Assembly (NCBI RefSeq): GCF_030295405.1
Contig: NZ_AP027080.1
Location: forward strand, 3,518,001 to 3,582,000
DNA length: 64,000 bases
Direction of reading: 5' to 3'
Source: Mesoterricola silvestris
GTDB lineage: Bacteria > Acidobacteriota > Holophagae > Holophagales > Holophagaceae
The translations under genes were made by a program, and so were the position numbers. Numbering within the stretch: position 1 is the first letter of the stretch; each line of letters opens with the position of its first letter. Shown here in pieces: positions 1-64,000 of the stretch. The notes below the pieces were generated by a model. The model worked only from the letters and a program-made list of their open reading frames with translations. It searched no databases and was not told where the DNA came from.

Positions 1-137
1 TAGAACCCCTGCGCAAGCTCATCGACCTGCCCGAGGTGGTGGTCCCCTTCGCCCTCATCCCCATCGGCCACCCCGCCGAATCCCCCGAATCCGAGGACCG
101 CTACCGCCCCGAACTCATCCACCTGAACAAGTGGTAG
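1..137 (+). CDS. Nitroreductase family protein, C-terminal fragment
   Basis: The window opens inside this gene; the readable frame begins at base 3 and ends in TAG at 135-137, giving about 44 C-terminal residues. The segment VVPFALIPIGHPAE, followed by a DRYRPELIHLNKW end, matches the usual C-terminus of FMN-dependent nitroreductases (a proline-rich VPxALIPIGxP strand, then an RY..xxIHxxxW tail). Such enzymes reduce nitro-compounds, quinones or flavins with NAD(P)H in the cytoplasm. The start and the FMN-binding N-terminus lie outside the window, so the substrate class cannot be judged. A terminator-like hairpin in the large inverted repeat follows at once. Confidence 0.72.
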   Translation, partial: EPLRKLIDLPEVVVPFALIPIGHPAESPESEDRYRPELIHLNKW

Positions 138-153
138 TACCTCCTCGAACCTC

Positions 154-597
154 GAAAGGGCCGGCTTCGATGTCGGCCCTTTCGCGTTTGGGGCTTCCGG
201 CCCTTCCGGGCTGTCCCTGCCGGGGGCTGCGCGGTTTGGGGTCCGGGTTCCTGGGGAAGGGGCCGACCCACAGGGGTTCCAACGATGGGCGCCTACCCAC
301 CCTTAGCGCTCGCAGGCAAGCTGCGAGCGCGTAGCGCGCACGAGTTCCGGGATTGTGAACGTCGAAGTGGGGCTGGCCTCAGGACTTGGGAGCCCCACTC
401 TCCCGAACCGCACTTCCAGATGGATCCAGGACACGCGCTCGCAGCTTGCCTGCGAGCGCGCAGGGTGGGTAGGCGCCCATTGTTGGAACTCCTGTGGGTC
501 GGCCCCTTGCCCAGGAACCAGGACCCCAAACCGCGCAGCCCCCGGCAGGGGCTGAAGGCCAAAACGCGAAAGGGCCGGCATCGAAGCCGGCCCTTTC
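154..597. repeat. Large imperfect inverted repeat (~440 bp, nested hairpins)
   Basis: The left arm (154-332) and right arm (433-597) are reverse complements over about 165 bases, with few mismatches and one roughly 14-base length difference near 190-205. Each arm ends, on its outer side, in a hairpin of the GAAAGGGCCGGC type and, on its inner side, carries a second palindrome around CGCTCGCAGGCAAGC. The central spacer holds another perfect 9-bp stem (366-374 with 391-399). The trinucleotide CTC lies directly outside both ends (151-153 and 598-600), which could be a 3-bp target duplication or chance. It fills the gap between two convergent genes, so it may be a duplicated terminator or a MITE-like element. 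Confidence 0.85.
568..597 (-). terminator. Intrinsic terminator-like hairpin after the DHOD-like gene
   Basis: A perfect 12-bp stem (568-579 with 586-597) closes on a 6-base loop. Read on the minus strand it lies 16 bases past the stop of the dihydroorotate-dehydrogenase-like gene and is followed by TTTCGCGTTTTGG, a broken U-tract. The mirror copy at 155-182 sits 17 bases after the nitroreductase stop on the plus strand, so each convergent gene has its own copy in the same relative orientation. Confidence 0.6.
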
Positions 598-612
598 CTC
601 GGGTGGGTCCGC

Positions 613-1605
613 CTAGGCCTTCCAGCCCGCCAGGACGCGCATGTAGTTGGCGCGCTCGAAGGCCTGGGGGTTGGGGCACTTCATGAGGCTGAGGGAGCCC
701 CGCATCTGCTCCAGGGATTCGTACTCGTGCTCTTCCATCCAGGCGGCGAGGCCGTCGCGGACTTCGGTTATCCGCTCGGGGCCGTGCTTGAGGGTGGCGG
801 AGACCATCTGGATGCCCGTGGCGCCGGCCATGGTGGCCTTCACGGCGTCCTCGGCGGTGTGGACGCCGCCGGTGACGGCCATGGGCATGGAGATGTGGCT
901 GTAGAGCAGGGCCAGCCACCGCAGGCGCATGCGCAGGGTGGCGCTGGAGGAGAGCTGCAGGGCGGGGACGACCTCCAGGTTCTCGATGTCCAGGTCGGGC
1001 TGGTAGAAGCGGTTGAAGAGCACCAGGGCGTCGGCGCCGGTGCCTTCCAGCACCTTGGCGAAGTGGGCCAGGCTGGAGAAGAAGGGGGAGAGCTTCACGG
1101 CCACGGGGATCTTCACGCTGCCCTTGACGGTGCGGACGATCTCGAGGGTGCGCTTTTCCACCATGTCGGCGGTCTCGAAGGGGTTGGTGGCCAGGTAGTA
1201 GATGTTGAGCTCCAGCGCGTCGGCGCCGGTCTGCTCCATCTTCCGGGCGTAGTCCAGCCACCCGGAGTTGGTGATGCCGTTGAGGGAGCCGATGACGGGG
1301 ACCTTCACGGCCTCCTTCACGCGCCGGAGCTGGTTCAGGTAGCTCTCGGGGCCCAGGGTCATCTCGTCGACGCTGGGGAAGTACGAGGTGGCTTCCGCGA
1401 AGGAGTTCGCGTGGCCGTCCAGGTCGTAGAGGGTGCCCGTCTCCTCCCGGGTGATCTGCTCCTCGAACAGCGAGGGCAGCGTGATCGCGGCGGCGCCCGC
1501 GTCCTCCAGCCTGCGCACGGCGTCCAGGTCCGCCCCCAGGGGGGAGGCGCCGGCCATGATGGGGTGATCCAGCTTCAAACCAAGGTAGGTGGTCTTCATG
1601 TTCAT
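613..1605 (-). CDS. Dihydroorotate dehydrogenase-like flavoprotein
   Basis: A 330-residue TIM-barrel flavoprotein of the dihydroorotate dehydrogenase-like group. The N-terminus MNMKTTYLGLKLDHPIMAG followed by ASPLG is the family's FMN-side first strand; LELNIYYLATNP and VAVKLSPFF are the usual mid-barrel segments, and VTGGVHTAEDAVKATMAG the phosphate-binding end. This subgroup commonly sits beside pyruvate:ferredoxin oxidoreductase, as here, and is distinct from true PyrD; its in vivo substrate is not established. The start at 1605 is chosen because GAGG lies 6 bases before it; a second ATG two codons in is possible. It is the second gene of a two-gene unit with the oxidoreductase, separated by a strong stem-loop. 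Confidence 0.85.
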   Translation of the reverse strand: MNMKTTYLGLKLDHPIMAGASPLGADLDAVRRLEDAGAAAITLPSLFEEQITREETGTLYDLDGHANSFAEATSYFPSVDEMTLGPESYLNQLRRVKEAVKVPVIGSLNGITNSGWLDYARKMEQTGADALELNIYYLATNPFETADMVEKRTLEIVRTVKGSVKIPVAVKLSPFFSSLAHFAKVLEGTGADALVLFNRFYQPDLDIENLEVVPALQLSSSATLRMRLRWLALLYSHISMPMAVTGGVHTAEDAVKATMAGATGIQMVSATLKHGPERITEVRDGLAAWMEEHEYESLEQMRGSLSLMKCPNPQAFERANYMRVLAGWKA

Positions 1606-1640
1606 GCCGAACCTCGCGGGAAAGAGTGCCTTAGATTAAA

Positions 1641-1700
1641 GCACCGGCCGTACGGGGCCGTCACCGGAAATCCGGGTGACGGCCGCGGTACGGCCGGTGC
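1641..1700 (-). terminator. 60-nt stem-loop between oxidoreductase and DHOD-like genes
   Basis: The outer arms GCACCGGCCGTAC (1641-1653) and GTACGGCCGGTGC (1688-1700) are perfectly complementary over 13 bp. Inner arms GGCCGTCACC (1656-1665) and GGTGACGGCC (1675-1684) extend the stem. On the minus strand it begins 10 bases after the oxidoreductase stop and is followed by TTTAATCTAA. It could be a leaky terminator that lowers expression of the downstream gene, or an RNA-processing and stability element. Confidence 0.65.
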
Positions 1701-1709
1701 GTCAGCGTC

Positions 1710-5282
<3,573 letters not shown>

Positions 5283-5385
5283 GGCCTTCCTCCTACGTGT
5301 GTCGTTGCGACGTGTCCGACGTGGATATGGACTTTTGGAGAAGCAGGGCCTTAGGGGCCAAAACAAACCGCTTCGCACAAAGGGC

Positions 5386-5414
5386 AGTTTATTCTTCAGA
5401 TCAGCCACAATCAA
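5386..5414 (-). promoter_or_regulatory. Candidate sigma-70 promoter for the oxidoreductase gene
   Basis: On the minus strand TTGATT (5409-5414) and TAAACT (5386-5391) are 17 bases apart, each matching 4 of 6 consensus bases. Transcription from here would leave a leader of about 100 bases. This was found by eye in the 288-bp divergent region between the oxidoreductase and rubrerythrin genes; nothing else distinct was seen there. Confidence 0.35.
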
Positions 5415-5570
5415 GAGCGACGGGTCGTTTTTGGCAAGGTGTGCGCTAGGTTACACCCCACGGTCGTCCGCTGAGTCGCTAGACTCGATTCATCGCTCAC
5501 TTCACTGGGCCGAAGGGCTGAAAGCAATGGGCCTTTCATCCCTTCCGGCCCCAACTGACCGGGGGTCACC

Positions 5571-6149
5571 ATGGAATTCAAGGACAGCCAGACCGCGAAG
5601 AACCTCCTCAAGGCGTTCGCCGGCGAAAGCCAGGCCCGCAACCGGTACACCTTCGCCGCCGGCATCGCCCGGGCCGAGGGCCTGGAGCACGTGGCCGCCA
5701 TCTTCGAGGAGACCGCCGGCAACGAGCGGGAACACGCCCGCCTCTTCTACGCCCACCTGGCCAAGCTGGCCCCCTCGGCCCTGGAGATCACCGCCGGCTA
5801 CCCCGTGGTGGCTGGCGACACCGCCGCCCAGCTCCGGGCCGCGGTTTCCGGCGAGAACGAGGAATGGAGCGCCCTCTACCCCGATTTCGCCCGCATCGCC
5901 AAGGAGGAGGGCTTCAATGACGTGGCCCGCACCTTCGAGTGGATCGCCAAGGTGGAGAAGGAGCACGAGGCCCGCTTCCAGCGCCTCCTGGACCACGTCG
6001 TCAACGGCACCGTCTTCCAGCGGGGAGAAAAGATCTATTGGCGCTGCATGGAATGCGGCCACATCCACGAGGGCCCCGCCGCGCCCAAGATGTGCCCCGT
6101 CTGCATGAAGCCCCAGGGCTGGTTCGAGCCCGTGGGGGAAAAGTTCTAG
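5571..6149 (+). CDS. rbr: Rubrerythrin
   Basis: A 192-residue non-heme diiron peroxidase that protects anaerobes by reducing hydrogen peroxide with electrons from NADH-linked rubredoxin or ferredoxin systems. The N-terminal four-helix domain carries the two iron-ligand motifs, ETAGNEREH and [10 protein letters not shown], plus the early ESQARNRY helix. The C-terminal rubredoxin-like knuckle has C159xxC162 and C175xxC178. The domain order is the classical one (not reversed) and the length is typical. It is divergent from the pyruvate oxidoreductase, a sensible pairing since both serve oxygen-sensitive ferredoxin metabolism. Confidence 0.96.
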
Positions 6150-6261
6150 TCTCTTTTTTTCAGGGGGTCTCTCGTTTTTTTCTGAGACCGCGATCACCGC
6201 GAATCCGTGCGATCATTTCCTGCAAGGTTCCGCTGCCGCGAACTCCAGAAGAGAGGCCCCC

Positions 6262-7722
6262 ATGCTCACCTTGCCACTTACCCAGGCGTTGACGTTCGAC
6301 GACGTGCTCCTGGTTCCCGGACACTCCAACGTCCATCCCAACCAGGTGGATCTCTCCTCCACCCTGGTCGCCGGGGTGAAGCTGGGCATTCCCCTCCTTT
6401 CGGCGGCCATGGATACGGTCACCGAGGGGCGCCTGGCCATCGCCCTGGCCCAGCAGGGGGGCATCGGCATCATCCACAAGAACCTCTCCATCGAGCGCCA
6501 GGCCGAAGAGGTGGACAAGGTCAAGCGCAGCGAGAGCGGCATGATCACGGACCCCATCGTGATCCGCCCCGACGCCCCCATCCGGGAAGCCGAGGCCATG
6601 ATGGCCAAGTTCCGCATCTCGGGCGTGCCCGTGGTGGAGAACGGCAAGCTGGTGGGCATCCTCACCAACCGGGACCTGCGCTTCGAGACCCGCTGGGAAC
6701 TGCCCGTGCGGGAGATCATGACCAAGGACCGCCTGGTCACCGTCCCCGTGGGCACCACGCTCCTGGAGGCCCGGGCCATCCTGCAGAAGCACCGCATCGA
6801 GAAGCTCCTGGTGGTGGACGACCAGGGCGCCCTGCGGGGGCTCATCACCGTCAAGGACATCCAGAAGTCCACGGAGTATCCCAATTCCTGCAAGGACCCC
6901 CAGGGCCGCCTGCGGGTGGGCGCCGCGGTGGGCGTGGGGCCCGATCTCCTGAACCGGGCCAAGTCCCTGGTGGCGGCCCGGGTGGACGTACTGTGCCTGG
7001 ACAGCAGCCACGGCCACAGCGAAGGGGTCCTGGCCGCCCTGCGCACCCTGCGCCAGGCCCTGCCCGACACCCCCATCATCGCCGGCAACGTGGCCACCTA
7101 CCAGGGCGCCCGGGACCTGTGCGAGGCCGGCGCCTCGGCCGTGAAGGTGGGCATCGGCCCCGGCTCCATCTGCACCACCCGCATCGTCACCGGCGCGGGC
7201 ATGCCCCAGATCACCGCCATCCTGGAGGCCTCCCGGGCCTGCCGGGAATTCGGCGTCCCCTGCATCGCCGACGGCGGCATCAAGTTCTCCGGCGACGTGG
7301 CCAAGGCACTGGCCGCCGGCGCGGACAGCGTCATGATCGGCAGCCTCTTCGCGGGCACCGACGAGGCCCCCGGTGAAACCATCTTCTACAGCGGCCGAAC
7401 CTACAAATCCTACCGGGGCATGGGCAGCATGGGCGCCATGAAGGCCGGCTCCAAGGACCGCTACTTCCAGGACGGCAAGGACGACACCAAGCTGGTGCCC
7501 GAAGGGATCGAAGGCCAGGTGCCCTACAAGGGCCGCATGACCGACCTGGTGGGCCAGCTCATCGGCGGGCTGCGGGCGGGCATGGGACTGGTGGGCGCCG
7601 GGACCATCCCGGAATTCCACGACAAGGCCACCTTCGTGCAGATCAGCAGCGCGGGGCTCCGGGAGAGCCACGCGCACGACGTCATGATCACGAAGGAAGC
7701 GCCGAACTACCGCATGGATTAA
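6262..7722 (+). CDS. guaB: Inosine-5'-monophosphate dehydrogenase
   Basis: A 486-residue enzyme oxidising IMP to XMP with NAD+, the committed step to [13 protein letters not shown] (residues 11-20) is the family start; two CBS domains occupy roughly 95-205. [11 protein letters not shown] contains catalytic Cys304, the phosphate site is the IADGGIK segment, and [12 protein letters not shown] (about 384-395) precedes the mobile flap. AGAGAGG precedes the ATG. The stop codon overlaps that of the convergent gene by four bases (TTAA at 7719-7722), leaving no room for a terminator between them. Confidence 0.97.
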
Positions 7723-10700
7723 CGGGCGGCGGAACCGGCCTCGCGCGCCGGCCCTGACGGGGCCTTCGCGCCGAGCGCCTGGAGCCTGCGGGCCACCAGG
7801 CCATGGGAGGCGTCCAACTCCCGGTAGGCTTCCTTGGGCGCTTCGACCCGGGCGTAGTATTTCCGGGCCCAGTCCGGCTCGCCCAGGTTCTCGGCGACCC
7901 TGCCCATGACGTACCATGCGTCCGATTCGGGTTCCTGGTCCCCGTCGCCGAGGTAGGCCTCGAGTTCCTTCATGGCGTCCCCGGACCTGCCCTGTTCCGC
8001 GAGGATGGATGCGAGGGTGTGGTGGCTGTTGTTTTCGCCCCTGGGCGCCGTGCGGACCGCTCCCTGCGCGTATTCCATGGCCTTCTCCAGGGGGGCGCCC
8101 TTGACCAGGAGGTACCAGGCGAGGTTGTTCAGGTCCGCGGATTCCGCGGCGCCCCGGTCCGCCTTGGCCTGCAGCAGGCCCACGCGCTCCTCGTGCCGGC
8201 CCAGGCGGTTCAAGGCGTAGCGCTTCAGCCCCTCGAAGGACTTGTCCTCCGGGGTGCGCTGGAGGTGCTCGTCGCACAGTGCCAGGTACTCGGCCCAGCG
8301 GCCTTTGTGGTCCAGGTACTTGAGGTGGAACCGGTCCACTTCGGGGGAATCCGGATAGTCCTGGCGCAAGGGCAGGAGGGACGCTTCCATCGAGTCCCAG
8401 GACTCGCGTTCGGCGTAGGCCCGAACCAGGGCCGTGCGGAGATAGGTCCTGCGGGTGACGTCCTGGACCAGGGTCAGGCCCTTGGTGAGGTGGGGAATCA
8501 CCCGCGCATCGGTGCGATCCCAGATCAGGAGGGATGCGGCCGCATAGCTGACCTCGTCGGCTCCGGCCTTCTGCCCCCGGGTCCAAAGGTACGGGAAGGA
8601 CCGCGCGGCCAGGGGGTCCTCGCCCCCGGCACGATTCATGCGCTCCCGGGCCCAGTCCAACTGCGCACAGGCGCCGGCCAGGTCGCCGGACTCCATCCTC
8701 CGGAGCGCCTCCGCCCCCATCGTGACCAGATTGAAGGGCCCCCCGGCCAGGAGGCAGGCGCCCTTCTCGCTGGCAAAGTACCAGGTCTGATTGTAGGTTC
8801 CGGAATTGGCAGGAAATTTGGCCAGGACCCGGAAGCCCGTCGCGGCGTTGCCGTCCACCTGGAACTGGCCCATGGAGAGCGCCACATCCATGGCCGCGGC
8901 CCGGTTCATGCCCATCGCGCGGAAGACGGCCGATACTCCGGCGGCCTCGTCCCGCAGATCCTTGAATTCACCCTTCTGGGCCAGGAGGTTCCGGAGGGGT
9001 CCCGTGAACTGGGAGGCGAGGTCTTCCCTTCCCTTTCCTTCCACGTCCAGCGCGACGAGGAGGTGGAGGAGCACCGAGCGGGGATCCGCGGGATTCCGTT
9101 CCAGCCTCTCCACGGGCGTGGCCTTGGCGAGGGCCGCGGCGAGGGCCAGACGGGCCTCGGCGCCCTCGGCGCTCTGGGGGCCTTCCTTCAGGAGGCTCGT
9201 GGCGTCGGCATAGGCCCGGGCGTTCACCAGATGGAGCACGGCGGGGGCCAGGGCCCCGTTCCAGGTGAACTGCGAGCCCAGCACCCCGGGCAGCTCCTCC
9301 AGGGCCTTGGCGGTTCCGAGGCTGCGAACCATGGCCGCCGCCAGCCAGCCGTTGCGGAACGTGGAGGCAGGCAGGGCCCGGGCCAGTTCCAGGGCCTCCT
9401 TGAATTGACCGTTCTCGCCCAGGCAGCCCAGCAACTGCTCAGACTTGGAAGTCACTTCCAAGGTGTCCCGAAGGTACCGGTATTCCCGGATGGCCGCCTC
9501 CAGCGAGGCGCCCCGGCCGTACCGGACCCCCTCCGGGGAATGCTCCAGCATGTAGGCGTAGTCAGCCCGGAAACCCCATTCCCTGGGCGCGAGGGCCCTG
9601 GCAGCCAGATAGGCCTTTTCCGCGCCCGCCCGGTCCCAGCCCTTGCCGAAGCGCCGGCCCACGCGATCGAATTGCAGCGTCCAGCCGAGCGTCTCCTGGG
9701 CCGCGGCCGAGGTGGGATCCAGGGCGACCGCCTGCCGGGCCTTGTCCCGGGCCGCCTCGCCCAGGCCCGCCGCCACCAGGGCCTGGGCCTGGTGCACCAG
9801 GGGCAGGGGCGAAGCCGGCTGGGTCGCGGCAAGCTTCCGGAAGGCGTCCAGGGCCTCCCGGGTCCGGCCGGCCTTGAGCAGGGCCTCCCCTTCCTGGTCG
9901 AAGACCAGGTCCACCCGGTTGGTGGTGCCGAAGTCCTTGATGGCCTTGCGGGCCGCCTCCACTTCCGCCGCGGTCCACCGGCGCTTGCCGGAGTCCAGGC
10001 GGAAGGTGGCGCCGGCGACGCCGTCCGGGCGCACCTCGTACCGCTGGACGAGGGATGCGGGGCCGAAATCCAGCCGGTTGCCGGCGGGCAGGGTCCGGAG
10101 CTTGAAGCCCAGGGGCGCGTGGACCAGGTAGCGCCATTCCTGGACCATGGGCTGGAAGAACAGGAGGTCCTTGGTGCGGGGCGGCCGGGGCGTCTCGCCT
10201 TCCCCGTCCAGGGCCTCCCGCAGGCTCTTCAGGATGGGCCAAACGGCGAGTTCCACCGAAGCGTCGATCCAGCCCGTGGCCCCCGCCTTGGCCTCCAGCG
10301 CCTCCAAGGTCATGCGCATGGGCCGGCCCAGGTCCCGCAGCCCGGACAATTCCAGCTTGCCGAGGTCCTTGGCCTTGTAGGTGGTGCGGACGTAGTTCTC
10401 CATGTGCTCGCGGATGGCCTTGGCGTCGGCGCCGGCGAGCGAGGCCCGCAGGTTCATCTCGGCGGGACCCTGGAACTCGGACGTCTCGATGATCCTGCTC
10501 GGCCCCTTTTCGGCCAGGAAGACTTCCCGGGTCTCGACGAGCGTGTTGGCCGCGGATTCGATCCGGGGCGTGCGCGTCAGGTCACGGGTGAGGGGATCGA
10601 TGACCAGGGCCGGCCGGTCCTGGTCCCCGAAGGGCAGTTCCCCGGCCCGCGCGAATTCGGCGGTGGCGTCGATCCACAGAGGGTGGGCCCCCGGCAGGTG

Positions 10701-11864
10701 GACGATGGCGTGATCGAAGACGTTCAGGCCGGGCAGCGCGCCCTCCAGCTCCCTCCCGTACCCCGAGTCCACCAGGGCCACCCGGGCTGGGATGCCGGCG
10801 GCCTCCAGCAGGGCCACGAGCAGGACCGCCTTGTCCTTGCAGTCGCCGAACCCCCGCTTCAGGGTTTCGGCGGGCGCCCGGGGCACGATGGCGGCGGTGC
10901 CGAATTCCACGCCCGTGTAGCGGACCTTCGCATGGAGGCCCGCCAGCACCTGGGCCAGGACCTCCATGGGCTCCTTGCCCGCCAGCCCTCCCAGCCAGGC
11001 GAGGGTCTCGGGCGGCAGGCCGCCGGAGGGAATCCGGGCGGCATAGCCGCGGGCCACCTCCGCCCAGGAGGTGAAGGTGGAGAAGGCGAAGGCCGGCGGC
11101 GGGTCGGCGTTGGGGTCCTCGCCGGGCTCCCGGTCCCGGGGCGGTTCCACCGCGCCGGCCTCCAGGGTGAGGAGACGCCGGCCGTCCAGCACCGTCACCA
11201 CGGGCTTGAGGCCGGGAAGTCCATGGATACGCCACTGGAGCGGGGCGTTCGCCGGCACGTCCAGCGTCAGCCGGCTCTTGACGACGGGCATGGTCTCCCA
11301 CAGGTCGTAGCGCCCCATGGCGCCGCCCTCCAGGAAAGGCGACGTGTCCCGGAGAACGATTTCCAGTTCGACAATGACGCCGGTCCCCATGTGGGGAAGG
11401 GGTCCCGACAGGCGTTTGCGCGACTCGAAAAGGCCGTCCCCGCCCTGGCCCGTGGAGTAGTCGCCCAGCGTCGCCGGGTCCAGCGCATGGACCTTGCCGT
11501 CGGGGGCGATGACCCGCGCCCGCACCTGGGGGCGGGCCTGAAACCACGGAGACCAGGGAACGTTCACTTCACTCCAGGCCTTGACCGCCGAGGGTTCGTC
11601 CACCCGGAACACGGAATGGACCGTGACCTGCCGGCGCCCTTGGGCGTCCACCACGACGGACCGCTCCTCCAGGAGGTCCAGGATCCCCTTCCCTTCCCGC
11701 CGGGGATGGGCCTTGGAGGCGTCGAGGACGGCCTGGGGGCTGGCCGAGAAGGCGCCCCGCTCCCAGGGATCCTGGGCGCCCAGGGTCAGGGCGCCAGCCA
11801 GGAGGATGGCCAAGGTTCGGACCAGCATCATCAGGAACTCCATTATCTGGGGATTCCTGATCAT
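7719..11864 (-). CDS. Secreted DUF3857/transglutaminase-like protein with TPR repeats
   Basis: A 1381-residue exported protein. A hydrophobic signal (about 8-30, ending near LTLGAQ) is followed by a DUF3857-type beta domain and a transglutaminase/protease fold with an apparently intact triad: Cys342 in FGDCKDK, His385 in FDHAIVH and Asp399 in WIDATAE. After a second beta region come many TPR-like helical repeats from about residue 660 to the end. Such proteins are common in Acidobacteriota and Bacteroidota, but their substrates are unknown. The start at 11864 has GAGGTGGA before it; ATGs at 11843 and 11831 also keep the signal. It lies 13 bases after uvrB, so it is probably co-transcribed with it. 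Confidence 0.85.
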
Positions 11865-11877
11865 TCCACCTCGGGGG

Positions 11878-13884
<2,007 letters not shown>

Positions 13885-13923
13885 GCCCCAGTCTACACCT
13901 GGAAGGCGAAGAATTGGCGAACG

Positions 13924-14457
13924 CTACTTGCCCTTTTTCTTCGTGGTAGGATCCACGGCCCCTTCGGGGAGGGCGAGCTTCATGCGCGCCGCGGTTTCCT
14001 TGCTGGCATAGACCGGGTCCTTGGCCCCCGGCCCCGCGGTGAGCACCGCCCCCAGCTGAAGGAGCCCCTGGGACAGCCCCACCGTGGGGATGTCCCGGCC
14101 CGTGGCGCGGTAGATCATCCGGGCCGTGAGGTGGCCCTTGGCGCCCATGATGGGATCGCCGTCGATGATGAAGACGAACCCCGGGTTCCGGGACATGGCG
14201 CCGGCCATGGTCTTGTTGTAGTCCTTCTCCTCCTTGAGGTCCACGATGAGCAGCGAGATGTTGCGGGCCTTGGCGGTTTCGGCCAGGTCGATGAGTTCGA
14301 GCTGGCTGGCGTCCTTGTCGCAGATGGCCATGGCCAGGGTCCGCTCCGGCCAGACGTCCCTGACCACGTCGAAGAGATGGTCGTAGTCGCCCGCCCGCAG
14401 GGGGGCGGAAAGGATGGCCGCGGCCGTGAGGATCCTACCGATGGACAGGTGGAACAT
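13924..14457 (-). CDS. Small exported protein, weakly ABC substrate-binding-like
   Basis: A 177-residue protein with a short signal peptide (hydrophobic stretch about 8-22). The body reads as one alpha/beta domain: alternating strands such as TLAMAICDK, ISLLIVDLK and FVFIIDGD, then helices with MIYRATGRDIPTVGLSQG, and a basic lysine-rich tail. The pattern is reminiscent of one lobe of PF04392-type ABC substrate-binding proteins, but it is far shorter and no permease lies nearby. GAGGGG precedes the ATG. Function is not known. Confidence 0.6.
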   Translation of the reverse strand: MFHLSIGRILTAAAILSAPLRAGDYDHLFDVVRDVWPERTLAMAICDKDASQLELIDLAETAKARNISLLIVDLKEEKDYNKTMAGAMSRNPGFVFIIDGDPIMGAKGHLTARMIYRATGRDIPTVGLSQGLLQLGAVLTAGPGAKDPVYASKETAARMKLALPEGAVDPTTKKKGK

Positions 14458-14525
14458 GGGCCCCCCTCAAGGTGTGGATTCACGTTGATGGGACCAACGT
14501 CCTTCAATTCCCGGATATTGGCAAG

Positions 14526-15770
14526 CTAAATTTTCCGCAGGACCAGGCAGCCGTTGGTGCCGCCGAAGCCGAAATTGTTGTTCAGGACGTACTCGCCGTC
14601 GAAGGTGCCGGCGGCGTTGGCCGTCACGTCCAGGTCGCAGTCGGGGTCCTGGTCCACCACGTTGATGGTGGGCGGGATCCGGCCGGTGCTGGCCACCAGG
14701 GCGGAAACGATGGTCTCCAGCCCGCCCGCCGCGCCCAGCAGGTGGCCGGTCATGGACTTGGTGGAGCTCACTTTGAGCTTGGCGGCGTGGGCCCCGAAGA
14801 CGCCCCGGAGGGCGGAGCACTCGATGCGGTCGCCGGCCGGGGTGGAGGTGCCGTGGGCGTTGGCGTAGCCCACCTGCTCCGGGGTGATGCCGGCGTCCTT
14901 GATGGCCGCGGCCATGACGCGCCGGGGACCGTCGCCGTCCTCGCTGGGGCTGGTGATGTGGTGGGCGTCCCCGCTCATGCCGTACCCGCAGACCTCGGCG
15001 TAGATCTTCGCGCCGCGGGCCTTGGCCAGCTCGTACTCCTCCATGACCACGATGCCGGCGCCCTCGGCCATGACGAAGCCGTCCCGGCCCTTGTCGAAGG
15101 GACGGCTGGCTTCCTGGGGGGCCTCGTTGCGGGTGGAAAGGGCGCGCATGGCGCCGAAGCCGCCCACGCCCAGGGGATTGATGACCGAATCGCTGCCGCC
15201 GGCGATCATGCGGTCGGCGTAGCCGAACATGATCTGGCGGGCCGCGTCGCCGATGGCGTGGGTGCCCGTGGCGCAGGCGGTGGCCATGGCCGCGTTGGGG
15301 CCCTGGAGTCCGTACTTGATGCTCACGAAGCCCGAGGCCAGGTTGATGATGAGGCTCGGGATGAAGAAGGGGCTGGTGCGCCGGGGCCCGCGGTAGCCGT
15401 TGGCCTCCTCCCAGATGGTGGAAAGGCCGCCGATGCCCGAGCCGATGGAGACGCCGAACAGTTCCCGCTCGGCCTTGGACAGCTCGCCCAGGCCCGAGTC
15501 CCGCATGGCCTCCTGGGAGGCGGCCATGGCGTACTGGATGAACAGATCCATCTTCTTCTGTTCCTTCCGGTCGATGGAGAGATCGGGATTGAAGTCCTTC
15601 ACCTGGCCCGCGATCTTGCATGCGTAGTCGGCGACGTCGAACTTCGTGATCAGCCCGATGCCGCTCCGGCCGGCCAGGAGGTTCTCCCAGGTCTCGGCGA
15701 CGGTGTTGCCGCAGGGGTTGACGGTCCCCATTCCCGTGATGACGACGCGCCTGCGCTGAATGGTGGTCAT
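14526..15770 (-). CDS. fabF: 3-oxoacyl-[acyl-carrier-protein] synthase II
   Basis: A 414-residue condensing enzyme that elongates acyl-ACP with malonyl-ACP in fatty-acid synthesis. The triad of the elongating KAS class is visible: Cys166 in ATACATGTHAIGDA, His306 in NAHGTSTPAGD and His343 in KSMTGHLLGAAGG. The start RRVVITGMGTVNPCG and the end NNNFGFGGTNGCLVLRK are typical. GAGGTGAGG precedes ATG at 15770. It follows acpP, its carrier substrate, after 158 bp that include a hairpin. Confidence 0.97.
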   Translation of the reverse strand: MTTIQRRRVVITGMGTVNPCGNTVAETWENLLAGRSGIGLITKFDVADYACKIAGQVKDFNPDLSIDRKEQKKMDLFIQYAMAASQEAMRDSGLGELSKAERELFGVSIGSGIGGLSTIWEEANGYRGPRRTSPFFIPSLIINLASGFVSIKYGLQGPNAAMATACATGTHAIGDAARQIMFGYADRMIAGGSDSVINPLGVGGFGAMRALSTRNEAPQEASRPFDKGRDGFVMAEGAGIVVMEEYELAKARGAKIYAEVCGYGMSGDAHHITSPSEDGDGPRRVMAAAIKDAGITPEQVGYANAHGTSTPAGDRIECSALRGVFGAHAAKLKVSSTKSMTGHLLGAAGGLETIVSALVASTGRIPPTINVVDQDPDCDLDVTANAAGTFDGEYVLNNNFGFGGTNGCLVLRKI

Positions 15771-15877
15771 GGCCTCACCTCAGATGACAAGGATGCCACA
15801 GGCATGCGCCCGGCGACCTCACCGTTTCACCGGAAACGGGAGGACACGGACGTCCGCCTGGAATTTTCTAACGGCAA

Positions 15878-15906
15878 GCGCCGCAGGACGTTTCGTTCTG
15901 CGGCGC
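15878..15906 (-). terminator. Hairpin between acpP and fabF
   Basis: The arms GCGCCGCAG (15878-15886) and CTGCGGCGC (15898-15906) pair perfectly, with three further base pairs possible across one mismatch around an AAA loop. On the minus strand it lies about 20 bases after the acpP stop and is followed by TTGCCGTTAG, not a clean U-tract. Partial termination here would let acpP be expressed above fabF. Confidence 0.5.
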
Positions 15907-15928
15907 CGGAATGGTTTCCAAGGGATTT

Positions 15929-16168
15929 TCAGGCCTTGGCATTCTTTTCGATGTACGAAATGGCATCGCCAACCGTACGGATCTTCTCCTGCTCGCTTTC
16001 GGGAATCTCGATCCCGAAGGCTTCTTCGATGGCCATGATGATCTCAACCGTATCCAGGCTGTCGGCGCCGAGGTCGTCAACGAAGTGACTGTTCTCGGAA
16101 ATGGAATCCTCGGGCTTGGCAAGCTGCTCGGCGATGATCGCAATGACCTTTTTGCGGATTTCAGCCAT
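15929..16168 (-). CDS. acpP: Acyl carrier protein
   Basis: A 79-residue acidic four-helix carrier whose Ser37 in DDLGADSLDTVEI receives the 4'-phosphopantetheine arm that holds growing acyl chains. Length and helix II motif match the housekeeping ACP of type II fatty-acid synthesis. AAGGAGAG precedes the ATG at 16168. fabF follows on the same strand; fabD and fabG are not in the window. Confidence 0.98.
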   Translation of the reverse strand: MAEIRKKVIAIIAEQLAKPEDSISENSHFVDDLGADSLDTVEIIMAIEEAFGIEIPESEQEKIRTVGDAISYIEKNAKA

Positions 16169-16237
16169 GGTCTCTCCTTAGAACCTGACGAGGCTAGCAT
16201 GGCTTTTCCGGAATGCCAAGCGGCTAGACTGGATGGC

Positions 16238-17167
16238 ATGCCTCGACCCGTGCAGAATCCCGCGCCCGAAAGGGGCTGGCCCCTGGGGTGGAGCACGTCC
16301 CTGCGGGAGTTCGAAGTGTTCCTCGCGGTGGAGCGCGGGCTGTCCCGGCACACGGTTTCGGGGTACCTCTCCGATCTCCAGCACCTGGCCTTCTGGGCCA
16401 CCGGAGCGGGGCTCCCGCCCTCGGACCTGGACCGGGACCGGGTCACCGCCTTCCTGGTGACCCAGCAGGGAACGGGCAAGGCGGCGCGGAGCATCGCCCG
16501 CCTCTCCTCGGCCCTGCGGCAGTTCCTGGGGTTCATGCGCATGGAGGGCGAAGGGGCCGCCGGTCCCGAGTCGGTGGTGCGCCCGCCACGCCCCCCGCGG
16601 ATCCTCCCCCGGACCCTCACGGAGACCCAGGTGGAGGCCCTCCTGGGCGCGCCGGACCTCCACACGGCCCTGGGGGTGCGGGACCGGGCGTGGATCGAAC
16701 TGCTGTACGCGTCGGGCCTCCGGGTTTCCGAGCTGGCCGGCCTCTCCGCCCTCACGGTGTTCCTGGACGAGGGCTTCCTCAAGGTGATGGGCAAGGGCCG
16801 CAAGGAGCGGCTGATCCCCTTCGGCCAAAGCGCCGAGCACTGGGTGCGCCAATGGCTGGCGCTGCGCCCCTCCCTGAAGCCCCAGGACGACACGCTGTTC
16901 GTGGGCCGGAGGGGCGAGGCCCTCACCCGCCAGCAGTTCTGGCGCCTGCTGAAGGCCTACGCGGTGCGGGCGGACATCCGCCCGGAGGCCGTGAGCCCCC
17001 ACGTGCTGCGCCACGCCTTCGCCACCCACCTCCTGGACCACGGCGCCGACCTGCGGGCCGTGCAGTCCATGCTGGGCCACGCGGACATCTCCACCACCCA
17101 GATCTACACCCACGTGCACCAGGCCCGGCTGAGGGCCCTCTACGACCGCATGCACCCCCGCTCTTGA
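16238..17167 (+). CDS. Tyrosine recombinase, XerC/XerD type
   Basis: A 309-residue site-specific recombinase of the kind that resolves chromosome dimers at dif. An N-terminal SAM-like DNA-binding domain (about 20-105) precedes the catalytic domain with Arg162 (YASGLRVSEL), Lys186 (GKGRKERLIP), His255 and Arg258 (HVLRHAFATH), His281 and nucleophile Tyr290 (TTQIYTHV), so all active-site residues are present. The frame is open 109 codons upstream; ATG at 16238 gives the expected length, although its ribosome site is weak. XerC and XerD cannot be told apart by eye. It stands alone, not in an integron or phage. Confidence 0.9.
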   Translation: MPRPVQNPAPERGWPLGWSTSLREFEVFLAVERGLSRHTVSGYLSDLQHLAFWATGAGLPPSDLDRDRVTAFLVTQQGTGKAARSIARLSSALRQFLGFMRMEGEGAAGPESVVRPPRPPRILPRTLTETQVEALLGAPDLHTALGVRDRAWIELLYASGLRVSELAGLSALTVFLDEGFLKVMGKGRKERLIPFGQSAEHWVRQWLALRPSLKPQDDTLFVGRRGEALTRQQFWRLLKAYAVRADIRPEAVSPHVLRHAFATHLLDHGADLRAVQSMLGHADISTTQIYTHVHQARLRALYDRMHPRS

Positions 17168-17191
17168 CTTCCATAATCCAATCATCAGAAT
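17164..17191 (+). promoter_or_regulatory. Candidate promoter overlapping the recombinase stop codon
   Basis: TTGACT (17164-17169) contains the recombinase TGA stop, and CAGAAT (17186-17191) follows after 16 bases, with 5/6 and 4/6 consensus matches. If used for argR it leaves a leader of about 220 bases, so a second promoter nearer argR is possible. Confidence 0.4.
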
Positions 17192-17208
17192 TTATAAATT
17201 TAATGATT
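17180..17208. promoter_or_regulatory. AT-rich palindrome upstream of argR
   Basis: AATCAT and ATGATT flank a perfect 12-bp palindrome, AATTTATAAATT (17189-17200), inside a 55-base AT-rich island in otherwise very GC-rich DNA. ArgR-family repressors bind AT-rich palindromic ARG boxes and often repress their own gene, so this may be an autoregulatory operator. The spacing differs from the E. coli box, so the assignment is inference. Confidence 0.35.
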
Positions 17209-17416
17209 TTAATATCTTATTAATGCGGGCAAGAGCCCACGCGGCAGGCCTGTCGATTCCCGTCGATAAAAGCTTGCACATCAAGCCCCATTTCAATTCC
17301 CATGGGGGATTTCGGCCCCTTCAGGCATACTTGCCACAAGGATCCGTTCATATTCCTTCCTGGGGGTTGACCGATCCGGGCGGGGGAGGCCCCGCCGCCT
17401 TCCTCGGGGACCCCGC

Positions 17417-17851
17417 GTGATCGAAACCGGAAAACGAGCCATTGATCAAGTTATCCTCCGGCTCCTGGCGGAGCACGCGGTGCCCGACCAGGCGACCCTT
17501 CTGGAGCTGCTGGCCAGCGACGGGTTCGCCCTCACCCAGGGAACCCTGTCCCGGCGCCTGGCCCGCCTTTCCATCCGCAAGCGCGGCGGCCGCTACCAGC
17601 GGGTCCCCAGCGCCACCCAGCCCGCCCCGCCCTACGCCTGCGTTCCCTCCTCCCCCCATCTCCTGGTGCTCCAGACCCACCACGGCCTCGGCCACGCCCT
17701 GGCCCTGCGGGTGGACCGGACCCTGAAGGGGGTGGCGGGCACCGTGGCGGGCGAGGATGCCCTGTTCGTGGCCATCCACATGGATTCCTCCCTGGAGGAG
17801 GTGCGCAAGGAGGTGGAGCAGGTGCTCGGCCCACCCCGGGCGCGCATTTGA
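17417..17851 (+). CDS. argR: Arginine repressor family regulator
   Basis: A 144-residue regulator that in this family hexamerises with arginine bound and represses arginine biosynthesis. The N-terminal winged helix holds TLSRRLARL (the S/R recognition-helix motif) after LLELLASDG. The C-terminal oligomerisation domain has GTVAGEDALFVA, matching the GTIAGDDT motif whose acidic residues contact arginine. It begins with GTG, is slightly short for the family and ends in a PPRARI tail. Direct arg targets are not adjacent, but carAB and an ornithine-type aminotransferase are within 30 kb. Confidence 0.85.
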   Translation: MIETGKRAIDQVILRLLAEHAVPDQATLLELLASDGFALTQGTLSRRLARLSIRKRGGRYQRVPSATQPAPPYACVPSSPHLLVLQTHHGLGHALALRVDRTLKGVAGTVAGEDALFVAIHMDSSLEEVRKEVEQVLGPPRARI

Positions 17852-17907
17852 AGGCAGGTGGACGGAGCCGCGGCTTCCAGCCATGATGGAACCTGGAGAA
17901 TCCACTG

Positions 17908-18927
17908 ATGGCCCCACGAAAATCCACGAAGGTCGCAGCCGCCCCGGAAGCTGGTACGCCCGAAGCGGCCCCCGAACCCAAGACGGTCAAGCCCCGCACC
18001 CGCAAGGTGGCGGCCCCGGCCGAACCCGCGGCTCCCAAGGCGGCGCGCAAGTCCAAGGCCGCCGCGGCCCCCGCGCCGGAACCCGCCGCCGTCGAGCCCG
18101 AACCCGCCGTCCCGCCCGCGCCCGCTCCTGCCGCCGACCCGCTCACCGCCCCCGCCCGGGCCGTGCTCCAGGCCATCCAGGACGGCGTCGCGGTGGAACT
18201 GCTCTTCATCGACGCCGAGGCCAACCCCCCCCGCACCTTCGAGCCCCGCCAGCTGATCTTCGACGCCCTGGCCCGGCAGTGGTTCGTGTGGGGCTGGGAC
18301 CGCCGGTACAATGCCGAGCGCCACCACCGCCTCGACCTCATCGCCCAGGTGGGCCCCGTGGAGGGCATGGGCCGCGCGGCCCAGGGCCCCTACAAGGAGG
18401 GCACCGCCGCCAACCTCATCGGCGGCTGGCTGGGAGGCGAGCCCATCCGCGTGAAGGCCGTGCTGCTCAAGCAGTGGATCTTCGCCGTGCGCCAGGCCCC
18501 CGCCCCCTTCCCCGAGTTCGCCATCGAGGAGATGGAGGAGGGCAAGGCCCAGGTGACCTTCGTGGCCACGGACCTGAGGGCCATCGCCCGCTGGGCCATG
18601 CAGTTTGGCGACGGCATCCAGGTGGTGGAACCCCAGCGCCTCCAGGACCGCATCAAGCAGGTGGGCATGGCCTGGGCCGGCAAGGCCGCCGCGGCCCCCT
18701 CCCCCGCCCCCGACCGCTCCGCCTCCGATCGCCCCCGCCGGGACCACGGCCACAAGGAGCACCGCTCCGAGCACCGGTCCGAAAGGGAGTCCCGGGACCG
18801 GGAGCCCCGGGAACGGGAAGCCGCCCCCGAACCCCGCCGCCGGCCCGAACCGCCCCGGCACATCCCCGAGCCCCCCAAGCCCACGGTGAAGGCCGGGAAG
18901 ATCGAGATCCGCATCGACCGGCTGTAG
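17908..18927 (+). CDS. WYL-domain protein with disordered Ala/Pro/Lys and Arg/Glu tails
   Basis: 339 residues in three parts. Residues 1-80 are an Ala/Pro/Lys-rich, histone-H1-like disordered tail. About 85-265 is a WYL-type ligand-sensing domain ending with the WCX-like element MQFGDGIQVVEPQRLQDRI. About 270-325 is an Arg/Glu/His/Pro-rich disordered segment, and the protein closes with an ordered-looking GKIEIRIDRL. WYL proteins normally begin with a helix-turn-helix; none is visible, so DNA or RNA contact would have to come through the charged tails. GGAGAA precedes the ATG. The gene follows argR by 56 bp and could share its transcript. The ligand is unknown. Confidence 0.75.
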   Translation: MAPRKSTKVAAAPEAGTPEAAPEPKTVKPRTRKVAAPAEPAAPKAARKSKAAAAPAPEPAAVEPEPAVPPAPAPAADPLTAPARAVLQAIQDGVAVELLFIDAEANPPRTFEPRQLIFDALARQWFVWGWDRRYNAERHHRLDLIAQVGPVEGMGRAAQGPYKEGTAANLIGGWLGGEPIRVKAVLLKQWIFAVRQAPAPFPEFAIEEMEEGKAQVTFVATDLRAIARWAMQFGDGIQVVEPQRLQDRIKQVGMAWAGKAAAAPSPAPDRSASDRPRRDHGHKEHRSEHRSERESRDREPREREAAPEPRRRPEPPRHIPEPPKPTVKAGKIEIRIDRL

Positions 18928-19307
18928 CCAACCGCCGAGCCCGGCTACGGTTTCGTCCGGGTCCTAGGAGTCGCTTGCCGGGGGAACATCTCAACCGGCG
19001 GAGCGTCGCGGTCGAGGCGCGACGTCGATGATACGAGAGCTTTTATCCCCGAACATCCCCGTCCATCCCCTCCATCCCCGCCAAAAAATCGCAAGGATGG
19101 TTCGGCGCGATGGGGGTGTTCCACCCAGCGCCCCGACCCATCCCAGCGGGCCATTTGCCGGGGATGGACGGGGATGCGAGGGATGCTGGCCCATGGCTCT
19201 CCAGCCCCGCCACGGCGCCCTGAATCTGACCAATTTGGGTATAGGGTTGAGGGCGGGGCTATCTGCTGTTATCGGTAGTGATCGATTGGGTGGGTCGAAA
19301 AATCAAG
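18928..19307. other. Intergenic region with a GATGGACGGGGAT-type inverted repeat
   Basis: 380 bp between convergent genes. It contains a 7-bp stem near 19003-19026 (CGTCGCG with CGCGACG), which could end the WYL gene transcript, and then the 19055-19175 inverted repeat listed separately. No coding frame in it has a credible start and composition. Confidence 0.6.
19055..19175. repeat. Interspersed inverted repeat, family B copy 1
   Basis: ATCCCCGTCCATCCCC (19055-19070) is exactly complementary to GGGGATGGACGGGGAT (19160-19175), with weaker pairing outward and short palindromes between the arms. The arms are runs of CATCCC-like units. The same style of repeat, built from CATCC-type units, recurs at 22514-22662. 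Confidence 0.75.
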
Positions 19308-19844
19308 CTAACGGAGCCAGCCGCCCGTCACCCGCCGGAAGGCCTTCTCCCTCCGGACCATGGGGCGGAAGCCGGAGCAGACGGCGGGGCCGGCGGCTTC
19401 GGGGCAGGCGAGGCAGGCCTGGCGGTTGGGGCCCCGGTGGCGGTAGTGCATCCAGAAAGCCCCCAGGGCCCCGGTCGCCAGGAGGGCCACGGCCCAGCCG
19501 GCAGGGCCGGAACGCAGGCCCTGGGTCACCAGGAAGGTCCCCAGGGCGGCGGGCAGGAAACGGGACAAACCTTTGCCCGGCCGCCAACGGGTCAAAACCG
19601 CCAGCCCGGCCGCCCACACCGCCAGCAGGGCCCAGGACAGGCCCGGGGGCGCCGCCAGCCCCGCCCCGGCGCCGGCCAACCCTCCCGTGGCCGCCAGCAG
19701 GCAGCCCTTGCAGATGCGTATGCGCCCCATCGCCACCACCTCGCCCCGGTAGGCGGCGCACAGGGGGTGGTGGGCGTAGCGATGGAACCGGTGGGCGCGG
19801 CGGCTGAACCGGTCGATGCGGCGGGCCAGGTCCCGGGGGATCAC
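19308..19844 (-). CDS. Membrane protein with two cysteine clusters (unrecognised)
   Basis: 178 residues. A basic His/Arg-rich N-terminus (RRAHRFHRYAHH) carries Cys29 and C45xxC48. Three or so hydrophobic segments (about 50-85, 97-110, 116-133) follow, then a C-terminal segment with C144xxC147 and Cys156 (CLACPE, then CSGFRP). Six cysteines arranged 3+3 on either side of the membrane core suggest metal or disulfide sites on the same face. GTG at 19844 overlaps the YbjQ stop in GTGA, so it is translationally coupled. I do not recognise the family. Confidence 0.7.
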   Translation of the reverse strand: MIPRDLARRIDRFSRRAHRFHRYAHHPLCAAYRGEVVAMGRIRICKGCLLAATGGLAGAGAGLAAPPGLSWALLAVWAAGLAVLTRWRPGKGLSRFLPAALGTFLVTQGLRSGPAGWAVALLATGALGAFWMHYRHRGPNRQACLACPEAAGPAVCSGFRPMVRREKAFRRVTGGWLR

Positions 19845-20200
19845 GCTCCGGGCGGCTTGGGGCGCAGCACCACGGCGGTGCCGTAGGCCACGATCTCGTT
19901 GGTGTTCTGCATGAGGTCCCCGGAATCGAAGCGGAAGCCCAGGATGGCGTTGGCGCCCATCTGCCGCGAGTGGAGCTCCAGGCGGTTCATGGCCTCGTTG
20001 CGGGATTCCCCGGCCAGTTCCGTGAGCATGGTGATCTCCCCGCCGAACACCTGCTGGCAGCCCGCGCAGGCGGTGCCGACGATGCTGCGGGAGCGCACGG
20101 TGATCCCCCAGCAGGGACCGATGATGCGCTCGATCTCCGTGCCGGGGGGCGGCTCGAAGGTGGTGAGGATGGGCATCTGGTGGAGGGTGATGGTGGACAT
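19841..20200 (-). CDS. YbjQ/UPF0145 family protein
   Basis: A 119-residue protein of the YbjQ family (UPF0145), a small pentameric fold described as putatively heavy-metal binding, with no settled role. MPILTTFEPPPGTEI, VRSRSIVGTACAG, ESRNEAMNRL, MGANAILGFRFDSG and EIVAYGTAVVL follow the family pattern in order. An extra Cys pair (CAGC, about 45-48) and Cys30 are visible. The ATG at 20200 overlaps the upstream TGA (TGATG), and the stop overlaps the downstream GTG, placing it in the middle of a coupled three-gene operon. Confidence 0.88.
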   Translation of the reverse strand: MSTITLHQMPILTTFEPPPGTEIERIIGPCWGITVRSRSIVGTACAGCQQVFGGEITMLTELAGESRNEAMNRLELHSRQMGANAILGFRFDSGDLMQNTNEIVAYGTAVVLRPKPPGA

Positions 20201-20946
20201 CAGCGGGCTCCCAGGACCGGCAGGGCGATCATCAGCAGCGCCGACACCGCGACGCAGAGGGCGGCCCCGGACACCTTCAGGCGCATGGTGTGCCTCGCCG
20301 CGAGGAAGAGGATGAAGAGGGAGGCGAAGGTGAAGAGGTCCATGGTGTTGAAGAAGGCGTGCAGCTTCACGCTGTCCGGGGCCAGGTAGAAGCCCAGGGA
20401 CGTGGGGGAGAGGGCGTCGGGCTTGGCGCCGCCGATGTTCTTGAGGGCGCAGATGATGCCCAGGAGGACGAACTTGGGGGTGGCCACCAGGCCGGAGACC
20501 ACCGTGGCCGAGAAGGCCTGCCGGTAGCTGGGCTTGCGCCCCTCGGCGGTCCAGGAGCTGATGACCCAGTACACCAGGGCCATGACCAGGCTGACGATGG
20601 CCAGGCCCAGCAGCCCGCCCAGCACGCTGAAGGGGAGGATCATCTTCCCCTGCATGGCGATGATATTGTCGATGGATTCGGCGGGGATCTTGGGATTGGC
20701 CTCCATCATGGGCCGGAGCATGGCGTCCACGTCCACCTTGCGGGCCCACAGGACCGACACGACGGTATTGAGGACCGTCATGAGCACCAGGGCCCCGCCC
20801 CACACGGGCGTGGCCTCCAGGCGCTTGAACAGCGCCTCGGGCTCCGTGAACACCGCCACCACCTGTTCCAGGAGGGTGGGCGCCTTCGCGACCGGAGCGA
20901 CGGGCACGTTGCCGTACAGGCTTTCGGGAGGGGTGGATTCATTCAT
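20200..20946 (-). CDS. YIP1-family integral membrane protein
   Basis: 248 residues. A cytosolic Pro/Ala-rich N-terminus is followed by LLEQVVAVFTEPEALFKRL, the amphipathic segment typical of bacterial YIP1-domain proteins, then five hydrophobic helices (about 48-66, 103-130, 143-165, 190-212 and 220-245). Eukaryotic YIP1 proteins act in vesicle traffic; the bacterial members have no assigned role. It is the first gene of the YIP1 - YbjQ - Cys-rich membrane protein operon, all with 1- or 4-base overlaps. Confidence 0.78.
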   Translation of the reverse strand: MNESTPPESLYGNVPVAPVAKAPTLLEQVVAVFTEPEALFKRLEATPVWGGALVLMTVLNTVVSVLWARKVDVDAMLRPMMEANPKIPAESIDNIIAMQGKMILPFSVLGGLLGLAIVSLVMALVYWVISSWTAEGRKPSYRQAFSATVVSGLVATPKFVLLGIICALKNIGGAKPDALSPTSLGFYLAPDSVKLHAFFNTMDLFTFASLFILFLAARHTMRLKVSGAALCVAVSALLMIALPVLGAR

Positions 20947-21063
20947 GGAGGCCTCGCAGGGGTTTTGGAAATTTTCGCAGCATCCGCCCCGCTTTCAATG
21001 TCAAATTCCCCCGCGGAACGATGGCCACGCTCGGCGCACACAACGGGGAACGGAGACGCGCGC

Positions 21064-22272
21064 ATGAAAGTGGATCCAGGCTTTGGCCGTCAACTCATGG
21101 AGCAGGAGGAACGCTACGGGATCCCCGATCCCCGGGGCCTGGAGCAGGTGTTCCTGCGCGCGGACGGCGTCTACCTCTGGGACCTCCAGGGGAACCGCTT
21201 CATGGACTTCCTGGGCGGGGACGGCGCGGTGAGCCAGGGGCACAACCACACCCGCATCGCCGCCTCCATGGTGGAGCAGTGCCTGCGCCTCTCCCTCGTC
21301 ACCCAGGGGGTGCGCCACGCGCGCCTGCCCCCCTATCTGGAGAAGCTCTGCACCCTCACGGGCTTCGGGGCCGCCCTGCCCATGAACACCGGGGCCGAGG
21401 CGGTGGAGGTGGCCATCAAGGCCGCGCGGCGGTGGGCGTACCGGGTGAAGGGCGTGGCCCCGGGCCGGGCGGAGATCCTCGTCTTCACGGGCAACGCCCA
21501 CGGGCAGACCACGACCCTGGCGGGCCTTTCCGGCGACCCGGACGCGGCGGACGACTTCGGCCCCTTCGGTGCCGGTTTCCGCATGGCGGCCTTCGGGGAT
21601 GCGGTGGCGGCCGCCGAGGCCGTGGGACCCGCCACCTGCGCCATCCTGGTGGAGCCCATCCAGGGCCGGGCCGGGCTGCGGATCCCCCCCAGGGGCTTCC
21701 TGCGGAGCCTCCGGGAACTCTGCGACCGCCGCGGGCTCCTGCTCCTGGCGGACGAGGTGCAGTGCGGGTTGGGTCGCACGGGCAAGCTCTTCGCCTTCGA
21801 GCACGAAGGCATCCGCCCCGACGGGGCCATCCTCGGCAAGGCCCTGTCCGGGGGCTTCTATCCCGCCAGCGCCTTCCTGGCCTCCCGGGAAATCATGGAC
21901 CTGCTCACTCCCGGATCCCACCGTTCCACCTTCGCGGGCAACCCCCTGGCCTGCGCCGTGGCTTCCGCCGCCCTGGACGTGCTCGCCGAGGAACACCTGG
22001 TGGACCGCTCCGCCGAACTGGGCGCCTACTTCCTGGCGCGCCTGCGTTCCATGGAATGCCCCCGGGTGCGCGAGGCCCGGGGCCTGGGCCTCTGGGCCGC
22101 CCTGGAACTGCGGGAGCCCGCCGCCCGCGCCGCCTGCGAGGCCCTGGCCCGGGAGGGCCTCCTGGCCCAGGCCCTGGGCGATTCCATTCTCGCCCTCACC
22201 CCCCCCCTGATCATCACCCGCGAGCAGTTGGACTGGTCCCTGGAGCGCCTGGAGCGGGTCCTGGCCCACTAG
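21064..22272 (+). CDS. Class III aminotransferase, ornithine aminotransferase-like
   Basis: A 402-residue PLP enzyme. FLGGDGAVSQGHNH, MNTGAEAVEVAIKAARRW, the DEVQCGLGRTGK aspartate segment, GKALSGGFYPASAF with the Schiff-base lysine, and STFAGNPLACAVA are class III landmarks. The lysine region most resembles ornithine delta-aminotransferase (glutamate semialdehyde forming) rather than acetylornithine aminotransferase, though the two are close. ATG at 21064 is chosen from protein homology; the open frame runs far upstream antisense to the YIP1 gene. It is a single gene, not in an arg cluster. Confidence 0.75.
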   Translation: MKVDPGFGRQLMEQEERYGIPDPRGLEQVFLRADGVYLWDLQGNRFMDFLGGDGAVSQGHNHTRIAASMVEQCLRLSLVTQGVRHARLPPYLEKLCTLTGFGAALPMNTGAEAVEVAIKAARRWAYRVKGVAPGRAEILVFTGNAHGQTTTLAGLSGDPDAADDFGPFGAGFRMAAFGDAVAAAEAVGPATCAILVEPIQGRAGLRIPPRGFLRSLRELCDRRGLLLLADEVQCGLGRTGKLFAFEHEGIRPDGAILGKALSGGFYPASAFLASREIMDLLTPGSHRSTFAGNPLACAVASAALDVLAEEHLVDRSAELGAYFLARLRSMECPRVREARGLGLWAALELREPAARAACEALAREGLLAQALGDSILALTPPLIITREQLDWSLERLERVLAH

Positions 22273-22890
22273 CATCGTACCGGTCCCGGTGGGCGCCGAC
22301 GCTAGTCAGCCGATCAGCCTAGCCCATCTTACCGAGCCACCCCGTCCTAAAAATGCGTAAGTCCCATCTGGAGGGTTTGGATCGGGGCAACTCGTGGCGA
22401 ATCGCCTATCGAATACGAAAACGCCATTTGGAGTGACCCAACCGGGACGTACCTGACATGGAATGAAGCTGCTGTTTATAACCAATTGCCGCCTGCGTTG
22501 GAGGCATGTTAATCCCTTTCATCCTTTGCATCCGATTCATCCCTGTTCCCGCAGGGCCAGAGCTGGGATGGGTCGGCGCATACAGATCAACTGCGCGCCG
22601 CCCCATCTCATCGCTGGCCCTGCGGGAACAGGGATGAATCAGATGAACGGGATGAAGGGGATAAGCCGTCGAACTCAGGCTGTTCCCGGCTGAGGGGCCA
22701 GGCCGTGGTTTTCATGGAAGGCCTTTCTACTGCCATGATCTCCCCGCCCCACGCGAAGCGAAGCCCCGAGGTGGGTCGGGGCCAATCCGTGGCAACACCG
22801 GCCAATCCTCGGGGCGAAAGCTTTCCGTTGCTGCGAGCCCCGCCCGCGGCAACGAACCGGGGCGGGAATCCGGGACACGGACGACGAGGT
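22273..22890. other. 618-bp intergenic region with family B repeat
   Basis: It lies between the aminotransferase (plus) and the outer-membrane barrel gene (minus), which converge. It contains the 22514-22662 inverted repeat and, from 22760 to 22870, several short GC-rich palindromic patches (for example CCCCGAGG and CCTCGGGG) that may end the minus-strand transcript. Open frames here lack ribosome sites and codon bias; I see no gene. Confidence 0.6.
22514..22662. repeat. Interspersed inverted repeat, family B copy 2
   Basis: A perfect 26-bp core (22535-22560 with 22614-22639) is extended outward by about 20 imperfectly paired bases made of CATCC-like units and inward by GATGGG-CGGCGC pairing around 22566-22608. 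Altogether it can form a stem of roughly 60 bp. The outer arms share the repeated CATCC/GGATG word style with the element at 19055-19175. Confidence 0.8.
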
Positions 22891-23550
22891 CTAGAAGTGG
22901 CAGCCGAGATAGAAGGAACCGGCCACCTGGGGCGCCATGGCGCGGAGGGTGCGGTTGTCCATGCTGCTGAGGGCCTGGAGCTGGGTCTGGGTGGTCTTGA
23001 CGGGGGTGCCGGCCACGTCCACGCCCACGTACGGGCGGAAATTGCCCCAGTTCCAGGTGCCGTCCAGGCTCACGCGGGCCCAGGGACGCAGGTAGGTGTT
23101 GGAGGCATCCACCCGGCCGGTGATGACGCCGTTCTGGAAGATGGCGCCCTGAGCGGAGAGGGCCTCGCCCCTGGCCTCCAGGTGGAAGCCCAGGGAGACC
23201 CGGGAGCCCAGGGGGGCCAGGTAGCCGGCGCCCAGGGACCAGTAGCTGTGGGTGATCTTGATATCCGTGAGGTCCACGACGCCGTTGTTGAGGGCCATCT
23301 GGGAGGAGGAATCGAGCTTCCCGCCCACTTCGTAGTACCAGTTGCGGGCGGAGGCGATCTCGCCCATGAAGCGGATGCCCAGGCCGGCGGAACGGTCCGC
23401 CTGGTCCTTGGTGCCCGCCTGGACGGTAATGGAGGTGGGGCGGATCATTTCCCCGAAGAACTGGATCCGGGCGTCCAGGACGTCCTTCGGCGACTGGGCG
23501 AAGACGGATCCTGCGGAAAGGGCTGCGACCAGGACTGTTTTGATCTTCAC
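22891..23550 (-). CDS. Small outer-membrane beta-barrel protein
   Basis: 219 residues with a signal peptide (about 1-18, ending SVFAQ) and then alternating amphipathic strands: ITVQAGTKD, GLGIRFMGE, WYYEVGGKL, YWSLGAGYL, VSLGFHLEA, LRPWARVSL, FRPYVGVDV. The last residue is Phe (AGSFYLGCHF), the C-terminal signature read by the BAM insertion machinery. Probably an 8-stranded barrel; the cargo or role is unknown. It lies downstream of the PKD lipoprotein gene, with a strong hairpin between. Confidence 0.78.
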   Translation of the reverse strand: MKIKTVLVAALSAGSVFAQSPKDVLDARIQFFGEMIRPTSITVQAGTKDQADRSAGLGIRFMGEIASARNWYYEVGGKLDSSSQMALNNGVVDLTDIKITHSYWSLGAGYLAPLGSRVSLGFHLEARGEALSAQGAIFQNGVITGRVDASNTYLRPWARVSLDGTWNWGNFRPYVGVDVAGTPVKTTQTQLQALSSMDNRTLRAMAPQVAGSFYLGCHF

Positions 23551-23592
23551 GAGTCCTCCTTAAGAGTGGGGTGCCAGAGGGGGCGAACACGG

Positions 23593-23620
23593 GGAAAGCG
23601 TCAGGGTTCCGACGCTTTCC
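23593..23620 (-). terminator. Hairpin after the PKD lipoprotein gene
   Basis: GGAAAGCGTC (23593-23602) pairs perfectly with GACGCTTTCC (23611-23620) around an 8-base loop. On the minus strand it begins 13 bases after the lipoprotein stop. There is no U-tract, so it may be a Rho-assisted terminator or an mRNA 3'-end stabiliser. Confidence 0.5.
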
Positions 23621-23633
23621 AAGGGGTTAGCAA

Positions 23634-26600
23634 TCAGGGTGCCACCGGGGTGGCGGGGCCGTTGGTAATCACGATGTCCCAGGCGTAGTTGAAGGGGATC
23701 TTGTAGGCGTAGCTGAGGTCCGAATCATCGCTGGCCTTGATCTTGACGTTGCCGGTGGCCGTCTTGATGGCCTCGATCCACTCCGTGCGGTTCAGGGCGC
23801 GGGGGGCCAGCTTGCCGGCGACGTTGTTGGCCAGGATCGCCTTGAGGGCAAAGACCCGCAGGGTGGCGCTGGTGCCGGCGGCGGGCCGGAGCTCGAAGGG
23901 CACGTCGAACCAGCAGTAGCCGGGGGCGACGGTGGTCATGAGGGTGGTCTTGGCCACCGGATCCGTGTAGATCAGGCCGCTGGTCATGGGGACCCGGGCG
24001 TCGGTGAGGATCGGCAGGGTGTCGGGGTTCGGGTTGGTGGTGCCGGGGAAGACCGGGTAGCCGCTGGAGGGGTCGCTGACGTTCGTCTGGGCCGGGAAAC
24101 TGCCGGGCAGCATGAAGTGCTGGGTCGCGCCATTGGCCTCGAGTTCCACCACCCAGAAATCCGGCGCCACGGGGGCCCCGAGGCCGTCGGTGGTGGCATT
24201 GAACCAGGTGACCCGGTAGCCGCCGAGGACGGGGGTGTCCGTGGGGAGCGGGTTGGGGTAGGTGAGACTGCCGTCCGCTTCCCGGTGGCGCTTGTCGACC
24301 ATGGTGTCCTGGGGCGGGAGGAAGCCCAAGCGGGCCGTGGCATTGCCCGCGACGGCGGCGGTGAGGTTGGTGGGCGGCTGGAGGCTTGCCCCGTCCGCCA
24401 GCCAGGTGCGGGCGATGGTGCCCCCCGAAACGCTGTTGTAGAAGGGCGTGAAGGCGGTCCAGAAGAACCGGCCGACGCCGTTGGGGCTGGGCGTCCCGCC
24501 GTTCTCCGCCGCGGGGAAGGAGGCGTCGAAGCTGCCCTGGCCCGTGGCATTGAGGTCGAAGGCGCTGTTGCGGGGGGTGATGCCCGTGTGCCGGGGCCAG
24601 GTGGTGGCCGAGGTGTAGCGCAGGCCGGCGAAATTCCCCAGGTTCCCGTTCATGGAATCCACCCAGCTGAGGGTGGCGGCGTTCAGGGTGACCGGCCACT
24701 GCCAGACCCGGGACCAGAGGTATTCGGAGTAGCTGAAGACGCTCCGGATGCTGTTCAGGCCGCGGGTGAGGGGCGCGGCCACCTGCCGGTTGACGTCGTT
24801 GGGGTCGTAGGGGATGGACAGGCCGGTGAGGCCACCGGAGAAGGCGGTGCTGCCCTGGGGGTCGTACACCGCGGACTGGAAGTAGGCGGGAACGGCCGAA
24901 TTCACGGGAGCGGGCGCCAGGAGCATGCTGTCCAGGCCCCAATTGGCGGCGTCCAGGTCGTAGGGATCCGTGGATGCCCCGGGAGCGCGGAAGGCCTGGA
25001 ATTCCGAAGCCTTGTAGGTGTCCGAGTTCTTCGAGTCCGGAGTGTAGGCTTTGTAATCGAGGTTGATGCCCAGGTTGGCGGAGGTTCCAGCCGTGCCCGG
25101 CGTCTCGGCGGTCGGGATCGTCTTGAGCATGAGGGGCCATTCCGCGAAGGTCTGGAAGGCCGAGATGCCCGCGAAGGTGCCCACGGCGTTGTTGGGTTCC
25201 TCCCAGAGGGGCGTGACGAACGGAACGGAGGGGCGGAACAGCCAGCGGTCCGTCAGGTTCCCGCCGATCAGGGCCGTGGTGCCCTGCAGCTTGCGCATGG
25301 CGGCCTGGGCGGTCTCGGCCGCGAAGCCCTGGGCGGTGACGATGTTCAGGACCGGGTTCCAGGGGGCGGCGGGGGCGGCGGGGTTCTTGAAGCCGAAGGA
25401 GGAGACCGTCGCGTTGTCATCCAGGGTGGTGCCCAGGGTCGGATCCATGAACCCGCCGGTGGGCGCGTTGGGAATGCGCATGAAATAGGACCGGGAATCG
25501 GGAATGGCCGACGACCAGGAGGGAATGGCCAGCCAGAAGGGCAGGTCCGAGCGCACCGGCAGGGTGATGGTGGCCTTGATGCCCTGGGCATCGGCCACCG
25601 CGTAGCTGTAGGTGATGCCGTCCTGGAAGACCTGGATCTGGGCGCCGAGGCCGTTGGCGGCCGTGGTCACCATGGGCAGGGGCGTGACCGCCTGGCCCGT
25701 GTCGTCCTTGATCTGCCGGTAGAGGAAGTTCAGGGTGAACTGCTGGGTGTTGATGCCGTCCACCACCACCCACATCTGGGTCGTCTTGGGCACCACGAGG
25801 CTGGCGCGGCCGGATTTCACGCAGGAGCTGTTCTGGGCGTCCGTGTCGTCCGTGACCGTGAGGTTCACGCGGTAGGCGATGGTCTTGCCGGCCTCGCCGG
25901 GGAAGGAGACCTCGCCGGGATCGGCGGAGGCGCTGGCGTTGGGCACGCCGCCGGGGAAGGTCCAGGCGTAGGTGAGGGTGCCCCCGGAGGTGGGAAGGAC
26001 GCCGGTGCCCTTGAAGTGCAGCTTCCCGCCCGCGGGGATGTAGACGATGTAGGAATCGGTGCTGTTGGCGGGACGGGGAACGACCGGAACGCCCTGGCCC
26101 CCGTCGAGGATGGTCAGGGGAGCGGGAGGCTGGGTGCCCGAGGCCTGGGGGGAGGTGATGGCGGCCGTGGGCAGCGCGTTGAGGGTCACGGCCACGGTGA
26201 AGGACACCTGGGTGGCGGTGGCGTTGGAGCTGCGGTTGTCGGTGCCGTTGACGGTGACCGTGGCGGTGCCCGCGTAGCTGTCGGGGTACACGTGGGTCAG
26301 GGTCACGGTGGAGCCCGCCAGGGTGCTGGTGGTGGTGGTGCCGGTGACGACCTGCGGCTGGCAGGGCGTATCGGGGCCGCCCCAGTTCACGGTGTAGGTG
26401 ACGGGGTCGTCGTCCTGGTCGGAGACGGTGAACACGAGCTTGACGGCCTTGGAGGTGAGGGCCGACGTGGTGGGGGCCGCCGGGGTGGTGATGGTGAAGG
26501 CGGGGGTGTGGTTCGCGCCCAGGGTCTTGATGGTCATGGCCGGACCGCCGGCGGCGACGCCGACGATGCCCAGGCTGTCGGTGGCGTAGGCGGTGGGGGT

Positions 26601-28526
26601 GGTGGTGCGCGTCCCGGTGGCCGCGGCGCCCGTGTACTGGACGGTGGCGGTGTAGGCGCCTCCCCCGTTGCTGACGACGCTCACCACGGTCGCGGCGCTA
26701 TCGTTGGGAAGGAAGGTGATGAGGTTGGCGGGGATGGGATCCGTCGCGCCGCCGGCGCCGGCCCGGGGATTGGTCACGGTGAAGGTGAAGGCCTGGGTGA
26801 CCGTTCCGTTCAGGTCCACGTTCAGGGTGGTGGCGCCGGGGGCCGTGAAGACCACCACCGGCAGCGGGGTGGTCACCACCTGGAAGGCCACGGAGGGGCT
26901 GAAGTCGCCCACGCCGCCGTTGGCGTCGATGGCCTGGACCCGCACGGGGATGGTGCCGGTGACGGAGGTGGGGAAAGTGTGGTTGACGGTGGTGGTGCGG
27001 GTGACGCCGGTGGGGCTGGCGTCGGGGGCCGAGGTCACGGCCACGCCGTCCCCGAAATCCCACACGAACTGCTTGATGGTGTCCGTCGCGTCGGGATCGG
27101 TCGCCGTGGCGGTGAAGGCGTAGCTCTTGTTCTGGAGCAGGCCCGTGGCGGCGGGGGTGGTGATCTGGGACACGGGGGGCAGGTTGGCCAGGACCTTGAC
27201 GGGAATGTCGACCTTGACGACGCCGCCCTTGGTGTCGTCGGCGGTGACGTAGGCGTTGGAGACGCCCATGGCGGTCCAGGTGTGGGTCACGGTGGTCCCG
27301 GTGACCTTGGGCGTGCCGTCACCGAAGTCCCAGGTGATCGTCGAGGCGTCGAGGTTGGGGTCGGTGACGCCGGCGGTGAAGGTGATGGGCTGGTAGGCGT
27401 AGGGATCGCCCGCCGGGTTCTGGGTGTAGGCGAGCACGGGCGGCGCGTTGGCCAGGATGCTGATGACAAGGGAGATGGACTTGGTTCCGCCGGGAATGCC
27501 GTTGGTGGCCGTGAAGGTCATGGTGTAGATGCCCGCGGCCGCGTAGGTGTGGGTCTGGGTCAGGGCGGTGGTGCTGGCCACGTCGCCCACCCCGCCGGCC
27601 TCGCCGAAGCTCCAGGAATAGGTGAGGGGGAGGCTCTGGGGATCCGTGGCGGTGGCGGTGAAGGTGATGGGGACGTTCTGCCAGGTGGAGTTGGCGGCCC
27701 CCGGGACGGGGATCGTCGGGGCGGCGGCCACGGAGATGACCGGGGGATTCGCCGCGCTGAGCGTCGTGTTGACGGTCATGGCGGGGAACGTCGAGAGATC
27801 GCTCAGGAGCGCGCCGCTGGTGTCCACGACGGAGAGGGTCGGCTGGAAGGTGCGGGAGTCGGTGGCGGCGGCCGCCGGGAAGGAGACGGCGACGGTCCAT
27901 TCGTTGGTGGTCCCCGGCTTGGCGGTGACGGGCCCGATGGAGCCCCCGGCGAGGGTGTCGTTGGACTTGAAGGTGATGCCGGCGGCGTTGTAGGTGAGTC
28001 CGCTGGCGGGATCCAGATCGATCATGAAATCGAAGGTGTAGGCGACGGTGCTGCCCACCTGGGTGGACAGGAGCGTGGCCGCCGCGGGCGCCACCTGGGT
28101 GACCGTGAAGGGATTCGAGGCCTGGGCCACGGCGAAGGTGGTGCTCGCGGCCGTGCCGGCCAGTCCGTGGCTGTCCGTGGGCGTCACGGTCACGGCCAGG
28201 GCCGCGGAGGCCACGCGGAACGCGTGCTGCACGGTGAAGGGGGCCGTGGTCACCGTCTGGATCGGGGAGCCGTCCCCGAAGTTCCAGGCGCAGCTGGCCA
28301 CGGTGTCGCCGAGGTCGGGATCCGTGGTGGTGGTGGTGAACGTGTAGATTTTGTATTCAACCAGGGAGTTGGTGTTGGCATTGACCACCGGGGCCGTGGC
28401 GGCCGGCGGCGCGTTGACGGCGACCTTGTTGTTGGGGCTGTTCCCCCCTCCGCCACCGCATGCGCAAAGCAGCGCCAAGGATAGGGCAGAAAGGATGATC
28501 CCGGAGTTGCGCAGTGTGAATCTCAT
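23634..28526 (-). CDS. Giant PKD-repeat lipoprotein
   Basis: 1630 residues. A signal peptide ends in LALLCAC, with Cys23 the likely lipidated residue, followed by a Gly-rich linker. At least four clear PKD-like beta-sandwich repeats carry the WNFGDG type motif (about residues 82, 310, 400 and 490), with two divergent ones near 715 (VNWGGPD) and 855 (AWTFPGG). Ig-like spacers lie between them. The final 700 residues are a different, unrecognised region. PKD arrays mediate surface adhesion or polymer binding. The frame is open 38 codons upstream, but ATG at 28526 has GAAGGGG before it and gives the lipoprotein signal. A short paralog lies just upstream. Confidence 0.85.
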   Translation of the reverse strand: MRFTLRNSGIILSALSLALLCACGGGGGNSPNNKVAVNAPPAATAPVVNANTNSLVEYKIYTFTTTTTDPDLGDTVASCAWNFGDGSPIQTVTTAPFTVQHAFRVASAALAVTVTPTDSHGLAGTAASTTFAVAQASNPFTVTQVAPAAATLLSTQVGSTVAYTFDFMIDLDPASGLTYNAAGITFKSNDTLAGGSIGPVTAKPGTTNEWTVAVSFPAAAATDSRTFQPTLSVVDTSGALLSDLSTFPAMTVNTTLSAANPPVISVAAAPTIPVPGAANSTWQNVPITFTATATDPQSLPLTYSWSFGEAGGVGDVASTTALTQTHTYAAAGIYTMTFTATNGIPGGTKSISLVISILANAPPVLAYTQNPAGDPYAYQPITFTAGVTDPNLDASTITWDFGDGTPKVTGTTVTHTWTAMGVSNAYVTADDTKGGVVKVDIPVKVLANLPPVSQITTPAATGLLQNKSYAFTATATDPDATDTIKQFVWDFGDGVAVTSAPDASPTGVTRTTTVNHTFPTSVTGTIPVRVQAIDANGGVGDFSPSVAFQVVTTPLPVVVFTAPGATTLNVDLNGTVTQAFTFTVTNPRAGAGGATDPIPANLITFLPNDSAATVVSVVSNGGGAYTATVQYTGAAATGTRTTTPTAYATDSLGIVGVAAGGPAMTIKTLGANHTPAFTITTPAAPTTSALTSKAVKLVFTVSDQDDDPVTYTVNWGGPDTPCQPQVVTGTTTTSTLAGSTVTLTHVYPDSYAGTATVTVNGTDNRSSNATATQVSFTVAVTLNALPTAAITSPQASGTQPPAPLTILDGGQGVPVVPRPANSTDSYIVYIPAGGKLHFKGTGVLPTSGGTLTYAWTFPGGVPNASASADPGEVSFPGEAGKTIAYRVNLTVTDDTDAQNSSCVKSGRASLVVPKTTQMWVVVDGINTQQFTLNFLYRQIKDDTGQAVTPLPMVTTAANGLGAQIQVFQDGITYSYAVADAQGIKATITLPVRSDLPFWLAIPSWSSAIPDSRSYFMRIPNAPTGGFMDPTLGTTLDDNATVSSFGFKNPAAPAAPWNPVLNIVTAQGFAAETAQAAMRKLQGTTALIGGNLTDRWLFRPSVPFVTPLWEEPNNAVGTFAGISAFQTFAEWPLMLKTIPTAETPGTAGTSANLGINLDYKAYTPDSKNSDTYKASEFQAFRAPGASTDPYDLDAANWGLDSMLLAPAPVNSAVPAYFQSAVYDPQGSTAFSGGLTGLSIPYDPNDVNRQVAAPLTRGLNSIRSVFSYSEYLWSRVWQWPVTLNAATLSWVDSMNGNLGNFAGLRYTSATTWPRHTGITPRNSAFDLNATGQGSFDASFPAAENGGTPSPNGVGRFFWTAFTPFYNSVSGGTIARTWLADGASLQPPTNLTAAVAGNATARLGFLPPQDTMVDKRHREADGSLTYPNPLPTDTPVLGGYRVTWFNATTDGLGAPVAPDFWVVELEANGATQHFMLPGSFPAQTNVSDPSSGYPVFPGTTNPNPDTLPILTDARVPMTSGLIYTDPVAKTTLMTTVAPGYCWFDVPFELRPAAGTSATLRVFALKAILANNVAGKLAPRALNRTEWIEAIKTATGNVKIKASDDSDLSYAYKIPFNYAWDIVITNGPATPVAP

Positions 28527-28675
28527 GGATGCCCCTTCGCATTGAAGCCGGAGTAAAAACCAGCAAATACCCAAATTGGTACAAAAAGATCGGGCGTAAT
28601 GATGGCTCCGATCATACAAGCAACCCCCGCCAGGGGCCATTTATTTCCGGAATGGTATGAAAATAACCGCCGCCC

Positions 28676-29449
28676 TCAGGGGCGGGCCACGGTCTGGATG
28701 GTCAGGGTGGGGAAGACCGCCGGCACGCTCTGGATGTTCAGGCTGTCCTTCACCTTCAGGGTGGGTGTGACGGAATAGGCCGTGCCGGCGCCGCCCGAGG
28801 CCGGGTACACCGCGGACACGGTCCAGGCCCCGCCGCCGTCCAGGGTGCCCATGACCTTGACGCCGGGGTTGGCCGTGGCCAGGGGGCTGCCCGGGACGAG
28901 GGTGAAGTTCTCGTTGGGCACCGTGCCCATGCCGTCGTAGGTGACCCGGAACTGGAAGTCCACCGTGACGCTGGCGCCCTGGGGCACCTGGAGGGTGGAC
29001 GGGGCCGCCGGCGCGACGGGAAGGACCAGGAAGGGATTGGCGGCCGCCGATACCGTGAAGGTGGCGGAGGAGGCGGGGCCGTTCAACCCGTGGGTGTCCC
29101 GGGCGGTGACCGTCACCTTCACCGGGGCGCCCGCGGCCAGGAAGGCGTGCTGCACCGAGAAGGGCGGCGCGGTGACGGCCTCCGCCGGCGACCCGTCCCC
29201 GAAGTCCCAGACGCAGCTCACCACCCGGTCGTACAGGTCCGGATCCGTCGCGCCCGTGGTGAAGAGATACGTTTTGTATTGAATAAGGTTGGCATCAGCC
29301 GGATTGGCCATCGGCGCGGTCACTGCGGGCGGCGAGTTGATGGCGAGCCGTTCCCGGGGGCTGTTCCAGCCCCCCATGGTGCAGCCGCACAGCAGAACCG
29401 GCACCAGGCCTGGGAGGAGGGTCCAGGGGGAGCGCAGCATGGGTCTCAT
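28676..29449 (-). CDS. Short PKD-domain lipoprotein, paralog of the downstream giant
   Basis: 257 residues with a signal peptide ending VLLCGC, then a Pro/Asn linker, one PKD motif (VWDFGDGSP) and an Ig-like domain. Residue by residue it follows the first ~250 residues of the next gene: AINSPPAVTAP against AVNAPPAATAP, FTVQHAF against FSVQHAF, HGLNGPASSATF against HGLAGTAASTTF. Then it stops, where the giant continues for 1380 more residues. ATG at 29449 is preferred over 29455 because GAAGGG then has normal spacing, matching the paralog. It is probably a tandem duplication with later truncation or extension. Confidence 0.75.
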   Translation of the reverse strand: MRPMLRSPWTLLPGLVPVLLCGCTMGGWNSPRERLAINSPPAVTAPMANPADANLIQYKTYLFTTGATDPDLYDRVVSCVWDFGDGSPAEAVTAPPFSVQHAFLAAGAPVKVTVTARDTHGLNGPASSATFTVSAAANPFLVLPVAPAAPSTLQVPQGASVTVDFQFRVTYDGMGTVPNENFTLVPGSPLATANPGVKVMGTLDGGGAWTVSAVYPASGGAGTAYSVTPTLKVKDSLNIQSVPAVFPTLTIQTVARP

Positions 29450-29529
29450 GGTCATCCCTTCGGAATGATGTCCGCCTTACCGATTTGAAAACCCATGTTA
29501 CCGGGTATCCGGGACCGGAAAGCCGGGAA

Positions 29530-30327
29530 TCACCCCTGGACCCACTGGACCGTCATGCCCAGGAGCCGGTCCACCGCCGCGCGGCCCCGGGGGCCGGGAT
29601 CCACGGTGAAATCGTTCACCCAGGCCCGCACGTAGCGCCCGATCATCTCCGTGTCCATGCCCCGGCCGAAGGACTGGGAATAGGCCACGGACTCGTCGTG
29701 GCGCTCCCGCGCCAGTTCCACGCTGCGCCGCATGAGGCTGGCGAAGCGGGTCTTGATCTCCTCCGGCAGATCCCGGCGGATGGCGTTGCCGCCCATGGGC
29801 AGGGGCAGGCCGCAGTCGGCCTTCCACCAGGCGCCCAGGTCCTCCACCAGGTGCAGGCCCCGGTCCCGGAACATGAGCTGGCTTTCGTGGATGAGGAGGC
29901 CCGCCTCGTACCGGCCCTCCTCGACGGATTCCATGATCCGGTCGAAGGGCACCAGTTCCACCTTCAGGCCCGGCATCCACCGGCGCAGGGCCAGGTAGGC
30001 GCTGGTGCGAAGCCCCGGGATGGCCACGGTGACCCCGGCCAGCTCCGCGGGGGCCATGGGTTTGCGGGAGATCACCACGGGACCGGTCCCCTCCTGGATG
30101 CTGGAGCCGGCGGTGAGCAGCTGGTACGTGCCGGCCAGTTCCGGGTAGGCCCCGAAGCTGATGGCGGTCACTTCGTACGGCGCCCCCAGGGCCTCGGCGT
30201 TGAGGGTCTCGATGTCCTTGCGCACGAAGCGGAAGTCGAAGCCCTCGGTGTCCATCCAGCCCAGGGCCAGGGGGGCCATCATGTAGGCGTCGTCGGAATC
30301 GGGGCTGTGGGCGATGGTGAAGGGCAT
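29530..30327 (-). CDS. mqnD: MqnA/MqnD-family protein, probable 1,4-dihydroxy-6-naphthoate synthase
   Basis: A 265-residue periplasmic-binding-protein-fold enzyme without a signal peptide. IAHSPDSDDAYMMAPLALG is the family start, with TAISFGAYPELAG and IPGLRTSAYLALRRW in the expected places and LLIHESQLMFRDRGLHLVEDLG in the second lobe. MqnD converts cyclic dehypoxanthine futalosine to dihydroxynaphthoate in the futalosine route to menaquinone, which would imply an anaerobic quinone pool. ATG at 30327 has GGAG 7 bases upstream. mqnA, mqnC and mqnE are not nearby, so a different specificity within the family remains possible. Confidence 0.75.
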   Translation of the reverse strand: MPFTIAHSPDSDDAYMMAPLALGWMDTEGFDFRFVRKDIETLNAEALGAPYEVTAISFGAYPELAGTYQLLTAGSSIQEGTGPVVISRKPMAPAELAGVTVAIPGLRTSAYLALRRWMPGLKVELVPFDRIMESVEEGRYEAGLLIHESQLMFRDRGLHLVEDLGAWWKADCGLPLPMGGNAIRRDLPEEIKTRFASLMRRSVELARERHDESVAYSQSFGRGMDTEMIGRYVRAWVNDFTVDPGPRGRAAVDRLLGMTVQWVQG

Positions 30328-30403
30328 CAACGGACTCCGGGAAGGACCGCCCGGAACGGGTCGGCCGATTGCATCGTATCGGGAAACCGCCGGGCGGGGC
30401 CAC

Positions 30404-30904
30404 TCAGCCCCGGGAGCAGACGCTCAGCTTCTCCTTCACCCGCTCCACCGCCTTCACCGCCAGGGCGTAGCCGGGGTTCTCCAGCACCGCGCTGCGGTAG
30501 TGGTCCAGGGCCAGCTCCAGCTTGTCCAGGGCCTCGTACACCCGGCCCAGGTTGTAGTGGGGGTAGCAGTAGCTCTCGTAGCGCTTGGCCTTGAGAGCCA
30601 TGTGGAGCCAGGGGATGGTGTCCTCGTACTGGCCCAGTTCCAGGTAGTAGGCGCCGATGTCGTTGTAGGGGTTGCCGTACTCCGGGTCCAGGTCGATGGC
30701 CCGGTGGCAGTCGGCGATGGCGGCGTCGAAGTCCTTCTGGAAGGACCGGGCCCATCCGCGGTAGGTGTAGGCCTCGGGCGTCCGGTGCAGCTCCAGGGAC
30801 TTGCTGTAGAGTTCGATGGCCCGGTCCACTTCGCCGCGCATGTGGTGCTGGTAGGCCTTGCTCACCAGTTCCATCGCCTCTTGCTTCTTGTCGTCGGTGC
30901 TCAT
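30404..30904 (-). CDS. TPR-repeat protein
   Basis: 166 residues with four tandem tetratricopeptide repeats and no signal peptide: AYQHHMRGEVDRAIELYSKS, AYTYRGWARSFQKDFDAAIA, PYNDIGAYYLELGQYEDTIP and PHYNLGRVYEALDKLELALD. It is a protein-protein adaptor with unknown partner. GAGG sits 6 bases before the ATG. It follows the TauE-like gene by 50 bp and precedes mqnD by 76 bp, all on one strand, so a three-gene transcript is plausible. Confidence 0.85.
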   Translation of the reverse strand: MSTDDKKQEAMELVSKAYQHHMRGEVDRAIELYSKSLELHRTPEAYTYRGWARSFQKDFDAAIADCHRAIDLDPEYGNPYNDIGAYYLELGQYEDTIPWLHMALKAKRYESYCYPHYNLGRVYEALDKLELALDHYRSAVLENPGYALAVKAVERVKEKLSVCSRG

Positions 30905-30954
30905 GGAGGGCCTCGAGGGAACCCCATCATAGGACAAATCCGGCAGATGGGAGC

Positions 30955-31707
30955 CTAAGCTTGGAGTCTTAAAAGGCTGACCGCCTGCCAAAGGATGTAC
31001 CCGCCCATGGCCCCCACCAGCACCCCGCCCACCCGGAGGAGCCCGGTGCGCCAGGACTGCCTGAGCCGGGTCGCGGCCAGGCCCAGGCCCAGGAGAATGG
31101 GCACGTTCCCCAGACCGAAGCAGACCATTCCCGCCGCCCCCATGCGCCAGGAGCCGGCGTCCAGGGCCTTGAGCAGCATCATGTACACCAGCCCGCAGGG
31201 GATGAAGCCCCAGGCCAGGCCCAGGAGGTAGGGCGCCCCGCCCCACTTGAGGCCCCGGGCCAGGAAGCCCTGGATGGGCCGGGGCATGGGGAATTCCATG
31301 AGGCTGTCGGCGCGCCGGCCCAGGGCCATGAACAGGCCCAGGAGCAGCATGAGGAACCCGATGCCCAGCTTGACCCACACCTGCCACGGCCAGGCCTGGG
31401 CGGCGATGAGGGCCTGGCCGTCGGGGCGGCAACAGGCGTGCATGTCCTGCACGGTCTGGAGCCGCGCGAATCCGCCCAGGAAGCCGATGGCGGCCCCCAG
31501 GAGCGCGTACGTGCTCACCCGACCCGCCTGGAACAGAAGGTGGCGGGGCCACATGCGCCCCCCCTGCCGGGCCTGGGCCAGGCCGAAGGAGGCCACGATG
31601 GGCCCGCACATCCCGGCGCAGTGCCCCACGGACCCCAGGAGCCCCGCGATCCACATGACCGCGAGCCAGGGCAGGGCGTGGGACTGGTTCAGCCAGGTCT
31701 CGAGCAC
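30955..31707 (-). CDS. TauE/SafE-like (DsbD_2) membrane protein
   Basis: 250 residues with six or so membrane helices. The signature GSVGHCAGMCGPIV lies in the first helix, and WGFIPCGLVYMMLL in the fourth mirrors it, the conserved paired Cys/Pro helix ends of the sulfite-exporter/urease-accessory/DsbD-like group. Members near cytochrome oxidase genes are implicated in metal or thiol handling for haem-copper assembly; no such genes are adjacent here. It starts with GTG at 31707 behind AGAGGTG. Extra cysteines (HACCRPDG) sit in a loop. Confidence 0.8.
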   Translation of the reverse strand: MLETWLNQSHALPWLAVMWIAGLLGSVGHCAGMCGPIVASFGLAQARQGGRMWPRHLLFQAGRVSTYALLGAAIGFLGGFARLQTVQDMHACCRPDGQALIAAQAWPWQVWVKLGIGFLMLLLGLFMALGRRADSLMEFPMPRPIQGFLARGLKWGGAPYLLGLAWGFIPCGLVYMMLLKALDAGSWRMGAAGMVCFGLGNVPILLGLGLAATRLRQSWRTGLLRVGGVLVGAMGGYILWQAVSLLRLQA

Positions 31708-31763
31708 ATTTCACCTCTGCCGGGATTCTACTTGGGGCCCCCTTGTACGGCTATCCTGGAGGC

Positions 31764-33617
31764 ATGACGAACGAGATCCCTGGAACCTTCTGCCAGAACT
31801 GCTTCACCTGGAACCCGGGAGAACGGGAGATCTGCCGCAAGTGCGGCACCCGGCTCCTCATCGTCGCGGGGGACCAGACCTGGGAGGAAACCGAGGAGAT
31901 GGAAGCCGAGGACGACCTCGACGAGCATCTTCTGGAGCGCATCACCGGGCTGGAGGAGACCCTGCGCCGGGTGGAGACCTACCTGGAGACCGTCTCCGAC
32001 CAGATGGGCCGCCTGGAGCGCAGCGAAGTGATGCTGCGCAACGGCCTCATGTCCCTGGTGCAGGAGATGGAGCACAAGGGCCAGCTGGACGCCCAGGCCT
32101 TTTCCTCCCGGTGGGAGCAGCTGGTGGAGGAGAACCTGCAGCTCATCAGCGCCCGGGAGCTCTTCACCCGCTACCGCGCCCGCATCCTCCCCATCGCCAA
32201 GCCCAAGGCCGCCTCGCAACTGAAGCGGGCCCTGCTGGAGACCTCGGCCCTCCTGGACAACGGCCAGCTGCCCGAGGCCGCCACCCGCCTGGGCGAGGCC
32301 CTGGCCCTGGATCCCAAGAACTACGAACTGGTGTTCACCGTGGCCGCCCTCAAGGAGGTGGCCCAGGTGTGGGACGAGGCCGAGCAGCTGGCGCGCCGGG
32401 TGGTGCAGCTGAGCCCCCGGCACTTCGAAGGCTGGATGCTCCTGGCCAAGGTGCTCCAGGACGACCCCGCCCGGGCCGACGCCGCCATCGAGACCCTGCG
32501 CATCGCCGCCGACCTGCGCCCCGACGAGGCCGGCCCCAAGATCCAGCTGGCCGAGCTCCTCCTGGAGGAGGAGGACCTCCAGGGCTCCCTGGAAAGCGCC
32601 CAGGAGGCCGTGAACCTCCAGCGGGACGGCGAGACCCTCTGCCTCCTGGCCGAGGCGCTCCTGGCCCGGGGCGAGGCCCCCAAGGCCATCCCCCTCCTCA
32701 AGGAGGCCTCCGGCTACCTGCCCGGGGACCTGCGGGTGCGCGAGCTCCTGGCCGAGGGCTACATCCTCGCCGACGAGCGTCCCAAGGCCTTCTCCATCCT
32801 CGCCGAGCTCCTGCGCCAGCACCCCGGGGACCCCCAGCTGCTCCTGCTCCTGGACGCCGAGAACGCCGCCCAGCTGCGCAGCGCCCGGGGCGGCAAGGCC
32901 GAGGCCCGCTACCTGCTGGACGACGCCGAGGACTGGCTGGCCGAAGCCAACCTTGCCGAGGCGGAGGCCGTCCTCAAGAAGGCCCGCCGCAAGGACAAGA
33001 GCGAGCGCCTGGAGTGGCTGGAACTGAACCTGGCCTACCAGAAGGACCCCAAGGCCCACCTGGGCAAGGCCGTGCTCTTCGCCGGCAGCCCCCGCCACCC
33101 GCGCCTGTGCTTCCAGGCCCTGCGCCTGGCCCTGGACACCCTCATGGACCGCAACGACGAGAAGGGCCTCAACCAGGCCCTGGAGGTCTTCTTCAACGCC
33201 CACCCCAAGAGCAGCGGCGCCTGGGAGGCGGCCATCATCCGCCAGGCCCACCGGCTCATGAATTCCCGGATCAACGAGGCCGACCTGGCCGAGGTGCGCC
33301 GGCTCCAGGCCAACCCCCTGCCCGGCCAGGAAGCCCGGGCCCGCACCCTGCTGGGCCAGTACCTCCTGGAACTCAAGCACCCCCGGGAGGTGGTCCAGCT
33401 TGTGGATCCGGTCATTGCAAGCGAGCCGACGATGATCAATCATTTCCAGTTGGGGATGGCCCTGGCGGCCCTCAGGGAGAAGGACGAAGCCCTGGCGGTG
33501 CTGCGGGACGGCCTGGAAGCGGACCCGGGCGACCTGCCCGAGAGCCAAACCACCCTGCTCCGGTCCCGGATGGAAGGAATGATTCATGACCTGGAGCAGC
33601 CTGCCGGTCATCTGTGA
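31764..33617 (+). CDS. Zinc-ribbon, coiled-coil and TPR protein
   Basis: 617 residues, soluble, no signal. An N-terminal zinc ribbon has C10xxC13 and C24xxC27 (TFCQNCFTW, then ICRKCGTR). An acidic stretch and a coiled coil (about 50-115) follow, then Leu/Ala-rich TPR-like helical pairs to the end. GGAGG lies only one base before the ATG at 31764, so initiation may be weak; TTG at 31743 is an alternative. It sits directly upstream of sufB on the same strand but is separated from it by a promoter with a likely operator. Function unknown. Confidence 0.72.
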   Translation: MTNEIPGTFCQNCFTWNPGEREICRKCGTRLLIVAGDQTWEETEEMEAEDDLDEHLLERITGLEETLRRVETYLETVSDQMGRLERSEVMLRNGLMSLVQEMEHKGQLDAQAFSSRWEQLVEENLQLISARELFTRYRARILPIAKPKAASQLKRALLETSALLDNGQLPEAATRLGEALALDPKNYELVFTVAALKEVAQVWDEAEQLARRVVQLSPRHFEGWMLLAKVLQDDPARADAAIETLRIAADLRPDEAGPKIQLAELLLEEEDLQGSLESAQEAVNLQRDGETLCLLAEALLARGEAPKAIPLLKEASGYLPGDLRVRELLAEGYILADERPKAFSILAELLRQHPGDPQLLLLLDAENAAQLRSARGGKAEARYLLDDAEDWLAEANLAEAEAVLKKARRKDKSERLEWLELNLAYQKDPKAHLGKAVLFAGSPRHPRLCFQALRLALDTLMDRNDEKGLNQALEVFFNAHPKSSGAWEAAIIRQAHRLMNSRINEADLAEVRRLQANPLPGQEARARTLLGQYLLELKHPREVVQLVDPVIASEPTMINHFQLGMALAALREKDEALAVLRDGLEADPGDLPESQTTLLRSRMEGMIHDLEQPAGHL

Positions 33618-33634
33618 TCCCCGTCAAAGGGTCC

Positions 33635-33663
33635 GTGACAAAGTTGACAGGTTTAGTCATGAT
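33635..33663 (+). promoter_or_regulatory. suf operon promoter
   Basis: GTGACA (33635-33640, 5/6) and CATGAT (33658-33663, 4/6) are separated by exactly 17 bases. The predicted start of transcription is near 33670, leaving a very short leader before the sufB ATG at 33688. The palindrome listed next fills the spacer. Confidence 0.5.
33644..33660. promoter_or_regulatory. Candidate Rrf2/IscR-type operator in the suf promoter
   Basis: TTGACAGGTTTAGTCAT matches 14 of 17 positions of the E. coli type 1 IscR core (YYGACTRWWWYAGTCRR, recalled from the literature) and is itself a TGAC-N7-GTCA inverted repeat. It lies between -35 and -10 of the suf promoter, where a bound repressor would block RNA polymerase. 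No Rrf2-family gene is in the window, so the cognate factor must be elsewhere. Confidence 0.55.
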
Positions 33664-33687
33664 TAGAAGGGAAGGTTGGGTCCGGCC

Positions 33688-35127
<1,440 letters not shown>

Positions 35128-35150
35128 TGAACACCCATTCGGAGACAAGC

Positions 35151-35911
<761 letters not shown>

Positions 35912-35912
<1 letters not shown>

Positions 35913-37189
35913 TGGTGGCGACGGAAGCCGCCCCCCTCCTGGAGGGCCTCCTCTCCCGCCTCCGGCCCTCGGGCTGGGAGGCCCTGCGCGCCCGGGCCGA
36001 GGCGGCCCTGGAGGGCCAGGACCTGCCCACCCCCCGCCAGGAGGACTGGAAGTACACCGACCTGGCCCCCATGCGCGGCCTGGACTTCGCCCCCGGCGAG
36101 CCCGCGGCGGCGGACATCTCGGCCATCATCCTCCCCGAGGCCCGGGGCTCGCGCCTGGTCTTCGTGAACGGCCACTACGCCCCCCACGCCAGCAACGTCA
36201 CCAACCTGCCCGCGGGGGTCCGGTTCCTGAACCTGGCCTGCGCCACGGAGATGGCCCGGGACCTGGGCACCCTCTCGGCTTCGGACGTCTTCGCGGACCT
36301 CAACCTGGCCCGGTTCAAGGACGGGGCCCTGGTGGTCGTGCCCAAGGGCGTCCAGGTGGAGGCCCCCCTCCACCTGGTGTTCGTGAACAGCCAGGAGGGG
36401 GCCGTCCCCACCTGCGCCCTGCCCCGCCTCCTGGTGGTGGTGGAGCGGGGAGCCTCCGCCACGGTGGTGGAGGAGCACCTGGGCACGGGCACCTACCTCA
36501 CCAGCGCCGTGGCCGAGGTCATCGTGCGCGAGGACGGGCGCCTCACCCACGAGCGCATCCAGCGCGAATCCGACCAGGCCTTCCACTTCTCCCACGTGGC
36601 CGCGCGGGTGGAACGGGGCGCCAGCTACGCCTGCCGCACCATCAGCTTCGGGGCCCGCATCTCCCGCACCACCCCCCACGTGGTCATGGCCGCCGAGGGC
36701 GCGGAGCTGAGCCTGGACGGCCTGGCCCTCCTGGGCGGGTCCCAGCTTTCGGACACCCACTCCTTCGTGGACCACACGGTCCCCCACGGCACCTGCCGCC
36801 AGGCCCACAAGGTCATCGCCGACGACGCCTCCCGGGCGGTGTTCAACGGCAAGGTCTTCGTGCGCCCCGGCGCCCAGGGCACCGACGCCCAGCAGCAGTG
36901 CCGCGGCCTCCTCCTGTCCCCCAAGGCCCGCATCGACACCAAGCCCGAACTGGAGATCTTCGCGGACGACGTGAAGTGCGCCCACGGCGCGGCCATCGGC
37001 CAGCTGGACCCCGAGGGCCTCTTCTACCTGCAAAGCCGGGGCATGGACCCCGCCCTGGCCCGCAACGTCCTCACCTACGCCTTCGCCGCCGACCTCCTGG
37101 CCCGCATCCCCGTGACCAGCCTGCGCCGCCAGCTGAGGCAGACCGTGCTGGCCCGCACCCAGTCCGGCACCCTCGAGGCCCTGTCATGA
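35912..37189 (+). CDS. sufD: Fe-S cluster assembly protein SufD
   Basis: A 425-residue SufB paralog and partner in the SufBCD complex. QEDWKYTDLAPM is the usual N-terminal helix end; the right-handed beta-helix includes LVVVERGASATVVEEH and GLALLGGSQLSDTHSFVDH. The end DVKCAHGAAIGQLDPEGLFY with YLQSRGMD carries the conserved histidine of the SufB-SufD interface. The start overlaps the sufC stop (TGATG at 35910-35914), implying translational coupling. Confidence 0.96.
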
Positions 37190-38421
37190 CCACCGCCCTC
37201 ATCCCCCTGGACGTCCCCCGCATCCGCCAGGACTTCCCCGTCCTCACCACGCCCTTCCACGGCAAGCCCGTGGTGTACCTGGACAGCGCCGTGTCCAGCC
37301 TCACCCCCCTGCCGGTGGTGGCGCGCATGGGCCACTACCAGTCCTTCGAGCACACCAACGTGCACCGGGGCGTCTCCACCCTCAGCCAGGAGGCCACGGA
37401 CCGCTTCGAGGAGGCCCGGGAGAAGGTGCGCGCCTTCATCAACGCCCCCTCCACCCGGCAGGTCATCTGGACCCGGGGCACCACCGAGAGCATCAACCTG
37501 GTGGCCCAGACCTTCGGGCGCCAGAAGATCCACGCGGGGGACGAGATCCTCCTGTCGGCCATGGAGCACCACTCCGACATCGTCCCCTGGCAGCTCCTGG
37601 CCGAGGACCGGGGCGCCAGGATCCGGGTCATCCCCATGAACGACGCGGGCGAGCTGATCCTGGACAACCTCGAGGACCTCATCACGGACCGCACCCGGAT
37701 CCTGGGCGTCACCCACGTGTCCAACGTCCTGGGCACCATCAACCCCGTGAAGGAGATCATCCGCCGGGCCCACGCCAAGGGCGTGCCCGTGCTGGTGGAC
37801 GGCGCCCAGGCCGTGCCCCACATCCCCGTGGACGTCACGGACCTGGACGCGGACTTCTACGCCTTCAGCGGCCACAAGCTCTCCGGCCCCACCGGCATCG
37901 GCGTCCTCTACGGGCGCAAGAGCCTCCTGGAGGCCATGCCGCCCTGGCACGGCGGGGGCAGCATGATCCTCTCCGTCACCTGGGAGGGCACCACCTTCGC
38001 CGCCATCCCCGGCAAGTTCGAGGCGGGCACCCCCCCCATCGCCCAGGCCATCGGCCTCGGCGCCGCCATCGACTACGTGCGGGCCCTGGGCCTGGACCGC
38101 ATCGCCGCCCACGAGCACGAGCTCCTGGCCTACGCCACGGAGCGCCTGAAGGCCATCCCCGGCCTGCGCATCATCGGCGAGGCCCGGGAGAAGGCCTCGG
38201 TCCTCTCCTTCGTGCTGGAGGGCATCCACCCCCACGACATCGGCTCCATCCTGGACCACGCCGGGGTGGTGGTGCGGGCCGGCCACCACTGCGCCCAGCC
38301 CGTCATGACCCGGTTCGGCATCCCCGCCACCACCCGGGCCTCCTTCGCCTATTTCAACACCCGGGCCGACGTGGACGCCCTCGTCTCTGGCATCCTGAAT
38401 GTCCAGGAGATCTTCTCGTGA
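37186..38421 (+). CDS. sufS: Cysteine desulfurase SufS
   Basis: A 411-residue PLP enzyme that takes sulfur from cysteine as a persulfide. VYLDSAVSSLTP and NVHRGVSTLSQEAT are the N-terminal landmarks; the PLP lysine is Lys231 in FSGHKLSGPTG, and the persulfide-carrying cysteine is Cys369 in RAGHHCAQPVM, the short-loop group II (SufS) type that needs SufE or SufU as acceptor. SufU follows immediately. The start overlaps the sufD stop in ATGA. Confidence 0.97.
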   Translation: MTTALIPLDVPRIRQDFPVLTTPFHGKPVVYLDSAVSSLTPLPVVARMGHYQSFEHTNVHRGVSTLSQEATDRFEEAREKVRAFINAPSTRQVIWTRGTTESINLVAQTFGRQKIHAGDEILLSAMEHHSDIVPWQLLAEDRGARIRVIPMNDAGELILDNLEDLITDRTRILGVTHVSNVLGTINPVKEIIRRAHAKGVPVLVDGAQAVPHIPVDVTDLDADFYAFSGHKLSGPTGIGVLYGRKSLLEAMPPWHGGGSMILSVTWEGTTFAAIPGKFEAGTPPIAQAIGLGAAIDYVRALGLDRIAAHEHELLAYATERLKAIPGLRIIGEAREKASVLSFVLEGIHPHDIGSILDHAGVVVRAGHHCAQPVMTRFGIPATTRASFAYFNTRADVDALVSGILNVQEIFS

Positions 38422-38867
38422 GCGACCCCCGGGAGCTGTACCAGCAGGTGATCATCGAGCACAACAAGAAGCCCCGGAACTTCGGGGACCTGGAAGCCTG
38501 CACCCACCACGCCCACGGCCTGAACCCCCTGTGCGGGGACGATATCGTCCTCAAGCTGGTGGTGGAGGACGGGGTCGTGCAAGACATCCGCTTCCAGGGC
38601 CACGGCTGCGCCATCTCCAAGGCCTCCAGCAGCCTCATGACCGTCAACGTCAAGGGCAAGCCCGTGGCCGAGGCGGAGGTGCTCGTGGAGCAGTTCCGCG
38701 CCATGATCCGCGGCGCCCTGGACACCGCCACCGACCCCAACGTCCTGGGGCGCCTCAGCCTCTTCCAGGGCGTGCGGGACCTGCCCAGCCGGGTGAAGTG
38801 CGCCGTGCTGCCCTGGGCCACCCTCCACAGCGCCCTCCATGGCGAAGACATCGTGAGCACCGAATAG
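38418..38867 (+). CDS. sufU: Sulfur-transfer/Fe-S scaffold-like protein SufU
   Basis: 149 residues. Cys39 (NPLCGDD), Cys64 (GHGCAISKASSS) and Cys128 (RVKCAVLPW) are the three conserved ligands, with Asp after the first. The region between the second and third cysteines is longer than in IscU, the mark of SufU, a zinc-bound acceptor of SufS persulfide. It starts with GTG overlapping the sufS stop (GTGA). No sufE is present, so this is the expected SufS partner. Confidence 0.94.
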   Translation: MSDPRELYQQVIIEHNKKPRNFGDLEACTHHAHGLNPLCGDDIVLKLVVEDGVVQDIRFQGHGCAISKASSSLMTVNVKGKPVAEAEVLVEQFRAMIRGALDTATDPNVLGRLSLFQGVRDLPSRVKCAVLPWATLHSALHGEDIVSTE

Positions 38868-38875
38868 GACGCGCC

Positions 38876-39427
38876 ATGCCGAAGATCGCGGAAATCGAGT
38901 ACACCCCCAATCCCAACGCCGTGAAGTTCCAGCTCAAGGAGCCCGTGGCCGCGGGCTTCCCCAAGGCCTTCCGGGACGCGGAGATGGCCGAGCACGACGA
39001 CCTGGCCCGGGCGCTGTTCGCCGTGGGGCACGTGGTGTCGGTGTTCATGCAGGACAAGTTCATCACCGTCACCAAGGACGACGGCATGGGCTGGACCGAG
39101 CTCCTGCCCAAGCTGGCCCCCCCCATCCGCCAGGCACCGTCGGCCGCCGGCGCCACCCCCGAGGCCCCCCACTGGGACCGCCCCGAAGTGGACGAGAACG
39201 ACCCCCTCATCCAGCAGATCCGCAAGGTCCTCACCGACACCATCCTCCCGGCCCTGGCCGCCGACGGCGGCGGCCTGGACATCGTGGGCCGCCACGAGAA
39301 GCAGGTGATGATCCGCTACCTGGGCGCCTGCGGCTCCTGCCCCTCGGGCCTCACCGGCACCCTCATGGCCATCGAGGGGATCCTCCGCAAGGAAGTGGAC
39401 CCGGAGATCGTCGTCATCACCGTGTGA
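38876..39427 (+). CDS. nfu: Nfu-type Fe-S carrier protein
   Basis: 183 residues in two domains. The N-terminal Nfu_N domain (about 1-90) begins IEYTPNPNAVKFQL and includes a conserved SVFMQDKFITVTK strand. After an Ala/Pro linker comes the C-terminal NifU-like domain (about 105-183) with LAADGGGLDIV and C152xxC155 in GACGSCPSG, which bridges a 4Fe-4S cluster between two subunits. It delivers finished clusters to target proteins. It follows sufU by 8 bases. Confidence 0.93.
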   Translation: MPKIAEIEYTPNPNAVKFQLKEPVAAGFPKAFRDAEMAEHDDLARALFAVGHVVSVFMQDKFITVTKDDGMGWTELLPKLAPPIRQAPSAAGATPEAPHWDRPEVDENDPLIQQIRKVLTDTILPALAADGGGLDIVGRHEKQVMIRYLGACGSCPSGLTGTLMAIEGILRKEVDPEIVVITV

Positions 39428-39969
39428 CCGGCCCCATGGCGGAAGGCAGGCGCGGACGACAGATCCAGAAACAGCGGGAGCTCCTGGACCGCACCCTGGC
39501 CGCCCTGGAAACAGGCGGCCCCACGGACGTCCGGTCCTTCGCCGACCTGGACGCCATCCTCTTCCACGACCACGCCGACTTGGTGCGGGGCCTGGCCGAG
39601 GTGCTGGACCGCTCCGGCCTGGTGGACGCCTTCCAGGCCCTGGCCCGGCACCTGGAGGAGGACAGCGGCCTCTGGCTGCGCCGCCTGGAGCGCCTGGAGG
39701 CCGACCCCGCCCTGCGCGCCCGCCGCGCCGAGCGGGACCGGGACTACCTGGAGGTTCTGGGCGCCCACTTCCGCCGCTGGGGCGCCGCCGACCCCCAGGG
39801 CCAGCGGGTCAGCGACCTGGAAGCCACCCTGGCCCTGGCCGCCCAGCGGGGCGCCGAGCGCCTCTGGGTCCAGGGCCGGGGCCGCCCCGTGCTTCCCGTG
39901 CTGGTGGACGAGGCCCTGGCCGTTCTCTGGCCCGCCCTCTACGCCCACGCCCGCCGTCACCGTCCCTGA
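39424..39969 (+). CDS. Hypothetical protein at the end of the suf operon
   Basis: 181 residues, no signal or membrane helix, almost wholly helical, and rich in Arg, Leu, Asp and Ala. GTG at 39424 overlaps the nfu stop in GTGA; an ATG four codons later (39436) is also possible. Segments FHDHADLVRGLAEVLD and RRLERLEADPALRARRAERD suggest a helical bundle; there are no cysteines, so it is unlikely to hold a cluster itself. The coupling to nfu suggests an accessory role in Fe-S maturation. Its last 13 bases overlap the convergent LOG gene. Family not recognised. Confidence 0.65.
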   Translation: MTGPMAEGRRGRQIQKQRELLDRTLAALETGGPTDVRSFADLDAILFHDHADLVRGLAEVLDRSGLVDAFQALARHLEEDSGLWLRRLERLEADPALRARRAERDRDYLEVLGAHFRRWGAADPQGQRVSDLEATLALAAQRGAERLWVQGRGRPVLPVLVDEALAVLWPALYAHARRHRP

Positions 39970-40514
39970 AGGCGATCCAGCAGCCGCTCCGCGTCCGCCT
40001 CGCAGGGCAGCCCCCGCAGCCCCTCCCCGTGCAGGAACCCGTCTCCCTCCACCTGCCGCAGGAAGGCCAGCAGCCCGTCCCAGAACCCGTCGCTGTTGAG
40101 CAGCCCCACCGGCTTGGCGTGGATGCCCAACTGGGCCCAGGTGAGCACCTCGAAAAGCTCGTCCAGGGTGCCGAAGCCCCCCGGCAGGGCCAGGAACCCG
40201 TCCGAGAGCTGCACCATCCGCGCCTTGCGGCTATGCATGTCCTCCGTGACGATGAGCTCCGCCAGCCCCCGGTGGGCCTTCTCCCGGGCGACGAGCGCCC
40301 GCGGCATGACCCCCACCACCCGCCCCCCGCCCTGGATGACGGCGTCCGCCAGCGCACCCATGAGCCCGCAATGGGCTCCCCCGTACACAAGCCCTATCCC
40401 CCGCCCGGCCATGGCCCGCCCCAGCCCCACGGCGGCCTCCAGGTGCTTGGGATTGCGACCGGCGTTCGAGCCGGCGAAGACACAAAGGCTGAAGTTGTTA
40501 TCCATGGTTCCCAT
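39957..40514 (-). CDS. LOG-family protein (TIGR00730-type)
   Basis: A 185-residue Rossmann-fold protein. SLCVFAGSNAG opens the fold, GIGLVYGGAHCGLMGALADA is the nucleotide region, and LPGGFGTLDELFEVLTWAQL is the PGGxGTxxE signature of LOG/lysine-decarboxylase-like proteins, which cleave nucleoside 5'-monophosphates to base and ribose-5-phosphate. Annotation as lysine decarboxylase would be wrong. Two ATGs (40514 and 40505) are plausible; the frame continues upstream into a repeat and is not coding there. Confidence 0.88.
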   Translation of the reverse strand: MGTMDNNFSLCVFAGSNAGRNPKHLEAAVGLGRAMAGRGIGLVYGGAHCGLMGALADAVIQGGGRVVGVMPRALVAREKAHRGLAELIVTEDMHSRKARMVQLSDGFLALPGGFGTLDELFEVLTWAQLGIHAKPVGLLNSDGFWDGLLAFLRQVEGDGFLHGEGLRGLPCEADAERLLDRLQGR

Positions 40515-40575
40515 GATCGCGTACGCCCCCCCGGGGACGCACCCCGAAGCGCGACAAGACAAAAGACACCTGTCC

Positions 40576-40730
40576 TTTCTTTTCCCAGCGCCCCAGCGAG
40601 CCCTCTGCGTCTCAGCGTTTGATTTTTTTCCAGGTTTTCTTCGGCGCGACAGTAAGAATCGCGCCGCGAATTCCAGGAAAAAATCAAACGCTGAGACGCA
40701 GAGGACTCGCTGGGGCGCTGGGAAAAGAAA
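40576..40730. repeat. Interspersed inverted repeat, family C copy 1
   Basis: Arms 40576-40631 and 40676-40730 are complementary over about 55 bp with one mismatch and one length difference. The spacer contains a second perfect 8-bp hairpin (CGGCGCGA with TCGCGCCG). The arm words CAGCGCCCCAGCGAG and CTGCGTCTCAGCGTTTGA resemble the GCGTCTCTGCG-type intergenic repeats I recall from many unrelated bacterial genomes. Twenty-four bases of the arm recur exactly in copy 2. Confidence 0.88.
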
Positions 40731-40789
40731 AAAAGGAAATCTGCCTGTGGGTTTCCAAGGGATGTGCCCCCCGAGACAGCCTTCGGACC

Positions 40790-40806
40790 GACAAAAATTT
40801 TTTGTC
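40790..40806. promoter_or_regulatory. Perfect GACAAAAA palindrome upstream of carA
   Basis: GACAAAAA and TTTTTGTC flank a single central T. Such compact AT-rich palindromes are often repressor sites, but it also lies at the base of the repeat region and could be a transcript-end hairpin for the minus strand. No regulator is assigned. Confidence 0.3.
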
Positions 40807-41078
40807 CAAATCAAAAAACTATTTAATTATTTAAGGACTTGAAAACACGAAATCCAGGATCCCCATTCCAGATCCGTTTTTCCCTTGTTTTTCAACGCTT
40901 TGGAAGCCCATACCCCTCCCTCGCGCCCCGCTTGTCTTCAAAAGGTAAGCCAGATTATCACATGAAAAACGCCACATATTCAAGCCTGTTTATCCCCTCC
41001 CATCCGCACTACTCTCGACAGAATGCCGGAACGAAGGGGTCATGAGATCCCGGCCCCAAGGCAGCGTGAGGAGACCGC

Positions 41079-42161
41079 ATGCTCGCGCACCTGATCCTGA
41101 AAGACGGTGAGTGCTTCAGAGGCGACGCCCCCCTTGGCAAGGGCGGGAGCGGCGAGGTGGTGTTCACCACCGCCATGGCCGGGTACCAGGAGATCCTCAC
41201 GGATCCCAGCTTCGCGGGGCAGATGGTGTGCATGACCTTCCCGGAGCAGGGGGTCTACGGCGTCCACGCGGATCTGGGGGAGGCTTCGCGGCCCTGGGCG
41301 GCGGGCTTCGTGTGCCGGCGCCTCAGCCTCCACCCGGACCACACCCGGGCCGAGGGGGACCTGGGCAGCTGGCTCAAGCGCCACCGCATCCCGGTGATCA
41401 CGGACGTGGACACCCGGGCCCTCACCCAGCACGTGCGGGACCGCGGGGCGCAGCCGGGGCTCATCTGGACCGAGGCCGACGGGTCCCTGGCGGCGGGGGT
41501 GGCCGCGGCCTCCCACCTGCCGGACATGTCCGGGCAGGCCCTGGCGGGGGAGGTGAGCTGCGACGACCGCTACGAGATCCTGCGGCCCGGGGCCCGGTTC
41601 CGGGTGGCGGTGCTGGACGGCGGCATCAAGGCCTCCATCCTCACCCAGCTCTCGGCCTCCGGCCTGGACCTGGAGGTCTTCCCCTGGGACGCCCCGGCTT
41701 CCGAGCTCACCGCGGCGCGCTTCCACGGGCTCTTCCTCAGCAACGGACCCGGGGATCCCGCGGCCCTGCCGGGCATGCGCCGGGAGGTGGAGGCCTGCAT
41801 CGGGCGCCTTCCCATCTTCGGCATCTGCCTGGGGCACCAGCTCCTGGGCCAGGCCTTCGGGGGCAGCACCTTCAAGCTGAAGTTCGGGCACCGGGGGGCG
41901 AACCAGCCCGTGCTGGACCTGGCCACCCGCCGCATCGAGATCACGGCCCAGAACCACGGGTTCGCCGTGGACGAGGCCAGCCTCCCCCCGGAGATCCAGG
42001 TGACCCACCGCCACCTCTCCGACGACACCGTGGAGGGGCTCCGGCACCGCACCCTGCCCATCTTCAGCATCCAGCACCACCCGGAGGCCTCCCCGGGACC
42101 CCACGACGCGCGCGGGGCCTTCGGCAGGTTCATCCGCATGATGGAGGACCACCATGCCTAG
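41079..42161 (+). CDS. carA: Carbamoyl-phosphate synthase, small (glutaminase) subunit
   Basis: A 360-residue amidotransferase subunit that hydrolyses glutamine and passes ammonia to CarB for arginine and pyrimidine synthesis. The N-terminal CPSase domain has [14 protein letters not shown] and [17 protein letters not shown]. The class I GATase domain has Cys250 in [16 protein letters not shown] and the His/Glu pair in [21 protein letters not shown] precedes the ATG. It overlaps carB by 8 bases. Confidence 0.97.
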
Positions 42162-45100
42162 GAACCCCGAGCTCACCTCCGTCCTGGTCCTGGGCGCCGG
42201 CCCCATCCAGATCGGCCAGGCCTGCGAATTCGACTACTCCGGCACCCAGGCCCTCAAGGCCCTGCGGGAGGAGGGGGTGCGCACCATCCTCCTGAACTCC
42301 AACCCCGCCAGCATCATGACCGACCCCCAGCGGGCCGACGCCACCTACCTGGAGCCCCTGAACCTGGCGGTGCTTGAGAAGATCCTCGAACGGGAGCGCC
42401 CCGCGGCGCTGCTGCCCACCGTGGGGGGCCAGACCGCCCTGAACCTGGCCATGGAGGCCCACAAGGCCGGCCTGCTGGAGCGGTACGGGGTGCGCCTCAT
42501 CGGCGCCCAGCCCGCGGCCATCGACCGCGGCGAGGACCGGGAGCAGTTCAAGGCCCTCATGGACGAGCTGGGGCTGGAGACCTGCCGGGGCGGCTTCGCC
42601 CACTCCATGGAGGAGGCCCGGGCCATCGCGAAGATCACGGGCTTCCCCGCCATCCTTCGCCCCTCCTTCACCCTGGGCGGCTCCGGCGGGGGAATCGCCT
42701 ACAACGTGGAGGACTTCGAGGCCATCGCCCAGCGGGGCCTGGACCTGAGCCCCATCCACCAGGTGCTGGTGGAGGAGAGCATCCTGGGCTGGAAGGAATT
42801 CGAGCTGGAAGTGGTGCGGGACCTGGACGACAACGTGGAGATCATCTGCGGCATCGAGAACCTGGACCCCATGGGCATCCACACCGGCGACAGCATCACC
42901 GTGGCCCCCATCCTCACCCTCACGGACCCGGAGTACCAGCGCATGCGCGAGGCCGCCAAGGCCGTCATCCGCGGCGTGGGGGTCGAGACCGGCGGCAGCA
43001 ACATCCAGTTCGCCCTGGACCCGGTCTCGGGCCGCATGATCGTCATCGAGATGAACCCCCGGGTCTCGCGGTCCTCCGCCCTGGCCAGCAAGGCCACGGG
43101 CTTCCCCATCGCCTGGGTGGCCACGAAGCTGGCCCTGGGCTACCGCCTGTGGGAGCTGCCCAACGTCATCACCGCCCGCACCAAGGCCGCCTTCGAACCG
43201 GTGCTGGACTACGTGGTGGTCAAGGTGCCCCGCTTCACCTTCGAGAAGTTCCCCGAGACCGAGCCGGTGCTGGGCATCCAGATGAAGAGCGTGGGGGAGA
43301 CCATGGCCATCGGCCGCAGCTTCCAGGAGGCCCTGCAGAAGGCCCTGCGCAGCCTGGAGGAGGGCCACCTGGGCCTCGCCGGCGCCCTGGACGGCAAGCT
43401 GGACCTGGCGCGGCTCAAGGAGCACCTCCTGACCCCCGGCCCCCAGCGGATCTTCTGGATCTACCAGGCCCTGCGGGCCGGCCATTCCATCGACGAGCTG
43501 CACCGCCTCACCTGCATCTCGCCCTGGTTCCTGCGGGAGATGGAGGAGATCGTCGTGCTGGAGGGGCGCCTGCGGGGCTTCCCCCTGGAGCGGCTCCCCC
43601 GCGAACTGCTGGAGAAGGGCAAGCGCGCCGGGTTCACGGATTCCCAGATCGCCGCCTTCTGCGGCACCACCGAGGCCGCGGTGGCCGCCCTGCGGGAGGC
43701 CATGGACCTGCGCCACGCCGTCAAGCGCATCGACACCTGCTCCGGGGAATTCCTGGCCGAGACGCCCTACCTCTACCAGACCTGGGAGGAGCGCAGCGAG
43801 GCCCCCCCCACGGACCGGCCCAAGGCCATCGTCCTGGGCAGCGGCCCCAACCGCATCGGCCAGGGGGTGGAGTTCGACTGCTGCTGCGTGCAGGCCGTGG
43901 AGGCCATCCGGGCCAAGGGGGTGGAGGCGATCCTCGTCAACTGCAATCCCGAGACCGTGAGCACGGACTTCGACATCTCCGACCGCCTCTACTTCGAGCC
44001 CCTGGTCTTCGAGGACGTGAAGGCGGTGGTGGACCGGGAGGCCGCGGGCGGCCACCTGCTGGGGGTCTTCACCCAGTTCGGCGGCCAGACCCCCCTCAAG
44101 CTGGCCCAGAGGCTGGAGGCCGCGGGCGTGCCGCTGCTGGGCACCGCCCACAAGGCCATCTTCGACGCCGAGGACCGCAAGCGCTTCGGCGAGGTGCTGG
44201 GCAGGCTGGAGATCCCGGCGGCCCCCTGGGGCATGGCCGCCACCCCCGCCCAGGCCCTGGCCGTGGCCGAGAAGCTGGGCTACCCCGTCATGGTCCGGCC
44301 CAGCTTCGTGCTGGGGGGCCGGGCCATGGCCATCGTCTTCGACGACGCGGGCCTGGAGAAGTACATGCGCGAGGCCACCCTGGTGAGCGAGGACCGCCCC
44401 GTGCTCATCGACCGCTACCTGGAGAACGCCCAGGAACTGGACGTGGACCTGGTGTGCGACGGCGGAAGCGCCGTCATCGCCGGGGTCATGGCCCACATCG
44501 AGGAGGCCGGGGTGCACTCCGGCGATTCCTACGCCGTCTTCCCGCCCCTGGGCGTGCCCGAAGGCATCCTGGAGACCGTCAAGGCCATGAGCCGGGCCCT
44601 GGCCTTCGAACTGGGGGTGCGCGGCCTGCTGAACCTCCAGTGGGCCCTCAAGGACGGGGTGCCGTACTGCCTGGAGGCCAATCCCCGGGCCAGCCGCACC
44701 GTGCCCTTCATCTCCAAGGCCACCGGGGTGAACTGGGCCGGGGTGGCCGCGCGCATCGGCCTGGGCGAAACCCTGCTCGAGCAGGGCGTCCGGGACGGCC
44801 AGGCCCTGGCCGTGGCCGTCAAGGGCGTGGTGTTCCCCTTCGCCAAGTTCCCGGGGGTGGACCCGGTGCTGGGCCCCGAGATGCGGTCCACGGGCGAGGT
44901 GATGGGGGTGGGCGAGACCTTCGGCGAGGCCTACGCCAAGGCCCTCCAGGCCGCCCACATGGTCCTGCCCCTTTCCGGCACGGTCTTCCTGAGCGTCAAC
45001 GACCAGGACAAGCCCCACCTCCCCGAGCTGGTCAAGCGCCTGGCCAGCCTGGGCTTCGGCCTCTGCGCCACGGACGGCACCGCCCGGAGCCTGGAGGCCG

Positions 45101-45372
45101 CCGGCTACCGGGTGCGGCGCATCCACAAGGTGAACGAGGGGCGCCCCAACGCCGTGGACCTCCTGAAGAACGGCGAGATCCAGTGGGTGGTGAACACGCC
45201 CCACGGCAAGAACGCCTTCGTGGACGAGGACAGCATCCGCCGCCAGTCCCTGCGCCTCAAGATCCCCTGCGTCACCAACATGAGCGCCGCGCTGGCGGCG
45301 TGCGAGGCGGTGGAGACCCTGCGGGGCGAGGTGCGGGTGCGCAACCTCCAGGAACTGGGCGGCCGCATCTGA
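42154..45372 (+). CDS. carB: Carbamoyl-phosphate synthase, large subunit
   Basis: 1072 residues. Two homologous ATP-grasp halves make carboxyphosphate and then carbamoyl phosphate: [20 protein letters not shown] opens the first and [17 protein letters not shown] the second. Each half has its FTLGGSGGG or FVLGGRAMA glycine loop and an NPRxSRS/NPRASR site. A final methylglyoxal-synthase-like domain (about 930-1072) is the allosteric region. Full length, start ATG at 42154 inside the carA end. Confidence 0.98.
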
Positions 45373-45398
45373 ACCGGGGAGCGGTCTAAGATGGTGGC

Positions 45399-46790
45399 AT
45401 GGCCGCCCCCGGAAAAGCCCTCCTCCTCGCCCTGATCCTGGCCCCGGGGGCCTTCGCCCAGCCCCTGGCGGCGCGGCTCCAGGCCCTCCTCCAGGGCCCG
45501 CGCTTCGAGGCGTCCCGGGTGGGGGTGTCGGTGGTGTCCCTGGACACGGGGCTCCCGGTCTTCGAGCAGGACGCGGGCAAGTTCTTCGTGCCGGCCAGCA
45601 ACGCCAAGCTCTTCACCTGCGCCATGGCCCTGTGCCGGCTGGGGCCGGAGCGGCGGATCCGCACCTCGGTGCTGGCCGGGGCCCGGCCCGGCCCCGGCGG
45701 CGTCCTCAAGGGCGACCTGGTCCTCTACGGCCGCGGCGACCCCATGCTCCTGGCCCGGGACCACGGCTACCCCGGCACCCCGGATCCCTTCGAGGCCCTG
45801 GCGGCCCAGGTTGCCCTGGCCGGGGTGCGGGAGGTGCGGGGGGACGTGGTGGGCGACGACAGCTTCTTCCGCACCCGGCCCTTCGGGTCGGGCTGGGAGA
45901 GCGGGGACCGGGACTACGCCTTCGGGGCGGACGTGTCGGCCCTCACCGTGCACGACAACATGGTGGACCTGCGCGTCTACCCGGGGCGCGACGGGGGGCC
46001 CTGCTTCCTGTTCCCCATGCCGGGCCTGGGCCTCCTGCCCCTGCGCAACCTCACCACCACGGGCCCGGGCCCCGCGCCCCGCGCCCTCTGGGAGGGGGAG
46101 GAACTGGTCGTCTCCGGCGCCCTCGCCCGGGACGCGGCGCCCGCGACCCTGGCGGTTCCGGTGCGGCGCCCCGCCCTCTTCGCGGCCGGGCTCCTGCGCC
46201 GGGCCCTGGAACGCCACGGGGTGCGCGTCATGGGCGGAACCGCCGCCCGCACCTCGACGGCCCCGGTGGAGCTGGCCTTCGTGGAATCGCCCGCCGTCCG
46301 GGACCTGGTGCGGACCACCCTCAAGGACTCCGTCAATCTCTATGCCCAGCTCCTCCTGCTCCAGGCGGGGGGTTCCGAGGAGGCGGGACTGGCCGCCCTG
46401 GCCGCGTTCCTGAAGGAGGCCGGCATCGCCCCGGGGGACGTGCTGCTTGAGGAGGGCGCCGGCCTCTCCCGCAAGGACCTGGTCAAGCCCCGGGCCCTGA
46501 CGGCCCTCCTGAAGCACATGGCCACCCGCCCCGAAGGGGCCGCCTTCGCCGACGCCCTGCCCCTGGCGGCGGTGGACGGCACCCTGCGCAACCGCATGGG
46601 GGATTCCCCCGCCGCGGCCAACACCCGGGCCAAGACGGGCACCCTGCGCAACACCCATGCCCTGGCCGGCTACGTCACCACCGCCGGGGGGGAGCGCCTG
46701 GCCTTCGCCATCCTCCTCAACAACCATGTTTCCCCGGCCCCGACGGCCGACATCGACGCCCTGGCGAACCTCCTGGCTGGGCAGCCTTGA
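45399..46790 (+). CDS. dacB: D-alanyl-D-alanine carboxypeptidase/endopeptidase, PBP4 class
   Basis: 463 residues, secreted (signal about 1-20, ending GAFAQ). Three penicillin-binding motifs are in order: Ser67xxLys70 in VPASNAKLF, Ser311xAsn313 in KDSVNLYAQ and Lys412-Thr-Gly in AKTGTLRNT. The large insert between the first two motifs is characteristic of class C low-mass PBP4. It trims and cleaves peptidoglycan cross-links in the periplasm. It follows carB by 26 bp; its stop codon lies inside the -35 box of the next gene's promoter. Confidence 0.92.
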   Translation: MAAPGKALLLALILAPGAFAQPLAARLQALLQGPRFEASRVGVSVVSLDTGLPVFEQDAGKFFVPASNAKLFTCAMALCRLGPERRIRTSVLAGARPGPGGVLKGDLVLYGRGDPMLLARDHGYPGTPDPFEALAAQVALAGVREVRGDVVGDDSFFRTRPFGSGWESGDRDYAFGADVSALTVHDNMVDLRVYPGRDGGPCFLFPMPGLGLLPLRNLTTTGPGPAPRALWEGEELVVSGALARDAAPATLAVPVRRPALFAAGLLRRALERHGVRVMGGTAARTSTAPVELAFVESPAVRDLVRTTLKDSVNLYAQLLLLQAGGSEEAGLAALAAFLKEAGIAPGDVLLEEGAGLSRKDLVKPRALTALLKHMATRPEGAAFADALPLAAVDGTLRNRMGDSPAAANTRAKTGTLRNTHALAGYVTTAGGERLAFAILLNNHVSPAPTADIDALANLLAGQP

Positions 46791-46814
46791 CATGATTGAT
46801 TAATAATTTATCTT
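46787..46814 (+). promoter_or_regulatory. Strong sigma-70 promoter overlapping the dacB stop
   Basis: TTGACA (46787-46792, 6/6) includes the dacB TGA; TATCTT (46809-46814, 4/6) follows after 16 bases of AT-rich spacer. Predicted transcription start is near 46821, about 22 bases before the propeller gene. Confidence 0.6.
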
Positions 46815-46842
46815 TTCTCTCCAACCTGCGTGGAGAGAACCC

Positions 46843-47889
46843 TTGACCAAGCGCACCGGCATTGATGTTTCCCCCCTGATGGCGGTGCCTGTCCTCCTCC
46901 TGGCCCTGGCCTGCGGAGGCACCGGGAATCCGCGGGCCTACGATTCCACGGGCGGTTCCAGCCAGCCAACCATCCGGGTCGCGGGCTACGACACCGGGTC
47001 CACCGGAACCGTCGCCCGGACCTGGCAGGACGGCGCGTCCACCACCATCACGGACGGGGTGCAGCGGGCCTCGGCCAATGCCATCGCCGTCTCGGGCGCC
47101 ACGGTGTACCTCGCGGGCTCCGAATCCAACGGAACCTTCGATCTGGCCAAGGTCTGGAAGAACGGCAAGGCCACGGCGCTCACGGACGGCACCCGCAACG
47201 CGGCGGGAAACGCCCTGACCCTGGCCGGCACCGACGTGCTCGTGGCGGGGCGGGAATCCAACGGAAACCGCGACGTGGCGAAATTCTGGCGGAACGCCAC
47301 CGCCACCTCGCTCACGGACGGCACCCAGAACGCCGAGGCCTACGGCATCGCGCTGTTCCAGGGGGTCGTCCACACGGTGGGCTTCGAGACCAAGGGCACC
47401 GTCAAGGTGGCCCGGCTCTGGCGCAACACGGGCTCCACCGCCCTCACGGACGGCACCCGGGAGGCGGTGGCCTACGGCATCGCCACGTCCACCGCCGACG
47501 TGTACGTGGCCGGATACGAATCCAACGGCACCGCCAAGGTGGCCAAGCTCTGGAAGAACGGCACGCCCATCACCCTCACCGACGGCACCCACGACGCCGT
47601 GGCCTTCGCGGTGGCGGTTTCCGGCGGGGACGTGTACGCCGCCGGCTACCAGTCCAACGGCAGCCGCCAGGTGGCGACGGTGTGGAGGAACGGGAACCCC
47701 ACCTCCCTCACCGACGGCACGAAGGACGCCGCGGCCTTCGGCCTGACCCTGGCGGCCGGGGTGCCCTGCGCCGTGGGTTACGAGTACAAGGGCGGTCACA
47801 CCGTCGCCAAACTCTGGACGGGCATCATCCCCATGGAACTCTCCGACGGCACCGGCGACGCCGAGGCCCTGGGAATCAGCGCGCAGTGA
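46843..47889 (+). CDS. Predicted seven-bladed beta-propeller lipoprotein
   Basis: 348 residues. A signal peptide ends LLLALACGG with a probable lipid-anchored cysteine. Six complete 44-residue units follow, each WxNGxxTxLTDGT, xAxAYGIA, VYVAGYESNGT, VAKL. They are flanked by a half unit at the N-terminus (IRVAGYDTGSTG) and the complementary half at the C-terminus (LSDGTGDAEALGISAQ), which together make a seventh, so a ring closed by strand exchange is expected. It starts at TTG (46843) with GGAGAG well placed. Probable periplasmic or surface ligand binder; family not named. Confidence 0.75.
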   Translation: MTKRTGIDVSPLMAVPVLLLALACGGTGNPRAYDSTGGSSQPTIRVAGYDTGSTGTVARTWQDGASTTITDGVQRASANAIAVSGATVYLAGSESNGTFDLAKVWKNGKATALTDGTRNAAGNALTLAGTDVLVAGRESNGNRDVAKFWRNATATSLTDGTQNAEAYGIALFQGVVHTVGFETKGTVKVARLWRNTGSTALTDGTREAVAYGIATSTADVYVAGYESNGTAKVAKLWKNGTPITLTDGTHDAVAFAVAVSGGDVYAAGYQSNGSRQVATVWRNGNPTSLTDGTKDAAAFGLTLAAGVPCAVGYEYKGGHTVAKLWTGIIPMELSDGTGDAEALGISAQ

Positions 47890-47929
47890 CCCCGGAAGGG
47901 TATGATGGAGGGTCCCCCTCCGGAATCCC

Positions 47930-48598
47930 GTGCGCCTTGCCCCCCTGCCCTTCGTGAAGATCTGCTGCATTTCCAGCCTCGACGAGGCGAGGCTGGCGGT
48001 CGCCTGCGGGGCCTCGGCCCTGGGCCTGGTGTCGGCCATGCCCAGCGGGCCCGGGGTCATCGGGGACGACCTTGTGGCCAGGATCGCGGCGGCCGTGCCG
48101 CCCCCCATCGCCACCTTCCTCCTCACGGCCCGCCAGGACGCCGACGGGATCCTCCGGCAGCACCGCCGCTGCCGCACCACCACGATCCAGTTGGTGGACC
48201 GGGTGCCCCCGGCGGACCTGCGCAAGCTCCGGCAGGAATTGCCGGGGATCCGCATCGTCCAGGTGGTCCACGTCACCGGGGAGGCCGCCCTGGCCGAGGC
48301 CCGGGCCCTGGAGGGGCTGGTGGACGCCCTCCTGCTGGATTCCGGGAACCCGGCCCTGGCCGTCAAGGAGCTGGGGGGCACCGGGCGCACCCACGACTGG
48401 GGGCTGAGCCGGGCCATCGTGGAGGCCACCACCCTGCCGGTGTTCCTGGCCGGGGGCCTGAACCCCCGCAACATCGCCCAGGCCGTGGCCCTGGTGCGGC
48501 CCTTCGGGGTGGATCTGTGCAGCGGGGTGCGCCGGGGCGGCCGCCTCGACGCCACCAAGCTGGAGATGTTCTTCGCGGCCCTCCGGGCAGGGGCCTGA
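47930..48598 (+). CDS. Phosphoribosylanthranilate isomerase-like protein
   Basis: A 222-residue TIM barrel of the TrpF family. Cys12 in VKICCISS and Asp137 in ALLLDSGN correspond to the family's catalytic base and acid; GGTGRTHDW and FLAGGLNPRNI are the phosphate-binding strands. Departures are clear, however: the usual FxxxSPR loop reads SAMPSGPGVI, and the terminal SGVE reads CSGVRRGGRLDATK. It may be true TrpF in a scattered tryptophan pathway or a relative with altered substrate. It begins with GTG; no trp genes are nearby. Confidence 0.72.
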   Translation: MRLAPLPFVKICCISSLDEARLAVACGASALGLVSAMPSGPGVIGDDLVARIAAAVPPPIATFLLTARQDADGILRQHRRCRTTTIQLVDRVPPADLRKLRQELPGIRIVQVVHVTGEAALAEARALEGLVDALLLDSGNPALAVKELGGTGRTHDWGLSRAIVEATTLPVFLAGGLNPRNIAQAVALVRPFGVDLCSGVRRGGRLDATKLEMFFAALRAGA

Positions 48599-48667
48599 AT
48601 TTCCCTGCCGGATCTTGAAATTCCGCGATAACCTACCTGTTCTGCCGGACACATGTGCCGGGATTCC

Positions 48668-48686
48668 AGCCCTCCGGAAGAGGGCT
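48668..48686 (+). promoter_or_regulatory. Leader hairpin before rpsA
   Basis: AGCCCTC and GAGGGCT pair around CGGAA, 19 bases before the S1 start, followed by an AT-rich ACTAATTAGAGG ribosome site. In E. coli S1 represses its own translation through leader hairpins next to the Shine-Dalgarno; this could be an analogous element, though no comparison was made. Confidence 0.35.
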
Positions 48687-48705
48687 ACTAATTAGAGGTG
48701 GACGA

Positions 48706-50463
48706 ATGTCCCAACTTTCAACACTCATCAAGGGCAAAGGCTCCAAGCAGATGGGCCGCATCACGGTGCTGGACGCCACCATGCTGGAGGACGAGACCCC
48801 TGATTCCCAGGAGTTCCTCGACGCCCTTCAGGGTGAGACCCGCGCGCTCCGCGAGGAAGAGGTGGTCCGCGGCATGGTCGTGGAGATCCGCGGCAAGGAT
48901 GTCATCATCGACATCGGCTACAAGGGCTCGGGCACGGTCAACATCGATGAGTTCAACAACCCCGACGGCACCGTCGGCGTCGCCGTGGGCGACGTGGTCG
49001 AAGTGCTCCTGGAGCACCTCGAGGACCAGAACGGCAACGTCCGCCTCTCCCGCGAGCGCGCGGAGAAGATGAAGATCTGGGACGAGGTGGAGAAGGCCTT
49101 CCGCGCCAACCTCACCGTCCACGGCGTCGTGCTGGAGAAGGTCAAGGGCGGCCTGGCCGTGGACATCGGCATCCGGGCCTTCCTCCCCGGTTCGCAGGTG
49201 GACACCAAGCCCGTGCGCAACCTGGACCCCTACCTCGGCAAGTCCTTCGACATGAAGGTCATCAAGGTGAACCGCCGCCGGGGCAACATCGTCCTGAGCC
49301 GCAAGCTCTTCCTCGAGACCATCAACGCGAACATGAAGGAAGAGACCCTGGCCGGCCTGGAAGAGGGCAAGCTGGTGGAAGGCACCGTCAAGAACATCAC
49401 CGAGTACGGGGCCTTCGTGGACCTGGGCGGCGTGGACGGCCTGCTGCACATCACCGACATGTCCTGGGGCCGCCTGAACCACCCCTCCGAGATGTTCCAG
49501 GTGGGCGACAAGGTCGAGGTCGCCATCCTCAAGTACGACAAGGAGACCGAGCGCGTCAGCCTGGGCTACAAGCAGAAGTTCGCTGATCCCTGGCTCACCG
49601 TCGAGGACCGCTACCCCGTCAACGCCACGGTCAAGGGCAAGGTCGTCTCCATCACCGACTACGGCGCATTCGTGGAGCTCGAGCCCGGCGTCGAGGGCCT
49701 GGTGCACGTGTCCGAGATGAGCTGGACCAAGAAGGTCAAGTCCGCCAAGGGCATGGTCAACCTCGGCGACATGGTGGAGGCCCAGATCCTGCAGGTGGAT
49801 CCCGAGAGCCGCCGCATCAGCCTGGGCATGAAGCAGATCACCCCCAATCCCTGGATGGAGGTGGCCGAGAAGTACAACATCGGCCAGATCGTCACCGGCC
49901 TGGTGCGCAACATCACCGAGTTCGGCGCCTTCGTGGAGCTGGAGGAGGGCATCGACGGCCTGATCCACGTGTCCGACTTCAGCTGGACCAAGAAGATCAA
50001 GCACCCCGGCGAGATCGTGAAGAAGGGCGACAGCGTCACCGCCAAGGTCCTCAGCCTGGATCCCCTGAACCAGCGCATGAGCCTGGGCGTCAAGCAGATG
50101 GAGCCCAACGTCTGGGAGATCTTCTTCGAAGGCCACCACGTGGGCGACACCATCGTCGGCCGCATCGCGCGCCTCACCGACTTCGGGGCCTTCGTGGACC
50201 TGGGCGAGGGCATCGAGGGCCTGGTGCACGTCTCCGAGCTGAGCCGCAAGCGCGTGGAGGAGATCACCAAGGAATTCGCCGCCGGCCAGGAGCTGACGAT
50301 GAAGATCGTCAAGCTGGATCCCACCGAGCACCGCATCGGCCTCTCCGTGAAGCAGTACGAGATGGACGCGGAGCGCGGCGAGATCGAGACCGCCAAGAAC
50401 CTGCAGCCCTTCAAGAAGGCCACCCTGGCCGACGCGTTCAAGAACGTCGAGCGCGAAGACTAG
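48706..50463 (+). CDS. rpsA: 30S ribosomal protein S1
   Basis: A 585-residue RNA-binding protein of the small subunit that helps unfold mRNA at the ribosome. Six S1 (OB-fold) domains can be counted: the first two divergent (VVRGMVVEIRGKDVIIDIG; VHGVVLEKVKGGLAVDIG) and four close copies with ITEYGAFVDLG, ITDYGAFVELE, ITEFGAFVELE and LTDFGAFVDLG followed by GLVHVSE. ATG at 48706 has GAGGTG upstream; the frame is open 17 codons earlier but homology starts here. It has its own terminator. Confidence 0.97.
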   Translation: MSQLSTLIKGKGSKQMGRITVLDATMLEDETPDSQEFLDALQGETRALREEEVVRGMVVEIRGKDVIIDIGYKGSGTVNIDEFNNPDGTVGVAVGDVVEVLLEHLEDQNGNVRLSRERAEKMKIWDEVEKAFRANLTVHGVVLEKVKGGLAVDIGIRAFLPGSQVDTKPVRNLDPYLGKSFDMKVIKVNRRRGNIVLSRKLFLETINANMKEETLAGLEEGKLVEGTVKNITEYGAFVDLGGVDGLLHITDMSWGRLNHPSEMFQVGDKVEVAILKYDKETERVSLGYKQKFADPWLTVEDRYPVNATVKGKVVSITDYGAFVELEPGVEGLVHVSEMSWTKKVKSAKGMVNLGDMVEAQILQVDPESRRISLGMKQITPNPWMEVAEKYNIGQIVTGLVRNITEFGAFVELEEGIDGLIHVSDFSWTKKIKHPGEIVKKGDSVTAKVLSLDPLNQRMSLGVKQMEPNVWEIFFEGHHVGDTIVGRIARLTDFGAFVDLGEGIEGLVHVSELSRKRVEEITKEFAAGQELTMKIVKLDPTEHRIGLSVKQYEMDAERGEIETAKNLQPFKKATLADAFKNVERED

Positions 50464-50480
50464 ACAGCGCCGCTTGAGGG

Positions 50481-50510
50481 AAGGCCCCGCGACTCCGGTC
50501 GCGGGGCCTT
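50481..50510 (+). terminator. Intrinsic terminator after rpsA
   Basis: AAGGCCCCGCGAC (50481-50493) and GTCGCGGGGCCTT (50498-50510) form a perfect 13-bp stem with loop TCCG, ending in TTTCT. It lies 17 bases past the rpsA stop and, on the other strand, downstream of the OmpA-like gene, so it may serve both. Confidence 0.85.
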
Positions 50511-50574
50511 TCTGCGTTCCGGGGGTCTTGGCCCGCCCGGGCATGCCCTGCCGGGGGCCGCGGAAAGCCCCCCC

Positions 50575-51885
50575 TCACATTCCGATGGGGCTTCCGCTGA
50601 CGGCCAGTTCCACGCGGCGGTTGCGGGTGCGCCCCTCGGCGGTTGCATTGGAGGCCACGGGGCGGGAACTGGCCAGGCCCTGGGACTGGAGGCTGTCCTG
50701 GGGAAGGCCCTGTTCGGCCAGGAAGTTCCGCACGGCCATGGCCCGCTGGAGGGAAAGGCGGGCGTTCAGGGCGGGACGCCCGGTGGCGTCGGTGTGGCCC
50801 AGGACGCAGATCCGCAGGCCCGGACGGGTGAGGAGGATGCCGGCCACCCGGGCCAGGTTCACCCGGGCGGGCGCCGACAGGCGGCTGCTTCCCGAGGGGA
50901 AGGCCACATCCGTGAGCGTGGCCAGGAGGCCGGTTTCCGTCTCCCGGGTCTGGAGCAGGCGGTTGAGCTGTTCCACCAGCTGGCGGCGGACCTCCCGCTG
51001 GGCCTTGGTGATCTCCCGTTCCTTGCCCCGGGCTTCGCTGTCCGCGGCGGCCCGGGCGGAATCCGCCTGGGCCCGGGCGGCCTCCAGGCTGGCGCGCAGT
51101 TCCTCGGCGGTCTCCCGCTCCCGCGCCAGCGTGAGGGCCTCCCTCTGCGCCTGGGCGCAGATCCGGGCGTCCTCCGCGTGGAGCACGGCCCGACGCGCGG
51201 CCAGGACGGCCCCCTTCCCCGCCGGACGCTTTTCCGATTCCATGCGGGCCAGGGATTCCGCGGCCGCGCGGTAGGGCACCGGGGCGAAGGCGTCGGCCCC
51301 CTCCGCCTGGGCGATGCGCAGGGCGTTGCGGGCCTGGAGGACGTACGGGGGCGCGGCGGGGTCCCGGGGCCCGGGGGCGCCGGGAACCGGACCGGTTGCC
51401 GGCCCGGTTTCGTACGGGGTCTCCACGGCCTCCAGCACGGGCCGCATGCCCCGCACCGGCTGGTTCTCCAGCACCACCGCACCGCTCACCCGGGTGACGG
51501 CGAAGTGGGGTTCCGCCGTGAGGACCAGGCCGAAGGACGGGAAGGGGGAGATGGCGTCCAGGTGGGCCTTTCCGCGCACCGCCACCACCTCCCCCAGGTT
51601 CACCGGCCGGCCCTGGGGGGAGATGGCCCACAGCACGTAGGTGAGGTACCCGGCGCCGAACCGGGTGGCGGGCTCCAGGCCGTTGAAGTGGGCGTGGACG
51701 CGCATGCGGCCGTCCTCTCCCCGCACCACCGCCTGGCCCGAGGCGCCGGGGGCCGCGGGGGTTGCGCGGAAACCCATGAGGATGGATCCGTCCACGAAAG
51801 GATAATGAAAAGCCTGGGTGGACGCCGAATGCAAAGGGGCGATCGCGCACAGGGCCAACAGAGGCCAGGACAGGGCTCGGGGCAT
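50575..51885 (-). CDS. OmpA-like peptidoglycan-associated protein with coiled coil
   Basis: 436 residues. A signal peptide (1 to about 22) precedes a roughly 150-residue N-terminal beta domain (FRATPAAPGASGQAVV, VLWAISPQGRPVNLGEVV) and a Pro-rich linker. A long Ala/Arg/Glu coiled coil (about 200-330) leads to an OmpA C-terminal domain with GHTDATG, NARLSLQRAMAVRNFL and RTRNRRVEL, the peptidoglycan-binding residues. It probably spans from outer membrane or periplasm to the wall. GGAGGAG precedes ATG at 51885. Confidence 0.87.
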   Translation of the reverse strand: MPRALSWPLLALCAIAPLHSASTQAFHYPFVDGSILMGFRATPAAPGASGQAVVRGEDGRMRVHAHFNGLEPATRFGAGYLTYVLWAISPQGRPVNLGEVVAVRGKAHLDAISPFPSFGLVLTAEPHFAVTRVSGAVVLENQPVRGMRPVLEAVETPYETGPATGPVPGAPGPRDPAAPPYVLQARNALRIAQAEGADAFAPVPYRAAAESLARMESEKRPAGKGAVLAARRAVLHAEDARICAQAQREALTLARERETAEELRASLEAARAQADSARAAADSEARGKEREITKAQREVRRQLVEQLNRLLQTRETETGLLATLTDVAFPSGSSRLSAPARVNLARVAGILLTRPGLRICVLGHTDATGRPALNARLSLQRAMAVRNFLAEQGLPQDSLQSQGLASSRPVASNATAEGRTRNRRVELAVSGSPIGM

Positions 51886-52070
51886 GGTGCTCCTCCAGGG
51901 GTGGGTCCGCGGAACCTGCGGACTGCCTCCTATGTGGGCCGGAGGCCCCCGAGGATTCATCGGCCCGGGGGATCGCGTGCGAATGAATTTTCCATTCCGC
52001 CTGGCCCGGCCGCTGTGACAATGGTGCCGGGCCCCCGCGGACCCATGCGATCATTCGAACGAGGATTCCC

Positions 52071-52724
52071 ATGCAAGCCCACCCCGAAGCCGACGGACCC
52101 GCCGCAGAATTCGCCAACAGCTTCACCCACGGCCTGGGCGCCGTCCTGGGCGTGGCCGCCCTGGTGGTCATGGTGGTGGAGGCGAGCCTCCACGGCACCG
52201 CCCGGGACATCGTGGGCGCGGCCACCTTCGGGAGCTCCCTGGTGCTGCTCTACACCATGAGCACGCTCTACCATTCCTTCCGGGGCCCCCGGGTGAAGTT
52301 CGTCTTCAAGATCCTGGACCACAACGCCATCTTCATCCTCATCGCCGGCACCTACACCCCCTTCTGCCTGCGCACCCTGCCCAGCGGCTGGGGCTGGAGC
52401 ATCTTCGGGGTGATCTGGGGCCTGGCGGTGCTGGGCATCGTCTTCAAGAGCATCTTCATCCGCCGCCTGTCCTGGCTGAGCCTGGCGGTGTACCTGGGCA
52501 TGGGGTGGATCGTGGTGGTCGCCGCCAGGCCCCTGGCCCAGCACCTGTCCCCGGCGGGCATCTTCTGGCTGGGCGCGGGCGGGCTGTTCTACACGCTGGG
52601 CACGGTTTTCTACGGGTGGAAGAGCCTCAAGTTCCACCATGCGGTGTGGCATCTCTTCGTGCTGGGCGGCAGCGCCTGCCACGTGGTGTCGGTGCTGTTC
52701 TTCGTCATCCCCCGGGCCGCCTAG
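52071..52724 (+). CDS. Hemolysin III / PAQR-family membrane protein
   Basis: 217 residues with seven membrane helices. EFANSFTHGLGAVLG at the N-terminus, STLYHSF, LDHNAIFILIAGTYTPF and the final HHAVWHLFVLGGSACHVVSV carry the Ser, Asp and three His residues that form the zinc site of the PAQR/hemolysin III fold. Bacterial members are linked to membrane lipid or energy homeostasis rather than proven lysis. It is followed after 3 bases by the AAA/Fis-like gene. Confidence 0.9.
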   Translation: MQAHPEADGPAAEFANSFTHGLGAVLGVAALVVMVVEASLHGTARDIVGAATFGSSLVLLYTMSTLYHSFRGPRVKFVFKILDHNAIFILIAGTYTPFCLRTLPSGWGWSIFGVIWGLAVLGIVFKSIFIRRLSWLSLAVYLGMGWIVVVAARPLAQHLSPAGIFWLGAGGLFYTLGTVFYGWKSLKFHHAVWHLFVLGGSACHVVSVLFFVIPRAA

Positions 52725-52727
52725 CCC

Positions 52728-53465
52728 ATGGCGGGCCTGGAGGGACTGCCCGGGTTCGGGAGGTGGGGCGCCTCCCTGGACGTGCTGGTGGGCCATCCCG
52801 GGCCCCTGTGGATCTACGGCGAGGCGGGCTGCGGCCTCACGACCCTGGGGGCCTTCCTGGCCCGGGGGCGCGGCGCCGCCTTCCAGGACGACGCGGAAGG
52901 CCTGGGCCCGGAGGCGCTGGCCGCCTGGATCCAGGCACACCCCTCGGGCGTGCTGGCCTCCCACCTGGCGCCGGAGGACCCCGCGGTGGCGCGGGCGGCC
53001 TCCCACTGCCTCCCCTTCCGCCTCCCCAGCCTCGAGGACGAGGAGGACGACCTGGACCGCTGCTTCTGGATCATGGCCAAGGAGGAGGGCGTCAGCGGTC
53101 CCCTGCCCCCGCTTCTCACGGCCCTGCCCTGCCCCGGCAACCTCCGCGGGCTCCGCAACCGCCTGGTGCGGTGGAAACTCCTGGGCCAGCTGCCCGAGGA
53201 CGCCGCCCCGCGGCTGCCTCTCGCCGACAGCGAGGACCTCGCCGCCAACCTCCACGTGCTGGAGCGGCTCCTCCTGCACCGCGCCCTGCGGCGCAGCTAC
53301 GGCAACCGGGTGGAGGCCGCCAAGCGCCTGGGGGTCAGCCGCCGGCACCTCTACCTCCTCATCGCCCGCCACGGCGATCCCGTGCGGGGCGAAGCCCCCA
53401 CGGCCGAAGGACCAAAAAGGCTCCTGCGCGGACAAAACTCCTGCATCCCGGACCCACACCGATAA
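52728..53465 (+). CDS. Degenerate AAA/Fis regulator-like protein
   Basis: 245 residues. The N-terminal part looks like a shrunken sigma-54 activator ATPase: GEAGCGLTT (31-39) sits where Walker A GxxGxGKT should be, but Leu37 replaces the essential lysine, and no GAFTGA loop is present. LPCPGNLRGLRNRLVRW resembles the LDWPGNxRELxN sensor region. The C-terminus (about 178-216) is a Fis-type helix-turn-helix with NRVEAAKRLGVSRRHLYLLI. ATP hydrolysis is therefore unlikely, while DNA binding is likely. It lies between the PAQR gene and a full NtrC-type regulator. Family members are not known to me. Confidence 0.68.
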   Translation: MAGLEGLPGFGRWGASLDVLVGHPGPLWIYGEAGCGLTTLGAFLARGRGAAFQDDAEGLGPEALAAWIQAHPSGVLASHLAPEDPAVARAASHCLPFRLPSLEDEEDDLDRCFWIMAKEEGVSGPLPPLLTALPCPGNLRGLRNRLVRWKLLGQLPEDAAPRLPLADSEDLAANLHVLERLLLHRALRRSYGNRVEAAKRLGVSRRHLYLLIARHGDPVRGEAPTAEGPKRLLRGQNSCIPDPHR

Positions 53466-53488
53466 ACTGGATGGAAACAGGACGGACC

Positions 53489-55000
53489 ATGGCCAATCCT
53501 TTGAGAGTTCTCGTGGTGGATGACGATCCCGGCATGCGGGATGGCATGGCCCTGAGCCTCAAGCGCGCCGGCTTCGTCACCGAACAGGCCAGGAGCGGCG
53601 AGGACGCCCTGCGCATGACGCGCCCCGGGGCCTTCGACGCCGTGGTCACCGACCTGCGCATGACCGGCATGGACGGCCTCCAGCTCACCGCCCGCCTCAA
53701 GGCCCTGGACACGGGCCTCCCGGTGCTCCTTGTGACCGCCTTCGGCAGCCTGGACACGGCCCGGGAGGCCATGCGCCTGGGGGCCTTCGACTACCTTTCC
53801 AAGCCCTTCAGCCCCGACGAGCTGGTCCAGGCCGTGCGCAAGGCCATCCGCAGCGAGGACCGCCTCAAGGCCGAGGTCCCCTCCGAAGCCCCCGTCATCC
53901 TCACCCAGGACCCGGCCCTGGCCGAGACCCTGGCCCTTGCCCGGCGGGCCGCCGACAGCAAGGCCACCATCCTCATCCAGGCCGAAAGCGGCACCGGCAA
54001 GGAGCTCCTGGCCAAGCTCATCCACGCCTCCAGCCCCCGGCGCAAGGCGGCCTTCGTGGCCATCAACTGCGCCGCCATCCCCGAGAACCTCCTGGAATCC
54101 GAGCTCTTCGGCTTCGAGAAGGGGGCCTTCACGGGCGCCACCAGCGCCAAGGCGGGCCGGTTTGAGCAGGCCGACGGCGGCACCCTCGTGCTGGATGAAA
54201 TCGGCGAACTGCCCCTGGCCCTCCAGGGCAAGATCCTGCGGGCCATCCAGGAACGGACGGTGGATCGCCTGGGCGGAAGCCGGCCCGTGGCCGTGGACGT
54301 GCGCCTCATCGCCCTCACCAACCGGGATCTGGCCACCGAAGTGAAGGAAGGCCGGTTCCGGGAGGACCTCTACTACCGCCTCAACGTGATTCCCCTGCGC
54401 CTGCCCCCCCTGCGGGAACGCACCGCCGACCTGGAGCTCCTGGCCCTGCATTTCGCCGAACGGTACGCCCGGGAGAACGACCGCCCCACCCCCCACCTGG
54501 CCCCCAGCTTCCGGGAGGCCCTCACCCGCCACCCCTGGCCCGGCAACATCCGGGAACTGGAAAACGCGGTCCAGCGCTGCGTGGTGCTGAACCCCAGCGA
54601 CCTCCTCACCCACAAGGACCTGGCCTGGCTCCTGGATCCCGCCCAGATGGAGGGCCTCCCCGAGGACCCCCCCGAGCCGCCCCGGGAATCCCCCTTCCAG
54701 CGCCCCCTGGAGGAGGACCTGCCGGACCGCCCCGCCCCCGCCGGCGATTTCCGCATCGCCGACCCCGCCGAGCCCCTGAAGGGCGTGCCCCTGGGCACCC
54801 TGGTGGCCCTGCCCCTGGGCATCCCCCTGCCCGAGCTGGAGCGCTTCTGGCTGCTGTCCACCCTTTCGGCCCTGGAAGGCAACCGCACCCACTGCTCCCA
54901 GAAACTGGACATCGCCCTGCGGACCGTGAGGAACAAGATCAACGAATACCGGGACGCCGGTTACGAGATCCCCCTGAGCGGGCACGGCCGGGAGGACTAG
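53489..55000 (+). CDS. NtrC-type sigma-54 response regulator
   Basis: 503 residues. A receiver domain with Asp55 as phosphate acceptor (VVTDLRMTGMDG) and Lys105 (LSKPF) is followed by an AAA+ domain with Walker A ESGTGKE (166-172), the sigma-54-contacting GAFTGA (212-217), Walker B LVLDEIGE and HPWPGNIRELEN. A Pro-rich linker leads to a C-terminal Fis-like helix-turn-helix (NRTHCSQKLDIALRTVRNKI). It would activate sigma-54 promoters when phosphorylated. No histidine kinase is adjacent. ATG at 53489 is chosen; 53471 is possible. Confidence 0.95.
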   Translation: MANPLRVLVVDDDPGMRDGMALSLKRAGFVTEQARSGEDALRMTRPGAFDAVVTDLRMTGMDGLQLTARLKALDTGLPVLLVTAFGSLDTAREAMRLGAFDYLSKPFSPDELVQAVRKAIRSEDRLKAEVPSEAPVILTQDPALAETLALARRAADSKATILIQAESGTGKELLAKLIHASSPRRKAAFVAINCAAIPENLLESELFGFEKGAFTGATSAKAGRFEQADGGTLVLDEIGELPLALQGKILRAIQERTVDRLGGSRPVAVDVRLIALTNRDLATEVKEGRFREDLYYRLNVIPLRLPPLRERTADLELLALHFAERYARENDRPTPHLAPSFREALTRHPWPGNIRELENAVQRCVVLNPSDLLTHKDLAWLLDPAQMEGLPEDPPEPPRESPFQRPLEEDLPDRPAPAGDFRIADPAEPLKGVPLGTLVALPLGIPLPELERFWLLSTLSALEGNRTHCSQKLDIALRTVRNKINEYRDAGYEIPLSGHGRED

Positions 55001-55164
55001 GTAGTCGCACGTTTCCCAGATGTTCGCCCCGGGAACTCGTTCAAGGACACTCGTCTGTGGACAAGGATGGCTTATACCCGATCCCCTCGGGGCATGGTGC
55101 CTGCAAGGTGAGTGTCCTGGCAACGCACGAACCCGATGCGCCGGAGAATCCGGACGAAAAGATG

Positions 55165-55390
55165 AAACGCTGGGGCGCAGAGATCTCGCTGGGGCGCTGG
55201 GGCTTCAAGCCCGGGCGTGAACGCCCCGGCGAATCCCGCCATCCTTGAGGGGCCAGGCGCGGACGTTCAGAAGCAGGCCAACCTCAAGACCGGAGAAACG
55301 CACCTGCGTATTGACCCGGGCGAAGTGGGCATTCACCATCTTCTCCTTCTTTTCCCAGCGCCCCAGCGAGTCCCCAGCGCCCCAGCGTTT
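55165..55390. repeat. Interspersed inverted repeat, family C copy 2
   Basis: Arm AAACGCTGGGGCGC with CTCGCTGGGGCGCTGGG (55165-55202) is complementary to 55350-55390, apart from a 6-base mismatch block. The spacer is longer than in copy 1 and carries its own hairpins (GGGCTTCAAGCCC near 55200; GGGCGTGAACGCCC near 55213). The right arm shares 24 identical bases with the left arm of copy 1. Confidence 0.8.
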
Positions 55391-55528
55391 AAGTTTTTCG
55401 ATGGGCCTTCCGAATATCCATTTCCGTCAAAGGTCTCCATACCATTTCCGCACGCATTCCATCCTCCAGCCCAGGTTTCAACCACGATGCCTTGTCCGAA
55501 AAAAATCGGATTTTCTGACGATTGCCCC

Positions 55529-55548
55529 ATTCCTTGATATCAAGGAAT
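55529..55548. promoter_or_regulatory. 20-bp perfect palindrome
   Basis: ATTCCTTGATATCAAGGAAT is fully self-complementary and marks the left border of the AT-rich island. It has the size and symmetry of a dimeric repressor operator, but lies nearly 500 bp from the permease start. Confidence 0.4.
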
Positions 55549-56029
55549 GACAGTTGCCGCATTCACACCTCCCCTTAAAATAATCTATGATATTGCTTGT
55601 CGTTCTATATTTTGACAATATTGCCAAACAGCTAGAGCAGAAGCCCCTCGGGATACATGGCATAACCGCTGCAAATCCAATAATACCGGCCATCGTGATA
55701 GACCCCAATCCTTCCATTCTTACTCTCCATTGCATATATTTGAACTGATTAAATCAATTTGCCATGAGAAAGCTCAAATTTGATGTTTAAACAATTTCAA
55801 TCCTTTGCTCCATCCCAAACGCCCACGATCCATTTTAGGCATAGGGCGCTTTTTGCTATACCAAATGGATCAATATTTCAATCATAAAAACAATTTTAAT
55901 CCATTCTTGTGAACCCATGGGCCAGTATTTAAACATATTAAATTCACTTGTTTATAATCTCAAATCCTGAAACCAACGCTCGATTGCCCGCACTCTTGAG
56001 ACTCCTGCCCTTTGGTCTCGGGAGTGATC

Positions 56030-57745
56030 TTGTTCAAGCATTTGTTCCTTTTGAAATCCCCGGCCCATTTCCGGCGGGAGGCCGCGGAACCGGAAAGCGG
56101 AGGGACCCGCCGGACCCTGGGGCTCTTCAGCCTGATCATGCTGGGGCTGGGGCTGGTGGTGGGGGCGGGCATCTTTACCGTGCCGGGGATCGCGGCGGCC
56201 CGGTACGCGGGGCCGGGGATCATCTACAGCTTCCTCATCGCCGGCTTCCTTTGCGTGGTGGCGGGACTCTGCTATGCGGAAATGGCGGGCATGCTACCGG
56301 AGGCGGGTTCGGCCTACGCGTACAGCTACGCCACCCTGGGCGAATTCACGGCCTGGATCATCGGCTGGGACCTCTGCCTGGAATACGGCGTGGGGGCGGT
56401 GCTGGTGAGCGTGTCGTGGTCCGGCTACCTGCTGTCCCTTGTTCGCGACACCCTGGGGGTGGCCCTGCCCGACCTCGTCCTGCGGCTCTGCTGCGGTCCC
56501 CTGGAGGGGGTGACCCTGGCCTCGGGCGCCTGGGTCCAGGGGCTCTGGAACGTGCCCGCCACCGTGCTTCCGGCCCTCCTCACCCTGGTGCTGGCCCGGA
56601 GCATGAAGGGGGGCGCGCGCCTCAACAACGCCATCGTCTGCCTCAAGATCCTCATCGTCCTGGTCTTCGTGGCCCTGGGCATCGGCCTGGTGAGCCGGGC
56701 CAACCTGGTGGCCGATCCGGGGGCCCCGGGGCTCCTGGCCCTGGTGCCCGCCCGGGAGTCCGTCCTGGTGGGCGGACGGGAAGTGGCCCGGTACGGCTGG
56801 ACCGGCGGCGGCGTCCTCACGGGCGTGGGGGTGGTCTTCCTCGCCTACATCGGCTTCGACGCCGTGAGCACCACGGGCCGGGAGGCCAGGAACCCCACCC
56901 GGGACGTGCCCCTGGGCATCCTGGCCACCGTGGGCCTCAGCACCCTGCTCTACGTGCTGGTGGCCCTGGTGCTCACGGGCATCGTGCCCTTCCGGGAACT
57001 GGGCTCCGAGCCCATCGCCCACGGCATCGACCGCATCACCCAGCTCCGGTCCTGGGGACCCGGGGCCGCCACCGGCCTGGCCATCTTCGTCAAGGCGGGG
57101 GCCCTGGCGGGCCTGGCCAGCGGCGTGCTGGTCACCCTCATGGGCCAGGCCCGCATCCTCTTCGCCATGGGCCGGGATGGCCTGCTGCCCTGGTTCGGCC
57201 GGGCGGATCCGCGCACGGGCTCGCCCCGGGTGGCCACCCTCGCCACGGGCACCCTGGTGGCCCTGGCCGCCGGGGTCCTCCCCCTGACCCTGCTGAGCGA
57301 GTTGGTGTCCATCGGCACCCTCATGGCCTTCAGCCTGGTGTGCATCGGGGTGCCCATCCTGCGAAGGACCCAGCCCGGAACCGAACGCCCCTTCCGCATC
57401 CCGTGCCCCTGGTTCCTGGGCACCCTCGGCGCCGCCACCGGGGCCTTCCTCATGGTCCAGATGCCCGCGGAGACCTGGTTCCGGCTCCTGGTGTGGCTGT
57501 ACCTGGGCTTCGGCCTCTACTTCCTGCAGGGCCGGCGGAACAGCCGGCTCCAGCGGGAGGCGGGGACCGCCTTCGGCAGCCCCTGGCAGGATCTCTTTTC
57601 CATCTCCGTGCACGTGGGGGCCGCGGCGGCGGCGTACTGGGCCTTCACCCACGGCGGGCACCCGCTCCTGGGGTCCATGGCCGCGCTGCTGGCGGCCTGG
57701 ACCCTCCACGCCCTGGTGGGCAACGCCCCTTCGGCTCCGGCCTGA
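56030..57745 (+). CDS. APC-family amino-acid permease (CAT-like)
   Basis: 571 residues with about 12-14 membrane helices. GLGLVVGAGIFTVPGIAAA in the first helix is the substrate-binding GxGIF motif of the amino acid-polyamine-organocation superfamily. CYAEMAGMLPEAGSAYAYSY and FLAYIGFDAVSTTGREARNP are the matching landmarks of cationic amino-acid transporter-like members. TTG at 56030 is taken as the start because GGGAG lies 5 bases ahead and it gives the family N-terminus; GTG at 56024 and TTG at 56012 are alternatives. Substrate is not determined by sequence alone. Confidence 0.88.
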   Translation: MFKHLFLLKSPAHFRREAAEPESGGTRRTLGLFSLIMLGLGLVVGAGIFTVPGIAAARYAGPGIIYSFLIAGFLCVVAGLCYAEMAGMLPEAGSAYAYSYATLGEFTAWIIGWDLCLEYGVGAVLVSVSWSGYLLSLVRDTLGVALPDLVLRLCCGPLEGVTLASGAWVQGLWNVPATVLPALLTLVLARSMKGGARLNNAIVCLKILIVLVFVALGIGLVSRANLVADPGAPGLLALVPARESVLVGGREVARYGWTGGGVLTGVGVVFLAYIGFDAVSTTGREARNPTRDVPLGILATVGLSTLLYVLVALVLTGIVPFRELGSEPIAHGIDRITQLRSWGPGAATGLAIFVKAGALAGLASGVLVTLMGQARILFAMGRDGLLPWFGRADPRTGSPRVATLATGTLVALAAGVLPLTLLSELVSIGTLMAFSLVCIGVPILRRTQPGTERPFRIPCPWFLGTLGAATGAFLMVQMPAETWFRLLVWLYLGFGLYFLQGRRNSRLQREAGTAFGSPWQDLFSISVHVGAAAAAYWAFTHGGHPLLGSMAALLAAWTLHALVGNAPSAPA

Positions 57746-57761
57746 AGCCGGGAGCCTGGGC

Positions 57762-57789
57762 TTGCCCTCCAAGAATTAATAATTATTTT
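57762..57789 (+). promoter_or_regulatory. Candidate promoter for the small exported protein
   Basis: TTGCCC (57762-57767) and TATTTT (57784-57789) are 16 bases apart within an AATTAATAATTATTTTATAA island directly after the permease. The -35 is weak (4/6), so confidence is moderate; transcription would begin about 30 bases before the GTG start. Confidence 0.4.
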
Positions 57790-57826
57790 ATAACTACCGC
57801 TCCGGATCCTCCCCGGGAACCCCACC

Positions 57827-58423
57827 GTGAAAACCCTGACCCTGGCCCTCGCGATCGGCCTTCCGGCCCTGGCCTCCGGAACCCCCCGGCAGGACGGGGC
57901 CTGCATCCTGGTCTCCAACGAGTCCCGGGAACCGTGGACCCTGGGCGTGGACAGGCGGGCCGCCCTGAGGGGGCGCCTGCGGATCCTTCATTTCGACGCG
58001 GGCCGGCGCACCTGGACGCCCGCGGAGGACCTGGAACCGGGCGCGGAAGTGCTCCTGGCCCCCGGCGCGGGGCTTCGTCTGGCCCCGCTGTCGCCCGCCT
58101 ATTTCCATGCCTTCCGGACGGGGGAGGCTTTCTCCGGGCGCCTCTACCTCAGGGACAGCCGGCACGGCCGGATCCTCCTGGACATGGCCCGCCCGGCCCG
58201 GGGAGGCGCGCCGCCGGTCTTCAGCTTCGTGCCGCCCGGGTGCGCCGCGAAATTCGAGGGCGTGCTGGCCTACGCCTTCGGCCACGGCGACCAGGAAGGC
58301 TACGCGCTGGCCCACATCCGCATCGTGGGGGGGACGGTCAGTCCAGGTCCAGGTCCAGCAGCCCCGGGGGCGGGTCCAGATCCAGGCGGCGCGCCTCCAG
58401 ATCCACCTGCCACCAGGCCTTGA
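57827..58423 (+). CDS. Exported hypothetical protein overlapping rimM antisense
   Basis: 198 residues, GTG start. A signal peptide (about 1-18, PALASG) is followed by one beta-rich domain: ACILVSNESREPWTLGV, LRILHFDAGRRTW, EVLLAPGAGLRLAPL, FSFVPPGCAAKFEGVLAYAF. The globular part appears to end near IRIVGG. The last 30 residues are a Pro/Gly/Ala tail that is simply the antisense of the Asp/Leu-rich rimM end, 86 bases of overlap. The tail probably arose when an earlier stop was lost. No family recognised. Confidence 0.6.
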   Translation: MKTLTLALAIGLPALASGTPRQDGACILVSNESREPWTLGVDRRAALRGRLRILHFDAGRRTWTPAEDLEPGAEVLLAPGAGLRLAPLSPAYFHAFRTGEAFSGRLYLRDSRHGRILLDMARPARGGAPPVFSFVPPGCAAKFEGVLAYAFGHGDQEGYALAHIRIVGGTVSPGPGPAAPGAGPDPGGAPPDPPATRP

Positions 58424-58883
58424 TGTAGGGAACGTCCCGCTGGCCGGTGCGCCCGGGGCGGAGATCCTTGAGGACCACCATGTCGTACCCCATGGGGGTG
58501 GGGTCCAGGCGCAGCACCTCGCCCGCCAGGGCGCCGTGCACGTACACCTGGCAGCCGATCCACGCATGGCGGAAGGTTTCGCCTTCGGGCAGGGTGACCG
58601 CCGCGTCGGGGGCCCAGATGGCCCAGCCCTTGAAGGGCTCGGCGGCGGTGCGGTCGGGAATGTCCTCGAAGGACACGCAGGCGCGGTCCTGGTGGAACCG
58701 GAAGGAACGCACCCGCACCGGCCGCGCGGGGGCGGCGGGGGCGGCGGTCTCCAGGTCCAGGGACGGGGGCGCCAGCACCAGGCCGGCCATGCCGTCCAGC
58801 TTTTCCGGCTCGTCCATGAGCTCGTGCAGCAGGAATTCGCCCTTGAGGCCCTGCACCTTGGCGAGGTGGCCCAGGAGGAACAT
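58338..58883 (-). CDS. rimM: Ribosome maturation factor RimM
   Basis: A 181-residue assembly factor for the 30S head, binding S19. The N-terminal barrel begins FLLGHLAKVQGLKGEFLLH, the family's LGxIxxxHGLKGE motif, and the PRC-barrel half contains GCQVYVHGALAGEVLRLDPTPMGYDMVVL. It ends in an acidic repeat (LDLDPPPGLLDLDLD). ATG overlaps the khpA stop (TAATG). Normally trmD and rplS follow in this operon; here the next gene is convergent. Confidence 0.92.
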   Translation of the reverse strand: MFLLGHLAKVQGLKGEFLLHELMDEPEKLDGMAGLVLAPPSLDLETAAPAAPARPVRVRSFRFHQDRACVSFEDIPDRTAAEPFKGWAIWAPDAAVTLPEGETFRHAWIGCQVYVHGALAGEVLRLDPTPMGYDMVVLKDLRPGRTGQRDVPYIKAWWQVDLEARRLDLDPPPGLLDLDLD

Positions 58884-59149
58884 TATTCCCCGGCCTTGGC
58901 GGGAAGCTCGTCGCCGTCGAACAGTTCGAGGTTCACGGTGAGGCCCGCCTTCTCGCCGGCGACCTTGGCGAGGGTGCGCAGGGAGGTGATCATGCGCCCG
59001 CCCTTGCCGATGATGCGGCCCCGGTCCCGGGCCTCGGCGAAGATGAGCACGTCGAGCTTGCGCCCGCCCTCCTTCACCTCCACCCGCAGCGCCTCGGGGT
59101 GGTCCAGGATGGGGGACAGCACATCGGTAACAAATGCTTCAAAGTTCAT
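58883..59149 (-). CDS. khpA: KH-domain RNA-binding protein KhpA
   Basis: An 88-residue single KH domain (YlqC/KhpA family). RDRGRIIGKGGRMITSLRTL carries the GxxG loop that grips single-stranded RNA. In other bacteria KhpA pairs with KhpB and affects sRNA function and cell elongation. Its place between rpsP and rimM is the conserved one. The stop codon overlaps the rimM start. Confidence 0.92.
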   Translation of the reverse strand: MNFEAFVTDVLSPILDHPEALRVEVKEGGRKLDVLIFAEARDRGRIIGKGGRMITSLRTLAKVAGEKAGLTVNLELFDGDELPAKAGE

Positions 59150-59230
59150 GGAAGCTCCGCCGGGCGGCCGTGGCCAACCGGCCTACAAGGCCAGATTCGC
59201 CGGCCCGGGTTCCGGGCCGGCGTGTCGAGC

Positions 59231-59473
59231 TTACAGGATGGAATTCTTCTTGAAGAGTTCCAGGACGGTCTTGGAGGGCTGGGCGCCCTTGGCGATCCAG
59301 GCCTTGGCCTTGTCGGCGTCGATGCGCACCGTCTCGCCGTTCTGGGCGATGGGGTTCACGAAGCCCAGGACCTCGATGGCGCGGCCGGTGGGGATGCGGT
59401 CGTTCTCGGACACGACGATGTGGTAGAAGGGCCGCTTCTTGGCGCCGTTGCGGGCGAGACGGATAGAGAGCAT
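59231..59473 (-). CDS. rpsP: 30S ribosomal protein S16
   Basis: An 80-residue ribosomal protein. MLSIRLARNGAKKRPFYHIV, ENDRIPTGRAIEVLGFVNP and the W in KAKAWIAKGAQPSKTV are the complete family pattern. It follows ffh by 34 bp and is followed by khpA after an 81-bp gap with no clear terminator. Confidence 0.98.
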   Translation of the reverse strand: MLSIRLARNGAKKRPFYHIVVSENDRIPTGRAIEVLGFVNPIAQNGETVRIDADKAKAWIAKGAQPSKTVLELFKKNSIL

Positions 59474-59507
59474 CGGGACTCCTTGGGTGTTGAAAGAATA
59501 GTGCGGG

Positions 59508-60863
59508 TTAGAGTGAAAAGGGCGGATTCTGCATGCCCTGCATGGCCTGCATCCGCTTCATGAAACCGGGGTTGTTCATCTGGGACATCATCTTCTTCAT
59601 CTGCAGGTACTGTTTGAGAAGCTGATTTATTTCGTGGACGGGGCGGCCGCAGCCGGCGGCGATGCGCCGCTTGCGCCGGGCGTCCAGGAGATTGTGGTTC
59701 TGCCGCTCGCGCGGGGTCATGGAATTGAGGATGGCTTCCAGGTGCTTGATGCGCTTGTCCGTGGCCACGGATTCGATCTGCTCCTTCATCTTCCCCATGC
59801 CCGGGAGCATGCCGATGATCTTCTGCATGGAGCCCATCTTCTGGATCTGCTGGAACTGGTTCCGCATGTCCTCGAGGGTGAACTGGTTCTTCACCAGGCG
59901 CTGGGCCATGCGCTCGGCGTCCTTCTCGTCGATGGTGTCCTTGGCGTGCTCGATGAGGGTGAGCACGTCGCCCATGCCGAGGATGCGCTGGGCCATGCGG
60001 TCCGGGTGGAAGCGCTCGAAGTCGTCCAGCCTTTCGCCCGACCCCACGAACTTGATGGCGGTGCCGGTGATGTGCCGGATGCTGAAGGCCGCGCCGCCCC
60101 GGGTGTCGCCGTCGGCCTTGGTGAGGACGACGCCGGTGGTGGCCAGCTTCTCGTGGAAGGCGCCGGCGGAGCGCACGGCGTCCTGGCCGGTCATGGCGTC
60201 GGCCACGAAGAGGATCTCGGTGGGGCCGCAGGCGTCCTTGATGGCCGCCAGCTCATTCATGAGGACGTCGTCCAGGTGGAGGCGGCCGGCGGTGTCCAGG
60301 ATCACCACGTCCCAGCCCTTGAGGACGGCCTCCTGCATGGCGGCCTTGCAGATGGCCACCGGCTCCATGGAATCCGTGCGGAAGCTGGGCACGCCCGCGT
60401 CCTTGGCCACCACGTGCAGCTGCTCGATGGCGGCCGGGCGGTACACGTCCGCGGGCACCAGCAGGGGGGAATGGCCGTTCTTCTTGAGGTACTTGGCGAG
60501 CTTGCCGCAGGTGGTGGTCTTGCCGGAACCCTGGAGGCCCACCATCATCACCACCGTGGGCGGCTTGGCGGCCATGTCCAGGGGGCGTTCGGGAGCCTGG
60601 CCGCCCATGATGGCGGTGAGTTCCTGGTACACCACGTCGATGAACTGCTGGGCCGGGTTGAGGCCGTTCAGGACCTCCACGCCCAGGGCCTTCTCCTTGA
60701 CCCGCTGCAGGAAGGCCTTGGCCACCTGCACATGCACGTCCGCTTCCAGGAGCGCCATGCGCACGTCCCGGAGGGCCTCCTCGATGTTCTTCTCGGACAG
60801 CCGGCTCTGCCCCCGGAGGGACTTCATCGCGCGGCTGAGTTTATCGGACAGGGTTTCGAACAT
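59508..60863 (-). CDS. ffh: Signal recognition particle protein Ffh
   Basis: A 451-residue SRP GTPase that, with 4.5S RNA, carries ribosomes with membrane-protein signals to FtsY. The N domain helices come first, then the G domain with GLQGSGKTTT (109-118), LVPADVYRPAAIEQL, DTAGR and TKADGD. The Met-rich M domain follows with MTPRERQ, RKRRIAAGCGRPVHEIN (RNA binding) and a Met/Gln C-terminus. ATG at 60863 gives the family start MFETLSDKL; the frame is open 20 codons further. First gene of ffh-rpsP-khpA-rimM. Confidence 0.98.
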   Translation of the reverse strand: MFETLSDKLSRAMKSLRGQSRLSEKNIEEALRDVRMALLEADVHVQVAKAFLQRVKEKALGVEVLNGLNPAQQFIDVVYQELTAIMGGQAPERPLDMAAKPPTVVMMVGLQGSGKTTTCGKLAKYLKKNGHSPLLVPADVYRPAAIEQLHVVAKDAGVPSFRTDSMEPVAICKAAMQEAVLKGWDVVILDTAGRLHLDDVLMNELAAIKDACGPTEILFVADAMTGQDAVRSAGAFHEKLATTGVVLTKADGDTRGGAAFSIRHITGTAIKFVGSGERLDDFERFHPDRMAQRILGMGDVLTLIEHAKDTIDEKDAERMAQRLVKNQFTLEDMRNQFQQIQKMGSMQKIIGMLPGMGKMKEQIESVATDKRIKHLEAILNSMTPRERQNHNLLDARRKRRIAAGCGRPVHEINQLLKQYLQMKKMMSQMNNPGFMKRMQAMQGMQNPPFSL

Positions 60864-60994
60864 GGGTCCCAAAGACAGGCAGAGCCATCCCAGCGTGGGA
60901 TGAACCCATGATCTTAGCGCCAAAGCGGCTGGTACTCAACGGAAAGGCTTGGGGCCCACGATCCGTGCCAGAATGTCGACTTCCGGAGTCGACT

Positions 60995-62956
60995 ATGGCG
61001 AACCGTCTCGCGCAGTGCACCAGCCCCTACCTCCTCCAGCATGCCCGCAATCCCGTGGAATGGAATCCCTGGGACGCCGAAAGCCTGGAGCGGGCCCGGA
61101 AGGAGGACAAGCCGATCTTCCTGAGCATCGGGTACAGCGCCTGCCACTGGTGCCACGTCATGGAGCGGGAGTCCTTCGAGGACGCCGCCGTGGCGGCGGA
61201 GCTCAACGCCCATTTCATCCCCATCAAGGTGGACCGGGAGGAGCGCCCGGACCTGGACGACCTCTACATGGGCGCGGTGCAGGCCATTACCGGCCGGGGC
61301 GGCTGGCCCATGAGCGTCTGGCTCACCCCGGACCTCAAGCCCTTCTACGGCGGCACCTACTACCCCCCCACGCCCCGCCACGGCCTCCCGGCCTTCCTGC
61401 AGCTCCTGGAGAGCATCCGGGGCGCTTGGAGCGCCCAGCGCCCCCACCTGGAAAGCGACGCTGCGAGCCTCCTGGCCGCCCTGGACCGGGATCCGCCCCC
61501 GGCCGCCGCCCTGCCCACCGGGGAGCCCGTGCGCCGCGCCCTGGAAACCCTGGAACGGGCCTTCGACCCCCGGTGGGGCGGCTTCGGCCCGGCCCCCAAG
61601 TTCCCCCAGCCCACCGGCCTGGAACTGCTCCTGCGCCACGGGTCCGGGGCGGACCGGGCCCGGGCCCTCCGGACCCTGGACGCCATGGCCGAGGGCGGGA
61701 TCTTCGACCACCTGGGCGGCGGCTTCGCCCGGTACAGCGTGGACGCCCAGTGGCTGGTGCCCCACTTCGAGAAGATGCTCTACGACAACGCCCTGCTGGC
61801 CTCCTGCTACCTGGAGGCCTTCCAGCTCACCGGCGAACCCCGGTACCGGGACACCGCGGTGGCCACCCTGGACTACCTGCTCCGGGACCTGCGGGACCCC
61901 TCCGGCGGTTTCCACTCCAGCGAGGACGCCGACAGCGAGGGCGAGGAGGGCCGCTTCTACGTCTTCACCCCGGCCCAGATCGAAGGCATCCTCGGCGCGG
62001 ACGCGCCGCGCTTCTGCCAGGCCTACGGCATCAGCGCCGAAGGCTGCTTCGAGCACGGGGCCAGCGTCCTCCACCGCTTCGAGGCCGGGGGCGCCACCGC
62101 GGAGGACCTGCGGGCCCGGGTGCTGGCCTTCCGCGACACCCGGCCGCGCCCCGGCAAGGACGACAAGGTCCTGGCGGGCTGGAACGGCCTGGCCCTCAGC
62201 GCCCTGGCCCGGGGCCACCAGGCGCTGGGGGAGCCCCGGTTCCTGGAAGCCGCCGGGGCCCTGGCGGACTTCCTGCGCGCCGAACTGTGGCGGGACGGCG
62301 GCCTCCTGCGCACCTGGCGGCGGGGCCACGGGCACACCCCGGGTTTCCTGGAGGATTACGGGGCCGTGGCCTGCGGCCTGGTGGACCTCTACGAGGCCGG
62401 CTTCGACGCCCGGCGCCTGCGCTGGGCCTTCGAACTGGGGGAGATCCTCCTGGAGCGGTTCCAGGATCCCGGGGGGGGCTTTTTCGGGAGCATCGCCCGC
62501 CCGGACCTCCTGGTGCGCCAGAAGCCCTTCCAGGACGGCGCGGTGCCCTCGGGGAACACCCTGGCCGCCCGGGCCCTCCTGGCCCTGGCCCGGCACTTCG
62601 ACCACGACCCCTTCCGCCGGGCCGCCGAAGGCGCCCTGCGGGCCGCGGCGCCCCTCCTGGAGCGGGCCCCGGCCGCCGTCACGGGCATGGCCGGCGTCCT
62701 GGCCTCGGCCCTGGCGCCGGGGCCCGAGGTGGTCATCGCCGGCGACCCGGGGGATCCCCGGGTGCGGGCCCTGGTGGCCGCGGCCCACGGGGCCCCGCGG
62801 GCGGGGGGGATCCTCTCCCTGGTGGAGGCCGACCCCGCCCTGCCCCTGCACCGGGACCGCCGGGGCACGGAACCGGCGGCCTTCGTCTGCCGCCAGGGCG
62901 TCTGCGAGGCCCCGGTCACCGATCCGCTCCGGCTCAGGGATCGGTTGACAAATTAA
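60995..62956 (+). CDS. DUF255 thioredoxin-domain protein (YyaL/SSP411 type)
   Basis: 653 residues. An N-terminal thioredoxin-like domain (about 1-165) begins RLAQCTSPYLLQHARNPVEW and holds the CxxC of SACHWCHVMERESFED. The rest is an (alpha/alpha)6 barrel similar to N-acylglucosamine 2-epimerases and glycosidases, with GIFDHLGGGFARYSVDAQW, VPHFEKMLYDNA, SSEDADSEGEEG and DDKVLAGWNGLAL. Family members are widespread and uncharacterised. ATG at 60995 has GGAG 6 bases ahead. It is divergent from ffh. Confidence 0.92.
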   Translation: MANRLAQCTSPYLLQHARNPVEWNPWDAESLERARKEDKPIFLSIGYSACHWCHVMERESFEDAAVAAELNAHFIPIKVDREERPDLDDLYMGAVQAITGRGGWPMSVWLTPDLKPFYGGTYYPPTPRHGLPAFLQLLESIRGAWSAQRPHLESDAASLLAALDRDPPPAAALPTGEPVRRALETLERAFDPRWGGFGPAPKFPQPTGLELLLRHGSGADRARALRTLDAMAEGGIFDHLGGGFARYSVDAQWLVPHFEKMLYDNALLASCYLEAFQLTGEPRYRDTAVATLDYLLRDLRDPSGGFHSSEDADSEGEEGRFYVFTPAQIEGILGADAPRFCQAYGISAEGCFEHGASVLHRFEAGGATAEDLRARVLAFRDTRPRPGKDDKVLAGWNGLALSALARGHQALGEPRFLEAAGALADFLRAELWRDGGLLRTWRRGHGHTPGFLEDYGAVACGLVDLYEAGFDARRLRWAFELGEILLERFQDPGGGFFGSIARPDLLVRQKPFQDGAVPSGNTLAARALLALARHFDHDPFRRAAEGALRAAAPLLERAPAAVTGMAGVLASALAPGPEVVIAGDPGDPRVRALVAAAHGAPRAGGILSLVEADPALPLHRDRRGTEPAAFVCRQGVCEAPVTDPLRLRDRLTN

Positions 62957-62973
62957 TTAACAATAACTATTTT
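62945..62973 (+). promoter_or_regulatory. Strong sigma-70 promoter within the end of the DUF255 gene
   Basis: TTGACA (62945-62950, 6/6) and TATTTT (62968-62973, 4/6) are 17 bases apart; the -35 codes for the last residues of DUF255 and the TAA stop sits in the spacer. Downstream, TGACC-N5-GGTCA (62993-63007) is an inverted repeat that could be an operator between start point and kinase gene. Confidence 0.6.
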
Positions 62974-63033
62974 TGAGGCGGCGGCACCTAGGTGACCCGA
63001 TCGGTCATTTAGCCGCCCACCCCGGAGCCGGCC

Positions 63034-64000
63034 ATGCCCCAGCCCAACGCAAGGCCAGACTGGTACGAGAAGGGGAAGAAGGACGGCCGGTACGTCCTGG
63101 GCCCCCTGCTGGGCCACGGGGGCATGGGGGACGTGGTGGAAGCCTGGGACACGATCCTGGGGCGGCTGGTGGCCCTCAAGATCCTCACCCACGCCGAACC
63201 CGCGGCCATGGTGCGCTTCATGCACGAGGCCCAGCTCCAGGCCAAGATCGAGCACCCCAACATCTGCCGGATCTATGACATCGAGGCCCACGAAGGGGTG
63301 CCGCGCATCGCCATGCAACTGGTGCGCGGCCCCACGCTGGAGGACGCCACCCACGACCTGGAGCTCGAGGAGATCGTGGCCATCATCGCCGAGGTGGCCG
63401 GCACCCTGGGGGAGGCCCACCGCCGGGGCCTGATCCACCGGGACATCAAGCCGGGCAACATCCTCCTGGAGCCCTTGGAGGGCGGAGGGTGGAAACCCGT
63501 CATCTGCGATTTCGGACTGGCCCTGCACGTGGACGCCTCCGTGCTCACCCTGCCCGACGCCCTCACGGGAACCCCCGCCTACATGGCCCCGGAGCAGGTG
63601 CGGGGCAACCGCCGGCACATCGGGCCCCCCACGGACGTCTATGCCCTGGGGGGCACCCTCTACTTCCTCCTGGTGGGCCGGCCCCCCTGCGTGAGCACCG
63701 TCACCCAGGAGATGCTCAAGGTGAAGCGGGAGCAGCGCTTCCCCGCCCCCAGGGCCCTGGAGCCCACCATCCCGGTGGCCCTGGAGACCCTCCTCCTGCG
63801 CTGCCTGGCCCCGGCCCCCGCCGACCGCTACACCACCATGGAAGCCCTGGCGGACGACCTCTGGGCCTTCCTGGGCCGGGCCCCGCGCCGCGCCGCCCGG
63901 CGCTGGCGGAGCCTGGCCGCCGCCGCCGCGGCCCTGGGCCTCCTGGCGGGCCTGGGCGGCCTGGCCTGGCACCGGGCCGGCACCCGGGAACGCGCCCAGG
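63034..64000 (+). CDS. Membrane-anchored Ser/Thr protein kinase, N-terminal part
   Basis: 322 residues are visible before the window ends. A Hanks-type kinase domain has the glycine loop LGHGGMGDVV (26-35), Lys49 in VALKIL, catalytic HRDIKPGN with Asp137, DFG (159-161), GTPAYMAPEQ and DVYALGGTLYFLL, so it should be active. After RAARRW a hydrophobic helix (about 293-313) crosses the membrane, and a sensor or TPR region presumably follows outside the window. GGAG lies 6 bases before the ATG. It has its own strong promoter. Confidence 0.92.
   Translation, partial: MPQPNARPDWYEKGKKDGRYVLGPLLGHGGMGDVVEAWDTILGRLVALKILTHAEPAAMVRFMHEAQLQAKIEHPNICRIYDIEAHEGVPRIAMQLVRGPTLEDATHDLELEEIVAIIAEVAGTLGEAHRRGLIHRDIKPGNILLEPLEGGGWKPVICDFGLALHVDASVLTLPDALTGTPAYMAPEQVRGNRRHIGPPTDVYALGGTLYFLLVGRPPCVSTVTQEMLKVKREQRFPAPRALEPTIPVALETLLLRCLAPAPADRYTTMEALADDLWAFLGRAPRRAARRWRSLAAAAAALGLLAGLGGLAWHRAGTRERAQ

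Follow-up and report, generated by a model that had tools for sequence, protein, structure and literature searches.

A cysteine-bearing YbjQ subfamily protein and a six-cysteine membrane protein as a putative two-gene module in Mesoterricola silvestris and related bacteria

Analysis of a 64,000 nucleotide stretch of the genome of Mesoterricola silvestris (4.99 Mb, single contig), referred to here as the window, identified a gene for a YbjQ subfamily protein with added cysteines that is directly followed by a gene for a membrane protein with six conserved cysteines (designated M). Comparison with related genomes suggests that the two genes constitute a module that has been inherited, relocated and lost together. 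Their products probably work as a cysteine-dependent unit, in which a cytosolic YbjQ ring would dock at M; the partnership has good support from the sequences, and the chemistry would be that of a metal or of thiols. The locus was found to consist of the following features:

19308..19844, minus strand: M, a four-helix membrane protein of 178 aa with a GTG start; C29, C45xxC48, C144xxC147 and C156, with invariant H18, H21, H25 and H26
19841..20200, minus strand: YbjQ subfamily protein of 119 aa; C30 and C45xxC48
20200..20946, minus strand: YIP1 (YknW-like) membrane protein of 248 aa; a local, non-obligate neighbour
20971..20998, minus strand: promoter-like site before YIP1, TTGAAA-16-GAAAAT (consensus match only)
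19306..19330, minus strand: terminator-like stem with a T-run, immediately after M (consensus match only)

A preliminary description of the locus had reported three genes welded by TGATG and GTGA overlaps, and both were read at the junctions, with a one-base overlap between YIP1 and YbjQ (CGCTGATGTCC, TGATG) and a four-base overlap between YbjQ and M (GAGCGTGATCC, GTGA). Among the three genes, a promoter-like match was identified upstream of YIP1 only, with terminator-like matches directly after M (consensus matches in each case), and the YbjQ-M module is probably co-transcribed with YIP1 in the genus of the window. The cysteine order described for M (C, CxxC, membrane core, CxxC, C) corresponds exactly to C29, C45xxC48, a hydrophobic core, C144xxC147 and C156. 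The added CxxC of the YbjQ-like protein was likewise found, as C45 and C48; its third cysteine, C30, had been missing from that description.

The product of 19841-20200 was assigned to the YbjQ family (UPF0145, DUF74; PF01906, E 6.4e-27), its 94.6 bits lying above the cut-off of 23, and it shares sequence family, length and predicted fold with members of solved structure (PDB 1vr4, 1y2i, 2gtc, 3qkb). Solved members of the family are pentamers (PMC2954204, PMC4092069). No established function was found for YbjQ although structures have been solved, and the gene was present in 207 of 396 sampled genomes of the phylum. The structural model of the window protein is of low confidence (pLDDT 65); with this model, fold matches were obtained to 1y2i (Foldseek probability 1.00, E 4.8e-4) and 1vr4 (Z 7.8). 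In the model, C30 lies in the long strand, and C45-C48 are among the first residues of a helix.

Comparison with 62 other YbjQ proteins, from the same phylum and from relatives of a Riflebacteria MAG described below, showed that the window protein differs from these in its added C30 and C45xxC48 and in its dedicated membrane partner gene. C45 and C48 occurred in none of the 62, and a cysteine at position 30 in none of the 59 readable there. An M gene was not found in the flanks fetched around these 62 genes, weak tblastn matches to M near four of them proving to be noise on inspection. As no comparison protein exceeds 49% identity to the YbjQ of the window, those with the CxxC form a sharp subfamily.

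M, described earlier as an unrecognised membrane protein, could not be assigned to any known family: nothing in Pfam, NCBIfam, PHROGs, PADLOC or PDB matched it, and none of 13 members of its family that were searched had a Pfam match. In an alignment of 13 rows, 34 of 178 columns were invariant, including all six cysteines as well as H18, H21, H25 and H26. The probability of all six cysteines falling among the invariant columns of this alignment by chance is approximately 3e-5, a figure that ignores kinship. Two further orthologs outside the alignment also kept all six, so that these residues are invariant in 15 orthologs of M; neither this result nor the neighbourhood survey below refutes the preliminary description as far as YbjQ and M are concerned. 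The predicted structure of M (pLDDT 83.7, pTM 0.72) has a helical N-terminus, a beta-hairpin (36-45) running into C45xxC48, helices at 46-64, 71-86, 91-111 and 114-137, short helices around C144-C156 and a C-terminal helix, and hydropathy is consistent with the four predicted helices. Positive charge in the N-terminus, the middle loop (K91, R95) and the C-terminus of the model suggests that both ends are cytoplasmic. Comparison of the fold gave no significant PDB or viral match, which does not in itself prove a new fold. DUF2085 (PF09858) resembles M in having a CxxC immediately before a membrane helix, but was rejected as its family, as no profile similarity was seen (hhalign probability 0.3%, no Pfam match) and DUF2085 is without the C-terminal CxxC and C.

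YbjQ orthologs of at least 75% identity with all three cysteines were identified in 15 of 77 genomes of the family (probably Holophagaceae), and these cysteines are invariant among the M-paired orthologs. M was found directly behind YbjQ in all 15, with the contig of G049 stopping 22 residues into M. The order is YbjQ then M in every pair, with the genes mostly overlapping. CxxC and M coincide in 15 YbjQ genes of the family and are both absent in 12 (Fisher p 6e-8, ignoring kinship). The module is patchy and dispensable across the family. The same pair, with the same GTGA overlap and a YbjQ of 73% identity, was identified in the Riflebacteria MAG, and the survey of gene neighbourhoods accordingly carries the YbjQ-M part of the originally described group beyond the strain. 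M was not found in 142 searched relatives of this MAG, nor in the sampled genomes of the same phylum outside the family. With a GC content of 50% at the Riflebacteria locus against 58-69% at eight loci of the family, a misplaced contig from the family is not the obvious reading, and on these sequence data horizontal transfer of the pair involving the MAG is likely. Plasmid copies were also considered, and only ordinary YbjQ of less than 60% identity was found there, with no M. A defence or phage origin was rejected: PADLOC gave no match, PHROGs a single weak one (for YbjQ only), and viral contigs contained no relatives. As the contig scan for the pair used one query sequence and exact short patterns, distant relatives of M may exist beyond the groups searched. 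Gene calls in the relatives were made with a custom codon-model script and not a standard gene finder.

Natural losses within the family bear on the relationship of the two genes. G023 and G032 belong to the same genus, and in both the YbjQ gene lies behind an acyl-CoA-ligase-like gene. In G023 (L039:755-1108), M is absent, UbiA comes after YbjQ, and the CAGC of YbjQ has become VAGI with C30 kept; the branch of G023 in the YbjQ tree is about ten times as long as that of its sister G032 (0.150 vs 0.014). Given that C30 persists there without M, it may serve another role. This correlated loss of cysteines was seen in one lineage. In G055 (L040:190-352), behind the ligase gene lie the opening few codons of YbjQ (the start now being CTG), fused to the last approximately 30 codons of M, indicating that one deletion, of approximately 0.87 kb as measured on G018, removed both genes. 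Together, the sequences of G023 and G055 support a functional bond between YbjQ and M. As the CxxC is found only with M and is lost where M is lost, YbjQ and M very probably work as one cysteine-dependent membrane unit. A further difference was found in genus g7: between macB1 and an epimerase gene, G026 has YbjQ and M together with an extra gene, and G011 has 106 bases. The extra gene (L024:6230-6900, between macB1 and YbjQ) resembles an NlpC/YiiX-type peptidase by eye and is absent from G011 along with the pair.

The pair occupies several different loci, which argues that the linkage of YbjQ and M is more than inherited gene order. It was located behind an AMP-binding ligase in G018, G022, G032, G046 and G049, UbiA being the next gene in G022 and G046. 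In G047 and G053 it closes what looks by eye like a cbb3 oxidase operon, immediately after the gene for a P-type ATPase that carries a heavy-metal domain. Pfam was run on the ATPase of G047 and on the ligase and UbiA of G046. Assignment to a copper, respiratory or quinone pathway from these neighbours was considered and set aside, since the surroundings of the pair vary from genus to genus and do not point to a single pathway.

The third gene of the locus (20200-20946) encodes a member of the known YIP1 family (PF04893, E 2.9e-10; 40.7 bits, above the cut-off of 28.6), which scored 62.7 bits against the YknW model NF052650, below the equivalog cut-off of 110. In Bacillus, YknW is a Yip1-family protein that modulates assembly of the YknWXYZ pump (PMC4887032). 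The relatives of the window YIP1 in most other genera examined are similarly placed beside macA and macB, being adjacent to macA1 and macB1 in g4 (five of six genomes read), g7, g10 and g11, with G018 and G013 as exceptions. Operons resembling that of the YknWXYZ pump, with YIP1 and one or two consecutive macA-macB pairs, were seen at L041:6984-12849, L090, L092 and L084. The window locus differs in being without macA1 and macB1, the best macA1 matches in its genus belonging to a second pair, macA2/macB2, elsewhere; YbjQ and M lie in their place. The genus of the window has lost this macAB pair, and its module occupies the position after the YknW-like YIP1 gene at which other genera carry genes for a MacAB-type pump. 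YIP1 is here neighboured by a divergent class-III aminotransferase, 55% identical to a Geothrix-like one. An MqnD-like menaquinone gene was also noted by eye in the window, close to a sulfite-exporter-like gene (29530-31707), and the MqnD-like gene is directly upstream of YIP1 in G001. A 254-aa lipoprotein-like ORF (28676-29440) starts like the PKD-repeat protein at 23634-28640 and is possibly a truncated duplicate.

Tight coupling of the three genes had been taken to imply one complex. The comparison supports a conserved and tightly coupled unit of YbjQ and M, but not YIP1 as an obligate third member, since YIP1 adjoins the pair only in the four pair-bearing genomes of the window's genus. An obligate complex of all three proteins would agree with the gene overlaps in the window, with the adjacency of YIP1 in each of those four genomes and the absence of all three genes from G002 and G003, and with genus g7, where in G026 the pair follows macB1 down the same YIP1-macA-macB operon (as it probably does in G019, where the overlap of two contig ends lies inside macB1 and contains a single mismatch). 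YIP1 and the pair are, however, found at one locus in only two genera, the pair being apart from YIP1 in three other genera and in the Riflebacteria MAG, and most genomes with YIP1 are without the pair. Such a complex is therefore very improbable, and YIP1 was rejected as a core member as a general rule; outside the genus of the window it would not be required for the module.

The favoured arrangement of YbjQ and M is one in which M would be anchored in the inner membrane through its four helices, its two Cys/His-rich ends both facing the cytoplasm, and cytosolic YbjQ, by analogy with its solved relatives a pentameric ring, would dock on the cytoplasmic Cys/His site of M. The CxxC of YbjQ with the six cysteines and four histidines of M could then hold a soft metal ion or exchange thiols, with the ring delivering to, or sensing through, M. 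Metal sensing, one of two roles raised in the preliminary description, may be a role of the module; nothing found in the analysis points to the other, membrane remodelling. More specifically, and only tentatively, the module may be a membrane-docked thiol device, in which the added CxxC of the ring would hand on a metal ion, a chalcogen or electrons, the recipient being a dedicated membrane receptor with six cysteines that represents a new family.

The cysteines of M might instead hold only structural zinc, with the CxxC of YbjQ in a zinc-stabilised contact without transfer, redox chemistry or sensing, and with some other part of the module, such as the membrane helices, responsible for its activity. 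The position of C45xxC48 after a beta-hairpin is zinc-knuckle-like, and the invariance of all cysteines is as for structural ligands; this reading, which leaves the function of the module unexplained by itself, is considered unlikely. It appears far less likely still that the YbjQ ring is a chalcogen carrier that binds selenium or sulfur via the added thiols, with M as its membrane partner. That proposal draws on the archaeal selenium-binding protein of Methanococcus vannielii (2jz7), matched by the YbjQ model (Z 5.6; Foldseek E 0.39). The fold match is weak, however, with RcsF and IgaA scoring equally. We know of no membrane partner for the Methanococcus protein. Its general fold is of the YbjQ type and it is pentameric, a likeness already noted in the literature (PMC4092069), and it has been proposed as a selenium carrier (PMC2933860).

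While YbjQ and YIP1 are known families, M represents a protein family recognised by none of the libraries searched, and no description of M, or of YbjQ proteins with such cysteines and a partner in the membrane, was found in the open-access papers searched. The presence of the added cysteines in this YbjQ subfamily follows that of a single membrane gene, which provides a concrete binding partner and residues to mutate. If true, the reading of the module as a thiol device would assign a defined partner to YbjQ, an orphan family.
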